Origin: Arthrobacter sp. HY1533
GTDB lineage: Bacteria; Actinomycetota; Actinomycetes; Actinomycetales; Micrococcaceae
NCBI RefSeq assembly: GCF_027568515.1
Contig: NZ_JANKZF010000001.1
Coordinates: forward strand, 496,001-560,000
DNA length: 64,000 nt
Direction: 5' to 3'
Shown here: piece after piece, positions 1 to 64,000 of the stretch
How positions within the stretch are numbered: position 1 is the first letter of the stretch
Layout of the letters: the number at the start of each line of letters is the position of its first letter
Position numbers and translations under genes: made by a program
The notes under the pieces: model-generated
What the model was told of the DNA's origin: nothing
The model's database searches: none
What the model saw: the letters and a program-made list of their open reading frames with translations, nothing else

Positions 1-1877
1 GAGGCGACGTCGTCGTACTCCAAACCTTCAAGGTCAAGGTCAAAGCCCTTGTTGGCCTTGATGTTCTCCAGGGCATCGGTGATGATCGTGAGGTTTCGCA
101 ACCCCAAAAAGTCCATCTTGATCAGGCCAAGGCCCTCGGAGGTGGGGTAGTCGAACTGGGTGATGACCTGCCCGTCCTGGATGCGGCGCATGATCGGGAT
201 GACGTCGATGATGGGGTCCGAGGACATGATGACGCCGGCCGCGTGCACGCCCCACTGGCGCTTGAGCCCCTCCAGGCCCTTGGACAGTTCAAAGACCTTG
301 GCCGCTTCGGGATCCGTGTTGATCAGGTTGCGGAAATCCCCGGCCTCGCCGTAACGCTTGGCCTCGGGGTTTTCAATGTCATTGAGCGCAATGTCCTTGG
401 CCATGACGGCAGGCGGCAGCGCCTTGGTCAACATTTCGCCCATGCTGAAGGGGTGCCCCAGCACGCGGGAGGAGTCCTTCAACGCCTGCTTGGTCTTGAT
501 GCTGCCGTAGGTCACGATCATGGCGACTCGCTCGTCACCGTACTTCTCGGTCACATACTTGATCACCTCATGGCGGCGGCGATCATCGAAGTCCACGTCA
601 AAGTCAGGCATGGATACACGTTCCGGGTTCAGGAACCGCTCAAAGATCAGGCCGTGGCGCAACGGGTCAAGGTCGGTGATGCGCATGGCGTAGGCCACCA
701 TGGAGCCGGCACCTGAACCACGGCCCGGGCCCACGCGGATGCCGTTGTCCTTGGACCAGTTGATGAAGTCGGCCACCACCAGGAAGTAGCCGGGGAAGCC
801 CATCTTGATGATGACATCAAGCTCGTAGTCGGCCTGCTTGCGGACCGCGTCCGGGATGCCGCCCGCGTAGCGGTACTTGAGTCCTGCGTCGACCTCCTTG
901 ACCAGCCAGGAGGTCTCGTCCTCCCCTGGCGGGCAAGGGAACTTGGGCATGTAGTTGGCGTTGGTGTTGAAGGAGACGTCGCAGCGCTCGGCGATGAGCA
1001 GCGTGTTGTCGCAGGCCTCGGGCAGTTCGGAGAAGAGCTGGCGCATCTCGGCCGGGGACTTCAGGTAGTAGCCGCTGCCACTGAAGGCAAAGCGCTTGCC
1101 GCCCTCGTCGTAGGTGGGCTCGGTCAGGGTGGAGGCTGACTGCAGGGCCAGCAGGGCCTCGTGCGCTTTCGCATCGTGCTCGTGCGTGTAGTGGAGGTCG
1201 TTCGTGGCCACGAGCGGGATCTGCAGGTCCTTGGCCAGGCGCAGCAGGTCCTTCGTGACGCGGCGTTCAATGTCGAGCCCGTGGTCCATGAGCTCGCAGA
1301 AGTAATTCTCTTTGCCGAAGATGTCCTGGAACTCGGCGGCGGCAGCCCTGGCCTCGTTGTACTGGCCCAGGCGGAGCCTTGTCTGCACCTCGCCGGAGGG
1401 GCAGCCGGTGGTGGCGATGAGGCCCGTGTGGTACTCGTTGAGCAGCTCGCGGTCCAGGCGCGGGTACTTGCCCATGGGCGAATCCAGGGAGCCCAGCGAG
1501 GATGCCCTGAACAAGTTGCGCATGCCCTGGTTGTTGTAGCTCAGCAGGGTCATGTGCGTGTAGAAACCACCGCCGGAGACGTCGTCCTTCTTCTGCGACT
1601 CGTCCGTGCGCCACTTGACCCTGGACTTGTCGGTGCGGGCCGTGCCGGGGGTGACGTATGCCTCGACGCCGATGATGGGCTTGATGCCGGCGTCGGTGGC
1701 CTTCTTCCAGAAGTCAAAGGCGCCGAACAGGTAGCCGTGGTCGGTGGTGGCCAGGGCCGGCATTTCAAGGCGCTTGGCCTCGTCAAACAGTTCGGTCAGG
1801 CGCGCCGCACCGTCCAGCATGGAGTATTCGGTGTGCGTATGGAGATGGACAAAACTGTCAGTCGATGAGCTAGCCAC
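1..1877 (-). CDS. dnaE: DNA polymerase III alpha subunit, N-terminal part (cut by window edge)
   Basis: Replicative polymerase subunit that extends both strands at the fork. About 625 N-terminal residues of a protein usually near 1180 are present; the rest lies before base 1. The N-terminus has the PHP-domain motif FVHLHTHTEYSMLDGA. The palm shows PDFDVDFDDRRR, whose aspartates belong to the metal-binding active site, preceded by the glycine-rich GPGRGSGAGSMVAYAMR. I start at GTG 1877, giving (M)ASSSTDSFVHLHTHTEY. The ATG at 1885 is out of frame, and no strong Shine-Dalgarno is visible. It follows the RluD-type gene on the same strand, but a large hairpin lies between them. Confidence 0.96.
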   Translation of the reverse strand, partial: MASSSTDSFVHLHTHTEYSMLDGAARLTELFDEAKRLEMPALATTDHGYLFGAFDFWKKATDAGIKPIIGVEAYVTPGTARTDKSRVKWRTDESQKKDDVSGGGFYTHMTLLSYNNQGMRNLFRASSLGSLDSPMGKYPRLDRELLNEYHTGLIATTGCPSGEVQTRLRLGQYNEARAAAAEFQDIFGKENYFCELMDHGLDIERRVTKDLLRLAKDLQIPLVATNDLHYTHEHDAKAHEALLALQSASTLTEPTYDEGGKRFAFSGSGYYLKSPAEMRQLFSELPEACDNTLLIAERCDVSFNTNANYMPKFPCPPGEDETSWLVKEVDAGLKYRYAGGIPDAVRKQADYELDVIIKMGFPGYFLVVADFINWSKDNGIRVGPGRGSGAGSMVAYAMRITDLDPLRHGLIFERFLNPERVSMPDFDVDFDDRRRHEVIKYVTEKYGDERVAMIVTYGSIKTKQALKDSSRVLGHPFSMGEMLTKALPPAVMAKDIALNDIENPEAKRYGEAGDFRNLINTDPEAAKVFELSKGLEGLKRQWGVHAAGVIMSSDPIIDVIPIMRRIQDGQVITQFDYPTSEGLGLIKMDFLGLRNLTIITDALENIKANKGFDLDLEGLEYDDVA

Positions 1878-1933
1878 CGAACCATTCTAGTGCCATAGAC
1901 CGAGCCCCGCCCGGCCACCCAAAGCCACCGCAT

Positions 1934-1983
1934 ACGTTCCCGCTTTGCGCACATGTCCGGACATGCGCGCAAAGCGGGAACGT
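1934..1983. terminator. Large perfect hairpin between the rluD-type gene and dnaE
   Basis: Arm acgttcccgctttgcgc (1934-1950) pairs perfectly with 1967-1983. The 16-base loop holds a second palindrome, catgtccggacatg. There is no clear T tract on either side, so it may be a factor-dependent terminator for the upstream minus-strand gene or a dispersed extragenic palindrome. Confidence 0.55.
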
Positions 1984-2019
1984 ACGCGACGGACCGCTGT
2001 CGGCAGACGCGTGGGGCTG

Positions 2020-2943
2020 CTAGTGCTCGCCGCGGAGGTGGTCCAGGGCGTAGTTCAGGTCCTGCGGGTACGGGCTGGTGACCATGACCGGCTCGCCCGA
2101 GGACGGGTGCGTGAAGCCGAGCTTGTGCGCATGCAGCCACTGCCGGGTCAGGCCCAGCTCCGCGGCCAGGGCCGGGTCGGCACCGTAGGTCAGGTCTCCG
2201 GCGCAGGGGTGGCGGAGGGCGGAGAAATGGACGCGGATCTGGTGGGTGCGCCCGGTTTCCAGGTGCACCTCCACGAGGGCGGCCTTGCCGAACGCCTCAA
2301 GCACCTCGTAGTGCGTGATGGATGGCCGGCCGCCTTCGAGCACGGCGAAGCGCCAGTCGTGGCCGGGGTGGCGGCCGATCGGCGCGTCAATGGTTCCCTG
2401 CAGGGGGTCAGGCAGTCCCTGGACCACGGCGTGGTAGATCTTTTCCACCGTGCGGTCGCGGAAGGCCTGTTTCAGCACCGTGTAGGCGTGCTCGGTCTTG
2501 GCCACGACCATGGCACCGGAGGTGCCCACGTCCAGGCGGTGCACAATGCCCACACGTTCCTGTGCGCCGGATGTGGAGATGCGGAAGCCTGCGGCGGCGA
2601 GCCCGCCCACCACGGTGGGGCCCACCCAGCCGGGTGAGGGGTGTGCGGCCACGCCCACGGGCTTGTCCACCACCACAAAGTCGTCGTCGTCCAGCAGGAT
2701 CTCCAGGCCTTCAACCGGCTCCACAACCACCTGGAGGGGGTCGCGGCGTTCGGGGATGGTCACCTGGATGCTGGCGCCGGCACGGAACTTCTCGCTCTTG
2801 CCCAGCACGGAACCGTCCTGAAGCACATTGCCTTCGCTGCACAAAAGGGCCGCGGCGGAACGGGAGATGCCCAGCAGGGCCGCCAGCCCGGCGTCGGCCC
2901 GGCTTCCGGCCACATCTTCGGGAACGTTGAAGGTCTCAGTCAT
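2020..2943 (-). CDS. RluA/RluD-family 23S rRNA pseudouridine synthase
   Basis: Converts uridine to pseudouridine in rRNA. An N-terminal S4-like RNA-binding segment ([19 protein letters not shown]) is followed by the catalytic domain with [16 protein letters not shown]; the Asp in HRLD is the family nucleophile. Also visible are GRTHQIRVH and the C-terminal [11 protein letters not shown], both usual for RluD. About 307 residues, normal length. I use ATG 2943 (MTETFNV). GTG 2952 is equally possible and has AAGGA at slightly better spacing. The gene overlaps the end of lspA, so the two are probably translationally coupled; lspA followed by an rluD-type gene is a common order. Target specificity (RluD versus other RluA members) is not certain. 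Confidence 0.93.
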
Positions 2944-3550
2944 TGCCGGCACCCTTTTCCTTACCGGCCGGGGTGTCCACGGCCTCGGTTTCCTTGCCGG
3001 TGGAGCGCTTTCCGTCCATGCCGATGCCCAGCAGCGTCAGGATGCAGATGGTGATGACCCCGCCCACCACGGCCATGTCGGCCATGTTGAAGATGGCGAA
3101 GTTGGGGAAGGAGATGAAGTCCACCACGTGGCCCATGCCGAACGACGGCGGCCGGAACAGCCTGTCGGTCAGGTTGCCCAGGGCGCCGCCCAGGACCAGG
3201 CCGAGGCCGATGGCCCACCAGGCCGAGCCAATCTTGCGGGCCATGGCCACAATGGCCACCGCCACGGCGGCCATGATGATGGTGAAGACCCAGGTGAAGT
3301 TCTCGCCAATGGAGAACGCCGCGCCGGAGTTCAGGATGTGGTACCACTGCAGCACGCCGGGGATGACCGGGGTTTGTTGGCCCAGTTCCATGGTGGAGGT
3401 GACCCACCACTTGGTGAGCTGGTCGCAGGTGTAGGCAAAGGCGGCCAGGCCAAGCAGCAGCCAAATGAAGGCGCGGCGGCGGGTTGCGGGTGCCGCCGCC
3501 GGGGACGGCATGGAGTTTTCGCTCATGGTGCTTTCGTTTGTTCTGGGCAT
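2936..3550 (-). CDS. lspA: Lipoprotein signal peptidase (signal peptidase II)
   Basis: Integral membrane aspartic protease that removes the signal peptide from diacylglyceryl-modified prolipoproteins. About 204 residues with four hydrophobic segments. The two catalytic-Asp motifs are visible: [13 protein letters not shown] and [11 protein letters not shown]. The conserved NSGAAFS motif follows the first helix. ATG 3550 gives a long polar N-terminus; ATG 3526 (MSENSM) is an alternative. It overlaps the downstream RluD-type gene. Several lipobox proteins in this window (around 30.5, 37.9 and 55.4 kb) are likely substrates of the pathway. Confidence 0.95.
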
Positions 3551-3593
3551 TGGTTTCCCTCAATCATAGGCGTCGGCGGAACGGCGCCCATGC

Positions 3594-3633
3594 AAAAAGC
3601 CGGCGGCACAAGTTTCCTTGTGCCGCCGGCTTT
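3594..3633 (-). terminator. Rho-independent terminator after divIVA
   Basis: Stem arm aaagccggcggcacaag (3596-3612) and its exact complement 3617-3633 flank a four-base loop. On the minus strand the stem is followed by TTTTT, so it ends the divIVA transcript before lspA. Confidence 0.85.
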
Positions 3634-3648
3634 CATGCGAAAAGTGAC

Positions 3649-4335
3649 TTAGGAGTCTGCGTTGCTCTCCGTGAAGTCCGGTGCCGCCACTGAACCGCGG
3701 GCATCCAGGTCGCGCAGCTGGCCTTCAATGTAGGCCTTCAGGCGTGAGCGGTAGTCGCGCTCGAAGCCGCGCAGCTGCTCCACCTTGCGCTCCAGCACGG
3801 ACCGCTGCTGCTCCAGGGCACCGAGCGTCTTGCGGCTCTTCTCCTGGGCGTCGTTGACCAGCGTGCTGGCCTCGATCTGTGCTTCGGCAATGATCTTGTC
3901 GCGCTGCTCAACACCTGCATTGACGTACTCGTCGTGCAGGCGCTGGGCCAGGGCGATGACGCCGGTGGCCGATTCTGCCGAGTTGGCTGCCGGGGCAGGT
4001 GCCGCAACGGCGGCCGGGGCCACGGGAGCGGGAGCTTCCACAACAACGGGCTCGGGCGCCTTGACGGCTTCCTTGACCTTGGGCTCGGGCTCCTTGACGG
4101 GCTCCTCGACCTTTGCTTCCTTGACGGGCAGCGGTGCTGCCTGAACGGGAACAGCAGCGGTTCCGGAGGAGGCATCGGCGAGCTGCTTGCGCAGGTCATC
4201 GTTCTCCTGGTGGAGCCGGCGGAGTTCTACGACGATCTCGTCAAGAAAATCGTCGACTTCGTCCTGGTCATAGCCTTCGCGGAACTTGGTCGGCTGGAAC
4301 CGCTTGTTGACAACGTCTTCTGGCGTAAGCGCCAT
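3649..4335 (-). CDS. divIVA: DivIVA / Wag31 cell-pole scaffold protein
   Basis: Coiled-coil protein that binds negatively curved membrane at poles and septum and directs polar growth in Actinobacteria. The N-terminal membrane-binding domain (MALTPEDVVNKRFQPTKFRE, then GYDQDEVDDFLDEI) is highly conserved. A coiled coil follows, then a Pro/Ala/Val/Glu-rich linker (about residues 65-115), then a second long coiled coil to the C-terminus. 228 residues. ATG 4335 has a GAGGTG ribosome site. The gene lies in the usual yggT-divIVA-lspA order and ends in its own terminator. The low-complexity linker is typical of Micrococcales. In mycobacteria Wag31 is phosphorylated by PASTA kinases; a PASTA kinase is encoded at 34331. 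Confidence 0.95.
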   Translation of the reverse strand: MALTPEDVVNKRFQPTKFREGYDQDEVDDFLDEIVVELRRLHQENDDLRKQLADASSGTAAVPVQAAPLPVKEAKVEEPVKEPEPKVKEAVKAPEPVVVEAPAPVAPAAVAAPAPAANSAESATGVIALAQRLHDEYVNAGVEQRDKIIAEAQIEASTLVNDAQEKSRKTLGALEQQRSVLERKVEQLRGFERDYRSRLKAYIEGQLRDLDARGSVAAPDFTESNADS

Positions 4336-4481
4336 CTAGTCACCTCATTGGTTTGAGTGAGTCTGAAACCGGCCCAATGCCAATCCGACTTCGGTACCGA
4401 ATACAAATCAGGAGATCTGCACTGGGGGTCTATCGTTTTTTACAATATAACTTTTCGCCGTTGAAAACGAACGACGCGGCG

Positions 4482-4784
4482 CTAAAGCGCAAAACTTTTT
4501 GTGAGGCTCATCCCAATGCCCACGGCAACTATCAACAACAGAAAGCCAATGTCAAGGGCCATGGAGCCGATCCGCAGCGGGGGGATCATGGCACGCAGCT
4601 TGCGCAACGGCGGGTCGGTGAGCCGGTAGACCAGGGAGGCCCCCAGCAATGCGGCACCCTTGGGCCGCCAGTCGCGGGCAAACACCTGGATCCAGTCAAA
4701 GACCATCCGCAGCAGGAGCGCCAAAAAGTACAGCAGGAGCAGAAGGTACAGGAGGGCAAAAACTATTTTCACGCGGGCGCACAC
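4482..4784 (-). CDS. YggT-family membrane protein
   Basis: Small membrane protein of 100 residues with two hydrophobic segments, VFALLYLLLLLYFLALLLRM near the N-terminus and IGFLLLIVAVGIGM near the C-terminus. Between them is the family stretch with LVYRLTDPPLRKLRAMIPPLRIG. YggT proteins sit beside sepF and divIVA in Gram-positive division clusters; a role in division or envelope homeostasis is inferred from context and the biochemistry is not known to me. Start ATG 4784; a GTG a few codons downstream is possible. Confidence 0.85.
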   Translation of the reverse strand: MCARVKIVFALLYLLLLLYFLALLLRMVFDWIQVFARDWRPKGAALLGASLVYRLTDPPLRKLRAMIPPLRIGSMALDIGFLLLIVAVGIGMSLTKSFAL

Positions 4785-4882
4785 ATTCCTGGGTTCGGGA
4801 AAGAAAAAAAGCTTGACTCAACAATAGACCAGCACGGCGCGAGCCGCCCTGCGCCGGATTTTCCCCGGCACCCCGTACAACG

Positions 4883-4913
4883 CACTGCCCGGGCACTTTG
4901 TGCCCGGGCAGTG
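4883..4913. terminator. Hairpin between sepF and the yggT-family gene
   Basis: 13-bp perfect arms (cactgcccgggca, 4883-4895, with 4901-4913) and a five-base loop. No U tract follows on the minus strand, so this may only be a weak or intercistronic structure. Confidence 0.5.
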
Positions 4914-4941
4914 GAAAAAGTTGGGGATGGTTGCGGCAATC

Positions 4942-5469
4942 TCAGCTCTGGTTGAAGAAGGCTGCCTGCGTGTCGGAGATCTTCTTGTCGTCGCCCAGCA
5001 CCTCGATGTAGGACGGGGAGAGCAGGAACACCTTGTTGGTGACGCGCTCAATCGAGCCGCGCAGCCCAAAGACCAGGCCGGCAGAGAAGTCCACCAGGCG
5101 CTTGGCGTCGGCTTCACCCATGTCCGTGACGTTCATGATGACGGGGATGCCGTCGCGGAAGCTCTCACCAATGATCTTGGCATCGTTGTAGGAGCGGGGG
5201 TGGACGGTGGTGATCTGACGCAAACTTTCAGCCTCTTCCCTTTTTTGAGCGGCACGCTTGATGGGGGTCACGGGAGCGCGGTATTCCTCGTCGCCGGCCT
5301 TGGGCGCGGCTGCCTCGGGAGCCGGGGCCGGTGCGGGGGCGCTTTCGCGCTCGAGGGGCTCGGCGTACTCCTCGTCCCTCGGCAATGACGGAGCATGCTC
5401 TGCGTCATAGTGCTCGTCACCGTCGGCGAGCCCAAGAAAGATCATTGTCTTGCGCATTGCGCCAGCCAT
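4942..5469 (-). CDS. sepF: Cell division protein SepF
   Basis: Cytoplasmic protein that binds FtsZ and tethers it to the membrane; in Actinobacteria it takes the membrane-anchor role in the absence of FtsA. The N-terminal amphipathic membrane-binding segment ([16 protein letters not shown]) is followed by an acidic, Pro/Ala-rich linker. The globular SepF core starts near residue 80 with [16 protein letters not shown] and contains [17 protein letters not shown]. 175 residues. ATG 5469 is preceded by GAGGAG. It lies between yggS and the yggT-family gene, the standard order downstream of ftsZ. Confidence 0.95.
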
Positions 5470-5556
5470 GGTTGCTCCTCATTAGTCTGCAAAGCACAGA
5501 TCTCGTTGTCCGGTACGTTTTGCGTAACAATTGCGTTGTTTCCAACACTCAAAACG

Positions 5557-6303
5557 CTACAGCACGCCAGGACGCGGGCCGAGTATATCGGAACCGACAC
5601 GCAGGTGTGTCGCCCCGGCGGCGATTGCCGCCTCCAAATCGTGGCTCATGCCGGCCGAAATTGCCCGTGCGCCGGGGTGTGTGAGCGCCAGGGCGGCCGA
5701 TTGGGCCGCGAGCATCTCGAAGGCAGGTTCGGGCGCGGCGCCCAGGGGTGCCACGGCCATGAGCCCGGCCAGTTCGAGCCCTGCCGTGCCGGCAACGAGG
5801 TCCGCAAGCCTGGCAATGCCCGACGGCGCGACCCCTCCCCTGCCGCCTGGGGCCGCAGCCGGGGCGTCGCCGGGGACGGCGCTGCTCAGGTCCACCTGGA
5901 TGTAGCACAACAGATCCGCACGGCCGGTTTCCTGCTGCCGGGCTTCCATGGCACGGCCCAGGGCCGTGGCCAGGGAGGCACGGTCGATCGAGTGGACGGA
6001 GTGGGCGTAGGCAGCCACGGACTTGGCCTTGTTGCTCTGCAGCTGGCCGATGAAGTGCCAGCGCAGGGCCTGGTCCGCGACCTCTGCAGCCTTGGCGGCC
6101 GCCTCCTGGTCCCGGTTCTCGCCGACGTCGGCAACGCCCAGGCTGCGCAGCCGCAGGACGTCGGCGGCGGGGTGGAACTTGCTGACCACAATGAGGGTGG
6201 GCGCCGGGCCGGGGCGCCCGGCAGCGGCGGCGCCGATCCGGCGCTGGACGGCGGCCAGGCGGTGCGCGAGCTGGGCGGTGCGGGGATCCTCAAGCAGGGT
6301 CAT
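5557..6303 (-). CDS. yggS: YggS/PROSC-family PLP homeostasis protein
   Basis: Alanine-racemase-fold protein that binds pyridoxal 5'-phosphate and balances vitamin B6 and amino-acid pools; it has no confirmed catalytic reaction. The PLP lysine lies in LIVVSKFHP near residue 42. Also present are HFIGQLQSNKAK, GLMAVAP, and the C-terminal phosphate-binding stretch GMSHDLEAAIAAGATHLRVG. 248 residues; an Ala/Gly/Pro-rich insert near residue 150 is longer than usual. The start overlaps the stop of pgeF by four bases (ATGA), indicating coupled translation. Confidence 0.93.
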   Translation of the reverse strand: MTLLEDPRTAQLAHRLAAVQRRIGAAAAGRPGPAPTLIVVSKFHPAADVLRLRSLGVADVGENRDQEAAAKAAEVADQALRWHFIGQLQSNKAKSVAAYAHSVHSIDRASLATALGRAMEARQQETGRADLLCYIQVDLSSAVPGDAPAAAPGGRGGVAPSGIARLADLVAGTAGLELAGLMAVAPLGAAPEPAFEMLAAQSAALALTHPGARAISAGMSHDLEAAIAAGATHLRVGSDILGPRPGVL

Positions 6304-7109
6304 GGAGTGGGTGCTTTCCGTGGGTTGGTGCTGGTGCGGGAGGCGGCAACGAAACCAATGAAGCGGCCCTCCGCCTCGGCGTCGCGCATGGAGCGGCGGT
6401 GCGAGAAGAAGCGCGGGTCCTCCAGTGTGCAGATCCCTGACGGGATTGCCGTGGCCCCGGCGGCCCGCAGCTGGGCCAGCACGGCGGCCGGCAGGTCCAG
6501 GGCGGGCGTGCCCCAGGACGTTGTGGCGAAGGACTCAGGGACGCGTGCGGCCACGGCGGCACGCATGGGCTCGGGCACCTCGTAGCAGCGACCGCACACG
6601 CTCGGTCCCAGCACGGCCGAGATGTTCCCGGCCCCGGCCGCCTGCATGCGGGCGACAACGGCGGCAATGACACCCTTCTCAACCCCGGGGCGCCCGGCGT
6701 GGGCCACGGCCAGGACGGGCTCGCCGGAGGCGGTTTCCCCGGCCAGGACCACGGGCACGCAGTCGGCCACCATGACGGCCAGGCCGGCCGAGGTGCGCGT
6801 CTCCCCCACGGCGACCATGGCATCTGCCACCGGGTGGGGGCCGGCCGTTGGCACGCCGTCAACCGTGAAGCCGCCGTCAGTCAGCTCGGCCACAGCGTTG
6901 CCGTGGACCTGCTCCATGTAGGCGAGCCGCACGCCGTCGCCGGCATGTCGGGAAATTTCCGCGTCAACGCCGGCCCGGCGGCCCGTGACGGCTGCGGGGT
7001 CGTCACCAACGTGAAAGGCCAGGTTGCCTGCTGCGGCGTCGGTGAAGCCCGCCCAGATTCCGGGGCGGAGCTGTTCGGTGGACCACATGCAAAAAACCTG
7101 ACCATTCAT
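6300..7109 (-). CDS. pgeF: PgeF / YfiH multicopper-fold purine nucleoside phosphorylase-like protein
   Basis: Member of the family once called laccase-domain polyphenol oxidases; characterised members cleave or deaminate purine nucleosides, and E. coli PgeF edits peptidoglycan precursors. The zinc-site residues are visible in YMEQVHGNAVAEL (His), VMVADCVPVVLA (Cys) and AVAHAGRPGVEKGV (His), and the family segment GPSVCGRCYEVPEP is present. 269 residues from ATG 7109. An in-frame ATG at 7088 (MWSTEQLRPG) fits the usual N-terminus about as well. It follows ftsZ and overlaps yggS. A peptidoglycan-editing role would fit this location. Confidence 0.9.
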   Translation of the reverse strand: MNGQVFCMWSTEQLRPGIWAGFTDAAAGNLAFHVGDDPAAVTGRRAGVDAEISRHAGDGVRLAYMEQVHGNAVAELTDGGFTVDGVPTAGPHPVADAMVAVGETRTSAGLAVMVADCVPVVLAGETASGEPVLAVAHAGRPGVEKGVIAAVVARMQAAGAGNISAVLGPSVCGRCYEVPEPMRAAVAARVPESFATTSWGTPALDLPAAVLAQLRAAGATAIPSGICTLEDPRFFSHRRSMRDAEAEGRFIGFVAASRTSTNPRKAPTP

Positions 7110-7112
7110 GGT

Positions 7113-7134
7113 GCCGCCGGCTGTTGCCGGCGGC
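7113..7134. terminator. Short GC hairpin between ftsZ and pgeF
   Basis: gccgccggc (7113-7121) pairs with 7126-7134 across a four-base loop. No T tract follows. It may attenuate rather than end transcription from ftsZ into pgeF. Confidence 0.4.
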
Positions 7135-7146
7135 GGGTGTTGGTGC

Positions 7147-8319
7147 TTACTTCAGGAAGTCGGGGACGTCCAGGTCATCGGCACGGTGGCCGGTGAGGTC
7201 GGGCTCCACGATGGCCGGAAGCTCAACGTCGAAGCCGCCGTCCGCCGGAACCTGGGAGCCGGAGTTCTGGCCCCACTGGTTCAGGTTGGTGACGGATGCC
7301 CCTGCGGGGACGGCTGCCGGTGCCGGGGGCACGGAGGCGGCTGCTGCCGGTTCAGGCGCGGACTGCTCGGACTCGGGGGCGTCGAAGCCTGCTGCAATGA
7401 CCGTGACGCGGACCTCGTCGCCCAGGGCGTCGTCAATGACGGCACCGAAGATGATGTTGGCCTCGGGGTGGGCCACTTCCTGGACCAGGCGGGCAGCCTC
7501 GTTGATCTCGAACAGGCCCAGGTCGGAACCACCCTGAACGGACAGGAGGACGCCGTGGGCGCCGTCGATCGAGGCTTCCAGCAGCGGTGAGGCAATGGCC
7601 AGCTCGGCAGCCTTCACGGCACGGTCCTCGCCGCGGGCCGAACCGATGCCCATGAGTGCCGAGCCGGCACCCTGCATGACCGACTTGACGTCGGCAAAGT
7701 CCAGGTTGATCAGGCCGGGGGTGGTGATGAGGTCCGTGATGCCCTGGACGCCGGACAGCAGCACCTGGTCGGCGGAGCGGAAGGCATCCATGACAGAGAC
7801 GTTGCGGTCGCTGATGGAGAGCAGGCGGTCGTTGGGGATGACGATGAGCGTGTCAACCTCGTCGCGCAACGCCTCGATGCCGGTGTCGGCGCTTGTGGCG
7901 CGGCGGCGGCCCTCGAAGGTGAAGGGGCGGGTGACCACGCCAATGGTCAGGGCGCCCAGGGTGCGGGCAATGCGGGCCACGACGGGCGCGCCGCCGGTGC
8001 CGGTGCCGCCACCCTCGCCGGCGGTAACGAAGACCATGTCGGCCCCGCGCAGGACCTCCTCGATCTCCTCTGCGTGGTCCTCGGCAGCCTGGCGTCCCAC
8101 GTCGGGGTTGGCGCCGGCGCCGAGCCCGCGCGTCAATTCGCGGCCCACGTCGAGCTTGACGTCGGCGTCGCTCATCAACAGCGCCTGGGCGTCTGTGTTG
8201 ATGGCGATGAATTCGACGCCGCGCAGACCCACGTCAATCATGCGGTTCACTGCATTTACGCCGCCGCCGCCGATGCCGACGACTTTGATGACTGCCAAGT
8301 AATTCTGGGGTGCTGCCAC
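7147..8319 (-). CDS. ftsZ: Cell division GTPase FtsZ
   Basis: Tubulin-like GTPase that forms the Z ring. The open frame continues upstream to 8427, but the natural start is GTG 8319, giving (M)[19 protein letters not shown] with AAGGGA at good spacing upstream; this makes 390 residues. The GTP signature [14 protein letters not shown] is near residue 102, the T7-loop region is [11 protein letters not shown], and the last residues [10 protein letters not shown] are the conserved C-terminal peptide that binds SepF/FtsW-type partners. Normal length. It is the distal gene of the dcw cluster but has a 283-base upstream gap with a palindrome, so it probably has its own promoter. Confidence 0.97.
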
Positions 8320-8457
8320 GTTACGTGTCCCTTGCTCGTGTGTTGCTTCCAAGATCAAAAACTTTTTCCAGCTGTGCTGCCAAAATGACCGCCCCGCTTC
8401 ATGGTGCCGGCGTCGATCCTGGAACAACCCTGAAGTGGTGCTTGAAACTTTGTAGCT

Positions 8458-8490
8458 TAACCTTCAACTTGAAGGTTATAGTTATGTCAA
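8458..8490 (-). promoter_or_regulatory. ftsZ upstream region: 21-bp palindrome and TTGACA box
   Basis: taaccttcaa (8458-8467) and ttgaaggtta (8469-8478) form a perfect palindrome with a one-base centre. On the minus strand TTGACA (8490-8485) lies just upstream. The site is about 140 bases before the ftsZ start, in the only long gap of the mur-fts block. I infer a promoter or operator specific to ftsZ; the -10 is not clear. Confidence 0.55.
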
Positions 8491-8602
8491 CCAACTCTTG
8501 TCAGTGACGCTATGGTGCATCGGTGCCGCATGCAATTACCGCTGCCGCGTGTCGCGGCAATCCCGTAATAAATATCGCTGTTTTCCCCAGTGTGCCACCG
8601 TA

Positions 8603-9676
8603 TCACCGAGTGACGGGGTGCCGCGGCGCACTGACGTCGAACACCTGTGCGGGGACCGGTACCGGCTTGCCGGGCTCGGGCGTGGGCGGCGGCGCATTGA
8701 GCAGGGCCTGGAGCACCTGGGCCTTGAGCTCCATGTCGCTGGCATTGCCCCAGATGACGCTCCGGCCGTCTTCCAGCTTGAGTTCGACGGCGTCGGGAGA
8801 CTTGGCCGTGGCATTCGCCAGCTGCGCCAGGATGGCCTGCGGCAGGTTGGCCAACACGGCTGTCATGGCCACGAAGGTGTCCTGCCCAATGGCAGCCTTG
8901 CCACCGTCGATCAGCGGCAGCGCAACAGAGGCCGGATCCGCCGTGGATCCCAGTTGAACCCCGTCAGGGTCCACCAGCAGGTATTCCCCGCCGTTCTTGA
9001 GCAGGGCCACCGGGACGCGCTCCACAAGGTGGACCACAAGGGTCGACGGCGGCCGCGCCTCGATGCGCGCACCCTTGACCTGGATGACAGGTTCCAGCAG
9101 CGAGCTGACCTGCGCGCCTGTCACCTGCGGCAGCGGCTTGCCCATGACGGGGGCCAGCGCCTTGTTCAGGGTCTCAGGTGCCACGAGCTTGTTGCCCTCA
9201 AACACCACCGTCTTGACGGCCAGGGCCGGGGAAAAGAGAGCCACCGCCATGACAATCGCCAGCACGGCGGCCACGCCGGCCGCCGCCAGCAGCACGGTGC
9301 GCCTGCGGCGCTTGAATTCGGGCATGGGGAAGGCCAGCACCTGGGCGCCGACATCGGGACTGTTTTTTGCCGCCCCGGATTCCGGAACGCCTGCCTTCTT
9401 GCCGGCCGGCAACTTCCAGCGCGGCGCCTTGGACTCCTTGGGCTCCTTGGACTTGGCTTCCTTGGGCGCCTTGGCTTCCTTGGCCTTGGGCACGGCCGGG
9501 CCGGGGTCGCCGACGGGGACCACTGACACCTTTGAGCTGGTGGCAAGCACGGCGCCCGCCGGCTCCCCGGCCGGCACTGCCCCGGGTTCCACGGCGTCGG
9601 GCTCCGCCTTTGTCCCGGCGGGCGCGGCCGTGCCCGGCCGTGTCCTGATGACGCGCGGCCGGCGCGGCTCAGCCAT
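8603..9676 (-). CDS. ftsQ: Cell division protein FtsQ (POTRA domain)
   Basis: Bitopic membrane protein that links FtsB/FtsL to the septal synthase. I place the start at ATG 9676 ([15 protein letters not shown]), which overlaps the murC stop by eight bases; the frame runs further upstream to 9754 but inside murC. 357 residues. An unusually long Lys/Glu/Pro/Ala-rich cytoplasmic part of about 120 residues is followed by one transmembrane helix (VLLAAAGVAAVLAIVMAVAL), then the POTRA domain beginning VKTVVFEGNKLVAPETL and a beta domain. The C-terminus is Pro-rich. The cytoplasmic region contains KEAK/KEPK/KESK-like repeats typical of Micrococcales. Confidence 0.92.
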   Translation of the reverse strand: MAEPRRPRVIRTRPGTAAPAGTKAEPDAVEPGAVPAGEPAGAVLATSSKVSVVPVGDPGPAVPKAKEAKAPKEAKSKEPKESKAPRWKLPAGKKAGVPESGAAKNSPDVGAQVLAFPMPEFKRRRRTVLLAAAGVAAVLAIVMAVALFSPALAVKTVVFEGNKLVAPETLNKALAPVMGKPLPQVTGAQVSSLLEPVIQVKGARIEARPPSTLVVHLVERVPVALLKNGGEYLLVDPDGVQLGSTADPASVALPLIDGGKAAIGQDTFVAMTAVLANLPQAILAQLANATAKSPDAVELKLEDGRSVIWGNASDMELKAQVLQALLNAPPPTPEPGKPVPVPAQVFDVSAPRHPVTR

Positions 9677-11135
9677 GGGTGCCGCCTGTCGCGGGGGCGC
9701 CTGTCTGCAGCGCGGCGACAAGTGCCGGCCCGAAGTCGGTGACGTCCCCTGCACCGACGGTGAGCACGATGTCGCCCCGCTGGGCGAGGGCGGCCAGGCG
9801 CTGCACGGCGGCGGCGCTGTCCGGGGCGTAGCCGAACGGCTTGTTCAGGGCCCTGGTGATGAGTTCGCTCGTGACGCCGGGGACCGGGTCTTCGCGGGCC
9901 GGGTAGATGTCCAGCACGGCGACGGTGTCCGCGAGGTCCAGGGCCTGGGCAAATTCGTCGGCAAACTCGGCCGTGCGGGAAAACAGGTGCGGCTGGAACA
10001 AGACGTGGACCTTGTGAGTCCCGGCCACGGTGCGCGCAGCCTTTAGCGCTGCGGTGACTTCTGTGGGGTGGTGCGCGTAGTCGTCGTAGACGGCAACGCC
10101 CCTGCCCTCCCCCTTGGCCTCGAAGCGGCGGGCGGCGCCGCTGAAGGTGCCAAGGCCGGCCAGGGCGGCGTCGACGTCCACGCCCAGCGCCACGGCAACT
10201 CCGATGGCGGCGGCGGCATTGCTGAGGTTGTGGTTGCCGGGGACCGCCAGCTTCAGTTCACGCTGCACGTCCACCTCCCCCGGGACCAGGCCGGCCCGCA
10301 GCACAAGGCCTGCGGTGGTGTGCAGCCCGTCGTTGGTGCCGGGCAGGAGCCGGATGTCGGCCCCTTCCGCAAAACCGTACAGCAGGCACCGGGTGCCTGC
10401 CGCGGCGGCCTGGGCTGCCAGGGCGGCCGATCCGGCGTCGTCGGCGCAGGCCACGAGCGTGCCGTCCGCCGGCAGCAGCGCGGCAAACTTTTCAAAGGCG
10501 GCGAACACGGCCTCTGCTGTGCCGTAGTGGTCCAGGTGGTCGGCCTCGAGGTTGGTCACCACGGCCACCCCGGGCCGGTAGTTCAGGAAGGAGGCGTCAG
10601 ATTCGTCGGCCTCGGCCACGAAGACGCCGGCCGATCCGTGGCCGGCATTGACGCCCAGGCCCTGGACGGTGCCGCCCACGGCGAAGGAGGCATCCACGCC
10701 GGCCGCCTTGAGCATCACCGTGACCATGGAGGTGGTGGTGGTCTTGCCGTGCGTTCCGGCCACGGCAACCACGGTGTCCGTGGACATGGCCGCGGCCAGT
10801 GCCTGGGAGCGGTGCAGCACGCGCAGGCCCGCCGCGCGGGCGGCGGCAAGCTCGGGGTTGCTTTCGCGGATTGCGGTGGAGACAACCACTGTGTTGGCGC
10901 CGGCCACATTGGCGGCCTGTTGGCCGATGTGCACCGTGGCGCCGAGTGCGCCCAGCTGGGCCAGCTCGGCGGAGTCCCTGGCGTCCGAGCCGCTCACGGG
11001 AACCCCCTGCCCCAGCATGATGCGGGCAATGGCCGACATCCCGGCGCCGCCCATGCCGATGAAGTGCACGTGCCCCAGTTCGGCCAGGGTGGGTGGCAGG
11101 TACGGTTCGGGGCGCTGGGTGTCCATGGCGTTCAC
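9669..11135 (-). CDS. murC: UDP-N-acetylmuramate--L-alanine ligase
   Basis: Cytoplasmic ATP-dependent ligase adding L-Ala to UDP-MurNAc. The N-terminal nucleotide-binding domain has [17 protein letters not shown], the P-loop is [15 protein letters not shown] near residue 126, the central domain has [14 protein letters not shown], and the C-terminal domain includes [11 protein letters not shown]. 488 residues. It starts at GTG 11135, overlapping murG by four bases (GTGA); ATG 11126 is a weaker alternative. It lies between murG and ftsQ; murB is absent from the cluster, as is usual in Actinobacteria. Confidence 0.96.
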
Positions 11136-12241
11136 TTGCTTCCTGCTTCCAAAACCATCTCGGCCATGCTCTCGGCGGCGTCACGGATGCCGTGGTCTGC
11201 GGCCGCTGCGCCCATCCGGGCCAGGCGGGGTGCGTCCTGGCACAGCGGCACCAGGTTTTGCTCTATCCAGGCGGAGTCGAGCGAGGCGTCAGGCACGAGC
11301 AGTGCGGCGTCGGCGGCAACGAGCTCGGCGGCATTGCGGGCTTGCTCGCCATTGCCGACCGGCAGCGGCACAAACACGGCGGGAAGTCCCACTGCGGCCA
11401 CCTCCGACACCGTTCCGGCGCCCGAGCGGCACAACAGCAGGTCGGCGGCGGCGTAGACGTCCTCCATGGCGTCCACATACTCCACCTGCCGGTACAGGGG
11501 CCCGGCCAGTGGCTGCCCGCCGGGGCCTTCGACGGTTTTGCCCTTGCCGGTGATGTGCAGGGTCTGGATGCCGGCGGCGGCCAGCGCTGCAACGGCCCCG
11601 GCCACGGCCTTGTTCAGGCGCAGTGCGCCGAGTGAGCCGCCTGTGACGATCAGGGTGGGGCGCTCCGCCTCCAGCCCGAGCCGTTCCCGTGCACCGGCGC
11701 GTGCGGCAGCGCGGTCCAGGGTGGCAACGGCACGGCGCATGGGCATGCCGACCAGGCGGGCGTTGCGGATTTTCGTGGCGGCAAAGGCCGTGCCCACGTG
11801 GTGCGAGTAGCGGGCACCGACCTTGTTGGCCAGGCCGGCCTTGGTGTTGGCTTCGTGGATGACAATGGGCACGCCGAGTGACTTTGCGGCCAGGTACATG
11901 GGGGTGCAGACGTAGCCGCCCACGCCCACCAGGGCGTCGGCCTTGGCGTCGAGCAAGATGCCCTTGGCATCGGCCACTGCGCGGCGCATGCGGGAGGGCA
12001 GCTTGAGCAGGTCCGCAGATGGGCGCCGGGGCAGCGGGATGCGGTCGATCAGCACCAGCTTGTGGCCCGCGGCGGGGACCAGCGTGGTTTCCAGCCCGTC
12101 CTTGGTGCCAATGGCGGTGATGGCGGCTTCCGGGACGCGGTCCAGGACGGCCGCGGCTATGGCCAGCAGGGGGCTCACGTGCCCGGCCGAGCCGCCGCCG
12201 GCAAGGACCACCGAGAGGGGCTTGTTTTGGTTCTGCGTCAT
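11132..12241 (-). CDS. murG: Lipid II synthase, UDP-GlcNAc transferase MurG
   Basis: Membrane-associated GT28 glycosyltransferase that adds GlcNAc to lipid I on the cytoplasmic face. The N-terminal glycine-rich loop is [17 protein letters not shown]; acceptor-side residues lie in [19 protein letters not shown]; the C-terminal donor domain has [15 protein letters not shown] and the signature [20 protein letters not shown]. 369 residues, normal length. It overlaps both ftsW and murC by four bases, so it is translated within the cluster. Confidence 0.96.
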
Positions 12242-13497
12242 GAAGTCTTCAGGGCTTTCTCTGGCTCAGTGCGGGAAAAGGAAAGGACAACCCCCAAGGC
12301 GGCAAGCACCATGATCAACGAGGTTCCACCGTAGGAAATGAGGGGCAGCGGCACGCCAATGACCGGCAGGAGGCCCACCACCACGGCAATGTTCACCACT
12401 GCCTGGCCGATGATCCAGGTCAGGATCATGCCGCACACGATGCGGGAAAAGGGGTCGTTGCGCGAGTTGATGATGCGGAAGATCGCGTAGGCCAAAATGG
12501 CGTAGAGCCCCAGAATCACCACGGTGCCCATCAGGCCAAACTCCTCGCCGATGATGGCGAAGATAAAGTCGTTGTGCGCCTCGGGAATCCAGTTCCATTT
12601 CTGCCGGCTCTGCCCCAGGCCCACGCCAAACCAGCCGCCGGAGGCCAGCGCGTACATGCCGTTGAGGTACTGGTCGCAGGAGCCGGGGACGCTGCAGTCG
12701 CCCAGCCAGCTGGTGATGCGGCTGGTTCGGTTGTCGCTCATGGCCGAAAAAATGTAGGCGACAAGCACGCCGGCGCCCAGGGCCATGGCCAGGAAGCGCT
12801 TGGGGACGCTGGCAAAAACCAGGCCCGCCAGGACCATGATGCCCACAATGATGGCGGTGCCAAGGTCGTGTCCGAGAAGGATGAGTGCCAGGATGAGCGC
12901 CGCACCGATGCCGACGGGGACAACCACGTGCACGAGTTTGCGCACCAGCCTGCCCTTGGCGGCCAGCACGGCGCCCATCCACACGGCGAGGGCCAGCTTG
13001 GCGGTCTCCGAGGGCTGGAACTGGACGCCGCCCAGGGCCAGCCAGTTCTTGTTGCCCTGCACATCCACGCCGAGGGACGTGAGGGTCAGCGCAAGCAGCA
13101 GCACGGCGAGGCCGTAGAGGAACGGTGCAATCTTCTTCCAGAACGCCGGGGAGAAGCAGGAGAGCACAAACATCAGGACAAGCCCGATCCCGGCGAAGAC
13201 TGATTCCTTCAGGAACAGCCCGTAGGGATCCTGTCCCTCGGAAATGGTCTCCGCCGTGGAGGCCGAAAGCACCGTCATGCGCCCGATCAGGGTCAGTGCC
13301 ACGGCCGTGCCGATGATCCAGTAGTAGGAGGCCGTGGGGCGCCCCACCCTGGCGTAAAACCAGTCGCGCTGCTTCTGGAATGCGCGCCGGCGGCCGGGCG
13401 TGGCCGCTTCGGGCGCCGTCGTGGCAGCTTCCACACTTGACTTGGCGGGCGCCTTCCTGGCGGTGGCGCGTCCTGGCTGTGTGGGTGTCCTGGCCAC
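12238..13497 (-). CDS. ftsW: SEDS-family septal peptidoglycan glycosyltransferase FtsW
   Basis: Polytopic membrane protein that polymerises lipid II at the septum together with the class B penicillin-binding protein. 419 residues with about ten hydrophobic segments. An N-terminal basic, Ala/Pro-rich cytoplasmic tail precedes [20 protein letters not shown]. Conserved SEDS features include [19 protein letters not shown], the large loop with [15 protein letters not shown] and [20 protein letters not shown], and [14 protein letters not shown]. The start is GTG 13497, sharing one base with the murD stop (TAGTG). The partner transpeptidase gene starts at 21207. Confidence 0.95.
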
Positions 13498-15050
13498 TAT
13501 GACTCCTTGTTGGCGCTTGCCCGCGATTGAAGCAATTCCCGGACCGCGTCAATGAATGCCTGGCCGCGGTGGGCGTAGGAGACGAATTGGTCCATGGAGG
13601 CCGACGCCGGTGCCATCAGCACGGTGTCGCCGTCGCCTGCCAGCGATGCCGCCACCGCGACGGCCTCGGCCATGACGGCGTCCCCGCGCAGTGCAGCTGC
13701 GTCCGTGTGCCGGCCACCCTGGGCCCGGGTGGCAACCACCTGGACGCCGGGTGCGTGCCGGGCCAGTGACCCTGCCAGCGCCGAGCTGTCGGCACCGATG
13801 AGCACCACTGCCTTGAGCCGGGCCGCATGCTCGCGGACCAGGTCGTCGTAGTCGACGCCCTTGGACAGGCCGCCGGCAATCCAAATGACTGGCTTGAAGG
13901 AGGCCAGGGAGGCGGAGGCGGCGTGCGGGTTGGTAGCCTTGGAGTCGTTGACCCAAAGCACGCCCTCGGAGGTGGCGACGGGCTGGATGCGGTGCTCGCC
14001 GTTGTTGAAGTCCTGCAGGCCTTTGCGGACATCTGCCGGGGTGAGGCCGCAGGCACGCACAAGTGCGGCTGCCGCGGCGGCGTTGGCCACGAGGTGCCGG
14101 GGCACCAGGTCGCCAATGTCGCTCAGGCTTGCCAGCTCGGCGGCGGAGTCCTTGCGGCCGGCAATGAAGGCGCGGTCCACCAGGAGGCCCTCGACCACGC
14201 CGACCATGCTGATGGCGGGCATGCCAGTGGTGAATCCAACGGCGCGGCAGCCCTCCTGCACATCCGCTTCTTCAACCATGCGCTCGGTCTCGATCTGCTC
14301 TGCGTTGTAGATGCAGGCAATTTCGGTGTTGGCGTAGATCTTGGCCTTGTCGGCGGCGTACGCCTCAAAGCTGCCGTGCCAGTCCACGTGGTCCTCGGCG
14401 AGGTTCAGGCAGACGCTGGCGGCGGGGGCCAGGGATTCGCTGAAGTGCAGCTGGAAGGTGGAGAGCTCGACGGCCAGGAAGTCCCAGCCCTCGGGGTCGC
14501 GCACGGCGTCCAGGATGGGGGTGCCAATGTTTCCGGCGGCGATGGCGCGCAGGCCGGCGGCCTGCAGCATTGACTCGACCATTGTGGTGGTTGTGGTCTT
14601 GCCGTTGGTGCCGGTGATGGTGATCCAGCGGGCCGTCTTGCGCCCTTCCCTGGTGCGCACGCGCCAGGCCAGCTCCACATCGCCCCAGATGGGGATGCCG
14701 GCTTCCGCGGCTGCTGCCAGCAGGGGGTGGCTTGGCTTCAGGCCCGGGCTGGTCACCACGAGTTCGGCGGCTTCGCCGTTGACCAGTGGCAGCACCGAGG
14801 AGGAATCCTGGCCGAGGATCACCTGGGCGACCCCCACGATCTTGAGGGTGTCGGCGTTGGCCCGGGCTTCATCGTCGTCCGAGGCGGCGACAACCACCAC
14901 CTGGGCACCGAGCTCGGCCAGGGTGTCGGCCACGGAGAAGCCGGTGCGGCCGATCCCGGTGACCACAACACGCAGGCCCTTCCAGTCGGCGTCCCAGCTG
15001 GTGAGGGAGTCGAGGCGGTTTTCGGCTTGGCTCACAGTCTTACAATCCAT
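13497..15050 (-). CDS. murD: UDP-N-acetylmuramoyl-L-alanine--D-glutamate ligase
   Basis: Cytoplasmic ligase adding D-Glu to UDP-MurNAc-L-Ala. A Rossmann-like N-terminus (LRVVVTGIGRTGFSVADTLA) is followed by the P-loop TITGTNGKTTTTTMVES near residue 145, the central NLAEDHVDWHGSFEAYAADK and the C-terminal VNDSKATNPHAASASL. 517 residues, slightly longer than the E. coli enzyme. ATG 15050 overlaps mraY by 19 bases; an in-frame GTG at 15035 (VSQAENRL) is also plausible. Confidence 0.95.
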   Translation of the reverse strand: MDCKTVSQAENRLDSLTSWDADWKGLRVVVTGIGRTGFSVADTLAELGAQVVVVAASDDDEARANADTLKIVGVAQVILGQDSSSVLPLVNGEAAELVVTSPGLKPSHPLLAAAAEAGIPIWGDVELAWRVRTREGRKTARWITITGTNGKTTTTTMVESMLQAAGLRAIAAGNIGTPILDAVRDPEGWDFLAVELSTFQLHFSESLAPAASVCLNLAEDHVDWHGSFEAYAADKAKIYANTEIACIYNAEQIETERMVEEADVQEGCRAVGFTTGMPAISMVGVVEGLLVDRAFIAGRKDSAAELASLSDIGDLVPRHLVANAAAAAALVRACGLTPADVRKGLQDFNNGEHRIQPVATSEGVLWVNDSKATNPHAASASLASFKPVIWIAGGLSKGVDYDDLVREHAARLKAVVLIGADSSALAGSLARHAPGVQVVATRAQGGRHTDAAALRGDAVMAEAVAVAASLAGDGDTVLMAPASASMDQFVSYAHRGQAFIDAVRELLQSRASANKES

Positions 15051-16144
15051 TCAGCGTAGAAGGCGCCCAGGCCCACGGCGACCATGAGGCCGGCGAGGAT
15101 CCAGAACCGCACCACAACCGTCACCTCACGCCAGCCCTTGAGTTCAAAGTGGTGCTGCAGCGGAGCCATGAGGAACACGCGCTTGCCCTTGGACAGCTTG
15201 AAGAAGCCCACCTGGATGATGACGGAGCAGGAGATGAGCACGAACAGGCCACCGATGATGGGCAGCAGCAGCTCGGTGCGGGAGAGGATGGCGAAGCCGG
15301 CAATGGCGCCGCCGATCGCGAGGGAGCCGGTGTCCCCCATGAAGATCTTGGCCGGTGAGGTGTTCCACCACAGGAAGCCAATGAGTGCGGCAAACATGAT
15401 GACGGCCAGCAGCGACAGGTCCAGCGGGTCGCGGACCTGGTAGCAGACGCCGGCGGAGGGGAACTTGCGGGAGCCGCAGGCCTGGCTGCTCTGCCAGAGG
15501 CCAATGAGCGTGTAGGCGCCGAAGACCAGGATGGCGGCGCCCGTGGCGAGCCCGTCCAGGCCGTCGGTGAGGTTCACGCCGTTGGTGGCTGCCGTGATGA
15601 TCAGGTTGGACCAGATGACAAACAAGACCACGCCCAGGCCCGCCCCGGCGAATGCCAGGTTCAGGGCCGGGATGTCGCGGGCGAAGGAGATGAAGGTGCT
15701 GGCCGGGGTGAGTCCGGTGCTGTCGGGGAAGCCCAGGGCCATGACGCCGAAGGAGATGCCAACCACGGCCTGGCCGATGAGCTTGCCCTTGGGGTTCAGG
15801 CCCGTGTTGTGCTGCTTGGTGATCTTCAGGAAGTCGTCAAGGAAGCCAACCAGGCCCATGCCCACCATGAGGTAGATCATGAGCAGGCCCGAGGCCGTGG
15901 GGCCACCGGAACTGGGGTTGATGAGCCACACGATCAGGTGCGTGATGAAGTAGGCGGCCACCACGGCGCCGACCACCACGGTGCCGCCCATGGTGGGGGT
16001 GCCGCGCTTGATCTGGTGCGTGGTGGGGCCGTCCTCGCGGATGATCTGGCCGTATCCCTGCTTCACGAGGAAGCGGATGAACAACGGGGTGCCGATCATG
16101 GCAAAGGCCAGGGCCAAGCCTGCTCCTATGAGCAATGCAATCAT
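15032..16144 (-). CDS. mraY: Phospho-N-acetylmuramoyl-pentapeptide transferase MraY
   Basis: Polytopic membrane enzyme that joins UDP-MurNAc-pentapeptide to undecaprenyl phosphate to make lipid I. 370 residues with about ten transmembrane segments. Family motifs: GTPTMGGTVVVGAVV, FLDDFLKITK (Mg-binding aspartates), GVNLTDGLDGLATGA, FMGDTGSLAIGG, and APLQHHFELKGW with the conserved His pair. It overlaps murF by four bases (ATGA) and murD by 19. Confidence 0.96.
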   Translation of the reverse strand: MIALLIGAGLALAFAMIGTPLFIRFLVKQGYGQIIREDGPTTHQIKRGTPTMGGTVVVGAVVAAYFITHLIVWLINPSSGGPTASGLLMIYLMVGMGLVGFLDDFLKITKQHNTGLNPKGKLIGQAVVGISFGVMALGFPDSTGLTPASTFISFARDIPALNLAFAGAGLGVVLFVIWSNLIITAATNGVNLTDGLDGLATGAAILVFGAYTLIGLWQSSQACGSRKFPSAGVCYQVRDPLDLSLLAVIMFAALIGFLWWNTSPAKIFMGDTGSLAIGGAIAGFAILSRTELLLPIIGGLFVLISCSVIIQVGFFKLSKGKRVFLMAPLQHHFELKGWREVTVVVRFWILAGLMVAVGLGAFYAEWIVRL

Positions 16145-17649
16145 GGCTGGGCAGTCCTTTCACCTGAGGCAATTTCAGTGGTTTCGAGGGGGTCGTTCCC
16201 CGTTTGCAATGCTATCTGATCGCCCAGGAACCGCAGTCCGGCGCCGTTGGACGATTTGAACAAGACTATGTCGCCGGGGGCCAGTTCCGCGGCCAACACC
16301 GCGCGGGCGGCCTCCGCGTCGGGCACGAACATTGATTCGTCCCCCCAGGATCCCTCCATGACCGCTCCGACGTGCATGGCGCGGGCACCGGCCCCCACCA
16401 CGATCAGGCGGGAGATGTTCAGCCGGACGGCCACGCGGCCCACGGCGTCGTGCTCGAGAACCGATCCTTCGCCGAGTTCCAGCATCTCCCCCAGCACGGC
16501 CCAGGTCCGGCGGCCGCCGGATCCCAGCTCGGCCAGGGTCCTCAGCGCTGCGCGCATGGATTCGGGGTTGGCGTTGTAGGCGTCGTTGACAACTGTCACG
16601 CCGTCGCTGCGGTCGGTGCGCTCCATCCGGTGGCGGCTCACGGCGTGCTGTTCGTTCAGGGACGCGGCAATGTGTGCGGCCGGGGCGCCAAGGGCGTGGG
16701 CGGCGGAGGCGGCGGCCAGCAGGTTGGTCACGTGGTGCAGGCCCAGGAGCTTGCTGCGCACCGCCACGGCGTCCGTGCCGCCGGGCAAGACGAGGTCGAA
16801 CTCGGGCTGGCCGTCGGCGTTGGTCACCACATTGCGTGCGTGGACAAACTGCGCGGGCGCGCCGTCGGCGAGTTCCGCCGCATCGGCGCTGCTGAAGAAT
16901 GTCACAGGGGCGCCGGAGCGGCCGGACATGGCGCGGACACGGCTGTCGTCGTAGTTCAGGATGGCCCGGCCGGCCGGCGACAGCGCCTGGACCAGTTCGC
17001 CCTTGGCGGCGGCAATGTTGTCAATGGAACCGAACTCACCTGCATGGGCGCTGCCCACGCACAGCACCACGCCCAGGTCAGGGTTGACCATGCCGGCTAG
17101 GTAGCTGATCTGGCCCACCTTCGTGGCACCCATCTCAATGATGAGGTAGCGGGTCTGGAGGTCGGCACGGAAAACTGTCAGCGGCACGCCGACCTCGCCG
17201 TTGTAGGAACCAACAGGGGCCACGGTGGGGCCAAGCGGCGACAGGATGCCGGCCAACAGGTCCTTCGTGGTGGTCTTGCCGGCGGAGCCGGTGATGCCGA
17301 TGACGGACAGGGGCGAGTGTGCCCGGATGCGGCGCACCACCTCGGCCGCCAGCGTACCCATGGCGAGCACGGCATCGGCGACGACGACGGCCGGGAAGGG
17401 TGTGCCGGCGTCGTCCGCCGCCACCTCCCGCTCGGCCAAGGTCAGCACGGCGCCGGCGGCAAATGCCGCGGCGGTGAAGTCGTGCCCGTCGGCCACTTCG
17501 CCGGCCTTGGCCACATAGGTGCCGCCAGCGGTGATCTCGCGCGAATCCGTGGCAACCAGGGCCACATCAATGCGCAGTTCGGGGTCGGTGCCGGCGCTCA
17601 GGGTGCCGTTGGTCAGTAAAGCAAGCTGGGCCGCAGAAATTTCAATCAT
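16141..17649 (-). CDS. murF: UDP-MurNAc-tripeptide--D-alanyl-D-alanine ligase
   Basis: Cytoplasmic ligase that adds D-Ala-D-Ala to complete the pentapeptide. P-loop VIGITGSAGKTTTKDLLAG near residue 118; the central domain has YLIIEMGATKVGQI and VDAYNANPESMRAAL-like sequence (here VVNDAYNANPESMRAAL); the C-terminal domain ends with FKSSNGAGL. 502 residues. The start ATG 17649 overlaps the end of murE by eight bases. Confidence 0.95.
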   Translation of the reverse strand: MIEISAAQLALLTNGTLSAGTDPELRIDVALVATDSREITAGGTYVAKAGEVADGHDFTAAAFAAGAVLTLAEREVAADDAGTPFPAVVVADAVLAMGTLAAEVVRRIRAHSPLSVIGITGSAGKTTTKDLLAGILSPLGPTVAPVGSYNGEVGVPLTVFRADLQTRYLIIEMGATKVGQISYLAGMVNPDLGVVLCVGSAHAGEFGSIDNIAAAKGELVQALSPAGRAILNYDDSRVRAMSGRSGAPVTFFSSADAAELADGAPAQFVHARNVVTNADGQPEFDLVLPGGTDAVAVRSKLLGLHHVTNLLAAASAAHALGAPAAHIAASLNEQHAVSRHRMERTDRSDGVTVVNDAYNANPESMRAALRTLAELGSGGRRTWAVLGEMLELGEGSVLEHDAVGRVAVRLNISRLIVVGAGARAMHVGAVMEGSWGDESMFVPDAEAARAVLAAELAPGDIVLFKSSNGAGLRFLGDQIALQTGNDPLETTEIASGERTAQP

Positions 17650-19357
17650 TAGATGAGGACTCTATCGTGGATGCCTTGGACAGCGGGAATCCGCGGGCGG
17701 CAAGCGCCTGCCGCAGTTCAACCCTGTCGTCGAGGGAAAGGTTGACGCCCTTGACCTCCTGGAACACTTCATGGCCGCGCCCGGCGACCAGGATCACGTC
17801 CGCGGGGGCCGCCAGTTCCACGGCGCGGGCAATGGCATCGGCACGCAAACCGCACTCCTGCACCACCCGGCCCAGGCCCAGGCGTTCGTTGGCTTCCAGG
17901 GCACCGGCCAGCACGCCGGCACGGATGGTGGCGGGGTCCTCGTCGTGCGGGTCGTCGTCCGTGACAATGACCACGTCGGCGCCCTCGACGGCCACGGCGC
18001 CCATGATGGGCCGCTTGGTGGCGTCCCGCTCCCCCGTGGCACCGAAGACCACAATGGTGCGGGCGCCGGCGGTTGCGGGGCGGACGGCCTCGAGGGCACG
18101 GGCCAGGGCGTCGGGGTTGTGTGCAAAGTCGACCACGGCCACCGGCGCGGTGCCCACCAGCTGCATGCGGCCGGGAACCTCCACGGTGAAGGGGTCGTGG
18201 CGGTCCAGGGCTTCCTGCAGGCGGGCCAGCACGGCGTCCTGGCTGGCCCCCGGGGCGCGCAGCTGCGCGGTTGTGACCATGAGCAGCGCAAGGGCGGCGT
18301 TGGAGACGTTGAAGCCGCCAGGCAGTCCGGTGTGGGCGCGCAAGGCGGCCCCGCCGGGGCCCGCCAGGATGAACCGGGAGCCGATGCCGTCGCGTTCGAT
18401 GCCGTGCACGTGCCAGTCCGCGGCCGCGCCACCCTGCCCGGCGGGCTGCGTGGACAATGTCACGAGCGGGACGGTGGAGGCTGCAGCCATGCGGCGGCCC
18501 CAGTCGTCGTCAACTGTGACAACGGCGCTGTGGGCATGGGCAGGGGTGAACAGTGCCGCCTTCGTCTGGAAGTACCCCTCCATGCCGCCGTGCAGGTCCA
18601 GGTGGTCCTGGGTCAGGTTGGTGAACCCGGCCACGTCAAAGCGCACCGAGTCGACCCGGCCGAACGCGAGTGCGTGGGAGGAAACCTCCATGGAGGCCGC
18701 GTCCAGGCCGCGCTCGGCCATGACGGCCAGCAGGGCGTGGACATCTGTGGATTCCGGCGTGGTGAGCTTGCTGGGGATGGCTTCGCTGCCGGCCAGGATC
18801 TCAATGGTGCCGATGAGCCCGGTACCCTTGCCCAGGGCCTGCAGCAGCGAGTTCAGGAAGTAGGTGGTGGTGGTCTTGCCATTGGTGCCGGTGACGCCGA
18901 ACAGCTCCAGGCCGGGTGCGCCCCCGTAGACGGCGGCCGCCATCGCGCCGGTGACGGCCCGGGCGTCCGCAACCGTGAGCACCGGCACGGACGCGCCTGC
19001 GCCGACAAGGCCGGCACCGGCGTCGTCGGTCAGGACGGCCACGGCACCGGCGGCCACGGCGGCGGCGGCAAACGCGGCGCCGTGGACCCGGGCGCCGGGC
19101 AGGGCGATGTAGAGGTCGCCCGGCAGAATGGAGCGTGAGTCCAGGCTGACGCCGCGCACCTGCAGGGCTTGCGTGCCTTCCGGTTCCGGCCAGCTGTGCC
19201 CGGCCGGGACGGAGACGGCTGCCCCGGCGAGGCCGGCCAGCCGGGCCAGGGGCGTCCCGCCGTGGTGGCGGGGGCGCAGCGGTGCGGGCGGGTTGTTCAG
19301 GGGCACGTGCTTTGAATCCTTGTCGTTGGCGTGTTGCTGCCCGCTTGGGGCGCTCAC
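17642..19357 (-). CDS. murE: UDP-MurNAc-L-Ala-D-Glu--amino acid ligase (MurE), probably L-lysine type
   Basis: Adds the third stem-peptide residue. 571 residues: N-terminal domain with LDSRSILPGDLYIALPG, P-loop VTGTNGKTTTTYFLNSLL near residue 155, central NLTQDHLDLHGGMEGYF, C-terminal HNPDALARALEAVRP. The substrate motif that reads DNPR in meso-diaminopimelate enzymes reads DDPH here (TDDDPHDEDPATIRAG). Loss of the Arg argues against diaminopimelate and fits the L-Lys peptidoglycan of Arthrobacter; this is inference. An N-terminal extension of about 60 residues precedes the core. The GTG start overlaps pbpB by four bases. Confidence 0.94.
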   Translation of the reverse strand: MSAPSGQQHANDKDSKHVPLNNPPAPLRPRHHGGTPLARLAGLAGAAVSVPAGHSWPEPEGTQALQVRGVSLDSRSILPGDLYIALPGARVHGAAFAAAAVAAGAVAVLTDDAGAGLVGAGASVPVLTVADARAVTGAMAAAVYGGAPGLELFGVTGTNGKTTTTYFLNSLLQALGKGTGLIGTIEILAGSEAIPSKLTTPESTDVHALLAVMAERGLDAASMEVSSHALAFGRVDSVRFDVAGFTNLTQDHLDLHGGMEGYFQTKAALFTPAHAHSAVVTVDDDWGRRMAAASTVPLVTLSTQPAGQGGAAADWHVHGIERDGIGSRFILAGPGGAALRAHTGLPGGFNVSNAALALLMVTTAQLRAPGASQDAVLARLQEALDRHDPFTVEVPGRMQLVGTAPVAVVDFAHNPDALARALEAVRPATAGARTIVVFGATGERDATKRPIMGAVAVEGADVVIVTDDDPHDEDPATIRAGVLAGALEANERLGLGRVVQECGLRADAIARAVELAAPADVILVAGRGHEVFQEVKGVNLSLDDRVELRQALAARGFPLSKASTIESSSND

Positions 19358-21207
19358 TTGTAAAACTTCGGCGGCATGACGGGCGGGGTGGTTGACGGCG
19401 GAACGTCGTAGCTGCGCAGCACCTGCCCCATCACCTGATTAAAGGTATACCCCTGGGTGACGCCATAGATGTCGCCCTGGGGGCGCTGGACGGTAATGCC
19501 CACCACATACTCGGGGTCCTCCATGGGGGCCATGCCGATGAACGAGGCCGTGTAGCCCTGGAACCCCACGCCGTTGTCGGCAGGGGCCTCGGACGTTCCT
19601 GTCTTGCCGCCGGTGCGGTAGCCGGGGATGCCGACCACCTTGTAGTCGGTCATGGTGACAACGCCCTCAAGCATGTCCCGGGCGTCCTTCGCCGTTGCGG
19701 GGCTGAGCACCTTCACGCCGGGGGCCTTGGCCGGGGTCTCCACGGTGCCGTCGGCGTGCGTAAAGGAATCGATGACAGTGGGCTTGAGCCGGACGCCATT
19801 GTTGGCCACGGTCTGGAAGATTTGTGAGGTCTGCAGCGGCGTCTGGGCCACGCCCTGGCCGAACAGCACTGTGTACTGTTGGCGGCCGTCCCAGTTGCGC
19901 CAGTCGGCCAGGATGCCCGGGCTTTCGCCGGGCAGCTCGATGCCTGTCTTCTCGCCAACGCCAAACTTGCGCATGTAGTCGTAGCGCTGCTGCGGGGTGA
20001 GCTTGGAGCCGGCCATGACGGTGCCTGTGTTCATGGAGTCGGCAATGATGCCGGCCAGGGTGCGCTTTTCCGTGCCGTGCACAAAGGCGTCGGAGAATGT
20101 CTGCCCGTCAATGGTCAGGGTGGGCGGCACTAGGTACTGGCTCATGGGGGTGGCCAGCCCTTCCTCCACGAGGGCCGAAGCGGTCATGATCTTGCTCGTG
20201 GAACCGGGCTCCACGACCGAGCTGACGGTGCGCGAACCAATGTTCTTGGGGTCCGAGGCGGCCACGTTGTTGGGGTCGTAGGAGTCGCTGTCCGCGAGGG
20301 CGATGACCTTGCCGGTCTTGACCTGCGTGACGGTGATGCTGACCCACTCGGCACTGTACTGCTGCTTCTGCTGCTGCGCTGCCTGCTGGGCGTAGTACTG
20401 GATGTCCTGGTCGATGGTGAGTTGGACCGTCTGGCCGTCCACGGCGGGTTCCGTGCGCACGGGTGCCGTGGGGATGATGATGCCGTTCTTGCCGGCCTGG
20501 TAGGTGCGCTTGCCGTCAGTTCCGGTCAGCCGGTCATTCATGGTCTGCTCAATGCCGGCCAGGGGCTTGCCCTCGGCATCGACGAAGCCGACGATGGGCC
20601 CGCCCACGGCGCCCATGGGGTAGACGCGCTTGGTCACGGCCTCGGAGTAGATGCCCGGGATGCCGAGGGCGGCAACTTCCTTCTCCACGAGGGGGCTGAC
20701 GTCCTGGGTGATGTAGTTGAAGGTCTTGTCGCCCGTGGCGGCCTTCTTGACGTCGGCGAACTTCAGCCCCAGGACGTCCGCGAGTTGTTGCAGGCCCTCG
20801 TCCTGGGTGTACTTGAGGATCTTGTAGGTGCCGGTGGCCGGGTCAATCTCTGCCTTTCCGGTTTCCGGGTCCACCACGTAGTGGTCGTACTCGGGGTACT
20901 CGGCAAAGTTCACCTGGGAGACGGTGATGTTGTAGCGGATGATGCTCTCGGCCAGGACCTTGCCCTTGGAGTCGATGATCTTCCCGCGCAGGGCCGGCAG
21001 TGTCTGCACCACCGTGCGCTGGTTTTCGGCCGCCTGGGCCATGTTGCCCACATCCAGGCCTTGGACCATGACCAGCCGCCCGCCAATGACCAGCAGGAAC
21101 GCCATCATCAGCGCGAAGCCGATACGCATCCGGCCCCGGCCAAGCTTGTTCAGTTCTTGCCCAGCACCCTGTGCTGGCCTGGCGGGATTTTGTGCCACTG
21201 GCGCCAT
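19354..21207 (-). CDS. pbpB: Class B penicillin-binding protein, septal transpeptidase (FtsI/PbpB)
   Basis: Membrane-anchored D,D-transpeptidase that cross-links septal peptidoglycan with FtsW. 617 residues: short cytoplasmic tail, one transmembrane helix (GFALMMAFLLVIGGRLVMV), pedestal domain, then the transpeptidase. Active-site motifs are in order: VVEPGSTSKIMTASAL (SxxK, near residue 334), DSMNTGTVMA (SxN) and TGGKTGTSEAPA (KTG, near 533). ATG 21207 lies too close to AAGGA; an in-frame GTG at 21198 (VAQNPARP) is better spaced. It lies between the ftsL-like gene and murE. Confidence 0.95.
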   Translation of the reverse strand: MAPVAQNPARPAQGAGQELNKLGRGRMRIGFALMMAFLLVIGGRLVMVQGLDVGNMAQAAENQRTVVQTLPALRGKIIDSKGKVLAESIIRYNITVSQVNFAEYPEYDHYVVDPETGKAEIDPATGTYKILKYTQDEGLQQLADVLGLKFADVKKAATGDKTFNYITQDVSPLVEKEVAALGIPGIYSEAVTKRVYPMGAVGGPIVGFVDAEGKPLAGIEQTMNDRLTGTDGKRTYQAGKNGIIIPTAPVRTEPAVDGQTVQLTIDQDIQYYAQQAAQQQKQQYSAEWVSITVTQVKTGKVIALADSDSYDPNNVAASDPKNIGSRTVSSVVEPGSTSKIMTASALVEEGLATPMSQYLVPPTLTIDGQTFSDAFVHGTEKRTLAGIIADSMNTGTVMAGSKLTPQQRYDYMRKFGVGEKTGIELPGESPGILADWRNWDGRQQYTVLFGQGVAQTPLQTSQIFQTVANNGVRLKPTVIDSFTHADGTVETPAKAPGVKVLSPATAKDARDMLEGVVTMTDYKVVGIPGYRTGGKTGTSEAPADNGVGFQGYTASFIGMAPMEDPEYVVGITVQRPQGDIYGVTQGYTFNQVMGQVLRSYDVPPSTTPPVMPPKFYK

Positions 21208-21274
21208 TCCTTGCGTTATTGCGTGTGGGACAGCCGGTGCTGCTGCCCCATGGTGGAGTCTTGTGCCTTAAACC

Positions 21275-21943
21275 CTAGCTGTCCTTCTCGGCCGGGGCCG
21301 GGATGCTGCCGCCGTGGAGTTCCGGTGCCTTTTCGGCTGCGGGTGCCGGTGCGGCGGCAGGCTTGGCCTTCTCGTCCGCCTCGGCCTGGGCGGCCGGGCT
21401 GAGGGGCTGCTGCACTGCCTGGGGCGCTTCGGCGGCGGGGGCAGGCTGGGGCTTGTCCACGAGGGCCGGAGGAATGATGACCAGGCCCTTGGTGCCGGCA
21501 GCAGCGGGCTGCGGGGCACCGCTGACTTTTTGGGTGCGGACGTCAATCTGGCCCGTGGTGCCGGCCGGCACCATGCCCAGTGCCACGGCGCGGGCCACGA
21601 GCTCCTGCGGGGCCTGCTTGGCGGCAATTTCCTGCTCCAGGGCCTGGTTGGCCTTGAAGAGGTCCGTCTGCTGGTTCTTCAGACCCACAAGTTCGTACTG
21701 TCCCTTGGAGACCGAGATGCTCATGACCAGGACCACGGACAGCGCGGCGAGCACCACCATGAACAGGATCACCACCAGCTGGGAGCTGCTGCGCCGCGGG
21801 GTGGAAACAACCAGGGCGAGCGGCGTCCGTGCCTTCTTGGGCGCAGCCGCCGGCTGGACGCCCGGCTCGGCAAGCGGCACATTCAGGGCACGGGCTGTAT
21901 TGCCGATGGTCACCGGAATGGTGCGTGCTGCTTGCTGGCTCAT
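21275..21943 (-). CDS. FtsL-like septum formation protein
   Basis: Bitopic membrane protein placed exactly where ftsL lies in other dcw clusters, between rsmH and pbpB. 222 residues: a cytoplasmic tail with Pro/Ala-rich sequence, one transmembrane helix ([20 protein letters not shown]), then a short coiled coil ([37 protein letters not shown]). The tail of about 100 residues is rich in Pro, Ala and Glu and is much longer than in E. coli FtsL. FtsL bridges FtsQ/FtsB to FtsW-FtsI; the assignment rests on topology and position, as sequence conservation is low. The start overlaps rsmH by four bases. Confidence 0.8.
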
Positions 21944-22941
21944 AGTGCACTCCTGTCCCTGATCTTTTCCACTGCCCGGAGCCGCGCGGATGCGGCCCTG
22001 GAATTCTCTGCGATTTCTTCCGCCGTGGGGATTTCGGTCCCCTTGGTGAGGCGCTTGAGCGTTGCCTTGTGCTCCTCAAGCTCCACGGGGAAGCCTGCGG
22101 GGGCCGATGACCTGGCTCCTGCCGCGAACACGGCCTTGACGATCTTGTCCTCGAGCGAGTGGTACGACATGACCACTGCCCGCCCATGCAGGACCAGGGC
22201 GTCGACGGCGGCCGGAACGGCCCGCTCCAGGACGCTCAGTTCCTCGTTGACTTCAATGCGCAGCGCCTGGAAGGTGCGCTTGGCCGGGTGGCCTCCGGTC
22301 CGGGCAGCGCCGGCCGGAACCACGTTGCGGATGATGTCCACGAGTTCGCCGGTGTGGGTCAGCGGGGCCTTGTCGCGGGCCGCCACAATGTGGTTGGCGA
22401 TGCGGCCGGCAAATTTCTCCTCGCCCCACTTGCGGATGATCCGCACGAGCTCTTCCTCGGAGTAGTTGTTGACCACGTCGGCGGCTGTCTGGCCGCGGCT
22501 GGTGTCCATGCGCATGTCCAGGGGGGCATCGAAGGAGTAGGCGAAGCCACGCTCGCGCTCGTCCAGCTGCAGCGAGGAGACGCCCAGGTCCATGAGGATG
22601 CCGTCGATGCCGGGGATGCCGAGGTCTGCCAGGACGTCGGCGATCTCGTCATACACGGCGTGGACTAGGTCCGTGCGGTTGCTGAAGGGGGCCAGCCGCT
22701 CGCCTGCAAGGCCAAGTGCCTCGGTGTCGCGGTCGATGCCGATCAGGTGCAGGTCTGGGTAGCGCTGCAGCATGGCTTCACTGTGGCCGCCCATGCCCAG
22801 CGTCGCGTCGATGACCACGGGGGTGCGCCCCGCGGCACGGGCCGCGTCGAAGGCGGGGGCCAGGAGATTGATGCAGCGGTCTTTTAGAACAGGAGTGTGG
22901 CGTTCGGACGTTGGTGGCGTGGGGGTTTCCGACGTCATCAC
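21940..22941 (-). CDS. rsmH: 16S rRNA (cytosine(1402)-N4)-methyltransferase
   Basis: S-adenosylmethionine-dependent enzyme that methylates C1402 in the ribosomal P site. 333 residues with [17 protein letters not shown] at the N-terminus, the SAM-binding [37 protein letters not shown], and the C-terminal [14 protein letters not shown]. The start is GTG 22941 or ATG 22938, both after an ACGGAG ribosome site. It follows mraZ after a 278-base gap, which is longer than usual and may hold a second promoter. Confidence 0.96.
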
Positions 22942-23219
22942 GACTCCGTTTCTCTTCGGTCAAAACCGGGAGGGGAAATCCAATCCCCAATGGCAATGCA
23001 AATGCGGCTGTATATAGAGGTATAGCTGTGGTGCGTGTTGCGCTGGCTCCCGACTCTGCCTGTCGCGTCGTTGCGGCAGGGTTTCTTGAACCAGATCCCC
23101 CTCCGCGCCAAGCCAAGCCGTGCCTGGCTCCGGGGAAGGTGAGCCAGGAAAAGCCTTGCTGGGCGGCTGGAGATCTCATTCAAGACCACCGGTTGCTGTG
23201 TTGGGTTGCGAGTTTTTGC

Positions 23220-23651
23220 CTAGGCAATTCCCGGAATGGCCGTCTCGTCGGTTGCTGAGAAGGCCGTTTCCTTTGCTGCCAGGTAGTCGTGCCAGGCGGT
23301 GGCATCCCAGATCTCTGCCCGGCTGCCGGCGCCAATGACCACCAGTTCCTTCGTGAGACCTGCGTACTGCCTCAGGGTGGCCGGAATGGTCACCCTGCCC
23401 TGCTTGTCCGGCACCTCGTCGGAGGCCCCGGAAAGGAAGATTCGAATGTAGTCCCTGGCCGCCATGTTGGACAGCGGTGCATCCTGCATCTGGGCCAGGA
23501 CTTTTTCGAATTCCCTTGCACTGAAGACATAAATGCAGTTTTCCTGCCCCTTGGTCAGGACAAGTCCGCTGGCCAGTTCCTCCCGGAACTTGGCAGGAAG
23601 GATGATCCGGCCCTTCTCATCAAGGCGCGGGGAGTGTGTTCCGAGAAACAA
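23220..23651 (-). CDS. mraZ: Transcriptional regulator MraZ
   Basis: DNA-binding protein of the AbrB-like swapped-hairpin fold that regulates the dcw operon. 143 residues with two copies of the MraZ motif: [16 protein letters not shown] near residue 10 and [16 protein letters not shown] near residue 83. Start ATG 23651 ([10 protein letters not shown]) is the canonical N-terminus. It is the first gene of the division cluster. Three GTGGAG boxes spaced by ten bases lie about 60-85 bases upstream and match the repeat style of MraZ operators, so autoregulation is likely. Confidence 0.96.
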
Positions 23652-23709
23652 CCGCCACCGCCTTTATGGTCGAGACCTGTGAGCAACCAACCCATTCTGC
23701 TCTTACGCG

Positions 23710-23735
23710 CTCCACATTACTCCACAATCCTCCAC
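23710..23735 (-). promoter_or_regulatory. Triple GTGGAG MraZ operator
   Basis: On the minus strand GTGGAG occurs at 23735-23730, 23725-23720 and 23715-23710, exactly ten bases apart and therefore on one face of the helix. MraZ is known to bind phased short G-rich repeats upstream of its own gene. Binding here is inferred. Confidence 0.75.
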
Positions 23736-23909
23736 CGTCAACTTCATTGCAGTGCGTGTTGGGGGTGTGTTGCGGCCAGCTTCCGCGACATTCCGGGGCC
23801 GGCGCCCGGTGGTGGGTGGTGGAGGGAAAAATCAACCCGGGCGGCACCATGGCACGCACGGACCGGCCAAGGCGCCGGAAAGGGGCAGTTTTTGGCCAAA
23901 GGGGGGCCG

Positions 23910-24000
23910 CGGTGGTGGGAAGTGGAGGAATCGGGGGTGCCTGCGGTGGTGCGAAGTGGAGGGACCGGGGGTGCCTGCGGTGGTGGGAAGTGGAGGAATG
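23910..24000 (+). repeat. 34-bp tandem repeat, about 2.7 copies
   Basis: Units start at 23910, 23944 and 23978. The core cggtggtgggaagtggagg is nearly identical in all three (one substitution in copy 2), followed by an aatcgggggtgcctg-type spacer in the first two. The third copy is cut short at about 24000. Each unit contains GTGGAG on the plus strand, the same hexamer as the mraZ boxes but in the opposite orientation. Confidence 0.8.
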
Positions 24001-24050
24001 TGCCGTGAGCCATCGCGGGACCACAAAACAAATGTGCGTCACAATTTGAT

Positions 24051-24093
24051 AGTTACTGAGTAATGGTTACGGTGTAACCATTACTCAGTAACT
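24051..24093. promoter_or_regulatory. Perfect 43-bp palindrome upstream of padR-type gene (operator)
   Basis: Arm agttactgagtaatggttac (24051-24070) is exactly complementary to 24074-24093 around a three-base centre. Within each arm ttactgagtaa is itself almost palindromic. It ends 46 bases before the regulator start. I infer an autoregulatory operator for the PadR protein that overlaps the operon promoter. Confidence 0.75.
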
Positions 24094-24139
24094 GCTGCTG
24101 GGTTTTCGAAAAGACCGGATCGCCTAGAGGAGTCACACC

Positions 24140-24718
24140 ATGTCCGTGAAACACGCCCTGCTCGCCCTCCTTTCGTGGAAGCCCTCCACCATGTACCAAT
24201 TGCGGAAAGACTTCGATGCCTCCACGGGTGAAACCTGGCCGTTGAACATAGGTCAGGTCTCCACAACGCTGCAGCGACTCGAGCGCGACGGCCTCGTGGA
24301 ACTCGAGGCGGCCCCGGCTGGCGAGCCAGAGCCCTGGCGACTGACGGACAGAGGCCGCTTGGAAGTGCACGCTTGGTGGAACAGCCCCGTCCCGCGAGAG
24401 ACACCGGGACGCGATGAGCTCGTGATCAAGCTAGCCCTCGCCGTGACGGTGCCAGGTGTCGATATTGCAGATTTGGTGCAACGCCAGCGCTCGGCAACTC
24501 TGAGGGTCCTGCATGACATCACGAAGGCTCGCCGCGGTGTGGATGAGGCGGACATTGCGGTGCGTTTGGTGCTGGACAACCACATCTTCACCACCGAGGC
24601 CGAATTGCGCTGGCTCGACGACGTTGAAGAGACACTGGTACGCACCAAGGCCACGGTACCGGTTCAGACGGAAACCAAGACACCTGCCATGAAGGCAGCA
24701 GCACGGAGCAAGCGATGA
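24140..24718 (+). CDS. PadR-family transcriptional regulator
   Basis: Winged-helix repressor, 192 residues. The N-terminal PadR domain (about 1-80) reads MSVKHALLALLSWKPSTMYQ and continues with ...NIGQVSTTLQRLERDGLVE and WRLTDRGRLEVHAWW. The C-terminal part is the helical dimerisation domain of the Vir type. ATG 24140 follows GAGGAG. The stop overlaps the ABC ATPase start by four bases, making a regulator-transporter operon of the kind that responds to a compound the transporter exports. The palindrome 46 bases upstream is the obvious target. The inducer is unknown. Confidence 0.92.
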   Translation: MSVKHALLALLSWKPSTMYQLRKDFDASTGETWPLNIGQVSTTLQRLERDGLVELEAAPAGEPEPWRLTDRGRLEVHAWWNSPVPRETPGRDELVIKLALAVTVPGVDIADLVQRQRSATLRVLHDITKARRGVDEADIAVRLVLDNHIFTTEAELRWLDDVEETLVRTKATVPVQTETKTPAMKAAARSKR

Positions 24719-25455
24719 TCCGGGAAAGCCAGATCGGCACCGCTGTTCTTGAACTGCGCCATGCTTCGAGGCTCCATGGTGAAGGGGAGCGTCAGGTTCA
24801 GGCACTAGCCGACGCCAACATCGCCATTGAGCCCGGGGAATTCGTCGCCATCATGGGGCCATCCGGCTCCGGCAAGTCCACGCTCCTGCACCTGGCGGGC
24901 GGACTCGACATCCCAACCTCAGGCCAGGTCTTGGTGGAAGGCACAGACCTTGCCACGCTCAGCATTGCCCAATGCGCCGTCATCCGGCGACGTTCCGTGG
25001 GGTATGTCTTCCAAGATTTCAACCTGCTGCCGGCACTGACAGCAGCCGAGAACGTGGCCTTCCCGCTCGAACTCGATGGCTGGTCCCGGAGGAAGGCGCG
25101 GGAAGAAGCACTTGCCCGGCTTGCCGAAACCGGTGTGGCCGAGTTGGCTGACCGGCGTCCGGAGAGCATGTCTGGTGGCCAGGCCCAGCGGGTCGCGATT
25201 GCCCGTGCCCTGGTGGGGCCACGCCGGTTGCTGCTGGCTGATGAGCCCACCGGTGCACTGGATTCCACCACGGGAACAGCCATCTTGCAGGTACTCCGCG
25301 ACCGCGCGGACAACGGCGCTGCTGTGCTGATGGTGACGCATGAGGCCCGTTTCGCAGCCTGGACTGATCGCACACTGTTCCTGCGCGACGGCCGGGTCAT
25401 TGATCAGTCGGGGCCCTCGGATCCGTCCATGCTGCTTGCCCGGGAGAGCCGATGA
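24715..25455 (+). CDS. ABC transporter ATP-binding protein (MacB/LolD-like)
   Basis: Cytoplasmic ATPase, 246 residues, that energises the following permease. Walker A IMGPSGSGKSTLLHLAGG near residue 45, Q-loop FQDFNLLPALTA, signature MSGGQAQRVAIARAL near 155, Walker B LLLADEPTGALDS, H-loop MVTHE. LNLLPALTAAEN-type spacing and the FtsX-type partner place it with MacB/LolD exporters rather than importers. It overlaps both neighbours by four bases (ATGA), so PadR, ATPase and permease are one coupled operon. Confidence 0.94.
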   Translation: MIRESQIGTAVLELRHASRLHGEGERQVQALADANIAIEPGEFVAIMGPSGSGKSTLLHLAGGLDIPTSGQVLVEGTDLATLSIAQCAVIRRRSVGYVFQDFNLLPALTAAENVAFPLELDGWSRRKAREEALARLAETGVAELADRRPESMSGGQAQRVAIARALVGPRRLLLADEPTGALDSTTGTAILQVLRDRADNGAAVLMVTHEARFAAWTDRTLFLRDGRVIDQSGPSDPSMLLARESR

Positions 25456-28397
25456 CCGCGCTGGACACGCTGGAGAAAGCCTCTGCTCTGAACCACCGAA
25501 GCAGCCGCTTCGCTCGATGGATCAATCCGTGGTTTGCTGTGCTGCGCCTTGCCAAATACGACGCCGTGCGGCACCGCGCAAGGACCATCTTGGCTGTTTT
25601 GCTGGTCGCCTTGCCCATTGCGGCACTGGTCGGCGGGACGGTCTTGACTCAATCCGCAGTGCCCAGCCGCGAGCTTGCCTTGGCTGGCATCCCTAACGGT
25701 GTGCAAGCGGAAGTTACAGCAACCGCTGTCAGTCAAACAGGCCCGCCCTTCGCCCAGATTCCAGAAGGCGCGCCAGGCCCGTGGATGGACGATACCAGCC
25801 AGGTTCCCTCAGCTTTGGCGGAATTGGCAGCGGTCCTTCCGGCAGGAAACCGGCTCCAGCAATACTGGAACTCACCTCAACTGCTGATCACCAATGGTCT
25901 TGATCTCAAGGCCGGGGACGAGGCCAAGGCCGGAGCAGGCGTTGTTGAGTCCGTGGATCTTGCCTCCATCACCACGGCCACGTTGAAGGAAGCAGCCGCA
26001 GAAACGCTGCCTTTCCTGCTGCCGACGCTGATTTCCGGTACGGCGCCGACAGACACCTCAGACATTGTGGTCACCTCCGCTCTGGCCAATCAGCTGGGCA
26101 TCTCAGAAGGGGATGTCATCGCCGCTGTGGCCGCGCCCTTCAACGGAACGATGGGCACGGATGGCAGGATCGGGGAAGCAGTACAGGACTCCCAACGCGG
26201 ATACCGGGTCTCCGGCGTCGTGGACAGCGAGGAATCTCAAGCTTGGGCACTTCTGGGTTGGATCTCCGCCATGGCCACTCAGAGCCCGGCTGGCGTGGAC
26301 GGCCACTGGCTTGTCGTGGGCAGCGAACCCGTGACATGGGAACAAGCCAAAGAGCTCAACCAACTTCAGGCCTTCGCCGTCTCACGCCATGTGCTGGAAA
26401 ACTACCCGTCAGCCGAGGAACTGTACCCCGTCCCCGTGAATCCCGTGGCGGTGCTGGGCCGCATCGCCGCTCTTGCCGTGACAGGAATAGTCGGCACCAT
26501 GCTGGTTTTGTTCCTCGTCACCCCTGCCTTCGCAGTCTCCACCGAGCAATCCCGGCGCATGCTGGGCCTGGCAGCGGCCACGGGAGCAACGCCGCGCGAC
26601 ATGAAGAGAATCGTCACGGCCCAGGGTCTCGTAGTCGGTATGGCCGGTGGCATCCTGGGCGCCGTTCTGGGGTCAGTTGCCGGGATCATTGCCCGCGCGG
26701 CCGCTGAGGACGGGCCCACCCAATTTCCCTGGTGGATTCTGCCGCTGGGTGTGGCCATCGCCGTAGTGCTCGGTGCTATCGCGACTTGTGTCCCTGCCCG
26801 CACCGCCTCGCGCATGGCACCGGTCGATGCGCTCAAGGACCGCCCCACCACGCCGCAGAAAAGCCCCCAAAGTCCTGTTCGACGCCGGATGGCCGGTTTC
26901 ACCGGTCCACTGCTGTTGCTCGCCGGGGTGGCTTGTGCGGTGTTGTCACTGACCTTGCCACTACCCGAGATCGTTATCTCTGCGGAAAACTCTGGCCGCA
27001 CGGGCCGGGGCGGCATAGTGGTGATGCTCGTGGTGTTGGGGCTGCTGCTGGTGGTGGCCGGAGTGCTGCTCAGCCTGAAATCGCTGGTGGCTTTGACTGG
27101 CAGGCTCTCCGGGCGGATGCCGATGCTGCCCCGGCTTGCCCTGCGGGACGCGGTGGACCACAGCTCCAGGTTCCTGCCTGCCGCAGCGGGAATCCTCGTG
27201 TCCGTCATGGCCGCATCCTTCCTGGCTGTGACGATCGGTTCACTGGTAGCTAATGAACATGACAAGTCCGGCTCAATGGTTGCCGGCAGCAGCTTTGTTG
27301 TGGGGCCCAACGTTCCGGTCTCCGCCAACTTTGACCGGCTGGTCATTGACAGCACCATTGCCACGCTGGGTAAGTCGTTTCCGGTTACAGCACACCATCC
27401 CATCTTCACAACTCCCAGTGACGGCCCACTGTACCTGGCAGCGATCATGCCCGAAGACCGGTCCTGCCCGGACGGATTGGCCCCTGATACGGCGTCGGCG
27501 GTTAACATAGGCGCACCATTGAACTGTGTAGGGGATGGTACGGAATTCAGGCCAGGTCTCGGCCTTGCTTGGTGGGGTGGCACTGAGGTTTTCATCATAA
27601 ACGCCGACGCGCTGCGTTCCTCAGGGCGCCCCGGTGCTGAAGAGGCTGCCAAAGTGCTTGAGGCCGGAGGCGCCGTCGTCAACAACGCGGCAATGCTCTC
27701 CCAACAGGGAACCGTGCGGATTGCCACCTCAACCAACCGCTTTCCTGATACGAAAAATGCCCAGGACATTGCGGTGGTGCCCGGCGCCTTCATGCGGGGA
27801 TTCACCCCCTACCTCACCATCTCCCCTGAGACTGCGGCATCCCTAGGCATAGAAGATCCTGGGTATGTGGGAGAGTTCGTAGTGGCTGCGGAAGGAACAA
27901 CGCCGGGTGGTCTTGCCCAGGCCTCGGCGCTGATCAGGGCCGACAACAACTTGGTGATGGTGGGTCGCGAGACCTTCCCGTACCCGTGGGGAGACATGGG
28001 GATGCTGATTCCGCTGGCCCTTCTGGCAGCGTTGGCGGTGGCTGCAGCCACCATCTCCATCCTGCTTGCTCGGACACAATCAGTGCGTGATGCCGCAACC
28101 ATGCACGCTGTGGGTGCCACCCCACGCTTCCTGCGCCGGTACACACTGGTCCAGGCCGGTGTGGTGCTCGGCGCCGGCGTGCCACTGGGTGCGCTCACCG
28201 GCGTGGGGCTCGGCGCATTCCTCATCGCATGGAATCGCAGAACCGGCGGTGCGGCTGGAGGCGGGGCATGGCTTGAGACTGTGCCGCTGTGGAGCGTTCA
28301 AGGTGGGCTGGTTGTGGCAGTGGTTGCCGCCGGTCTTCTCACAGCGTTCATCATTGGACGCCCGCCCAAGGCGATATCGCGCAGGTCGATCGACTAA
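25452..28397 (+). CDS. Large FtsX-type ABC transporter permease
   Basis: 981-residue membrane protein. An N-terminal helix (RTILAVLLVALPIAALVGG) is followed by an extracytoplasmic domain of about 250 residues, a central FtsX block of transmembrane helices (IAALAVTGIVGTMLVLFLVT, VVGMAGGILGAVLGSVAGI, ILPLGVAIAVVLGAIATC), two more helices, a second extracytoplasmic domain of about 240 residues, and a C-terminal FtsX block (LIPLALLAALAVAAATISIL and following). Duplicated FtsX halves on one chain are typical of large MacB-like exporters acting on peptides, lipids or antibiotics. The substrate is not predictable. Codon use is a little less GC-biased than in the dcw genes. Confidence 0.9.
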   Translation: MTALDTLEKASALNHRSSRFARWINPWFAVLRLAKYDAVRHRARTILAVLLVALPIAALVGGTVLTQSAVPSRELALAGIPNGVQAEVTATAVSQTGPPFAQIPEGAPGPWMDDTSQVPSALAELAAVLPAGNRLQQYWNSPQLLITNGLDLKAGDEAKAGAGVVESVDLASITTATLKEAAAETLPFLLPTLISGTAPTDTSDIVVTSALANQLGISEGDVIAAVAAPFNGTMGTDGRIGEAVQDSQRGYRVSGVVDSEESQAWALLGWISAMATQSPAGVDGHWLVVGSEPVTWEQAKELNQLQAFAVSRHVLENYPSAEELYPVPVNPVAVLGRIAALAVTGIVGTMLVLFLVTPAFAVSTEQSRRMLGLAAATGATPRDMKRIVTAQGLVVGMAGGILGAVLGSVAGIIARAAAEDGPTQFPWWILPLGVAIAVVLGAIATCVPARTASRMAPVDALKDRPTTPQKSPQSPVRRRMAGFTGPLLLLAGVACAVLSLTLPLPEIVISAENSGRTGRGGIVVMLVVLGLLLVVAGVLLSLKSLVALTGRLSGRMPMLPRLALRDAVDHSSRFLPAAAGILVSVMAASFLAVTIGSLVANEHDKSGSMVAGSSFVVGPNVPVSANFDRLVIDSTIATLGKSFPVTAHHPIFTTPSDGPLYLAAIMPEDRSCPDGLAPDTASAVNIGAPLNCVGDGTEFRPGLGLAWWGGTEVFIINADALRSSGRPGAEEAAKVLEAGGAVVNNAAMLSQQGTVRIATSTNRFPDTKNAQDIAVVPGAFMRGFTPYLTISPETAASLGIEDPGYVGEFVVAAEGTTPGGLAQASALIRADNNLVMVGRETFPYPWGDMGMLIPLALLAALAVAAATISILLARTQSVRDAATMHAVGATPRFLRRYTLVQAGVVLGAGVPLGALTGVGLGAFLIAWNRRTGGAAGGGAWLETVPLWSVQGGLVVAVVAAGLLTAFIIGRPPKAISRRSID

Positions 28398-28412
28398 CGC
28401 TCAACGGGCAGA

Positions 28413-28501
28413 CCATTGCCTCAGGGTCTGGGCAGGTTTCCCAGCCCCTGAGGCAATGGACCATGCCAAAAACAGAAGAAGGGCCCCATCGGGGCCCTTC
28501 T
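28413..28501. terminator. Two hairpins between convergent permease and DUF3040 genes
   Basis: First, ccattgcctcagg (28413-28425) pairs with 28447-28459 around an inner ctggg/cccag stem. Second, agaagggcccc (28477-28487) pairs with 28491-28501 with a three-base loop; on the minus strand this one runs into a T-rich stretch (ctgtttttgg). Together they form a bidirectional terminator. Confidence 0.75.
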
Positions 28502-28557
28502 GCCTTGCTGCCTATTGGCGCGCGCAAGCTGCGCGCCATGCCTGTGGGGAATTGCGC

Positions 28558-28935
28558 CTATTGTTCCCGGCGCCGTTCCTCCCACTTTTCCTCAAGCCCG
28601 TTCATGAAGCCGCTCTTTTGCTTCGTGTGGCCCTTGGCCCCCGGCGCGGTGCCGTCCTGCGGCTGCGCACCGAACTTGGGCTTCGCAATGGCAATGTAGA
28701 CACCGCCGCCCATGACCAGGAATCCGAGGATTCCCAAGGGGATGACTTGCAGCGCCACGCCGCCGAGCAGTACCAGCAGGCCAGTGATCATGACCAGCAC
28801 GCCGATGACAATGTTGCGTGTGGACATGGAGCGTGCGGGCGCCGACGACAAGGCGTTGGCAAACTTGGGATCTTCCGCATGCAGCTGCTGTTCCAGCTGG
28901 TCCAGCAGTCTCTGCTCGTGCTCAGAGAGGGGCAT
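28558..28935 (-). CDS. DUF3040 domain membrane protein
   Basis: 125-residue actinobacterial protein starting with the family signature MPLSEHEQRLLDQLEQQL and continuing with HAEDPKFANAL. Two adjacent hydrophobic segments (NIVIGVLVMITGLLVLLGGV and IPLGILGFLVMGGGVYIAIA) form a hairpin in the membrane; the C-terminal 40 residues are basic and polar. The function of DUF3040 is not known. It stands next to dinB near the mraZ end of the dcw cluster. Confidence 0.88.
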   Translation of the reverse strand: MPLSEHEQRLLDQLEQQLHAEDPKFANALSSAPARSMSTRNIVIGVLVMITGLLVLLGGVALQVIPLGILGFLVMGGGVYIAIAKPKFGAQPQDGTAPGAKGHTKQKSGFMNGLEEKWEERRREQ

Positions 28936-29168
28936 GACGACCTCCTTCAGGTCAGGGCCGTGGCGTCTGCACTCATTAACGCCTTTGCCTGCCCAATGGT
29001 TCCCCGAGAGCCTGGCCGGGAGGGTATTAATCCCGGCGGCCGACGAGCGCCAATGAGTCGCAAAGTCATCATTGAGTTAACTCCTACCACTAACAATAGG
29101 CGGGATTTCCCCGAACTGAAACCCGGACCCGCAACCCTGTTGAAAGGCCCGTAATGCGGGCCCCGCAG

Positions 29169-30380
29169 CTACCCGGGAGGGGGCGGTTTGAGCAGCCGTG
29201 CGGGGACAATTTTGGCACTGCCAAACCGGGCGGCAATGGCGTCCCCCACGAGCTCGGCGTTGCGGGAATTGCCGTCCCGCGGGTCCAGCGTGAACTGCAG
29301 CGGTGCGCGGTCCGTGGACTCCAGCCGTTCCATGCGCACGCCAATGAGCCGCACCGCCTGGGGCCGGTTGCCGAGCGAGTGCAGCAGGGCCACGGCGCCG
29401 GCGTAGATCTGGGCCGCACTGTCCGTGCCGGCACTCAGCCCCTTGGACCGGGAGACGGTGGTGAAGTCGGCGTACTTGATCTTCAGGGCCAGCGTGTGGC
29501 CGCCCATGCCCGAGGCCCGCAGCCGACCGGCAACCCGGTGCGAGAGGCGCAGCAGTTCCCGGGTGAGGATGTCGTCGTCGTGCGTGTCGACGGCGAATGT
29601 CTCCTCCGCGCCGATGCTTTTCTCCTGGTGTTCGGGCGTGACGGCGCGCGGGTCAATCCCCCACGACAATGCGTACAGCGACGCGCCCGTGCTGCCGAGC
29701 GCCTTTTGCAGCACGGCCTGCGGCGTGGCGGCAACGTCGGACACGGTGAAGATGCCCAGTCGTGCCAGCACCTCCCGGGTCTTGGCTCCCACGCCCCACA
29801 GCGCCTCGACGGGCAGCGTGTGCAGGTACTCCACTGTGCGCTCCTTTTCGATCAGGAGCATGCCGTTGGGCTTGCAACGGGTGGAGGCCACCTTGGCCAC
29901 GAACTTGCTGGCCGCAATGCCCACCGACGCCGTGATCCCCACCTCGGCCAATATGCGGGCCCGGATGAGCGCCCCTATCTCCAGCGGCGTGCCAAGCCTC
30001 CGCAACGATCCGCTGATGTCCAGAAAGGCCTCGTCAACACTGAGCTGCTCAACAGTGTCGGTGATGGAGTGAAACACGGCCATGACCTGCCCGGAGACTT
30101 CCTGGTACACGCCGTGCCGCGGCTCAATGACGACGGCGGTGGGGCACATCCGCAGTGCCGTGGACATGGGCATGGCCGAGCGCACGCCCACGGCCCGCGC
30201 CTCATAGGAGGCCGACAGCACCACGGAGCGCCCCGCGGGATGGCCCACGATGATCATCTTCCCGGCCAGTTCGGGGCGGGAGCGCAGTTCCACCGAGACA
30301 AAAAATGCGTCCATGTCCACGTGCATCACTGTGCAGCCGCGCTGGTCCGGCGCGGCCCGCGGCCCTTGTTCCACATTCAC
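29169..30380 (-). CDS. dinB: DNA polymerase IV (Y-family translesion polymerase)
   Basis: Error-prone polymerase that bypasses lesions. 403 residues. The N-terminal catalytic motif MHVDMDAFFVSVELRSRPEL carries the first metal-binding Asp; SVDEAFLDISG carries the second Asp/Glu pair near residue 115; the steric-gate Phe is in AFFVSVE. SVGIAASKFVAKVAS and the helix-hairpin-helix LPVEALWGVGAKTREVLARL follow, then the little-finger domain. No obvious C-terminal sliding-clamp QxxLF motif is seen. No LexA-type box was recognised in the 134-base upstream gap. Confidence 0.95.
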   Translation of the reverse strand: MNVEQGPRAAPDQRGCTVMHVDMDAFFVSVELRSRPELAGKMIIVGHPAGRSVVLSASYEARAVGVRSAMPMSTALRMCPTAVVIEPRHGVYQEVSGQVMAVFHSITDTVEQLSVDEAFLDISGSLRRLGTPLEIGALIRARILAEVGITASVGIAASKFVAKVASTRCKPNGMLLIEKERTVEYLHTLPVEALWGVGAKTREVLARLGIFTVSDVAATPQAVLQKALGSTGASLYALSWGIDPRAVTPEHQEKSIGAEETFAVDTHDDDILTRELLRLSHRVAGRLRASGMGGHTLALKIKYADFTTVSRSKGLSAGTDSAAQIYAGAVALLHSLGNRPQAVRLIGVRMERLESTDRAPLQFTLDPRDGNSRNAELVGDAIAARFGSAKIVPARLLKPPPPG

Positions 30381-30514
30381 CCTCCAAGTCTAGTGAGGCG
30401 CGGCGCGGGAGGGTGCGTGGTGAGTTGCGCAACAGGCTCCGGTGCGCGCGGGCCGGTCATGGGTAAACTGGTCAAGATGTCACCGCACCGGCACCGGCAG
30501 CTAAGGAATCAGCA

Positions 30515-31084
30515 ATGACAAACTCCACTTCCCGCCCCGGGCTTCGGGCCGCCTTGACGCGCAGGGGCCTGATGGCCGCCTCGGCAAGCGCCGCCGTCGT
30601 GCTCCTGGCCGCCTGCTCCGGCACCCCGGGCGACGGCGCATCCACCGCCGCCACCACGACCGCACCCGCGACGGCAGTTTCCAGCGCGTCCGCCGCGCCG
30701 AGCGCCTCCCCCACAGCCGGCACGGGCACGCCCACAGCCGAGTCCGCGATCAAGGAACTCGTTGCAGGCTTCCCGGCCACGGCCGTTCCGCTCATGAAGG
30801 GCGCCGAGATCCAGGCCACGAGCATTGCTCATGCCGGCCCCGTGTCCACGGCCTCCATGACGGCGACCATCACCGACACGTCGGCAAACGTCCTGGCCCA
30901 CTACACCAAGGTCTTCACCGACCAGGGCTTTGCGGCCCAGCCCGGGGACTCCGTGGACGGCGTGCCCCTGAAGACGTTTGTGCGCACGGGCGGCCAGGAA
31001 ATCGCCACCGTCTCTGTGGTGCAGACCGGCTCCACAGCCACGTTCACCATTGGGGCCACGCTGCTGCAGGCCTCCTTCAAGTAG
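30515..31084 (+). CDS. Secreted lipoprotein of unknown function
   Basis: 189 residues. A signal peptide with arginines (LRAALTRRGLMAASASAAVV) is followed by the lipobox LLAAC, so Cys near residue 35 should be lipidated. A Thr/Ser/Ala/Pro-rich linker leads to a compact domain of about 120 residues (AIKELVAGFPATAVPLMKGA ... FTIGATLLQASFK). The paired arginines before the hydrophobic core could allow Tat export. ATG 30515 follows AAGGA. I do not recognise the C-terminal domain. It lies 59 bases before the prenyl synthase gene and may be co-transcribed with it. Confidence 0.82.
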   Translation: MTNSTSRPGLRAALTRRGLMAASASAAVVLLAACSGTPGDGASTAATTTAPATAVSSASAAPSASPTAGTGTPTAESAIKELVAGFPATAVPLMKGAEIQATSIAHAGPVSTASMTATITDTSANVLAHYTKVFTDQGFAAQPGDSVDGVPLKTFVRTGGQEIATVSVVQTGSTATFTIGATLLQASFK

Positions 31085-31143
31085 CAACATCCCCCGCGCC
31101 TGCCGCGGACAGGCACCTCCCAGAGCAAGGAACCCCACACAGC

Positions 31144-32247
31144 ATGACCGTTTCCCCCGCCCCGAACGGCGCCGAGCTGGATGCCGAACGCGACGACTAC
31201 ATTGCCGCCGTTGCAGCGCAGCTGGAACGCTTCCTGGATGAAAAGCACCAGCTGCTGGCAACAATTTCGCCGGCAACCCTGGTCCTGGTCGATTCCATCA
31301 AGACCCTTGTCACCGGCGGCAAGCGCATGCGGGCGCTGCTGTGCTACTGGGGCTGGCGCGGGGCAGGCGGCGCAGCGGGCGCAGAGGCCGTGATCCAGGC
31401 CGGTGCCGCCCTGGAATTGTTCCAGGCCGCGGCCCTCATCCACGACGACATCATCGACCGTTCGGACACGCGCCGTGGCGGCCCCAGCGTACACCGCCAG
31501 TTCAGTGCGCTGCACGCCGGCAGCGGCTGGGCCCTGGACGATGAGCGCTTTGGCCATGCCGCCGCCATCCTGACGGGCGACTTGTGCCTGTCGCTGAGCG
31601 AGGAAATGTTTGCCCGCATTGGCGCGAGTGCCGGAAGCCGGGCCCGCGAGGTCTTCAACCTGATGCGCACCGAGGTCATGGCCGGGCAGTACCTGGACAT
31701 CCTGGAGGAAGTGGCGGGCCCGTCCAAGCCGCACGGAACGGCCGTGGCTCGGGCCTCGGCAATCATCCGCTACAAGAGCGCGAAGTACTCCTCCGAACAC
31801 CCGCTGGTGCTGGGCGGCGCCCTGGCCGGTGCGAACAACACCCTGCTGGCGGGCTACAGTGCGTTTGCACTCCCCCTCGGCGAGGCCTTCCAGCTGCGCG
31901 ACGACGTGCTGGGCGTCTTTGGCGACCCAGCACTGACGGGCAAGCCCGCCGGGGACGATCTCCGCGAGGGCAAGCGGACGGTCCTGGTGGGCCTGGCCAT
32001 CGACGCGGCGGGCCCAGAGGACCGGGACTTCCTGGATGGCAACCTGGGCCGGCAGGACCTCAGCGACGCCGAGGTGGCCCGCCTGTGCTCCATCATGGTT
32101 GAGTCCGGGGCGCTGGCCGGAACCGAGGAAATGATCTCGGCGCTCAGCACCCAGGCGTTTGCGGCACTGGACGCACTGCCCATTGACCGCACTGTGTCGC
32201 AGGCTCTCTCGGCGCTGGGCCAGGCGGCGGTTTCGCGTTTGTCCTGA
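31144..32247 (+). CDS. idsA: Trans-polyprenyl diphosphate synthase (IdsA-like)
   Basis: Head-to-tail condensation of isopentenyl diphosphate with allylic diphosphates to make geranylgeranyl- or longer prenyl diphosphates. 367 residues. First Asp-rich motif ALIHDDIIDRSDTRRGGP near residue 100, second motif QLRDDVLGVFGDP near 250, and VTGGKRMRALLCYWG upstream. Gene order with the Rv2175c-like gene and pknL matches the idsA2-Rv2175c-pknL region of mycobacteria. Product chain length cannot be fixed by eye. Confidence 0.9.
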   Translation: MTVSPAPNGAELDAERDDYIAAVAAQLERFLDEKHQLLATISPATLVLVDSIKTLVTGGKRMRALLCYWGWRGAGGAAGAEAVIQAGAALELFQAAALIHDDIIDRSDTRRGGPSVHRQFSALHAGSGWALDDERFGHAAAILTGDLCLSLSEEMFARIGASAGSRAREVFNLMRTEVMAGQYLDILEEVAGPSKPHGTAVARASAIIRYKSAKYSSEHPLVLGGALAGANNTLLAGYSAFALPLGEAFQLRDDVLGVFGDPALTGKPAGDDLREGKRTVLVGLAIDAAGPEDRDFLDGNLGRQDLSDAEVARLCSIMVESGALAGTEEMISALSTQAFAALDALPIDRTVSQALSALGQAAVSRLS

Positions 32248-32265
32248 GCTGGCAGGAAATGATTA

Positions 32266-32315
32266 AAACAATGCCGGCCCGGGCACTTGGAAAAGTGCCC
32301 GGGCCGGCATTGTTT
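32266..32315. terminator. Bidirectional terminator between idsA and the Rv2175c-like gene
   Basis: 23-base perfect arms (32266-32288 and 32293-32315), core atgccggcccgggcac, with a four-base loop. AAAA before and TTT after the GC stem supply U tracts for both converging genes. Confidence 0.9.
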
Positions 32316-32336
32316 GTTTCACCGACGGTGCCGGTT

Positions 32337-32690
32337 CTACCAGCCCAGGGCCGCCGCGCGGCGGCGGATTTCCGTCTTGCGCCCTTCGCGCAGGGCATCA
32401 ACCGGACGCCCCGGCAGTGACTCATCGACGGTGAAGAGCCACAGGATGGCTTCCTCATCCTCGAAGCCTGCATCACGGAGCACCGTGATGGTGCCGCGCA
32501 GGCTTTCCAGGACATGGTCCCCGGAAATGAACTCGGCGGGCACGGCCCGGATGTTGCGCTCGCCCACGCGGGCCGCAAGCAGCGTACCGTCCTTGACGAG
32601 GGCGTGGACTTTGGTGACCGGGACGTCAAGCATTTCTGCGACGTCGGGCAGGGGCAACCATTCACTGACTACTGATTCGACATTACTCAC
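32337..32690 (-). CDS. Rv2175c-like DNA-binding protein
   Basis: About 117 residues. An N-terminal winged-helix/excisionase-like segment (SEWLPLPDVAEMLDVPVTKV, then HALVKDGTLLAARVG) is followed by the conserved C-terminal domain with DEEAILWLFTVDESLPGRPV and REGRKTEIRRRAAALGW. Start chosen at GTG 32690 (MSNVESVV); ATG 32708 adds six residues. In M. tuberculosis Rv2175c binds DNA and is phosphorylated by the neighbouring kinase PknL; the same partner is encoded here at 34331, so the relation is likely conserved. Confidence 0.86.
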   Translation of the reverse strand: MSNVESVVSEWLPLPDVAEMLDVPVTKVHALVKDGTLLAARVGERNIRAVPAEFISGDHVLESLRGTITVLRDAGFEDEEAILWLFTVDESLPGRPVDALREGRKTEIRRRAAALGW

Positions 32691-32850
32691 ACACAAAGGT
32701 TCCCACATATTGCCGCAGAGCGTATAAATATTGGTTCGAATTCACTTTATCGACTCATTGCCGCGGCATTTGGTGTAAATTCACTTCTAGTCACATTGGC
32801 AACACCATCAACATTGGTCTCGTCCGTAACGGAAATTTGAGGTAGCACCC

Positions 32851-34239
32851 ATGACTCCCCCACGCCCCTCCACGCCCAGCGGAAAACAGCTGGCGGCTGT
32901 AGCCACGGCAGCCATCCCCGTGGTCATGCTTTCGTCCCTGGCCATGGCAGGCGGCGCCTCGGCAGCCCCCGCCAAGGCAGAGGTCCTCCCGCAGGGAGCC
33001 CACGGCACCCTCGACGGCAAGGCCGTGCTGGCCGCCGTCAAGGCCCGCACCGCCGGCAGCAGCATCCCGGCCGCAGTTGTTGCCGGTTCGGTTCCCCGCG
33101 CCGTCACGGCGGCCAAGCCCGCCGCGCTCAAGGCCCAGTCCCAGTCAGCCACCAAGCACACAGTGGTTGCAGGCGACACCGTCTCCGGCATCGCAGCCAC
33201 CCACGGGGTTTCCGTGGCTTCGATTCTGACGCGCAACAACATCTCGGCGACCTCGATCATCCGCCCGGGCCAGGTCCTGGTGGTTTCCGGCCCCGCAGCC
33301 GCGGCCCCCGCAGCCGCCTCCGCCACGGCAGATTCCAGCCACGTGGTCCGCGCCGGCGAGACGCTCAGCGGCATCGCCGCACAGAACAACGTCAGCCTTT
33401 CGACCGTGTTTGCCCTCAACGGCATGGACGGCGGCACCGTGATCCACCCGGGCCAGAAGATCAAGGTGGGCGGCACGGCGAAGGCAGCCGCAGCACCTGC
33501 TGCAAAGCCCGCAGCCTCCACGGGCGGCGGCTACGTCATCAAGGCCGGAGACACGCTCTCGGCCATCGCCGCCGCACACAACGTGAGCCTGGCGGCCCTG
33601 GCCTCGGCCAATGGAACCTCCGCCAACGGCACCATTTACGCCGGCAAGACGCTGACCATCCCCGGCGTCTCAGCAGCCGCAGCGGACATCGCGCCCATCT
33701 CGCAGGCTTCCCCCGCGCCGGAATCGGCACCCGTGGAACTGAGCGCCGACCAGCAGGTGCCCAGCACCTTCCTGCACTACACGTACCCCGACGCCGTGGT
33801 CAACGACGCGAACCGCAACAAGGCGGCACTGCTGGGTGCACCGTCGCCCACGCGTGGCGACATGAAGGAAATGGTGGCACGCACGGCCGCCTCCATGGGC
33901 GTGGACCCGGCCCTGGCCCTGGCATTCGCGCAGCAGGAGTCCGGCTTCAACCACCAGTCGGTCTCCCCCGCCAATGCAATTGGCACCATGCAGGTCATAC
34001 CGTCCGCCGGTGAATGGGCCTCGGGACTTGTGGGCCGCAAGCTGAACCTGCTGGACCCGCAGGACAACGTCACGGCGGGCGTCGCGATCATCCGCGCGCT
34101 GCACCAGGGCGCACCCAGCGAGGAAGCCGCCATTGCCGGCTACTACCAGGGCCAGTACTCGGTCAGCGTCAACGGCATGTTCCCGGACACCGTGAACTAC
34201 GTGGCCGGCATCAAGGCCAACCGCGAACTGTTCCGCTAA
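32851..34239 (+). CDS. Secreted LysM-repeat lytic transglycosylase
   Basis: Cell-wall lytic enzyme, 462 residues. Sec-type signal peptide (LAAVATAAIPVVMLSSLAMA, then GGASAAPAK) and an Ala-rich spacer. Three LysM peptidoglycan-binding repeats begin at about residues 108 (HTVVAGDTVSGIAATHGV), 167 (HVVRAGETLSGIAAQNNV) and 229 (YVIKAGDTLSAIAAAHNV). A C-terminal SLT domain has LALAFAQQESGFNHQSVSPA, in which the Glu of QQES is the expected catalytic acid, then GTMQVIPSAG and AGYYQGQYSV. ATG 32851 follows GAGG. Its position beside a PASTA kinase that senses peptidoglycan fragments is suggestive. Confidence 0.92.
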   Translation: MTPPRPSTPSGKQLAAVATAAIPVVMLSSLAMAGGASAAPAKAEVLPQGAHGTLDGKAVLAAVKARTAGSSIPAAVVAGSVPRAVTAAKPAALKAQSQSATKHTVVAGDTVSGIAATHGVSVASILTRNNISATSIIRPGQVLVVSGPAAAAPAAASATADSSHVVRAGETLSGIAAQNNVSLSTVFALNGMDGGTVIHPGQKIKVGGTAKAAAAPAAKPAASTGGGYVIKAGDTLSAIAAAHNVSLAALASANGTSANGTIYAGKTLTIPGVSAAAADIAPISQASPAPESAPVELSADQQVPSTFLHYTYPDAVVNDANRNKAALLGAPSPTRGDMKEMVARTAASMGVDPALALAFAQQESGFNHQSVSPANAIGTMQVIPSAGEWASGLVGRKLNLLDPQDNVTAGVAIIRALHQGAPSEEAAIAGYYQGQYSVSVNGMFPDTVNYVAGIKANRELFR

Positions 34240-34270
34240 AAACGGCGCAAACTTCCGCTTTGGACGAAAA

Positions 34271-34302
34271 GGGACCGCCGGCACAGTGTTGCCGGCGGTC
34301 CC
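34271..34302. terminator. Hairpin after the LysM-transglycosylase gene
   Basis: gggaccgccggca (34271-34283) pairs with 34290-34302 across a six-base loop. Only a weak T run follows. It ends 17 bases before the putative -10 of the kinase gene. Confidence 0.6.
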
Positions 34303-34318
34303 TCCCCGTTTGAACTCC

Positions 34319-34324
34319 TATGCT
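34319..34324 (+). promoter_or_regulatory. Putative -10 box of a leaderless kinase transcript
   Basis: TATGCT ends six bases before GTG 34331. In Actinobacteria this spacing places the transcription start on the start codon. No separate ribosome site with normal spacing is present. Confidence 0.5.
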
Positions 34325-34330
34325 GGAAGG

Positions 34331-36457
34331 GTGCAAGAAGTCCCAGCAGACCCGCTCATCGGGTCAACCCTCGACGGCCGCTACCTGGTCCTATCCAAGG
34401 TGGCCCACGGCGGCATGTCCACCGTCTACCTGGCCACCGACCAAAGGCTGGGCCGCAACATTGCCCTCAAGGTGCTGCGCCCCCACCTCGCCGCGGACGA
34501 TGCCTTCATTTCCCGCCTGCAGCGCGAGGCCCAAAGTGCCGCAAGCCTCTCCCACCCCCACGTGGTCCAGATCCACGACCACGGGGTGGGCCCCGAGCAC
34601 GCCTACCTGGTCTTTGAATTCATTGATGGCTACACGCTGCGGGACGTCATCAACGGCAACGGGCCGCTGAGCCCCCGCCAGGCCCTGAACCTGCTTGACC
34701 CTGTGGTGGAAGGCCTGGCCGCAGCCCACAACGCCGGTCTGGTCCACCGCGACGTGAAGCCCGAAAACGTGCTGATTTCCCGCCAGGGCTGGGTCAAGAT
34801 TGGCGATTTCGGCTTATCTCGCGCCGTCACCACCTCCACCAACACGGGCACACTGCTGGGCACCGTGGGCTACATCGCCCCCGAGCTGGCCCAGGGACAG
34901 GGCGGCGACGCCCGCAGCGACATTTACTCCGCCGGCATCATGCTCTACGAGCTGCTGACCGGCCAACAGCCTTTCCGCGGAGACGTGCCGGTGGCCGTGG
35001 TCATGTCCCACATCCGCGACGACGTCCCGGCACCTTCCGCGGCCGTGCCGGGGCTTCCGCCTGTCATGGACGAACTGGTGCGCTACATGACGGAGAAGGA
35101 CCCCGACCACCGCCCGGCCAATGGCTCGGCGCTGCTCGAGGACCTGCGCCACATCCGCCAGACGCTTAGCCCGGCCGAGCTCGATTTTGGTGCCGTTCCC
35201 GGCGCAGCCCCGGCCTTCGTTGCCGGAGCCGCCCACAACGCCGCGGTCCGCGCAGCCGATGCCGCCGCGACCACACAGCTTTCAGCGCTTCCGGGCCAGG
35301 CCATGGATGCCCCCACCACTGTGGTGCCTGCGCCCCCGGACGCCACCGCCGTTGTGGCACAGCCGTACTTTCCCACCTCGGTGCTGCCGCCGAGTTCCAG
35401 GCTCTACGCCGAGGACCCGCATGCACAGGACCCTGCGCTTGCCATGCCGCCCGCCGACGGCGACTCACGGCCGCCGGCGCGGACCAGCAAGCGCGCGGCC
35501 GCGGCGGATGCCAAGGCCCGGGCCCGCGCGGCCGCCACGCCGCGCAGCACGCTTGGCCCGGCCAAGCCCCGCCGCCGCGCCCTGCTGTGGATCCTGATCG
35601 TCGCGGTACTGGCCATTGCGGCCGCCACAGCGGGCTGGTTCCTGGCGCTCGGCCCGGGTGCGCTGGCCACCGTTCCCGATGTCCACAACAAGAGCGTGCC
35701 CCAGGCCGAAACCCTGCTGCGGGCGGCGGGCTTTGACTTCACCCCCACCGCCGAGATCTTTGACGAGAAGGTGGCCGCGGGCCTGGTGGTCGCCACCGAC
35801 CCCGGCGCCGGGGAGTCTGTGCGCAAGTTCAACGGCATCACCATCCAGGTGTCCCGCGGACCCGTGCTGCATCCTGTGCCGGCCGTGACAGGCAAGGCGC
35901 TCGAGGAGGCCAAGAAGGCACTCACCGACGGCAAGCTGGCCGTGGGGGCGGTGGCCGAAGCCTACGACGAGAAGGTTCCGGCCGGCGTCGTGCTTGGCCA
36001 GGATCCCGCAGCGGGCAAGGAGTTCCGTTCGGGCACCAAGGTGAACTTGTCCGTTTCCAAGGGCCCCAAGCCCATCCCCATCCCGTCGGTGGTTGAGAAG
36101 ACCGAGGCCGACGCCATCGCCGCACTGAAGGCCGTGGGGTTGGTGGGCGCGGTTGCGCCCGAGCAGGTCAACAGCCGCACGGTGCCAGCTGGGTCAGTGG
36201 TGTCACAGGCTCCCGCGGGCGGCGATCTCAAGGCCGGCGACACCGTCACGCTGACCATTTCCAAGGGGCCGAAGATGGTGGCCGTGCCGGACATGGTGGG
36301 CAAGCAGGTTGGCGCCGCCACGAGTGCGCTGAAGGCCCTCGGCTTCGAGGTGGCGGTGGAGAACCTGCTGGGCGGCTTCTTCGGCACTGTCCGCTTCCAG
36401 GACCCGCCGGGCGGCGAGGCACCCGAGGGCAGCACCATCACGCTCCGCGTCATTTAG
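34331..36457 (+). CDS. pknL: PknL-like Ser/Thr protein kinase with PASTA repeats
   Basis: Membrane kinase, 708 residues from GTG 34331 (MQEVPADPLIGSTLDGRYLV); the frame extends upstream to 34286 through the preceding hairpin and is rejected. Kinase domain (about 15-275): glycine loop VAHGGMSTVYLA, catalytic Lys in NIALKVL, HRDVKPENVLI, DFGLSRAV, GTVGYIAPE. A Pro/Ala/Thr-rich juxtamembrane region of about 150 residues precedes one transmembrane helix (LLWILIVAVLAIAAATAGWF) and four PASTA repeats, starting roughly at ATVPDVHNKS, HPVPAVTGKA, IPIPSVVEKT and VAVPDMVGKQ. PASTA domains bind muropeptides or lipid II. M. tuberculosis PknL lacks PASTA repeats; the idsA/Rv2175c context supports this identity. 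Confidence 0.9.
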   Translation: MQEVPADPLIGSTLDGRYLVLSKVAHGGMSTVYLATDQRLGRNIALKVLRPHLAADDAFISRLQREAQSAASLSHPHVVQIHDHGVGPEHAYLVFEFIDGYTLRDVINGNGPLSPRQALNLLDPVVEGLAAAHNAGLVHRDVKPENVLISRQGWVKIGDFGLSRAVTTSTNTGTLLGTVGYIAPELAQGQGGDARSDIYSAGIMLYELLTGQQPFRGDVPVAVVMSHIRDDVPAPSAAVPGLPPVMDELVRYMTEKDPDHRPANGSALLEDLRHIRQTLSPAELDFGAVPGAAPAFVAGAAHNAAVRAADAAATTQLSALPGQAMDAPTTVVPAPPDATAVVAQPYFPTSVLPPSSRLYAEDPHAQDPALAMPPADGDSRPPARTSKRAAAADAKARARAAATPRSTLGPAKPRRRALLWILIVAVLAIAAATAGWFLALGPGALATVPDVHNKSVPQAETLLRAAGFDFTPTAEIFDEKVAAGLVVATDPGAGESVRKFNGITIQVSRGPVLHPVPAVTGKALEEAKKALTDGKLAVGAVAEAYDEKVPAGVVLGQDPAAGKEFRSGTKVNLSVSKGPKPIPIPSVVEKTEADAIAALKAVGLVGAVAPEQVNSRTVPAGSVVSQAPAGGDLKAGDTVTLTISKGPKMVAVPDMVGKQVGAATSALKALGFEVAVENLLGGFFGTVRFQDPPGGEAPEGSTITLRVI

Positions 36458-36471
36458 CCACAACAACGACG

Positions 36472-36506
36472 CCGGCCCCCGCCTTCTGTGTGAAGGCGGG
36501 GGCCGG
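36472..36506. terminator. Hairpin terminator after pknL
   Basis: ccggcccccgccttc (36472-36486) pairs perfectly with 36492-36506 across a five-base loop. It lies 15 bases after the kinase stop and also faces the converging solute-binding-protein gene. U tract weak. Confidence 0.7.
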
Positions 36507-36603
36507 ATGGCGGCCGCCCCCCCGGGGTGGCGCAGATTGTGTCGGGCCCCCCACGGCCGGCGCCTCTTTCGTGGCGGTGGGAAAAGTCATGGAACAATCC
36601 CCG

Positions 36604-37908
36604 TCAGTTGAGAATCTGGGAGTTGACCTGCTCGTCAAAATCCTTCAGCGCCTGCTCGGCAGACTTTGAAGGATCGACCAGGGACGGCAGAACTGACTTC
36701 TGGAACGCCGCTGACACCTCCGCCATGCGTGCAACTGGCGCGATGGGCAGTCCGGCGTGCGGGAGGATTTCGTTGTAGGCCGTGTAGAAGGGGTCATCTG
36801 ACCACGGAGAGGTGCTCAGGCCATCCTTCAGCGGCGGGAAGGCTTCGGGCTTGTTAATGGTTATCAGGTTTTCGCGTTCCATGATGAATGCCAGGAGCTT
36901 GCCTGCGGCTTCCTTGTTCTTGGAGTTCTTGAACACCCCAATCTGCCAGCCACCGGCAGTTGATCCTGACGGATCGCCTGCCTTCTGCACAGGAACTACG
37001 GCCGTCTGGAAGTCAGTGCCATATTTGATGTTCGGGTTGTTTGTCTCCAGTGCGGACTTGGCCCATGGGCCGCCAAGCATGAAGGCCAGCTTGTCCTGGG
37101 CGAAGAGCTGGTACAGGGTGTCGCCCTTCATGTTGTCGGTTCCCGGCGGGACCGCACCAGTCTTGACCAGGTCTTGGAGGAGCTTGACCGCGCCAGAAGT
37201 CCCCATGGAGCTGGCGGCCACGGCCTCGGAGGCCTTGCCGTCACTCTTGAGGATCTCGCCGCCCGCGCCCTTCATGTACGGGCCCACTGCCTCGTAGCTC
37301 AGGGAGTAGTCTCCCTCGGTGGGGAATCCGTAGCCGTAGACATCTCCCCCGGCGAACAGCTTGACGTCGGCGACGAGTTCATCCCAGGTGGCTGGAGGCT
37401 TGTCGATCCCCTTGGACTTGAGCAGTTTCGGGTTGTAGTAAAGCGCCCGCGTGTCGGTGGTCAGGGGCAGTGTCATCTGCTTGCCACCGATCTTGCCGAC
37501 ATCAACCAGGCCGGGGATGAGCGAGTCGATGGCGATCTTGTTCTCAGTGATGGCGGAGTCGAGCGGTGCCAGGAAGCCACCGGCTGCGAAGGTCTGAATG
37601 TCGGTGTGGTTCACGCGCCCAAGATCGGGCCCCTGGCCGCCGCGGAACGCCGTGGTCAGCTTGGTGTTGTAGTTGTCGAGCGGAGTTTGCTCAACCTTGA
37701 CAGTGATGTTCGGGTTGGCCTTCTGGAAGGCCTCGATGATCGGGCCTTCGCCCTTGGGGAATTCGTTCGCCGTCGTCGGTGTGGCGTAGGTGATGGTCAC
37801 CTTGTCGTCTGCCGAACCGCCCCCGCCGCTGCTGCCACAACCGCTCATTGCCATTCCCGCGACCGCCAGCATGGTAATTCCTAGTACAGCTCTTCTCGGA
37901 TAACGCAT
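36604..37908 (-). CDS. Sugar ABC transporter substrate-binding lipoprotein (orphan)
   Basis: Extracytoplasmic solute-binding protein of the family-1 (maltose/multiple-sugar) type, 434 residues. Start ATG 37908 (MRYPRRAVLGITMLAVAGMA) has GAAGGAG at ideal spacing; the frame open to 38016 is not used. The lipobox MSGCGSSGGGG gives a lipidated Cys. Family features: ITYATPTTANEF, GGQGPDLGRVNHTDIQ, ALYYNPKLLKSKGIDKPPAT with WDELVADVK, FMLGGPWA. No permease or ATPase gene lies beside it, so membrane components must be elsewhere. A divergent IclR regulator and its palindrome lie upstream. Confidence 0.9.
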   Translation of the reverse strand: MRYPRRAVLGITMLAVAGMAMSGCGSSGGGGSADDKVTITYATPTTANEFPKGEGPIIEAFQKANPNITVKVEQTPLDNYNTKLTTAFRGGQGPDLGRVNHTDIQTFAAGGFLAPLDSAITENKIAIDSLIPGLVDVGKIGGKQMTLPLTTDTRALYYNPKLLKSKGIDKPPATWDELVADVKLFAGGDVYGYGFPTEGDYSLSYEAVGPYMKGAGGEILKSDGKASEAVAASSMGTSGAVKLLQDLVKTGAVPPGTDNMKGDTLYQLFAQDKLAFMLGGPWAKSALETNNPNIKYGTDFQTAVVPVQKAGDPSGSTAGGWQIGVFKNSKNKEAAGKLLAFIMERENLITINKPEAFPPLKDGLSTSPWSDDPFYTAYNEILPHAGLPIAPVARMAEVSAAFQKSVLPSLVDPSKSAEQALKDFDEQVNSQILN

Positions 37909-38028
37909 AGTAGCTCCTTCGCTAGTATGGGGGGTTGAGGAAAATTGTTCGCGTATGTGAACCAGGTCTCCTTCCGGAAACACTACGAGACGCATTCGAG
38001 CCGTGTCAACGTTCATAAATAAAAATCT

Positions 38029-38046
38029 TGTTCCATATATGGAACA
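38029..38046. promoter_or_regulatory. Perfect 18-bp IclR-type operator
   Basis: tgttccatatatggaaca is fully palindromic and has the TTCC...GGAA arrangement of many IclR-family sites. It lies 25 bases before the IclR start, upstream of a possible -10 (tagtat), and about 120 bases before the binding-protein start, so it could control both directions. Confidence 0.75.
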
Positions 38047-38070
38047 CCGATCTTGTAGTATCGTCGACTC

Positions 38071-38835
38071 ATGGATCCCGATTCGAATTCGCCTCCAGGC
38101 GTCAAGTCAGCCGAACGCACCCTGGATGTGCTCGAACTCCTCGCCTCGACGCAGGAGCGTCCCACCCTTTCGGAAATAGCCAGGCGGCTTGACGTTCCCA
38201 AGAGCAGCCTGCACAAGCTCCTGGGCACCATGGAACGCCGCGGGTGGGTCGAGACGGACGAGATTTCGCACACCAGGTATCGCGTCGGCCTCCGCGCACT
38301 GCTCACGGGCACGAACTATGTTGACCTCGATGAGACAGTGCAATTGGTGCAACCGCTGCTGGCCGCCCTCACCGACACTTTGCACGAGGCCTCGCACCTG
38401 GGCCGGCTGGAGGGCACGGACATCGTCTACCTGGCCAAGCGTGACTCACCGCATCCGCTGCGCATGTTCAGCGCCGTGGGTCGCCGCCTTCCTGCACACG
38501 CGACAGCCATGGGCAAGGCCATCTTGGCCCAACGCCGGTGGGAGGACGTCGACGCGCTCCTGCCGACGCAACTCAAGGCACTTACTGCCTCGACGATCAC
38601 CAGCCGGCCCCGATTGCGGAGGGAACTGGCGGAGATCCGGGAACGCGGCTATGCCGTAGACAATGAGGAAAGCGCCGAGATGATGCGCGCCGTGGCTGTG
38701 GTTCTCCCAACACCCGGCCTGAACAATGCCATCAGCGTCTCAGCACCAACACAACGCCTGCCCGAAGAGAAAATAGCTGAATACGTCGCACTGCTCGGGC
38801 AGCAGTGCCGATCCATCCCACAATTCCAGCAATGA
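38071..38835 (+). CDS. IclR-family transcriptional regulator
   Basis: 254 residues. N-terminal winged helix-turn-helix: KSAERTLDVLELLASTQERP, then TLSEIARRLDVPKSSLHKLL and RRGWVETDEISHTRYRVG. The C-terminal effector domain contains the GRRLPAHATAMGKAILAQRR segment and RERGYAVDNEESAEMMRAVA (family motif GYAVDxEE). Divergent from the sugar-binding lipoprotein with a perfect palindrome between them, so it most likely controls that gene and itself in response to a carbohydrate-derived ligand; the ligand is unknown. Confidence 0.92.
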   Translation: MDPDSNSPPGVKSAERTLDVLELLASTQERPTLSEIARRLDVPKSSLHKLLGTMERRGWVETDEISHTRYRVGLRALLTGTNYVDLDETVQLVQPLLAALTDTLHEASHLGRLEGTDIVYLAKRDSPHPLRMFSAVGRRLPAHATAMGKAILAQRRWEDVDALLPTQLKALTASTITSRPRLRRELAEIRERGYAVDNEESAEMMRAVAVVLPTPGLNNAISVSAPTQRLPEEKIAEYVALLGQQCRSIPQFQQ

Positions 38836-38852
38836 CAAGGTGAGTGGCCAAA

Positions 38853-38896
38853 ACAAGTCAGCAAGTGCCCCGGTAAGAGGGCGCTTGCTGACTTGT
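38853..38896. terminator. Terminator between convergent iclR-type and PHP genes
   Basis: acaagtcagcaagtgcc (38853-38869) pairs with ggcgcttgctgacttgt (38880-38896), with one G-T mismatch and a ten-base loop. AAAA precedes and TGTC follows. Confidence 0.7.
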
Positions 38897-38936
38897 CATG
38901 TTTCAGGACATCGTGGACGCTTGGGACCGGGCGGGA

Positions 38937-40499
38937 CTACTTCATGTCGAGGAAAATCGGGTTGCTCAGGGCAGCCATGGGGCCCAGCTTGAGCGTTGTG
39001 CCCATGTCTGTTCCGTTGCTGGGCGAACCGTCGGCCATGGGGTGGCGCACCTCAACCCGGACGTAGGCAGTCAGCTGCGGTGTTGTCACCCAGCTGACGG
39101 TGCCCTGGCCGTCCGCGGACAGGCTTGCCTGCCGCATTTGACCTTCGTCGGTGATTAGCCGGACCAGCCCGTTGGGCACCCCGGAAACTGCAGCGGTAAC
39201 GGTGACCGGGGCATTTGCGGCGGCGGTGAGGCGCTCCCCGATGCCGGCGCTCCGGTCCCCCGAGGCAATGCTGAACTCCAGGGAAACACCTGCTGACTCG
39301 GCGATCCAGCTCCTGCCCTTGCGGATGCCCTCAAGGATTGCGTCCCGGGAAAGCGCCTTGGCGTTGACAACGTTGTGCGGGAACCCGATGACCTGCGGGG
39401 CGCTGTGGGCATCACTGTTGCCCATGGCGGGCAGCCAGCGGCCGCCGTCGCGCGTGGACTGGGCCAGCATGGAGTCCCAGGTGTTGATGGCGTACTCGTC
39501 ATCCGCCGTCCACGGGCCGGTCCAGACTTCGACGGCGTCGGCTTCGTCGTAGCCAAACTTCCAGCGGCAGGCGACATAGGGGCAGTAGGGATGTGCCGGA
39601 ACCACGATCCCGCCCGAGGAGCGGATGCGCTGCGCCTCCTGCTTGAACCCCTTGTCCCGGGCACGGTAGCGCCAATCGATCCACTGCCCCGGCTCAATGC
39701 CCAGGGCCAGGTAGTGCCCGTTGCGGGTGGTCACTTCCTCACCCGTGAGAATCAGCAGGTCATCGCCCGCCAGCGGCCCCCAGGCACCATGGGATGCCGG
39801 CGTGTTGTGGTCGGTGCTGATCATGAAATCGAGCTTGGCGGCCCGGGCGCCCGCGGCAACATCGGCCGGAGTGCGCTTCCCGTCCGAATAAATGGTGTGC
39901 AGGTGGGCATCGCCGCGGTACCAGCCGGCACCGCGGCCGGCAATTTCCTGGGCGGGGTACTGCGGGCGGTGGGCTGCGCCGTCGGGCCCGTAGTCCAGCG
40001 TGACATTGACCGTGTAGTCCATGCCCTGTTCGGCCACCTGGTAGGGGCCCAGAACGATGTTCCAGGTGCCCTTGCCGACCCGGCCCGGCAGGTAGCCGGG
40101 AGTGGCGTCGGCTGCGCTGATGAAAAACTCCGTGCGGAATCCCCCGGACCAGCCGCGGAAGCCCTTGCCGGCCAGCTTGGTGCCCTTCTCGTCAAAGACC
40201 CCAATGTCGCAGGCGTTGTTGAGGAAACCTCCCGGGACAGACGGCTTGCTGTAGGAGTACGACACGCTGATCTTGTTGACGCCCGCAGGAACCTCAACGG
40301 GAAGGTAGACGAAGTCTGCCGCACCCGCGTCCAAATGGCCGGTGATGGTCTTGATCCGCGTGCTTCCGGCATCGGCGGCTGCGAACTGCACAGGGGCCAG
40401 GGTCAGGGCTGCGCCTGTCAGTGCGGCGGCCAGGAAACCGCGACGCGAAGGGGATACGTGGACATTGTCGCCCGCATGGGCTTTGCATGGTGAACTCAC
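38937..40499 (-). CDS. Exported CehA/McbA-type PHP-domain metallohydrolase
   Basis: About 520 residues from GTG 40499; the frame continues to TTG 40574, so the start is uncertain. A twin-arginine signal (SRRGFLAAALTGAALTLAPV) ends in an AADA cleavage region, so export by Tat is likely. An N-terminal beta domain of about 170 residues is followed by the PHP metal-site motifs GWYRGDAHLHTIYSDGKRTP, FMISTDHNTPASHG, GIVVPAHPYCPY and MGNSDAHS. The C-terminal domain is beta-rich. CehA-type relatives hydrolyse phosphate or carbamate esters; the substrate here is unknown. It follows rel after a gap containing a 12-bp direct repeat. Confidence 0.86.
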   Translation of the reverse strand: MSSPCKAHAGDNVHVSPSRRGFLAAALTGAALTLAPVQFAAADAGSTRIKTITGHLDAGAADFVYLPVEVPAGVNKISVSYSYSKPSVPGGFLNNACDIGVFDEKGTKLAGKGFRGWSGGFRTEFFISAADATPGYLPGRVGKGTWNIVLGPYQVAEQGMDYTVNVTLDYGPDGAAHRPQYPAQEIAGRGAGWYRGDAHLHTIYSDGKRTPADVAAGARAAKLDFMISTDHNTPASHGAWGPLAGDDLLILTGEEVTTRNGHYLALGIEPGQWIDWRYRARDKGFKQEAQRIRSSGGIVVPAHPYCPYVACRWKFGYDEADAVEVWTGPWTADDEYAINTWDSMLAQSTRDGGRWLPAMGNSDAHSAPQVIGFPHNVVNAKALSRDAILEGIRKGRSWIAESAGVSLEFSIASGDRSAGIGERLTAAANAPVTVTAAVSGVPNGLVRLITDEGQMRQASLSADGQGTVSWVTTPQLTAYVRVEVRHPMADGSPSNGTDMGTTLKLGPMAALSNPIFLDMK

Positions 40500-40523
40500 G
40501 GCTTTGACAGTAGGGATGCCGGA

Positions 40524-40568
40524 TGAACAGATGCCAACGACGGTTTTGCGGCAACGTGAACAGATGCC
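40524..40568 (-). repeat. Direct repeat upstream of the PHP gene
   Basis: tgaacagatgcc (plus-strand reading) occurs at 40524-40535 and 40557-40568. The 33-base period is about three helical turns. It lies in the rel-PHP gap just upstream of the chosen PHP start and could bind a regulator. Confidence 0.45.
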
Positions 40569-40580
40569 GCGCAAACGGAA

Positions 40581-42929
40581 CTATGCGCGCCGGCTGGACC
40601 CCGTGGAACGGTAGACGTCAAAGACGCCGTCAATGCGCCGAACGGAGTTCAGCACATGGTCCAGGTACTGGGGATCACCCATCTCGAAGGCGAACTTGGA
40701 GATGGCAACCCGGTCCCGGGAGGTGTTGACGCTGGCGGCCAGGATGTTGACGTGGCTTTCGGACAGGACCCGGGTGACGTCGGAGAGCAGGCTCTTGCGG
40801 TCCAGCGCCTCGACCTGGATCTCCACGAGGAACACGCCGGACTGGGTGGGGGCCCACTCCACGTCCACCAGGCGGTCCGGCTCGTTCTTCATGTGCACCA
40901 GGTTGGGACAGTCCTGCCGGTGCACGGAGATGCCCGAGCCCTTTGTGACAAAGCCCGAAATGGGGTCCGGCGGCACGGGGGTGCAGCAGCGCGCCAGCTT
41001 GACCAGGACGTCGCCCATGCCGTGGACGATGACGCCCGATTCTGAAATGCGCGAGCGGGCGTTGGAGACGTGCGTGTCCAGGGGCGCCGGGGCAATCTCA
41101 ACGTCGTGGCTGGTGCCCAGCATGTCGCGCAGGCGTTCGACGACGGACTGGGCGGAGGTGTGGCCGTCGCCCACGGCGGCGTACAGCCCCGCTATGTCGA
41201 CGTAGTGGAAGTGCTCGGTGACGGCGAGCAGGGCCTCGTGCGTCATCATCTTCTGCAGTGGCAGGTTCTGCTTGCGCATGGCCTTGGTCAGCAGCTCCTT
41301 GCCCTTTTCAATGGACTCGTCGCGGCGTTCCTTGGTGAACCACTGGCGGATCTTGTTGCGTGCACGGGCGCTCTTGACGAAGTTCTGCCAGTCCTGGCTG
41401 GGGCCGGCACCTTCGGCCTTGTTGGTGAAGACCTCCACCGTGTCGCCATGGGACAGTTCACTGTTCAGCGGCACCAACTTGCCGTTGACGCGGGCACCAA
41501 TGGTCCGGTTGCCCACCTCGGTGTGCACCGAGTAGGCGAAGTCCACGGGGGTGGCGCCCTCCGGCAGGGCAATGATCTTGCCCTTGGGGGTGTAGACGTA
41601 CACCTCCTTGGAATTCATCTCATAGCGCAGGGACTCCAGGAACTCGCTGGAATCGCTGGTCTCCTGCTGCCAGTCCAACAAGGACCGCAGCCAGTTCATG
41701 TCCTCCTGGACGCTGACGGGGTTCTTGCTGCCCTGCTTGTACTTCCAGTGGGCCGCAACGCCGTACTCGGCCCGCTGGTGCATCTCCAGGGTGCGGATCT
41801 GGATTTCCACGAGCTTGCCGCCGGGTCCCACCACAGTGGTGTGCAGCGACTGGTACATGTTGAACTTGGGCAGCGCGATGTAGTCCTTGAACCGCCCCAC
41901 AAGCGGGCTCCACAGCGCATGGATCTGGCCCAGCGCCGCGTAGCAGTCCCCCACCGTGTCCACGATGACGCGAACGCCGATGAGGTCGTTGATGTCGTCG
42001 AAGTCCTTGTTGCGCACCACCATCTTTTGGTAGATGGAGTAGTAGTGCTTGGGCCTTCCGGTGACGTCGGCCTTGATCTTGGAGACCCGCATGGACTCGA
42101 CAATTTCGCGCCGGATCAGGCTCAGTTGCTTTTCGCGTTCCGGGGACCTGTCCTGGACCATCCGGACAATTTCCTCGTACACCTTCGGGTAGAGGGCGGC
42201 GAAGGAGAGCTCCTCAAGCTCCCACTTGACGGCATTCATGCCCAGGCGGTGCGCCAGCGGGGCAAAGATGTCAAGGGTCTCCCGGGCCTTCTTGCCGGAG
42301 GAGGCGGCGGAGACGAAGCGCCAGGTGCGGGCGTTGTGGAGCCTGTCGGCGAGCTTGATGACCAGGACGCGGATGTCCTTGGCCATGGCGATGACCATCT
42401 TGCGCACGGTCTCGGCCTGGGCCGCGTCGCCGAACTCCACCTTGTCCAGCTTGGTGACGCCGTCCACCAGGACAGTGATTTCGGAACCAAAGTCCCGCTC
42501 CAGCTCGGCCAGTGTGTAGCTGGTGTCCTCCACGGTGTCATGGAGCAGGGCCGCGGCGAGGGTGCTGCCCGTCATGCCCATTTCGGCCAGGATCGTGGCG
42601 ACGGCCACGGGGTGGGTGATGTAGGGATCGCCGCTCTTGCGCTTCTGGCCCTCGTGGTACTTCTCGGCGACGGAGAAGGCGCGCTGGATCAGCTCGAAGT
42701 CTTCCTTGGGGTTGCGGGCGCGGACAATGCGCAGCAGCGGTTCCAGGATGGGTGAATAGCTTTCCGTCGACCAGCCTGTGAGGCGGGCCAGCCGGGACCG
42801 GGTGCGCTCACGGCGGCCGGGGAAGGTGGGCCGCGACGCTTCAGTGCGCGCGCCCGAGGATGCGGGACGGGGCTCAACCGCTCCCGTACCGTCCGTCAAT
42901 GTCTCATGCGAGGGCGATTCATCGGTCAA
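40581..42929 (-). CDS. rel: Bifunctional (p)ppGpp synthetase/hydrolase RelA/SpoT (Rsh)
   Basis: Stringent-response enzyme that makes and degrades (p)ppGpp. About 782 residues. HD hydrolase domain with YITHPVAVATILAEMGM and AALLHDTVEDT; RLHNARTW; synthetase domain with TGRPKHYYSIYQKMV and YQSLHTTVVGPGG; TGS domain with ALPEGATPVDFAYSVH; zinc-finger-like ARCCTPVPPDPI; C-terminal ACT domain. Both hydrolase and synthetase residues look intact. I prefer TTG 42929 (MTDESPSHETL) because GGGAGG lies eight bases upstream; GTG 42956 is the longer choice. Confidence 0.95.
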   Translation of the reverse strand: MTDESPSHETLTDGTGAVEPRPASSGARTEASRPTFPGRRERTRSRLARLTGWSTESYSPILEPLLRIVRARNPKEDFELIQRAFSVAEKYHEGQKRKSGDPYITHPVAVATILAEMGMTGSTLAAALLHDTVEDTSYTLAELERDFGSEITVLVDGVTKLDKVEFGDAAQAETVRKMVIAMAKDIRVLVIKLADRLHNARTWRFVSAASSGKKARETLDIFAPLAHRLGMNAVKWELEELSFAALYPKVYEEIVRMVQDRSPEREKQLSLIRREIVESMRVSKIKADVTGRPKHYYSIYQKMVVRNKDFDDINDLIGVRVIVDTVGDCYAALGQIHALWSPLVGRFKDYIALPKFNMYQSLHTTVVGPGGKLVEIQIRTLEMHQRAEYGVAAHWKYKQGSKNPVSVQEDMNWLRSLLDWQQETSDSSEFLESLRYEMNSKEVYVYTPKGKIIALPEGATPVDFAYSVHTEVGNRTIGARVNGKLVPLNSELSHGDTVEVFTNKAEGAGPSQDWQNFVKSARARNKIRQWFTKERRDESIEKGKELLTKAMRKQNLPLQKMMTHEALLAVTEHFHYVDIAGLYAAVGDGHTSAQSVVERLRDMLGTSHDVEIAPAPLDTHVSNARSRISESGVIVHGMGDVLVKLARCCTPVPPDPISGFVTKGSGISVHRQDCPNLVHMKNEPDRLVDVEWAPTQSGVFLVEIQVEALDRKSLLSDVTRVLSESHVNILAASVNTSRDRVAISKFAFEMGDPQYLDHVLNSVRRIDGVFDVYRSTGSSRRA

Positions 42930-43020
42930 CGCACTACCTCCCTCACGCACTTGCACGCCATGCGCCCCCTTGGCGGGGCATTACCCCAGTCTAAGGGTCG
43001 CGACCGGCATTTTTGACCAC

Positions 43021-43059
43021 AAAAAAGCCGGGGGTGGATGCAGTGCATCCACCCCCGGC
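43021..43059 (-). terminator. Rho-independent terminator after secF
   Basis: gccgggggtggatgca (43027-43042) pairs with 43044-43059. On the minus strand TTTTTT (43026-43021) follows directly. It separates the sec operon from rel. Confidence 0.9.
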
Positions 43060-43109
43060 CTGCGCCCCTTCCCTGCCCGGCGGACCGGCGGGAAGCAAGC
43101 ACCAACGTG

Positions 43110-44105
43110 CTAGACGGCGTCGACCAATGTGGCGGCGCGGTGCTGCTGCACCTTCTTGGCCTGCTTGGCCAAGTCCGGCTCACGTTCGCGCAGCCACGAG
43201 TACATCGGGGCGGCCACGAAAATCGTGGAGAACGTGCTGACGATGATGCCGATGAACAGGGCCAGCGACAGGTCGCGCAGGGTTCCCGCACCGAGCAGCA
43301 GCGCACCGATGAACAGGATGGAGGCCACGGGAAGCACTGCCACCATCATGGTGTTGATGGAGCGCACCAGGGTCTGGTTCACGGCCAGGTTGACCTCTTC
43401 GGCAAAGGTGCGCCGCGTGGAGGTCTTGATGTCTGCCGTGTTCTCACGGATCTTGTCGAACACCACCACTGTGTCGTACAGCGAGTAGCTCAGGATGGTC
43501 AGGAAGCCGATGATGGCCGACGGCGTGACCTCGAATCCCGAGGCGCCGTAGACGCCGGCCGTGACCACCATGACCACCAGCAGGCCCACGACGGCCGCAA
43601 TGGACATACGCCATGTGCGGAAGTACAGGGCCATGAGCACTGTGGCCAGCAGGACGAACACGAAGAAGCCGATGATGGCCTGGCGTGAGACGTCCTGGCC
43701 CCAGCTGGGGCCGACGAAGGTTGAGGTGATGTGGTCCTCTGTCACGCCGTAGGCAGCCTTGAGTGCGTCCTTGACCGCAATGGTCTGGTCGTCGCTGAGG
43801 CGTTCGGTCTGCACCTGCATGGTGTCGCCGGCAATGTTGGTCACCACTGCGTCCGTGCCGGGTGCGGCATCCGCCACGGCCTTTTCGCCAATGGCCACGT
43901 CCCTGTGGGCAACTTCGGAGATGGTGAACTGCGAGCCGCCGCGGAAGTCGATGCCGAAGTTGAACCCGCCGTTGATCATGGGGATCAGGATGGAGAGCAG
44001 CATGACAACCAGGGTGATGCCAAACCAGATCTTGCGCTTGCCAACGAACTCGTAGGACCGTTCACCGGTGTACAGCTCGTTGCCGAATGTGGCGAAACTC
44101 TTCAT
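43110..44105 (-). CDS. secF: Protein translocase subunit SecF
   Basis: RND-fold membrane protein that with SecD uses the proton gradient to assist late Sec translocation. 331 residues, six transmembrane segments. Conserved motifs: GINFG-type NFGIDFRGGSQFTI after the first helix, VGPSWGQDVSRQAIIGFF, VTAGVYGASGFEVTPSAIIG and LSYSLYDTVVVFDKIRENT. ATG 44105 shares one base with the secD stop (TAATG), so the two are coupled. Confidence 0.95.
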   Translation of the reverse strand: MKSFATFGNELYTGERSYEFVGKRKIWFGITLVVMLLSILIPMINGGFNFGIDFRGGSQFTISEVAHRDVAIGEKAVADAAPGTDAVVTNIAGDTMQVQTERLSDDQTIAVKDALKAAYGVTEDHITSTFVGPSWGQDVSRQAIIGFFVFVLLATVLMALYFRTWRMSIAAVVGLLVVMVVTAGVYGASGFEVTPSAIIGFLTILSYSLYDTVVVFDKIRENTADIKTSTRRTFAEEVNLAVNQTLVRSINTMMVAVLPVASILFIGALLLGAGTLRDLSLALFIGIIVSTFSTIFVAAPMYSWLREREPDLAKQAKKVQQHRAATLVDAV

Positions 44106-45892
44106 TACTTGCTCTCCTTGGAGTCGTCGCTGGACTCGGACTTTGCGGACCCGGCGCCACGGCTGCCAACCATCTGCTTTTCATTGGCGGCGGATTCCTT
44201 GGCGGCCAGGCGTCGCTCGGCAATCGTCTGGCGGCGTTCTGCCTCGCCGGCGGCACGGGCGTTCTTGCCCTTGGCAACCTCCAGGCTTTCGGCCGGGGTG
44301 CGCAGGCGCCCTGCTCCGCGGTAGAGCGGGATGGCGCCGAGCTGGGCGGGGTCCAGGCCGGAGAAGCGGTGTCCCTCGCCAAAGAACTTGGTGCGGGCCA
44401 GCATCTGCAGCATGGGGTGGGTGAACATGAACACGACGATGAGGTCGGCCACGGCGGTCAGGCCCAGCGTGAATGCGAAGCCCTTCACGCTGCCCACGGA
44501 GACGAAGTACAGCACCAGGGAGGCCAGGATGTTCACGGCCTTGGAGGCCAAGATGGTGCGCTTGGCGCGGGCCCAGCCATTTTCGACGGCCGCCACGAGC
44601 CCTCGCCCGTCGCGCAGCTCATCCCTGACGCGTTCAAAGTACACAATGAACGAGTCGGCGGTCTGGCCGATGGCCACGATGATGCCGGCCACGCCGGCCA
44701 GCGACAGGCGGTAGTTTTCCGCCCAGCCCAGCAGCACGATGGCCAGGTACGTCAACACACCGGCAATGACCAGGGAGAGGATGGTGACAAAGCCCAGCGC
44801 ACGGTACTGGAACAGCGAGTAGACAACCACCAGGAGCAGGCCGATGAGGCCGGCCAGGAGGCCCATTTCCAGCTGCTGCAGGCCCAGGGTTGCCGAGATC
44901 TGGATTTCGCTCTGGATTTCGAAGCTGATGGGCAGCGAACCGAACTTCAGCTGGTCGGCCAGGGCCTTGGCGCTGGTCTCGGTGAACTGGCCCGTGATGG
45001 AGGACTGCCCGTCGGTGATGACTGCCATGGAGGCGGGGGCGGAGATGACACTGTCGTCCAGGACGATTGCAAAGCGGGCCTGGGGATCATTCGGGTTGGC
45101 CAGGTACTTGGCGTTCAGGCGCTGGGTGACGGACTTGAATGCCTCGGCACCTTCCGGCTTCTCCAGCGTCAGCTGAACCGACCACTCGTTGGTGGTTGCG
45201 CCCTGTGCGCCCTGGGCCAGGCCGTAGGATGCGGTCTTGATCCACTTGCCGGGGATCTCCACCGGGCCCAGGATGTACTTCAGGCCGGTGCCGGGCTCAC
45301 AGCTGACCAGCGGCTTGGCCGGGTCTGAGCTGGTGGGGCGTTCGGTCAGCGGCGGAATGCAGCTGGTTGCCTCGAACTCCTTCATGAGCGCCGCGTCGAC
45401 CCAGTTGGTGTCGCTGGCGTTCACGGGCTTGGCCGTGGGCACGGGCAGCTTGTCCGCGGGGGTGCGCTCGGCTTCCGGCACCGCGCCCGAGGGAACCTGG
45501 GTGGCCACGATGACGGGGCGGAAGTTCATGTTGGCCGAGGCCTTGATGAGGTTGCGCTCTTCGTCGGTGGGCTTGCCGGGCATGCTCACAACAACGTTGG
45601 AGCCGCCTTCGGTGGAGATTTGGGCTTCGGAAACACCGGAGCCGTCCACGCGCTGGCGGATGATGGACACGGCCTGGTCCAGCTGCTCCGAGGTGATTTG
45701 CCCCGCGCCCTCGACCTTGGGCGCCAGGATCATCTGGGTGCCGCCCTCAAGGTCCAGGCCAAGTTTTGGCGCCCACGATGCGGCGCCGGCCATGACGCCG
45801 CCTCCTACCGCAAGGGTGCATGCAATGATGATCGCCGCAAGCCACAGCAAGGTTCTGCGGGCTGTGGACGTCGGACCTGTTCGTGCCATCAA
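44105..45892 (-). CDS. secD: Protein translocase subunit SecD
   Basis: Partner of SecF, 595 residues. First transmembrane helix (LLWLAAIIIACTLAVGGGVM) then LGLDLEGGTQMILAPKVEG, the large periplasmic-type domain, and five C-terminal helices. The conserved TGQFTETSAKALADQLKFGS and IVAIGQTADSFIVYFERVRD are present. The extracytoplasmic domain has an insert rich in Pro and Lys (PAEAERTPADKLPVPTAK-like). The C-terminal tail of about 80 residues is polar and basic. It is followed by secF without a gap and preceded by yajC. Confidence 0.95.
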   Translation of the reverse strand: MMARTGPTSTARRTLLWLAAIIIACTLAVGGGVMAGAASWAPKLGLDLEGGTQMILAPKVEGAGQITSEQLDQAVSIIRQRVDGSGVSEAQISTEGGSNVVVSMPGKPTDEERNLIKASANMNFRPVIVATQVPSGAVPEAERTPADKLPVPTAKPVNASDTNWVDAALMKEFEATSCIPPLTERPTSSDPAKPLVSCEPGTGLKYILGPVEIPGKWIKTASYGLAQGAQGATTNEWSVQLTLEKPEGAEAFKSVTQRLNAKYLANPNDPQARFAIVLDDSVISAPASMAVITDGQSSITGQFTETSAKALADQLKFGSLPISFEIQSEIQISATLGLQQLEMGLLAGLIGLLLVVVYSLFQYRALGFVTILSLVIAGVLTYLAIVLLGWAENYRLSLAGVAGIIVAIGQTADSFIVYFERVRDELRDGRGLVAAVENGWARAKRTILASKAVNILASLVLYFVSVGSVKGFAFTLGLTAVADLIVVFMFTHPMLQMLARTKFFGEGHRFSGLDPAQLGAIPLYRGAGRLRTPAESLEVAKGKNARAAGEAERRQTIAERRLAAKESAANEKQMVGSRGAGSAKSESSDDSKESK

Positions 45893-45933
45893 GGGATCCT
45901 TCTATTGGTCACGGGTGTGGTGAACATGGCAAT

Positions 45934-45966
45934 GCTGCTGTGCCGCGCGTCACGCGGCACAGCAGC
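45934..45966. other. Intercistronic hairpin between yajC and secD
   Basis: gctgctgtgccgcg (45934-45947) pairs with 45953-45966 across a five-base loop. There is no U tract, so it could stabilise or process the mRNA rather than end it. Confidence 0.5.
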
Positions 45967-45983
45967 TGCCAACCCGGATGAGG

Positions 45984-46424
45984 CTAGTTGTCTTTGTTGT
46001 TTTCGTTCTTCAGGCGCTCCAGGGATTCCTCGACGGATTCCGTGGCTTCGGGCTTCTTCTCCAGGTCCAGGACCAGCGATGAGGCGTCATCGGGCACAAC
46101 TGCCGTTGCTTCCTCAGGCTCAACGATCTTGGCAACGGTCTGGCTGTGCACGGTGGCGGTGGTGCCGGGGGAGATTTCCATGACGATCTTGTTCTCATCG
46201 GTGTCGATGGAAAGGACCTTGCCGAACAGGCCAAAGTTGGTCATGATCTCGACGCCGGGAGCCAGCTTTGAGCGCTTCTCCTCCGCGGCAGCCTTGGTCT
46301 TCTTCTGCTTGCGCAGCATCATGAAGATGAGCAGGCCGAACATGGCGAACAGGAGAATGTTGGCACCGCTGAAAATACCGGCGGGGGCAGCCGTTTCGGC
46401 GGCTAAAATACTGCTGAAAGACAC
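45984..46424 (-). CDS. yajC: Preprotein translocase subunit YajC
   Basis: Single-pass membrane protein accessory to SecDF. About 146 residues from GTG 46424 (MSFSSILAAETAAPAG); the frame open to 46487 is unlikely. One transmembrane helix (NILLFAMFGLLIFMMLRKQK) and the family core LAPGVEIMTNFGLFGKVLSI, then an acidic C-terminal tail. It stands first in yajC-secD-secF, with the Holliday-junction genes upstream. Confidence 0.92.
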   Translation of the reverse strand: MSFSSILAAETAAPAGIFSGANILLFAMFGLLIFMMLRKQKKTKAAAEEKRSKLAPGVEIMTNFGLFGKVLSIDTDENKIVMEISPGTTATVHSQTVAKIVEPEEATAVVPDDASSLVLDLEKKPEATESVEESLERLKNENNKDN

Positions 46425-46573
46425 AGCTGGAGTTCCATTCTTTGGGTGACAAACGGTGGCCGGCTCATCAAACGTGCCGGACGTCATACCAGTCTAGAGG
46501 GTAAAGCTGAACGCTTGATGATAAACCGCCCACAAACGCGCAAAATTACACAACCCCGCCCGGCTGCCGCTGC

Positions 46574-47713
46574 CTATCCGTCCAATTCGTCCCCGTCAAA
46601 GGGCAGCATGGCCGACGCCACGGCGTTGCCAGGCATCTTCAGCCCCAGGTGTTCCCAGGCGGCGGGCAACGCAATGCGTCCACGGGGCGTGCGGCCCAGC
46701 AAGCCTTCCCTGACCAGGAACGGTTCCGCGACCGTCTCCACGGTCTCCGGCTCCTCCCCCACGGCGATGGCCAGGGTGGAGAGTCCCACCGGGCCGCCGT
46801 TGAACTTGTTGACCAGGGCTTCCAGCACGGACCGGTCCAGGCGGTCCAGGCCCCTGGCATCAACCTCGTACATGTCCAGTGCCGCCGACGCCGCCTGGGC
46901 GTCAATGGTTTCCAGGCCGTGGACCAGCGCCCAGTCGCGCACACGGCGCAGCAGCCGGTTGGCAATGCGGGGGGTGCCGCGCGAGCGGCCGGCAATCTCG
47001 GAGAACCCTGCGCTGCTGAGCTTCAAGTCCAGCATTCCTGCCGAACGGCGAAGCACCAGCTCCAGCTCGGCCACGGAGTAGAACTCCAGGTGGCCGGTGA
47101 AACCAAAGCGGTCACGCAGCGGCCCGGGCAGCAGGCCGGCCCTGGTGGTGGCGCCCACGAGGGTGAACTGCGGCAGCTCCAGGGGAATGGCCGTGGCACC
47201 AGCACCCTTGCCCACGATGATGTCCACACGGAAGTCTTCCATGGCCATGTACAGCATTTCCTCGGCGGGCCGGGACATGCGATGGATCTCGTCCAGGAAC
47301 AGCACCTCCCCTTCAGTCAGGGAGGACAGGATGGCCGCGAGGTCGCCGGCGTGCTGGATGGCCGGTCCGGAGCTGATGCGCAAGGGCGCGTTCATTTCCG
47401 CCGCGACAATCATGGCCAGGGTGGTCTTGCCCAGCCCGGGAGGGCCGGACATGAGCACGTGGTCGGCGCTGCGGCCGCGGATGCGGGAGGCCGCAAGCAC
47501 CAGGGCCAGCTGCTTGCGGACCCGTTCCTGGCCCACGAAGTCGTCAAGGTTGCGCGGGCGGAGGGCCGCCTCGAGTTCACGTTCCTCGGGCTCGCCCGAG
47601 GGGGCGGCGAGTTCGCCGGCACCGCGCCCGGGGCCGGCGGCCTGTGGGCCTGCGCCGCCGCCAATGCTGATCTGCCCGGGTAGCAGCGGGATTGAATCGT
47701 CCATGCCTGCCAT
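46574..47713 (-). CDS. ruvB: Holliday junction branch-migration ATPase RuvB
   Basis: AAA+ motor that drives branch migration with RuvA. 379 residues with an N-terminal Gly/Ala-rich extension of about 45. Walker [21 protein letters not shown] near residue 92, Walker [20 protein letters not shown], sensor [20 protein letters not shown] with the arginine finger, and the C-terminal winged helix ending with [15 protein letters not shown]. Start ATG 47713, two bases after the ruvA stop. Confidence 0.96.
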
Positions 47714-47715
47714 GG

Positions 47716-48351
47716 TTACCGCACACCGCTCTTTTGCCGGCCGGTGTCCTGGCCCAGCCAGCGCAGCGTGGCTCGCAGCACGGCGGGCACGTTGGCGCCC
47801 TCGGCCAGTTCGGGCTCGGCGGCGACGGCGGCATCAATGGCCTTGAGCGCGTCCTTTTCGTTCCAGCCAAGGCTTGTCATGGCCGCAACCACCTGGTCCT
47901 TCCATTCCATGCGTGCAGCCGCAGCGGGACCCGCGGACGTGGCGGTTCCCGTGGGGTGCAGCTTGCCCTTGAGCTCCAGGACAATGCGCCCGGCCACCTT
48001 GGGACCAACCCCGGGAACCTTGGTGAAGGCCTTGCCGTCCCCGGCAGCGACACCCGAGGCGATGCTTTCCGGCTCCAGCACGGACAGGATGGCCAGGGCC
48101 AGGCGCGGGCCGATGCCGCTGACCGTGAGCAGGACGTCGAAGACCTCACGCTCCCGCTCGTCGGCAAAGCCGTAGAGGGTCATGGAGTCCTCGCGCACGA
48201 TCATGGCCGTGGTGAGGGTGGCTTCCTCCCCCACGCGCAGCCCACCGAGCGTCTTCGGCGTGGCAATGACCAGCATGCCCACCCCGTTGACGTCGATGAC
48301 GGCGTGGGAGAGCGAAAGCGACGCGACGGGGCCGCGGACAAAACTGATCAT
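47716..48351 (-). CDS. ruvA: Holliday junction DNA helicase subunit RuvA
   Basis: Tetrameric junction-binding protein, 211 residues from ATG 48351 ([16 protein letters not shown]). OB-fold N-terminal domain, tandem helix-hairpin-helix motifs ([15 protein letters not shown] and [16 protein letters not shown]), and a C-terminal domain that binds RuvB ([19 protein letters not shown]). The open frame to 48393 adds 14 residues without family support. Confidence 0.95.
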
Positions 48352-48433
48352 TGCAACTGCTCCTGCTCTGGTTCCGGCACTGGTGGACAGCATGAATGCT
48401 GTTCCCAGTGTAGTCGAACATACTTACTAGCAA

Positions 48434-49021
48434 CTAGTTCCAGCGCTGGCCGGGCTTTTCCTTGTTTTTTGCCGTCTGCGACTTTGTCTCGGCATCGCGC
48501 CACAGCCGCTGCGCCGCCGTCGTGCCTTCCGTGCCGCCGGCAAAGGAATTTCCGCTGCGCCAGGCGTGGGCAATGGCCAGGGCCAGGGCGTCGGCGGCGT
48601 CGGCAGGGCGTGGCGGTTCGTCCAGGCGCAGGATCCGCACCACCATGGCCGTCACGTTTTCCTTGCCGGCCCGGCCGTTGCCCGTCACCGCGGCCTTGAC
48701 CTCGGACGGGGTGTGCATGGCGACGGGGATGCCGCGCCGGGCCGCCGCAACCATGACAACGCCGGAGACCTGGGCCACGCCCATGACGGTGCTCAGGTTG
48801 GTCTGGGCAAACACACGCTCCAGGGCCAGGACATCGGGCTTAAACGCGTCCAGCCACTGGTCAACCGCATCCGCGATGACCAGCAGCCGGGCGTCAAGGC
48901 TCAGTTCATGGGAGCTGCCCACCACACCGACCCCCACCAGGGTGGCCGTGCGGTTGGGGGCAACATCAACCACGCCGAGCCCGCAGCGCGTCAGGCCCGG
49001 GTCAACTCCCAGGACCCTCAG
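48434..49021 (-). CDS. ruvC: Holliday junction resolvase RuvC, apparent CTG start
   Basis: Dimeric Mg-dependent endonuclease that cuts Holliday junctions. The catalytic start (M)[19 protein letters not shown] requires initiation at CTG 49021: the frame has a stop (the yebC TAG, 49027-49025) only one codon upstream and no ATG/GTG/TTG before the essential Asp of GVDPG. AGAGGA lies seven bases before CTG. Starting at the first standard codon, GTG 48973, would delete this Asp. Other active-site residues: ALERVF (Glu) and [12 protein letters not shown] (Asp). 195 residues, normal length. The alternative explanation is a sequencing error near the start. Confidence 0.85.
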
Positions 49022-49024
49022 GGC

Positions 49025-49780
49025 CTAGTCCTCTTCGAGCGCTGCGAGGACTTCGGGGCTCATGTCGGCGTTGGAGTAGATGTTCTGAACGTCGTCCAGG
49101 TCCTCCAGCGCATCGTAGATCTTCATGAACTTGCGGGCGTTCTCGACGTCGAGTTCAACCTGCATGGACGGGACAAAGCCTGCCTCGTCGGATTCGTACT
49201 CAATGCCGGCCTCGGTCAGAGCTGCACGGACGGCCGGGAGATCCTGGGTGTCGCAGATGATCTCAAAGCTGTCGCCCTGGTCCTTGACCTCTTCGGCGCC
49301 GGCCTCGAGGACTGCCATGAGCAGGTCGTCCTCGCTGAGGCCGTTCTTGGGCAGTCCAACAATGCCCTTGCGGGTGAACATGTAGGCAACCGAACCGGGG
49401 TCGCCCATGTTGCCGCCGTTGCGGCCAACGGCCAGGCGGACCTCGGAGGCTGCACGGTTCTTGTTGTCGGTGAGGCACTCGATCAGGATTGCCGTGCCCT
49501 GGGGGCCGTAGCCCTCGTACATGATGGTCTGGTAGTCCACGGCGTCGCCGAGCAGGCCGGCACCGCGCTTGATGGCGCGGTCAATGTTGTCTGCCGGAAC
49601 GGAGGTCTTCTTGGCCTTGGAGACGGCCAGTTCAAGCGCCGGGTTGCCCTGGAGGTCGGGTCCGCCACCACGGGCAGCAACTTCAATGGTCTTGATGAGC
49701 TTGGCAAACGACTTGGCACGGCGGCTGTCGAGGATGGCCTTCTTGTGCTTGGTTGTTGCCCATTTGGAGTGGCCTGACAT
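49025..49780 (-). CDS. YebC/PmpR family protein (TACO1-like)
   Basis: 251 residues beginning [20 protein letters not shown] with [20 protein letters not shown], the conserved family N-terminus. [20 protein letters not shown] and [20 protein letters not shown] are also typical. Members act as transcription regulators or as translation factors relieving ribosome stalling at proline runs. The gene lies between pdxT and ruvC; its TAG stop is one codon before the proposed ruvC start. Confidence 0.93.
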
Positions 49781-49782
49781 GG

Positions 49783-50481
49783 TTACGCTTCTCCCTTGAT
49801 CATTCGAATAAACAGTTCGTGGATGCGGCGCTCACCAGTCACTTCCGGATGGAAGGAGGTGGCCAGCAAATGCTGCGACCGAACGGCAACTGCACGAACC
49901 TCTGGTTCAATCCTAGCGTTTTGTGGGTCCTGTGGCAGAGCAACAGTGGCGAGCACCTCAACTCCGGCACCCACGCGCTCCACCCACGGCGCCCTGATGA
50001 ACACCGCATGCAGGGGTGTTTCGGGCTCCCCCGCCGGGGCCAGGCCGCGGAAATCAAGGGCCGTTTCAAAGGAGTCAACCTGCCGGCCAAAGGCATTGCG
50101 GCGCACAGTGATGTCCAGCCCGCCAAGCGTCTGCTGCGGGTTGCCGGCCAGGTCCAGGGCGGGGTCGGCAATCTCGCGGGCCAGCATGATCATGCCGGCG
50201 CAGCTGCCATAGACCGGCATCCCGGACGCGATGCGCTCCATGAGGGGCTCGCGCATGCCAAAGATGCGGCTGAGCTTGTCGATCGTGGTGGATTCCCCGC
50301 CGGGGATCACCAAACCGTCGACGGCGGCCAGCTCCGAGGGGCGGCGGACGGACACGGCCTGCGCCCCGCACTCCCCCAGTGCCCGGGCGTGTTCGCGGAC
50401 ATCCCCCTGCAGTGCCAGGACGCCCACCACGGGCCCGTTCGATGTGTTGGATGTTGTGTTGGAAACGGAGTCAAAAGTCAC
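49783..50481 (-). CDS. pdxT: Pyridoxal 5'-phosphate synthase glutaminase subunit PdxT
   Basis: Class I glutamine amidotransferase that supplies ammonia to the PdxS synthase for vitamin B6 formation. 232 residues: [18 protein letters not shown] at the N-terminus, [15 protein letters not shown], nucleophile Cys in [12 protein letters not shown], and the His/Glu pair in [17 protein letters not shown]. An N-terminal extension of about 15 residues is rich in Thr/Ser/Asn. It is followed two bases later by yebC. The usual partner pdxS is not upstream; a plus-strand gene lies there. Confidence 0.94.
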
Positions 50482-50611
50482 GTTTTCATCTTAGATGGGC
50501 GCTATCTCACACGGATAACTTCCGTTACTCACCGGGCGGCGTGGGCGGCGTTGCCCGCTCAAGCAAGTAGCATTGTGCGAGGACTGACGTGCTAAAGATG
50601 AGGTAAGCAGT

Positions 50612-53296
50612 ATGTGCGGAATCGCTGGTTATTACGGTTATGGAGAAGACGAATCTCTCCTTCAAGAGATGAACGCGTGCATTGTGCACCGCGGCCCCGA
50701 CGGTGAGGGCATCTACACTCACGGGAACGTGGGGCTGGCCCACCGCCGCCTCTCCATCATCGATGTTGCGCACGGCCAGGAGCCCATGTACAGCGCCGAC
50801 GGTGAAACCGTCCTGATCTACAACGGCGAGGTTTACAACTACCTTGACCTGCGCGCCGAGCTTGAGGCGCTGGGCCGGACCTTCTCCACGAAGTCGGACA
50901 CCGAAGTGGTGCTGCAGTCCTACGAGGAGTGGGGCGACGCCGCCTTTGACAAGTTCAACGGCATGTTTGGCTTTGCCATCCATGACAGGAAGAACAACCG
51001 CCTGGTCCTGGCCCGCGACCACTTCGGCATCAAGCCGCTGTACTACGCCACTGCAGGCACCGCCGAGGCCCCCACGCTGCTGTTCGGCTCGGAAATCAAG
51101 CCCCTGCTGGCCGCCAACAAGATTGAAACCGGCGTCAACGAGCGGATCCTGTACCGCTACCTGCAGTTCCGGATCCACGACGACGAATCCGGCACCTTCT
51201 TCAACGGCGTGCAGAAGCTCATGCCGGGCGAGAAGCTGGTGCTGAACACCGTTGACAGCGAAGCCGGCCCCGCCGGAACCTCCGTGATCAGCAGCTACAC
51301 GCGCTTCAAGGAAGAACTGGCCGAACTGGCCAAGATTGAAACCCCGTACTCCAAGGCCGTCATCGACGAATACCGGGAGCGTTTCACCGAGGGTGTCCGC
51401 CTGCGCCTGCAGTCCGAGGTCCCCGTGGGCACGGCCCTGTCCGGCGGACTGGACTCCTCCGCCGTCGTGGTGACCATCAACAAGCTCATGCAGGAGAAGG
51501 CAGCGGCCACCGATTCCCTCGGTGCCCAGCAGCAGACCTTCTCGGCAGTGTTCCCCAACTCGCTCAATGACGAGGAAAAGTACGCAGACGCCGTGCTGGC
51601 CCGCTGCGAAGGCAACGTCATCAGCCACAAGATCCGCCCGCAGGCCTCCGAATTCGTTGAGGACCTCGAGGACTTTGTGCGCACCATGGAGGAGCCCATC
51701 ATCTCCTCCGGTCCCTACGCCCAGTACCAGGTCATGCGCGAAGCATCCAAGCACGTCACGGTTCTCCTTGACGGCCAGGGCGCCGATGAGATGATGGCCG
51801 GCTACATCCCCTACTACTTCGCATACCTGCGCCAGTTGAAGAAGAACGGGCAGAACGCCAAGCTGGCCAAGGAACTGGTTTCCAGCTCCGACATCCTGTT
51901 CCGCCTGGCCCGGTTCCGCATCCAGGGCGCCCTGACCTTCAAGAAGGCTGCCGGGATCACCCCGCTGCTGAACAAGAAGTTCACGGCCAAGTTCAAGTCC
52001 GAGACGTTCTCCAACATCCCTGACAACCTGAAGCTGCGTCTCATCGACGACCTCTTCCACAAGTCCCTGCCGGCCGTGCTGCGCTACGAGGACAAGAACA
52101 CCATGCGCTTCTCCCTGGAGGGCCGCGTGCCGTTCCTGGACAAGGAAGTGGTGAAGTACCTCTTCAGCCTCTCTGACGAGTCCATCATCAAGGGCGGCTG
52201 GAACAAGCGCATCCTGCGCGACGCCACCCGCGAGCTGCTGCCGGAGATGATCAGCAACCGCCGCAACAAGATCGGCTTCACCACCCCCGAAGCCGAGTGG
52301 TTTGGCCTGATGAAGGAAAAGATCTACGAGATCTTCCTGTCCTCCTCCTTCGGCTCACGGCCCTACTGGAACCAGGACGCCGTGATCTACGCGTTCGAGG
52401 AATACCTCAGCGGCAAGTCCGCCGGATCCACCATGGTGTTCTGGCGCCTGATCAACACCGAGCTGTGGCTGCGCGAGTTCTTTGACCAGCCGGAAGTCAA
52501 GGCCGGCATCGAGGGCAAGAGCGACTACATCCCCAACGCCGACAAGAACCTGGACATCACTGTTCCGGACAACGCCGGCACCTTCCGCCGCTACCCGCTG
52601 CGCACTGAGGTTTTCTACAAGGAAACCGACTTTGACCCCGCAGTCATGACGTACGTCAAGCGCTACTTCGACGGGCTGCCCACTGCCGGCGGCGACCACG
52701 GCGAAGCCACCGCCAACACGCCGTGGTACCTGTTCGTCTCGGAGAAGATCGTGGCCATGACCCAGGGCCGTTCCATCCCGGTCTGGGACATCAAGGTCAG
52801 CAACGCGGCGCGCATCTTCAGCAAGTTCGTCACCCGCAACCCCGGCGGCATTGGCCTGGCCAGCCCCTGGTCCATGCAGTTGGCCATCGACGAGGTGGGC
52901 CTGCCCAAGATCATGTACGCCTCCGCACGCTCCGTGATTGGCAAGCTGCAGGGCAAGTCGGGCGTGTTCTATGAAGTGGTCGGCCACAACATCAACGCGA
53001 TCGACGGCGCTGCCGGCTACCAGGTGGGCACCTCCACCCACTCGGTGAAGTACGCACCCATCGACCCCGACGGCGTGGCAGCGCGCCTGAGCGCCCTGGT
53101 CCGGGCCACTGTCCCGGCCGAGTTCGCTGCGACGTTTGCCGGCACCGCGATCATGGATGCCAACGACCTTGGCGTTGTGGCGCTGGGCCACGACACTCCC
53201 CTGCCCAAGGCTGTCCTGGAGAACATCTTCCGCGACAACCCGCAGGGCCAGACCACCGAGACCACACCCATGTCCTTGGTGTTCACCCAGAAGTAG
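50612..53296 (+). CDS. asnB: Asparagine synthetase B fused to a CofE-like (F420-0:gamma-glutamyl ligase-type) domain
   Basis: 894 residues in one open frame; AsnB is usually 550-650. N-terminal class II glutaminase with Cys2 nucleophile (MCGIAGYYGYGEDES, HRGPDGEGI, LIYNGEVYNYLDLRAELE). The synthetase domain has the PPi loop ALSGGLDSSAVVV near residue 276, and continues to about 640 (MVFWRLINTELWLREFF). A linker leads to about 240 extra residues (657-894): RYPLRTEVFYKETD, WYLFVSEKIVAMTQGRSI, GGIGLASPWSMQLAIDEVGL, GHNINAIDGAAGYQV, AIMDANDLGVVALG, FRDNPQGQTTETTP. These resemble F420-0:gamma-glutamyl ligase (CofE) proteins from recollection of the family, not from a search. The fusion could amidate or glutamylate a substrate; the role is unknown. 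Confidence 0.85.
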   Translation: MCGIAGYYGYGEDESLLQEMNACIVHRGPDGEGIYTHGNVGLAHRRLSIIDVAHGQEPMYSADGETVLIYNGEVYNYLDLRAELEALGRTFSTKSDTEVVLQSYEEWGDAAFDKFNGMFGFAIHDRKNNRLVLARDHFGIKPLYYATAGTAEAPTLLFGSEIKPLLAANKIETGVNERILYRYLQFRIHDDESGTFFNGVQKLMPGEKLVLNTVDSEAGPAGTSVISSYTRFKEELAELAKIETPYSKAVIDEYRERFTEGVRLRLQSEVPVGTALSGGLDSSAVVVTINKLMQEKAAATDSLGAQQQTFSAVFPNSLNDEEKYADAVLARCEGNVISHKIRPQASEFVEDLEDFVRTMEEPIISSGPYAQYQVMREASKHVTVLLDGQGADEMMAGYIPYYFAYLRQLKKNGQNAKLAKELVSSSDILFRLARFRIQGALTFKKAAGITPLLNKKFTAKFKSETFSNIPDNLKLRLIDDLFHKSLPAVLRYEDKNTMRFSLEGRVPFLDKEVVKYLFSLSDESIIKGGWNKRILRDATRELLPEMISNRRNKIGFTTPEAEWFGLMKEKIYEIFLSSSFGSRPYWNQDAVIYAFEEYLSGKSAGSTMVFWRLINTELWLREFFDQPEVKAGIEGKSDYIPNADKNLDITVPDNAGTFRRYPLRTEVFYKETDFDPAVMTYVKRYFDGLPTAGGDHGEATANTPWYLFVSEKIVAMTQGRSIPVWDIKVSNAARIFSKFVTRNPGGIGLASPWSMQLAIDEVGLPKIMYASARSVIGKLQGKSGVFYEVVGHNINAIDGAAGYQVGTSTHSVKYAPIDPDGVAARLSALVRATVPAEFAATFAGTAIMDANDLGVVALGHDTPLPKAVLENIFRDNPQGQTTETTPMSLVFTQK

Positions 53297-53312
53297 CTCC
53301 ACCCAACCAGGC

Positions 53313-53343
53313 ACGACGGCGGAACCTGTGGATCCGCCGTCGT
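53313..53343. terminator. Weak hairpin after the asnB fusion gene
   Basis: acgacggcgga (53313-53323) pairs with 53333-53343 across nine bases. No U tract. The acetyltransferase starts 42 bases later, so read-through is likely. Confidence 0.45.
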
Positions 53344-53384
53344 CCCTGGTTAAGCCCCACCCCACCACAACTGGAAGATTCACC

Positions 53385-54083
53385 ATGGTCACCCTTGCCG
53401 ATTGCCAACGTACGCAGCACGCCTGGTTCAGGGCGCTGGCGGAGGCGACCGGCGGCCGCGCATTCTCAACGCACCGGATGGACTGGGTGTGGCTGCCGGA
53501 GACGCGCGAAATGCTGTGCATGTTCCCCACCGAGATCACCGAGGCGGGACTTGCTCCGGCGCTGGCCGAGGCTGAGCGGCGCGGGGCGGCAATTGTGGGC
53601 GTGTGGATGAACGCCGCCGTGCGCGAGGGCGTGCTGCCGCAATTCCGCTTTGAGCGCGGCTGGCAGCCGTGGTGGATGACCCGGGCGCTGGACGTGGAAT
53701 CGGTGGCCGCCGCGAGCGAGCACGCCGATGACAGGGTGGCGCTGACGGCGGTCAAGGCCGGGCAGGTGTGGCTGGCCACGGCCCGCAGCGGCGAGGAATG
53801 GGCCGGCCGGTCCTACGCGTACCTGCCGCCGGAGCAGGGTGGCAAGCACCTGGCCGGCATCTTTGACATGGTGGTGGCGCCCGAGCACCGCAGGACCGGG
53901 CTGGGCACCGCCCTGCTCAACCGACTCTCCGAGGAGGCGTTCAACGCCGGCGCCGAGCACCTGCTGCTCAACGCCACCCCCGACGGCCAGCGCCTGTACC
54001 GCACCGTCGGCTTCGAACTGATCGGCAAGGGCCAGACCTGGTGGTTCCACCCGCCGGCAGCACAAACCCTCCCTCAGATTTAG
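53385..54083 (+). CDS. GNAT-family N-acetyltransferase
   Basis: 232 residues from ATG 53385 (MVTLADCQRTQHAWFRAL), preceded by GGAAG; the frame continues upstream into asnB and is not used. The C-terminal half has the acetyl-CoA motif FDMVVAPEHRRTGLGTALLN (V-x-P-x-x-R-x-x-G-x-G) and the closing LYRTVGFELIGKGQTWWF. The N-terminal half is Trp-rich and less conserved, possibly a degenerate second GNAT fold. It lies 88 bases after the AsnB fusion in the same direction and may act in the same pathway. Substrate unknown. Confidence 0.85.
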   Translation: MVTLADCQRTQHAWFRALAEATGGRAFSTHRMDWVWLPETREMLCMFPTEITEAGLAPALAEAERRGAAIVGVWMNAAVREGVLPQFRFERGWQPWWMTRALDVESVAAASEHADDRVALTAVKAGQVWLATARSGEEWAGRSYAYLPPEQGGKHLAGIFDMVVAPEHRRTGLGTALLNRLSEEAFNAGAEHLLLNATPDGQRLYRTVGFELIGKGQTWWFHPPAAQTLPQI

Positions 54084-54188
54084 GGGCCCTGGGCCCAACG
54101 CTCCCTCACTTTTGGGGCAGTATTGCCAAACCCTGTCGCAGCAAACGCTGCTTTTTGGCCAACGCTTTCCCGCCAATGGCCTCAAACG

Positions 54189-54230
54189 GGTCGAGCCTGC
54201 CAAGATCAATTGATCTCGACAGGCTCGACC
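54189..54230. repeat. Extragenic palindrome between gnat-type and GAP genes
   Basis: ggtcgagcctg (54189-54199) pairs with 54220-54230; between them agatcaattgatct is itself a palindrome. The sequence tcgacaggctcgacc resembles dispersed extragenic palindromes I have seen in Micrococcales. It can also act as terminator for the convergent genes. Confidence 0.6.
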
Positions 54231-54247
54231 GCCGGGCTGCGTGAGAA

Positions 54248-54922
54248 TCAGAAGCTGCCGATCCCCTTGCCCAGCAATTGCGCGCCGAGAACCAGCATGA
54301 CCACCATCATGATGGTGGCGTTGTTGGCCGTGAGCCAGATCCGGATGTGGTCAAGCATGCCCGCGGCCTTCGCGGGCGCCACCAGGTAGATCACCACAGG
54401 TGCCAGCACGCTGAGCGCGGCAATGACAGTGAAGGCCACCACCGCCAACAACGCAGGCCCGGTGCCCAGTGCCGCATGGCCAATGGAGACTCCGGCGGCA
54501 GCAGCCACCAGCAGGTTCTTCGGGTTCACGGCCGCCAGCAGGAACGCCAGCCCAAGCGCCGAACCAGGATTCATCGTGTCAATGGCCGCCATCCATTTGG
54601 GCAGCTGTGCCACTTCACCCGGCTTGGGACGGGAACGCCACTGCTTCACGGCCAGCAACAACAGGGCCAGGCCGAACAGCATCTGAATGCTGCCCACAAT
54701 GGGCTGTGTACCTGGATCGTCCGCTTTTTCGGGGATGACGCCGGCCAGCAGGGTGAAGACCCCGACAGCCACTGCAATGCCCGCCACCCAGCCTGTCAGA
54801 AACCCCAACCCGAGTGGTTTGGGCCGTGGCGACATCAGCATCAGGATCGTTGCGATGATCGGCACCGGGCTGATGGCAACGGTGACGGCAAAGGGGAGGA
54901 TGTCCCCCAGGACTCCATTCAT
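54248..54922 (-). CDS. GAP-family (Sap/LysE-like) membrane protein
   Basis: 224 residues with six predicted membrane segments. The N-terminus (LPFAVTVAISPVPIIATILM), the LGFLTGWVAGIAVAVGVFTL segment and the central NPKNLLVAAAAGVSIG motif are characteristic of GAP/SfLAP proteins, relatives of the LysE exporter superfamily that in mycobacteria help export sulfolipid and peptidoglycolipid. ATG 54922 follows GGGGGAG. Last gene of the minus-strand accessory run. Confidence 0.85.
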   Translation of the reverse strand: MNGVLGDILPFAVTVAISPVPIIATILMLMSPRPKPLGLGFLTGWVAGIAVAVGVFTLLAGVIPEKADDPGTQPIVGSIQMLFGLALLLLAVKQWRSRPKPGEVAQLPKWMAAIDTMNPGSALGLAFLLAAVNPKNLLVAAAAGVSIGHAALGTGPALLAVVAFTVIAALSVLAPVVIYLVAPAKAAGMLDHIRIWLTANNATIMMVVMLVLGAQLLGKGIGSF

Positions 54923-54966
54923 GGTCTCCCCCTATTTTTCTGCTGGCCAGGGACGGCGGGGCATGT

Positions 54967-55383
54967 TTAGCAAGTCAGCCCGGATTCAACCTTGTCCTGG
55001 GCTGCCTTTACATTGGCCAGGCTGTCTTCCAAGGCAACTTTTGCCTCCGGCACAGTCAGGTTGTCATCGAGTCCCGACACGGCATCGTCCAAGTCCTTCC
55101 ATGCCGTTTCCAAGGCCTTGACCTGGTCCGAACCCACCTTGTCCAACTCCTTGTTCAAGTCCGTGTAGGCAGTTTTAACCGTGTCCCGGGCTGCCTTGAT
55201 TTCGGCCAGGGTTGAGGAGGAGTCCAAGGAATTCTGGACACCGGCCACGGCGTCCACAAATGCCGTGTTGGCTTGGCAGGCGGACGCCTTGTTCTCCGAC
55301 GGTGAGCTGCTGCACGCGCCCAGGGACAGGCCCAGGCTTGCGGCAAGGGAAACGGCTGTGATGATCTGGATGGATTTACGCAT
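54967..55383 (-). CDS. Small helical lipoprotein
   Basis: 138 residues. Signal peptide MRKSIQIITAVSLAASLGLS with lipobox LGACSSS, so Cys near residue 24 is expected to be lipidated. The mature part is charged and strongly helical (heptad-like LAEIKAARDTVKTAYTDLNK, LETAWKDLDDAVSGLDDNL, ALEDSLANVKAAQDKVESGL) and ends LTC. ATG 55383 follows CAGGAG. Function not recognised; the pattern suggests an envelope-anchored helical bundle. Confidence 0.85.
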   Translation of the reverse strand: MRKSIQIITAVSLAASLGLSLGACSSSPSENKASACQANTAFVDAVAGVQNSLDSSSTLAEIKAARDTVKTAYTDLNKELDKVGSDQVKALETAWKDLDDAVSGLDDNLTVPEAKVALEDSLANVKAAQDKVESGLTC

Positions 55384-55442
55384 GGTGACTCCTGTTGATT
55401 GCTTGCTTGTACAAAAATGAGGTGTGCGGACTTGCGGCTTTT

Positions 55443-55775
55443 TTAGCCGCCCAGCAACTGGGCCTTGGCTCGTTCAAACTCGGCCGCGTCCAGCAGTCCC
55501 TGTTGCCTGAGTTCCCCCAATTGGGTCAGCTTCCCGACGATGTCGACGGGGGCGGCGGGGGCGGCCGGGGCGGCTTGAACGGGCGCCGGGGCAGCCTGGA
55601 CCGGTGCCTGGACAGGTGGTGCCGGCGGATAGTCCTGGGCGTATGAGGCTGCCGCCCGTTCGTTCTGGCGCCTGGTTACTGCACCTCCCACGGCCGATGC
55701 CGTCCCGGCCACAACGGCTGTCCGCGCAGCCAGCCCCAGCAGGCCAGGCCTTCCAACTCTTCCAATGAAGGGCAT
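55443..55775 (-). CDS. SHOCT-domain protein
   Basis: 110 residues. A hydrophobic Ala/Gly-rich N-terminal segment (GLAARTAVVAGTASAVGGAV) is followed by a low-complexity Pro/Ala/Gln/Val linker with repeated PVQAAPAP-type units. The C-terminal SHOCT motif is IVGKLTQLGELRQQGLLDAA with EFERAKAQLLGG. SHOCT modules are short oligomerisation or recruitment elements. ATG 55775 follows GGGAGGGG. It starts 13 bases after the DUF6325 gene, so the two are one unit. Confidence 0.88.
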   Translation of the reverse strand: MPFIGRVGRPGLLGLAARTAVVAGTASAVGGAVTRRQNERAAASYAQDYPPAPPVQAPVQAAPAPVQAAPAAPAAPVDIVGKLTQLGELRQQGLLDAAEFERAKAQLLGG

Positions 55776-55788
55776 GACCCCTCCCTTC

Positions 55789-56226
55789 CTATGCGTCGGC
55801 CTGGCCGAATTCGTTGATGAAGTTGTTGACGAGTGCTGCCGGTATCCGGGCAGATTCCGTGACCGTGCCGTTGGCGGCAGCCAGGTTGCGGGCCAGATCC
55901 GTGGCCCAGCTCAGTTCCAGTGCCACAAGTGCGACGCCGGCCCCGCCCGCCAAGTCCTGTGCGGCCTCTGTGGCGTCTTCTTCGCCCAGCAGGCCCGGCA
56001 GGGCCATGGTCAGGCCGGCTGCTGCTGCGTCACCGTCCGCCAGCTCTGAAATGCTGTACGAACCATCCGCCGCCCGGCTGGCCAGGACCATGTCCAGCAG
56101 CCGAACCGTGCCGGAGGCTTCAAGTTTCGCCAAGGAGTCCAGCACGCCGGGGCTGGGGGCAGCACCGGGGAATTCCACCGTGAAGATCTCCACGGGTCCG
56201 TAGTCAAAGTTTTCTCGCTCAGCCAT
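55789..56226 (-). CDS. DUF6325-family protein
   Basis: 145 residues of a small acidic cytoplasmic protein. Recognisable parts: NFDYGPVEIFTVEFPGAAPS, SGTVRLLDMVLASRAADGSY, VALVALELSWATDLARNLAA, ARIPAALVNNFINEF. I match it to DUF6325 (related to DUF1269 stress-associated membrane-binding proteins) from memory; no function is established. ATG 56226 overlaps the end of the DUF1254 gene by eight bases, and the SHOCT gene follows, giving a coupled three-gene string. Confidence 0.75.
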   Translation of the reverse strand: MAERENFDYGPVEIFTVEFPGAAPSPGVLDSLAKLEASGTVRLLDMVLASRAADGSYSISELADGDAAAAGLTMALPGLLGEEDATEAAQDLAGGAGVALVALELSWATDLARNLAAANGTVTESARIPAALVNNFINEFGQADA

Positions 56227-57178
56227 GATTCACCGTTACTTCGCTGTTGATGGAGGGGAACTGCCAAGCGCCGTCGAGGACTTCGGCACGGGGTCGGTAC
56301 AGCCGAACCAGGTAATTCCAGCCGTCCATGATCGGCAGTGCGTTGGGTTCGCCGGGCTCCCCGCCGAAGATCACTGTGATGCCGCCGTCGGCGTTGGGGG
56401 TTCCCGTGATGTTGTTGACGCTGTAGGCGCCGTCCGGGTTTTCTTCGAAGTAGCCTTCTGCGTTGTACAGCGAGATGGACCAGAATCCGTCCACGGGAAC
56501 CTCGGCAATGTCCAGGGTGTACCGGCCCACGTCCAAGCCCGGCACCACGTTGAGGTAGCTGGCCTCCGCCTCGGGCAGTCCGCCCCAACCTGCCGCGGTA
56601 CCGATCAGGTGGCGGATGGGGTCCACGTCCTGCTTCCTTCCGAAGCAGCCGTCCAGGCCGGCGAGCCCCTTGGCGAGCTCCAAAAGCGCGGCGCGGGTCG
56701 CGGTGACGGCTTCCTCGTCATAGGGCTCCAGCACAAATGGCCGGTTGCTTGCGCTCGAAAGCACCAATTGGTCCTGCAGGGCGTTGACCTGCGCCACGTC
56801 CTGCGGGTTCTCGGGGTCGACCAGGATGCGTGCGGCCACCATGACATAGTCGGTGCCGAACTCCGCCACGCTCAGGTGATGGCTGCCAGGGGTGTGAAAG
56901 ACCCGGTTGATGAAGTGGTCCTGGTTGACCACCATGACGGAGACATAGCGGTTGCCGACGTCAGGAATGGTCAGTTCCGCACCTTCCGAGATGTCAACGA
57001 CAGCTGCGCTGTAGAGGGTGTCCCGGTTCATCCGGATGATGGGCTGGTCTTCGACGGGAGTGGGAACCTTGCCGTGGCTCCATTCGCCCGTTCCGCCGGC
57101 CTGGTGCACGATCGCCGCAAACATGCGGTCGGATTCTGCCCTGGCAAAGTTTGCTGCGTTGACATGAATTTCAGTCAT
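56219..57178 (-). CDS. DUF1254/DUF1214 domain protein, short form
   Basis: 319 residues from the ATG at 57178 (MTEIHVNAANFARAESDRMF); the frame is open further upstream but lacks family similarity. N-terminal DUF1254 part has PIIRMNRDTLYSAAVVDISE and VSVMVVNQDHFINRVFHTPG. The C-terminal DUF1214 part has PVDGFWSISLYNAEGYFEEN, GAYSVNNITGTPNADGG and WNYLVRLYRPRAEVLDGAWQ. No signal peptide. DUF1254 proteins occur across bacteria without a confirmed activity. It is divergent from a second DUF1254 gene at 57383. Confidence 0.88.
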   Translation of the reverse strand: MTEIHVNAANFARAESDRMFAAIVHQAGGTGEWSHGKVPTPVEDQPIIRMNRDTLYSAAVVDISEGAELTIPDVGNRYVSVMVVNQDHFINRVFHTPGSHHLSVAEFGTDYVMVAARILVDPENPQDVAQVNALQDQLVLSSASNRPFVLEPYDEEAVTATRAALLELAKGLAGLDGCFGRKQDVDPIRHLIGTAAGWGGLPEAEASYLNVVPGLDVGRYTLDIAEVPVDGFWSISLYNAEGYFEENPDGAYSVNNITGTPNADGGITVIFGGEPGEPNALPIMDGWNYLVRLYRPRAEVLDGAWQFPSINSEVTVNHG

Positions 57179-57247
57179 GGGGCTCAAGTGCCTTTCGCTA
57201 GTCAAAAAAGTAACAAGCTCAGCCTTGCCGGAATCCTGACACCGGTC

Positions 57248-57269
57248 ATCATCATTGATTGATGATTTG
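57248..57269. promoter_or_regulatory. Putative operator, site A: ATCATCA-N5-TGATGAT-TTG
   Basis: atcatca (57248-57254) and tgatgat (57260-57266) flank ttgat, followed by ttg. It lies between the two divergent DUF1254 genes. The same arms, spacing and trailing TTG occur at 63559-63580. Confidence 0.65.
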
Positions 57270-57382
57270 GCCCCCCGGCAGCCCCCAACTTGATCAAATT
57301 CGTGGCCATGGGAACCGGCCTGTGGAACTCTCGGAAGAGGAAATTCCGCTCGGACTGTTCCCGCGCCTGACACAAGATAAGG

Positions 57383-58735
57383 ATGAAAATCCCCATGAAT
57401 TCTTTTGACTCTTCGGCCGTTCAAGCCGCCTACGCCTTGGGCATTCCCCTGGTGTTCAACCTCGACCAGGTGCTGCGGTACGTTGAAAGCGGTGTGGGTG
57501 CCAACCCCGCCGCCCCCTTCAATTCATTTAGCCACGCCCGCACGCTGGCCGGCCCCGCAGACACCTTTGTCTCCATCAACAACGACACCCTCTACTCCAT
57601 GGCCCAGCTGGACCTGAGCGCCGGCCCCCTGCTGCTGGAGGTGCCCGACACGGCCGGACGCTACTACGTGCTGCAATTCGTGGACGCCTGGACCAACAAC
57701 TTTGCCTACGTCGGCCAGCGCGCCACAGGCACCGGTGCGGGGAAATTCCTGATCGTCCCGCCAGGGTGGTCGGGCCAGGGACCCGAAGATGCAACGCTCA
57801 TCCAGTCCCCCACACTTGTCGCCTCGATTGTGGGCCGTTGGGCGTGCGAGGGTGAGGCCGACCTTCCCGGGATTCACCGCCTCCAGGACGCCACGAAGCT
57901 GTCCGCGCTCGACGGCGGGTCCCCCGCTGCGGGCATCCCCTCGCCCGGTCCTGAGGTGCCCGACAAGCTGGTTTTTCTGGAGAAGCTCCGTTTGTGGTCC
58001 CAGGCATTCCCGCCAGCCCAGCGGGACCTTTCGGCACTGGACGCCTTGGCACCGCTGGGCATCACCGGCCAGGGCAACAGCCCGTATGCGGGGCTGGACG
58101 AGGGGCGCATCGGCGAATTGGCCCAGGCGTTGCAGGGTGCCCAGGACATGATCCTGGAATTCCTTCGCGGCGGCGGGGTTCCCATGGTCAACGGCTGGCA
58201 GCTGGCATACCACTCCTTTGACTACAACCTGGACTTCTTCGAGGTTGGAACGCTCAATGAACCGCTGTACACCGCCATGGATTCTGCCCAGCGCCCCATT
58301 CTGCGGGCAGCGGCCGCCATTGCCGGTCTCTGGGGAAACCACGCCTACGAGGCCGCCTACGCAGCTGTCTATGTCGACGCCGACGGCCAGCAACTCAACG
58401 GCCAGAACGACTATGTCTTGACGTTTGACCCAACCCCGCCGGTGGGTGCCTTCTGGTCCCTGACCATGTACTCGGTCCCCGACTTCTTCCTGGTGGAGAA
58501 CCCGCTGGCCCGATACTCGGTGGGCGACCGAACCCCCGGCCTGGTCTACGGGGACGACGGTTCACTGCAAATCCACCTCGGCGCCACCGCCCCGAGTGAT
58601 CCAGCGAAACTGGCCAATTGGCTGCCCGCACCTGAGGGTGATTTCCGTCCGCTCCTGCGCATGTATGTGCCGGATGCAGCCGTGATCGACGGCGGCTACC
58701 AGATCCCCGCCATCCACCGAATCGCAAAGGACTAA
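57383..58735 (+). CDS. DUF1254/DUF1214 domain protein, long form
   Basis: 450 residues. N-terminal DUF1254 domain: AYALGIPLVFNLDQVLRYVE, FVSINNDTLYSMAQLDLSAG, YYVLQFVDAWTNNFAYVGQR. Middle helical region with PDKLVFLEKLRLWSQAFPP. C-terminal DUF1214 domain: GAFWSLTMYSVPDFFLVENP, ARYSVGDRTPGLVYGDDGS, LLRMYVPDAAVIDGGYQIP. No signal peptide. ATG 57383 is possible, but AAGGA is better spaced for ATG 57395. The HerA-like gene starts four bases after its stop. The shorter DUF1254 gene is divergent from it. Confidence 0.88.
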   Translation: MKIPMNSFDSSAVQAAYALGIPLVFNLDQVLRYVESGVGANPAAPFNSFSHARTLAGPADTFVSINNDTLYSMAQLDLSAGPLLLEVPDTAGRYYVLQFVDAWTNNFAYVGQRATGTGAGKFLIVPPGWSGQGPEDATLIQSPTLVASIVGRWACEGEADLPGIHRLQDATKLSALDGGSPAAGIPSPGPEVPDKLVFLEKLRLWSQAFPPAQRDLSALDALAPLGITGQGNSPYAGLDEGRIGELAQALQGAQDMILEFLRGGGVPMVNGWQLAYHSFDYNLDFFEVGTLNEPLYTAMDSAQRPILRAAAAIAGLWGNHAYEAAYAAVYVDADGQQLNGQNDYVLTFDPTPPVGAFWSLTMYSVPDFFLVENPLARYSVGDRTPGLVYGDDGSLQIHLGATAPSDPAKLANWLPAPEGDFRPLLRMYVPDAAVIDGGYQIPAIHRIAKD

Positions 58736-58739
58736 CTCC

Positions 58740-59831
58740 ATGGAAACACTGAGAATCGGAAGCAGCATCGATGCCCCGGGCGAAGCCGTGCAAATCCGTG
58801 CGGACAAGTTCAACCGGCACACCTTTTGGTGCGGCCAAAGCGGTTCCGGCAAAACCTACGCCTTGGGCGTGGTCCTGGAACAGCTGCTCCTGCACACCGA
58901 ACTGCCGCTGCTGATCCTGGATCCGAATGCTGACTTTGTCCGCTTGAACGAGACCCGCCAGGGTGCCAATGCCGAGGAGGCGAAGCGGCTTTCGGCCATC
59001 CCCATGCGGATCCTGAACTCCACCAATCCTGGCGGTGAGCGGCTCCATGCCCGCTACACCGACCTGTCCGTGGAGTCCAAGGCGGCCGTGCTCAGCCTGG
59101 ACCCCATTGCCGACGCCGACGAGTACAACGAGCTGCTGCACTTCGACCTGAACCCCACCACCTTCGATGCCGCAACCATGCTGCAAGAATTCCGTGACTC
59201 CGGCAATCCGGCCCAGGTCAAGCTGGCCAACCGGGTGGAAAACCTTCGCCCGCTGGGCTGGGAGCTGTGGTCGTACGGCGGTGATTCCGTCAACGACGTG
59301 GTGGACACCAGGCCACGGGCCACAGTCATGGACCTGGGCGGATTCACTGCCCCGGCGGCACCCAAGGTGGCTGCCTTGGCCGTGCTGGAACACCTGTGGG
59401 CGACCCGCCATGACCGCAAACCCATCCTCATTGTGATTGATGAGGCTCACAACGTCTGCTCCCCGCACCCGGCAACTGCCGTGGAGAAGGCCCTGACGGA
59501 ACAATTGGTCCAGATCGCGGCAGAGGGCAGAAAGTTTGGCCTGTGGCTGTTTCTTTCAACCCAGCGGCCCACCAAGATCCACCCCAATGTGCTCTCCCAG
59601 TGCGACAACCTGGGTCTCATGCGCATCAACGCACCCCGTGACCTGGCGGAGCTGGGCGAAGTGTTCGGCTTCGTTCCCGAGGAAATGCTGGCGCAGGCCA
59701 AGGACTTCGGACTGGGCCAGGCGCTGATGGCGGGCGGCTTTGCCGGCGCCCCCACCCTGGTGCAGATGCGGGACCGGGTGACAGCCGAGGGTGGCTCGGA
59801 CGTCTTGGTACCCATGATGGCGGGCGCCTGA
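58740..59831 (+). CDS. HerA-like P-loop ATPase
   Basis: 363 residues. Walker A FWCGQSGSGKTYALGVVLEQ near residue 32, Walker B PILIVIDEAHNV near 228, then LVQIAAEGRKFGLWLFLSTQ and RPTKIHPNVLSQCDNLGLMR, the arginine-finger region typical of HerA hexamers. The N-terminal HAS barrel of archaeal HerA appears short or missing, and no NurA nuclease gene is adjacent. Related ATPases pump DNA or remodel protein complexes; some belong to defence islands. It is tightly linked to the DUF1254 gene, so a joint function is likely. Confidence 0.86.
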   Translation: METLRIGSSIDAPGEAVQIRADKFNRHTFWCGQSGSGKTYALGVVLEQLLLHTELPLLILDPNADFVRLNETRQGANAEEAKRLSAIPMRILNSTNPGGERLHARYTDLSVESKAAVLSLDPIADADEYNELLHFDLNPTTFDAATMLQEFRDSGNPAQVKLANRVENLRPLGWELWSYGGDSVNDVVDTRPRATVMDLGGFTAPAAPKVAALAVLEHLWATRHDRKPILIVIDEAHNVCSPHPATAVEKALTEQLVQIAAEGRKFGLWLFLSTQRPTKIHPNVLSQCDNLGLMRINAPRDLAELGEVFGFVPEEMLAQAKDFGLGQALMAGGFAGAPTLVQMRDRVTAEGGSDVLVPMMAGA

Positions 59832-59851
59832 ACTGCCGGGCGAGGGCACGC

Positions 59852-62464
59852 TCAGGGGCGAAGCCGGATGGCGTCCCTGCGCGTGCTCACACCCAATTTT
59901 CGGTAGATGGAGCGCTGGTGGGTCCGCACCGTGTTGACGGAGACAAATAGCGTGGCGGCAATTTCCTCGGCCGTCATGGTGGTGCGCAGGAAGCCAAAGA
60001 CCTCCTGCTCCCGCTTGGAAAGCTGTGTTCCCAACATGGCTTGCCTGGAGATGTTGTCAGGGCCCTGGGCAAGCCTTGCGGCAAGGAATCCTTCATGTGC
60101 AGTTCCCCAGGCCGCGTGCTCGGTAAGAAGCTGGACCAGGGCGTCATCGCCTCCGGCGAAGGGCCGCACAATGGATTCCTTCATGGCAAGGTCCAGGGCC
60201 TTTTCCAGCTGGCGGTGCGCAGCATCCCCCTCCCCCCTCCCCCTTGAAATCACGGCGGAGGTAATGAGGGCACTGACGGATACATAAGAAGTCATGGCGG
60301 TTGAAGAAATGCCGCCGAGCATCTGCAGCGCATCGGCCGGGCGCCCCGCAAGCCGGGCGAGTTCCGCGGCAAGTGCCAGGCACACCGGGACATGGGCAAC
60401 ATCCCGGATATCCCGGACCATCTCAAATGCGGCATCGGGCTCCCCCGAAGCCGCACGCAGGCTGGCCGCGGCAATGAGCCCATAGATGGGCCATGGAACC
60501 CCGTGCTGGTGGGACTGGCTAACGCCATCCAGACGGGATTCGGCTGCGCGGATATCGCTCGCATCACCTGTGTCGGCGGCACAGAAGGCCAGGAAGACCC
60601 TGGCCAGGGCCGTGTAGGAGGCCTGGTGTCCACCCTGCGCCACCATGTCCAGGAAGGTCTGGTTCGCCTCGGGCAGCCTTCCTTGCCAATAATCGGCGAA
60701 ACCTCGGGCAAAGTGCTCAATGGCGCCGTCATAGTGGTTCCATTCCAGAACCGTGGCATCCTGTCCGGGCACCTCATACTTGGCCATGAGCGCACGTGCC
60801 GAGGAAAAGTACCCGCCGAAGCTCAATGCCAGCATCAAGTTGGCACGGGCTCGTTGGGCGAGGGTGTGCAGCCCGGAATTCTCGGCCTGGTCCAGGGCCG
60901 AGCGGAGCATGCGCACTGCGGCGGCCGGATTGCGCCGGAGCCGCAGTTCCGTCCACCCCAGGAAGAACATGGCGAAGGCATTTGTCACCGGGTTGCCCTG
61001 CAGCTCGGCGCTATGCTCCCGGGCCGAGTCCACGGCGATGGCGAGTGCACCGGCGTCGTTCTCTGTGAAAAGCGTGGCAAAGGCCAGGGTGGCGCGGACT
61101 TGGTGCGGCACCACGTCCATGGCGGACAATGCTCCGCGGGCCTGCAAACGCAAAAGGGTGGAACCCGGGGCATCGCCCAAGAGGTCAAGGCATGCCGAGC
61201 GTATCAGCAGGATTTCAGGGTTCAAGGCAACGTCACCGGGGAGCTGCAACAATATGTCGTTGAGCTCTGCGGCACCGGATTCAATCACGATCCGCAGCCA
61301 TTGCTCCCGCAGAATTCCCATCAGCGCCTCGGCATCCCCGGCCAGCAGTGCATGGGACATGGCGTCCATGGGGAACAACCGGGCCAGTGCCTGGGCTGCA
61401 ATGGCATTGAGCCGGCGCCGCCGGCCACTGTCCGTGCGGTCCAGGATCTGCTGGCATTGGGTGGAAAATTCCTGGCGCCACTTGTAGACGGTCCGATGTT
61501 CCCCGCTCTCATAGCGGTCAAGGAAGATTCCTTGGTTGGCGCATTCTTCCAGCAGTGCCGAGCTGTTTCCCGCTCCCGTCAGGAGGTGCGCCAATGTCGC
61601 GTCCAGCCGCAGGCAGGTTGTGCCGGCCAGGACAAATTCAGCCAATTCCGGTCTCATTTGGCCCAGGATGGACGTTGCCACGAATTCGGTCAGCACGGAA
61701 TGGCCAACGGGCCCGGTACCTCCGGAACCTGGCGAGCCAGCAACAATTTCCAGCTGAACTGCTATGGGCCAGCCACCGTTTTCATTGTGGAGTGAATGCG
61801 CGGCCTCCTCCGACAGCGCAATGCCTGCCCGGTGGAAGTCCTCCACGATCTCCGCCACCGTCAGGGACAATTCTGCCGGCCCCAGGCGGGTGGCAATTCC
61901 ACGCGCCAGCATCCGGTTAAAGGACTGGTTCAGCTCGGCGGTGCCCGCCAGCACAAAGCGGAGACGGTTTTGGCAGTGGTCGGTGAGCGTCTGCAGCAAG
62001 GCGCTGGACAGGGTGGAACCGCCCAGGTGTGCGTCGTCCACAACCATGACAATGGGCTCGTCCAGCTCCAGCAGACGGCTGGCCACGAGCTCAAGGGTTG
62101 CCTGCGTTCCCTGGTCATCAGGAAATATTCGGGACAGCAGGTGTGCATCGTTCGCGCCAAGCCGGGGTGCCAGGCGATGAAGGGAACTGATGATCCCGCC
62201 CAGAAGGGACTCTTCATTTTCGCCGATGTGCCGGCTCAGGCTGAGCCAGGCAACACGCCGTCCCTCGGCCACGGCCCAGGTGGACAGCAAAGCGGTTTTT
62301 GCGTAGCCGGATGGAGCGGACAGCAACGTCAGTGGGTACAGGTCCACCGACTCGTCAATGAGCCGCAGCAGCCGTTCCCTTGACCTTGCCGGGCCGCCAT
62401 TGTTCGGCGGCGATACCAGAAACCAGGGCAGCGGTTTCCATTGTGCAATTTCTCGTGTCCCCAT
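59852..62464 (-). CDS. Large ATP-binding LuxR-family regulator (LAL/MalT type)
   Basis: 870 residues from ATG 62464 (MGTREIAQWKPLPWFLV); the frame upstream lies within the preceding gene. N-terminal STAND ATPase: Walker A variant LSAPSGYAKTALLSTWAV (Ala where Gly is usual before Lys-Thr), Walker B EPIVMVVDDAHLGGS. A long TPR-like helical middle follows. The C-terminal LuxR helix-turn-helix reads LSKREQEVFGFLRTTMTAEE, then IAATLFVSVNTVRTHQRSIY and RKLGVSTRRDAIRLR. LAL proteins are activators switched by a small inducer. It lies between the two divergent regions that share a palindrome. Confidence 0.93.
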   Translation of the reverse strand: MGTREIAQWKPLPWFLVSPPNNGGPARSRERLLRLIDESVDLYPLTLLSAPSGYAKTALLSTWAVAEGRRVAWLSLSRHIGENEESLLGGIISSLHRLAPRLGANDAHLLSRIFPDDQGTQATLELVASRLLELDEPIVMVVDDAHLGGSTLSSALLQTLTDHCQNRLRFVLAGTAELNQSFNRMLARGIATRLGPAELSLTVAEIVEDFHRAGIALSEEAAHSLHNENGGWPIAVQLEIVAGSPGSGGTGPVGHSVLTEFVATSILGQMRPELAEFVLAGTTCLRLDATLAHLLTGAGNSSALLEECANQGIFLDRYESGEHRTVYKWRQEFSTQCQQILDRTDSGRRRRLNAIAAQALARLFPMDAMSHALLAGDAEALMGILREQWLRIVIESGAAELNDILLQLPGDVALNPEILLIRSACLDLLGDAPGSTLLRLQARGALSAMDVVPHQVRATLAFATLFTENDAGALAIAVDSAREHSAELQGNPVTNAFAMFFLGWTELRLRRNPAAAVRMLRSALDQAENSGLHTLAQRARANLMLALSFGGYFSSARALMAKYEVPGQDATVLEWNHYDGAIEHFARGFADYWQGRLPEANQTFLDMVAQGGHQASYTALARVFLAFCAADTGDASDIRAAESRLDGVSQSHQHGVPWPIYGLIAAASLRAASGEPDAAFEMVRDIRDVAHVPVCLALAAELARLAGRPADALQMLGGISSTAMTSYVSVSALITSAVISRGRGEGDAAHRQLEKALDLAMKESIVRPFAGGDDALVQLLTEHAAWGTAHEGFLAARLAQGPDNISRQAMLGTQLSKREQEVFGFLRTTMTAEEIAATLFVSVNTVRTHQRSIYRKLGVSTRRDAIRLRP

Positions 62465-62496
62465 GCAGGGGATTCTATCGTCACCCGCGGCTACTT

Positions 62497-63501
62497 TTAG
62501 GGACCATTGGGGCGCAAGTGCCAACCGGGGTCATGACGTCCCTCGACGTCCGGATCGACCCCAGCCGTCCGGACGCAACGGAAGCCTGTGTCCGATGAAG
62601 CAGAGTCTTCAGCCCTCCCCATGCGGGCCGCGGGCCGGTAGCTCAGGCTGTGTTCGGGTGCGGAAAGATGCGATCCGCCCTTGAGAACACGCCGCGGGAT
62701 GCCGTCCGCACCTTCGGAGCTGCCGACCCGGGACGGAACAGCCACGGGAGATTCGTAGGGGGCAATCCCCGCGGCCGCCGCATGGGAGCTGGTGTACAGA
62801 TCGTCGGTCCATTCCCACACGTTGCCAATGCTGTCGTACAGCTCGAATCCGTTGGGCGGAAACATCCCCACGGGGGACGTGCCAAACCATCCGTCGGAGC
62901 TCGAGTTCAGGTAGGGGAACCGGCCGTGCCAGGTATTGGCCAACGCCACCCCGTCCGGATCACGCTCCCGCCCCCAGCTGTAGGGCAGGGGCGCGTGCCC
63001 GCCGCTGGCTGCCCATTCGTACTCCGCTTCGGTGGGCAGCCGGGCCCCGATCCACTGTGCGTAGGCCAGGGCATCAGGGTAGGCGATGTGGACAACCGGG
63101 TGCTCATCCAGCCCCAACAAGGCACTGCCGGGCCCCAGGGGATGCCGCCAGTTGGCCCCGGGCACCCAGGACCACCAGCTCCGCCAGTCCCTCAGGTCCA
63201 CCGGGCCGTCGGGTGGGGTGAACACCAATGATCCTGGATCCAGTTCTTCGATTCCCCGCAGTGGAAAATCCTGCCGGTCCAATCCCCGCTCTGCCAGGGT
63301 CACGTAGCCGGTGGCAGCGGCAAACGCCGCATACTGGGCGTTCGTGACAGGTGTCCGGGACATGTCAAAGGCCTCGACGGCGCGCTGGTGCTGGGGCCGT
63401 TCATCGGGATAAAAGTCCCACGACCCCATCAGAAAACGGCCAGGGGGAATCCTTACCCAGTCGGCCAGGGATTCCTGCATGGCAGGTTTCCTTCCGTTCA
63501 T
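62497..63501 (-). CDS. FGE/SUMF1-fold protein lacking the catalytic cysteines
   Basis: 334 residues. Family features: WVRIPPGRFLMGSWDFYPDE, HQRAVEAFDMSRTPVTNAQY, HPVVHIAYPDALAYAQWIG, RLPTEAEYEWAASGG, NGFELYDSIGNVWEWTDDLY, VLKGGSHLSAPEHSLSYRPA, SDTGFRCVR. In active formylglycine-generating enzymes the GGS segment reads SYLCHDSYCNRY-like with two copper-binding cysteines; here both positions are Ser. It therefore cannot be a standard FGE and may be a lectin-like or non-oxidising member. ATG 63501 follows AAAGGAG. 32 bases before the LAL gene; probably co-transcribed. Confidence 0.9.
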   Translation of the reverse strand: MNGRKPAMQESLADWVRIPPGRFLMGSWDFYPDERPQHQRAVEAFDMSRTPVTNAQYAAFAAATGYVTLAERGLDRQDFPLRGIEELDPGSLVFTPPDGPVDLRDWRSWWSWVPGANWRHPLGPGSALLGLDEHPVVHIAYPDALAYAQWIGARLPTEAEYEWAASGGHAPLPYSWGRERDPDGVALANTWHGRFPYLNSSSDGWFGTSPVGMFPPNGFELYDSIGNVWEWTDDLYTSSHAAAAGIAPYESPVAVPSRVGSSEGADGIPRRVLKGGSHLSAPEHSLSYRPAARMGRAEDSASSDTGFRCVRTAGVDPDVEGRHDPGWHLRPNGP

Positions 63502-63558
63502 GTTGTATCTCCTTTGCGGATTTCCTTATCCATCCTGCTGTGGCTTCACCAAACATCA

Positions 63559-63580
63559 ATCATCAGCAACTGATGATTTG
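63559..63580. promoter_or_regulatory. Putative operator, site B: ATCATCA-N5-TGATGAT-TTG
   Basis: atcatca (63559-63565), gcaac, tgatgat (63571-63577), ttg. Perfect dyad (nine-base arms aatcatcag/ctgatgatt) in the divergent gap between the FGE-like and SulP genes. Twin of the site at 57248. Confidence 0.65.
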
Positions 63581-63697
63581 CGCTCCCGGTTGTTCCTTCC
63601 CGAGGTCAGATCCCCGAATGTATTAGCAGGTGCAGGACCGGATGGCGGCTGCTGCACAGTCATTTTCAGGACCACCGGACGGACAGGCACAGAACAG

Positions 63698-64000
63698 ATG
63701 CAGCGACCATTCACAGGCCTTACGCGGGACAACGTCGCGCGGGAGGCGACGGCCGGGGTCACCCTTTTGGCCATCTCGGTCCCACTGAACATTGGCTATG
63801 CCCAGATCGCCGGACTTCCGGCCAGTGCCGGACTCTACGCCCTGATCGTCCCGACCCTGATCTATGCGGTGCTGGTTTCTTCCCGGCAGGTTGTGGCCTC
63901 CCCCGACGCAGCCGCCGCAGCCCTGGTGTTTTCCTCACTCGTGGGGCTGGGCGTGGCTCCGGACAACTTTGTGCTCATGGCCGGGGCCCAGGCGATCCTG
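63698..64000 (+). CDS. SulP-family inorganic anion transporter, N-terminal part (cut by window edge)
   Basis: First 101 residues, MQRPFTGLTRDNVAREATAG followed by VTLLAISVPLNIGYAQIAGL, PASAGLYALIVPTLIYAVLV and SSRQVVASPDAAAAALVFSS. The PxxxGYAxxAGxPxxxGLY-like pattern is the SulP/SLC26 signature. Members carry sulfate, bicarbonate or dicarboxylates; SulP genes are sometimes fused or linked to carbonic anhydrase or STAS domains, which would lie beyond base 64000. Divergent from the FGE-like gene with operator site B between them. ATG 63698 has only a weak ribosome site. Confidence 0.9.
   Translation, partial: MQRPFTGLTRDNVAREATAGVTLLAISVPLNIGYAQIAGLPASAGLYALIVPTLIYAVLVSSRQVVASPDAAAAALVFSSLVGLGVAPDNFVLMAGAQAIL

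Follow-up and report, generated by a model that had tools for sequence, protein, structure and literature searches.

A fused AsnB-type amidotransferase and CofE-like ligase conserved within its genus, a possible two-step enzyme of a cell-envelope precursor

In this study, a gene in the window (the whole 64,000-nucleotide stretch of DNA that was analysed) was found to join an AsnB-type amidotransferase to an amide ligase of the CofE superfamily in one frame (Table 1); the fusion is real, under selection and probably old. Both domains are identified, their active-site signatures are conserved, and the two halves are inherited together and held under purifying selection. The substrate would differ from aspartate and F420 because determinants for both appear to be missing, and a precursor of the cell envelope is our tentative candidate. 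The profiles in usual use would label the fused gene as asparagine synthase and the solo members of the family as F420 ligases, and both names look wrong on substrate. An enzyme that forms amides in two steps and is conserved across several phyla, for which no described product was found, points to a new metabolite or wall modification; finding it is made feasible by the fusion, with one gene to delete and two active sites that can be killed separately. The CofE superfamily is also widened past F420 and folate. No description of an AsnB/CofE-like pairing was recognised in the available portions of the open-access literature searched, and we know of no family member with a tested activity.

Table 1. 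Positions of the fused gene, its domains and motifs, and the adjacent acetyltransferase gene in the window
Feature	Position	Strand	Remark
AsnB/CofE-like fusion gene	50612..53296	+	894 aa, single frame
Cys2, expected glutaminase nucleophile once Met is removed	50615..50617	+	aligns with E. coli AsnB Cys1
N-terminal Ntn glutamine amidotransferase domain, residues ~1-200	50612..51211	+	Pfam GATase_7 at 44-167; outer limit approximate
Asn_synthase-type ATP-pyrophosphatase/synthetase domain, residues 253-621	51368..52474	+	PF00733, E 9.8e-64
SGGLDSS loop	residues 277-283	+	inside the Asn_synthase-type domain
Acceptor-site motif DGQGADE, residues 387-393	51770..51790	+	SGEGSDE in E. coli and human asparagine synthetases
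CofE-superfamily amide-ligase domain, residues 647-894	52550..53293	+	structural match to CofE from about residue 656
SEKIVAMTQGR, residues 710-720	52739..52771	+	counterpart in F420 ligases: SKIVSKAEGR
MDANDLG, residues 848-854	53153..53173	+	Asp849 aligns with the invariant Asp of the F420-ligase D(T)xGR motif
GNAT acetyltransferase, 232 aa	53385..54083	+	PF00583, 2.8e-12; mere neighbour, outside any conserved unit

The original prediction that the AsnB and CofE-like parts lie in one gene was borne out, as they are fused and open in all 22 other genomes of the same genus; among the 58 genomes compared, own included, the fusion was also present in 2 of 13 from other genera of the family and in 1 of 22 additional genomes from the order. 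The dN/dS values against 13 same-genus loci were 0.04-0.16 for the AsnB half and 0.02-0.14 for the ligase half, and two loci from farther out in the family gave 0.20-0.36. Neither half is drifting, and the ligase tail is constrained about as strongly as the AsnB half. No record in the plasmid collection spans 80% of the fusion.

Across the phylum, the ligase domain was detected in 18 of 296 genomes, own included, and an AsnB of at least 500 bits in four (the window genome, G096, G292 and G108). A CofE-like partner is fused or adjacent in all four, and the next-best AsnB of the sample scored 297 bits; the dedicated AsnB therefore goes with a CofE-like ligase. Among the 18 genomes with the ligase domain, 13 lack both an AsnB at 500 bits and any fused piece, and G119 (62% complete) carries a fused piece at a contig end (L022), yet is absent from the AsnB matches. 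A contig scan, in which the best 80 of at least 392 related stretches were examined, yielded 33 AsnB-fused loci, one with AsnB adjacent (L097), one with the halves in different frames (L064) and 45 in which no AsnB was called in the examined DNA, which is short in some loci. Among these best 80, fused forms occur in Actinomycetota, Dormibacterota, Chloroflexota and Bacillota, and solo forms in Clostridia, Bacteroidota, Patescibacteria, Armatimonadota, Thermotogota and others. The 45 solo loci and the 13 phylum genomes indicate that the halves are not obligate partners. Thirty genomes from the 45 solo loci were searched, and 18 contained an AsnB-like match at E ≤ 0.001; the best reached 244 bits and none came near 500 bits, so the solo ligases do not go with the fusion-type AsnB. 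The ligase family thus also occurs without the dedicated AsnB. Other arrangements were observed as well: in L030 and L033, the CofE-like domain is C-terminal in frames of 589 and 508 residues with a long repeat-like N-terminal part that looks TPR-like by eye, and in L027, L028 and L031, one gene type lies within 61 bases after the CofE-like gene, matching a class III aminotransferase (Pfam) in L027.

In a quick tree of 58 AsnB proteins, 24 fused and two adjacent-gene AsnBs formed one clade (SH-aLRT 97). Fused rows fell in two places of the ligase tree, with the window's clade apart from the large fused clade, and the ligase of G292, from the same phylum, paired with a Thermoleophilia ligase; a tree constrained to one fused clade was not rejected (p-AU 0.164). 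The AsnB tree joins all the linked forms whereas the ligase tree does not, and we are unsure of a single origin of the linked form because L017 and other branches are long.

The AsnB half is complete, as had been claimed, with Cys2 and the PP-loop present in the window and invariant across the 26 aligned fused proteins (L017 lies outside that set). The fusion retains the Cys1 and PP-loop of E. coli AsnB, and its acceptor-site motif reads DGQGADE where that enzyme has SGEGSDE. Alignments with both enzymes place Gln389 of the window at E. coli Glu348 and human Glu364, and Gln occupies this position in 26 of 26 aligned fused proteins; human asparagine synthetase E364Q is inactive according to the available text of PMC6748925, and the name asparagine synthetase given in the original prediction was dropped on these grounds. 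The window position aligned with Asp384 of the E. coli aspartate site has no Asp, in a gapped part of the alignment. Profile searches of the window genome detected GatB, did not find AsnA and gave nothing over the cut-off for asparaginyl-tRNA synthetase, which is the pattern expected where asparagine is made on tRNA; the genome therefore need not make free asparagine via the fusion. Asparagine as the product was rejected, given that the aspartate-site Glu is replaced by Gln and that free asparagine synthesis by this route is not required. The residue at the Glu348 position also varies by AsnB clade, with SGEG in L185-L187 (presumably LtsA-like, given that L185 has cytochrome oxidase genes as neighbours), SGQG in L166-type proteins and DGQG, and it may aid the sorting of AsnB annotations by substrate class.

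The proposed kinship of the C-terminal part with CofE held. The window domain scored 17.9 bits against PF01996, below the curated 25, gave no NCBIfam match at E ≤ 0.01 as a single sequence and had no useful phmmer match in the PDB. In the family alignment (73 rows, comprising 72 of the 80 loci and the window), all 73 members matched PF01996 at E ≤ 0.01 (best 3.2e-20), 70 of 73 matched TIGR01916 at the same threshold (best 3.7e-11), and the C-terminal domain has the CofE fold. It was the family profile together with the fold that established the kinship.

The family was further compared with 20 FbiB-type sequences, obtained from 25 fetched loci after five without the search motif were left out. 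The hhalign comparison gave a probability of 93.7% (E 1.9e-7) and aligned just 44 N-terminal columns, and a global run had low confidence elsewhere; the motif comparison therefore rests on a MAFFT alignment. In that alignment, the K-V-xxxGR element, a DPD-type motif and the invariant Asp are common to both groups, and the family has SEK for SK, VA for VS and QGR for EGR. The GRPWR-type segment that follows the D(T)xGR Asp in F420 ligases and a subsequent block of about 22 residues in FbiB-type proteins are without counterpart in the family. Residues G153-C155 of A. fulgidus CofE touch the F420 ring, as described in the accessible part of PMC10861534, and a 9-column gap lies at their presumed place, the numbering being carried from the PDB alignment by inference. 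The F420-contact segment thus appears to be missing from the ligase half.

TIGR01916 at its cut-off of 180.65 bits matched 53 of 60 genomes of the class and had no match in the window genome; the best CofH score there was 33.9 bits against a cut-off of 374.1, and the sole CofD-type match is YvcK, situated between rapZ and whiA. By the TIGR01916, CofH and CofD searches, the window genome shows no F420 pathway. The label F420-0:gamma-glutamyl ligase was consequently abandoned and the F420 reading rejected, as the pathway genes were not found in these searches and the F420 determinants appear to have no counterpart in the alignment.

On the basis of these features, we propose a cytosolic, bifunctional amidotransferase/amino-acid ligase of a cell-envelope precursor, a reading to which we give slightly less than even confidence. 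The AsnB half would release ammonia from glutamine, adenylate a carboxylate other than that of aspartate and convert it into a carboxamide, and the CofE-like half would form an acyl phosphate with the help of divalent metals and a nucleotide, which is GTP in CofE, and join an amino acid by an amide bond. The two halves would work on one metabolite or on successive products, thereby giving an amidated, amino-acid-extended acceptor, which would most likely be a precursor of a cell-envelope polymer, with the peptidoglycan stem peptide as the leading guess. We infer both catalytic activities and, above all, the envelope precursor as acceptor. The complete AsnB half, the CofE fold, the dedicated AsnB clade, the low dN/dS, the Gln in place of the aspartate-site Glu, the failure to find F420 determinants or pathway genes and the envelope-gene context together suggest this function, and relatives of AsnB amidate peptidoglycan (available text of PMC8554201) and surface uronic acids (available text of PMC7468200). 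Counted against the envelope reading are the mostly unrelated neighbours, the lack of a recurring gene, the position of the AsnB outside the mycobacterial LtsA-like clade and the finding that the halves are not obligate partners. A narrower version, which we consider quite unlikely, is an enzyme for the D-Glu alpha-carboxyl or an equivalent wall carboxylate, to which the CofE-like half would add an amino acid that the AsnB half would then amidate. We know of no enzyme for the D-Glu alpha-carboxyl substitutions. Glycine occupies this carboxyl in Intrasporangium calvum (PMC3035309), and glycine or D-serine does so in other Gram-positives (PMC11555704), according to the accessible parts of these sources.

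The fused gene stands mostly alone, and most fused loci have unrelated neighbours. Neighbour clustering of 93 loci gave an ABC-transporter-like cluster as the commonest (11 of 93), and most others reflect gene order shared by close kin; a conserved operon was rejected because no gene recurs with the family. A same-strand gene lies within 100 bases in 16 of the 40 fused loci called, and three of these 16 neighbours, two of them in sister lineages, are cell-wall genes (12 of the 16 were assigned by Pfam, and L044, L055, L058 and L087 were judged by eye). The split pair of G292 (locus L191) is flanked by yggT and divIVA, in a cluster that also contains sepF and ftsZ, and L097, from the same single lineage, covers the divIVA end of that cluster. 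Alanine racemase (alr) overlaps the fused gene by 4 bases in L088 and L091 (Dormibacterota, sister lineages), the fused gene lies 18 bases before a peptidoglycan transglycosylase gene in L072, and a dapA-type gene adjoins it in L017. Solo ligases lie 7 bases before murJ (L115) or adjoin a LysM/M23 peptidase (L095), a glmS-type gene (L107) or sugar-transfer ATP-grasp genes (L094, L104 and L108). The annotated neighbours were picked for closeness or by eye and have no background rate, so the envelope context is a hint and not a test.

The window's own neighbours give no hint of function. The original prediction had linked the downstream acetyltransferase to the pathway, and this link was not retained: the GNAT gene accompanies the fusion in 7 of 13 other same-genus loci, most of which have flanks of about 1.5 kb; the longer loci L015, L016, L017 and L019 did not yield it, and in L018 an M3 peptidase gene stands between the two. 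An acetylated product was rejected because the GNAT neighbourhood is not conserved. An M3-family peptidase gene is directly downstream of the fused gene in L016 (3167-5179) and L018 (10021-12069); no such gene occupies that place in the window. Further along the window, two divergent genes with overlapping starts (56219-58735; 401 and 450 aa) have no NCBIfam match and presumably resemble DUF1254/DUF1214 proteins, and an 890-aa MalT-like regulator with a LuxR-type C-terminus (59852-62524) scored 148 bits with NF003420, under its cut-off.

The enzyme may alternatively modify a surface glycan, the AsnB half producing a uronamide and the ligase joining an amino acid to a wall-polymer uronic acid. 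Among the nearest unlinked AsnBs with the DGQG motif, two (L155/L189 and L157/L190) adjoin glycosyltransferase or sugar-epimerase genes, and solo CofE-like genes of Clostridia (L094, L104 and L108) touch or overlap a sugar-transfer ATP-grasp gene (PF14397). Moreover, WbpS makes a uronamide (PMC7468200), and the CofE-like qimC belongs to a wall-modification operon of Streptococcus pyogenes (PMC13059722), as the available portions of these papers describe. However, no glycan cluster was seen in the fused-gene contexts examined (sets of 5 and 15 loci), and we regard this role as unlikely.

A soluble pathway to an amidated, amino-acid-extended small molecule, such as an osmolyte or storage peptide resembling N-acetylglutaminylglutamine amide, lies near the suggestion of the original prediction and seems rather improbable. 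A self-contained enzyme would be expected to stand alone, as the fused gene mostly does, and the AsnBs of L166, L170 and others, which we take to be the N-acetylglutaminylglutamine amidotransferase clade, also have Gln at the Glu348 position (SGQGADE). Nevertheless, the fused AsnBs belong to another clade than these presumed amidotransferases, TIGR03104 scored 322.6 bits against a cut-off of 570.1, and the acetyltransferase is not conserved nearby.

Locus L017 (G045, 6859-9543) keeps one open 894-residue frame with a degenerate AsnB half and an intact CofE-like half. Cys2 (replaced by Ser), the PP-loop and the HRGPD motif are gone from its AsnB half, which shares 27.5% identity with that of the window over 575 residues; the ligase half, with its signatures intact, is 49.4% identical over 233 residues. 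A ligase half can therefore persist without AsnB catalysis while the AsnB remnant is still open and full-length. This locus and the commonness of solo ligases (45 in the best 80 of at least 392) would suit an AsnB half that acts as an ammonia supplier or scaffold with the ligase as the sole synthetase, which is compatible with the other readings; the invariance of Cys2 and the PP-loop in the 26 aligned fused proteins, L017 aside, makes it very unlikely. An ordinary asparagine synthetase whose CofE-like tail is degenerate or regulatory, consistent with the TIGR01536 match of the fused protein above its cut-off, is highly improbable given the Gln where the human enzyme needs Glu (available text of PMC6748925), a tail about as constrained as the AsnB half, and the tail kept in L017 where the AsnB half has decayed.

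The proposed envelope-precursor enzyme can be compared with several known systems. The N-terminal domain of CofE/FbiB (PF01996, TIGR01916) carries SK/VS/EGR where the fusion domain has SEK/VA/QGR, and the fusion domain is without the GRPWR-type segment and the stretch of about 22 residues, in a genome where no F420 pathway was found. A folate role seems unlikely in Patescibacteria, which carry solo family members. The chlamydial FolC2 (CT611) is a CofE homologue that works on a different acceptor and can substitute for folC in E. coli, according to the accessible text of PMC1971073, and, unlike the fusion, it is a separate gene in a folate cluster. The presumed N-acetylglutaminylglutamine amidotransferase clade (TIGR03104) shares the Gln at the Glu348 position, and no fused CofE-type ligase was seen in it. 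The WbpS-type uronamide synthases are AsnB relatives that act on envelope sugars (available text of PMC7468200), and the fusion scores 361.2 bits against 816.9 with their profile (eps_aminotran_1, TIGR03108). The LtsA-like L185-L187 form a separate clade from the fusion in an AsnB tree that includes no proven LtsA, and they keep SGEG. Peptidoglycan amidotransferases of the LtsA type likewise combine an Ntn glutaminase with an ATP-pyrophosphatase and act on a carboxylate other than that of aspartate, namely that of mDAP, as described in the available part of PMC8554201.
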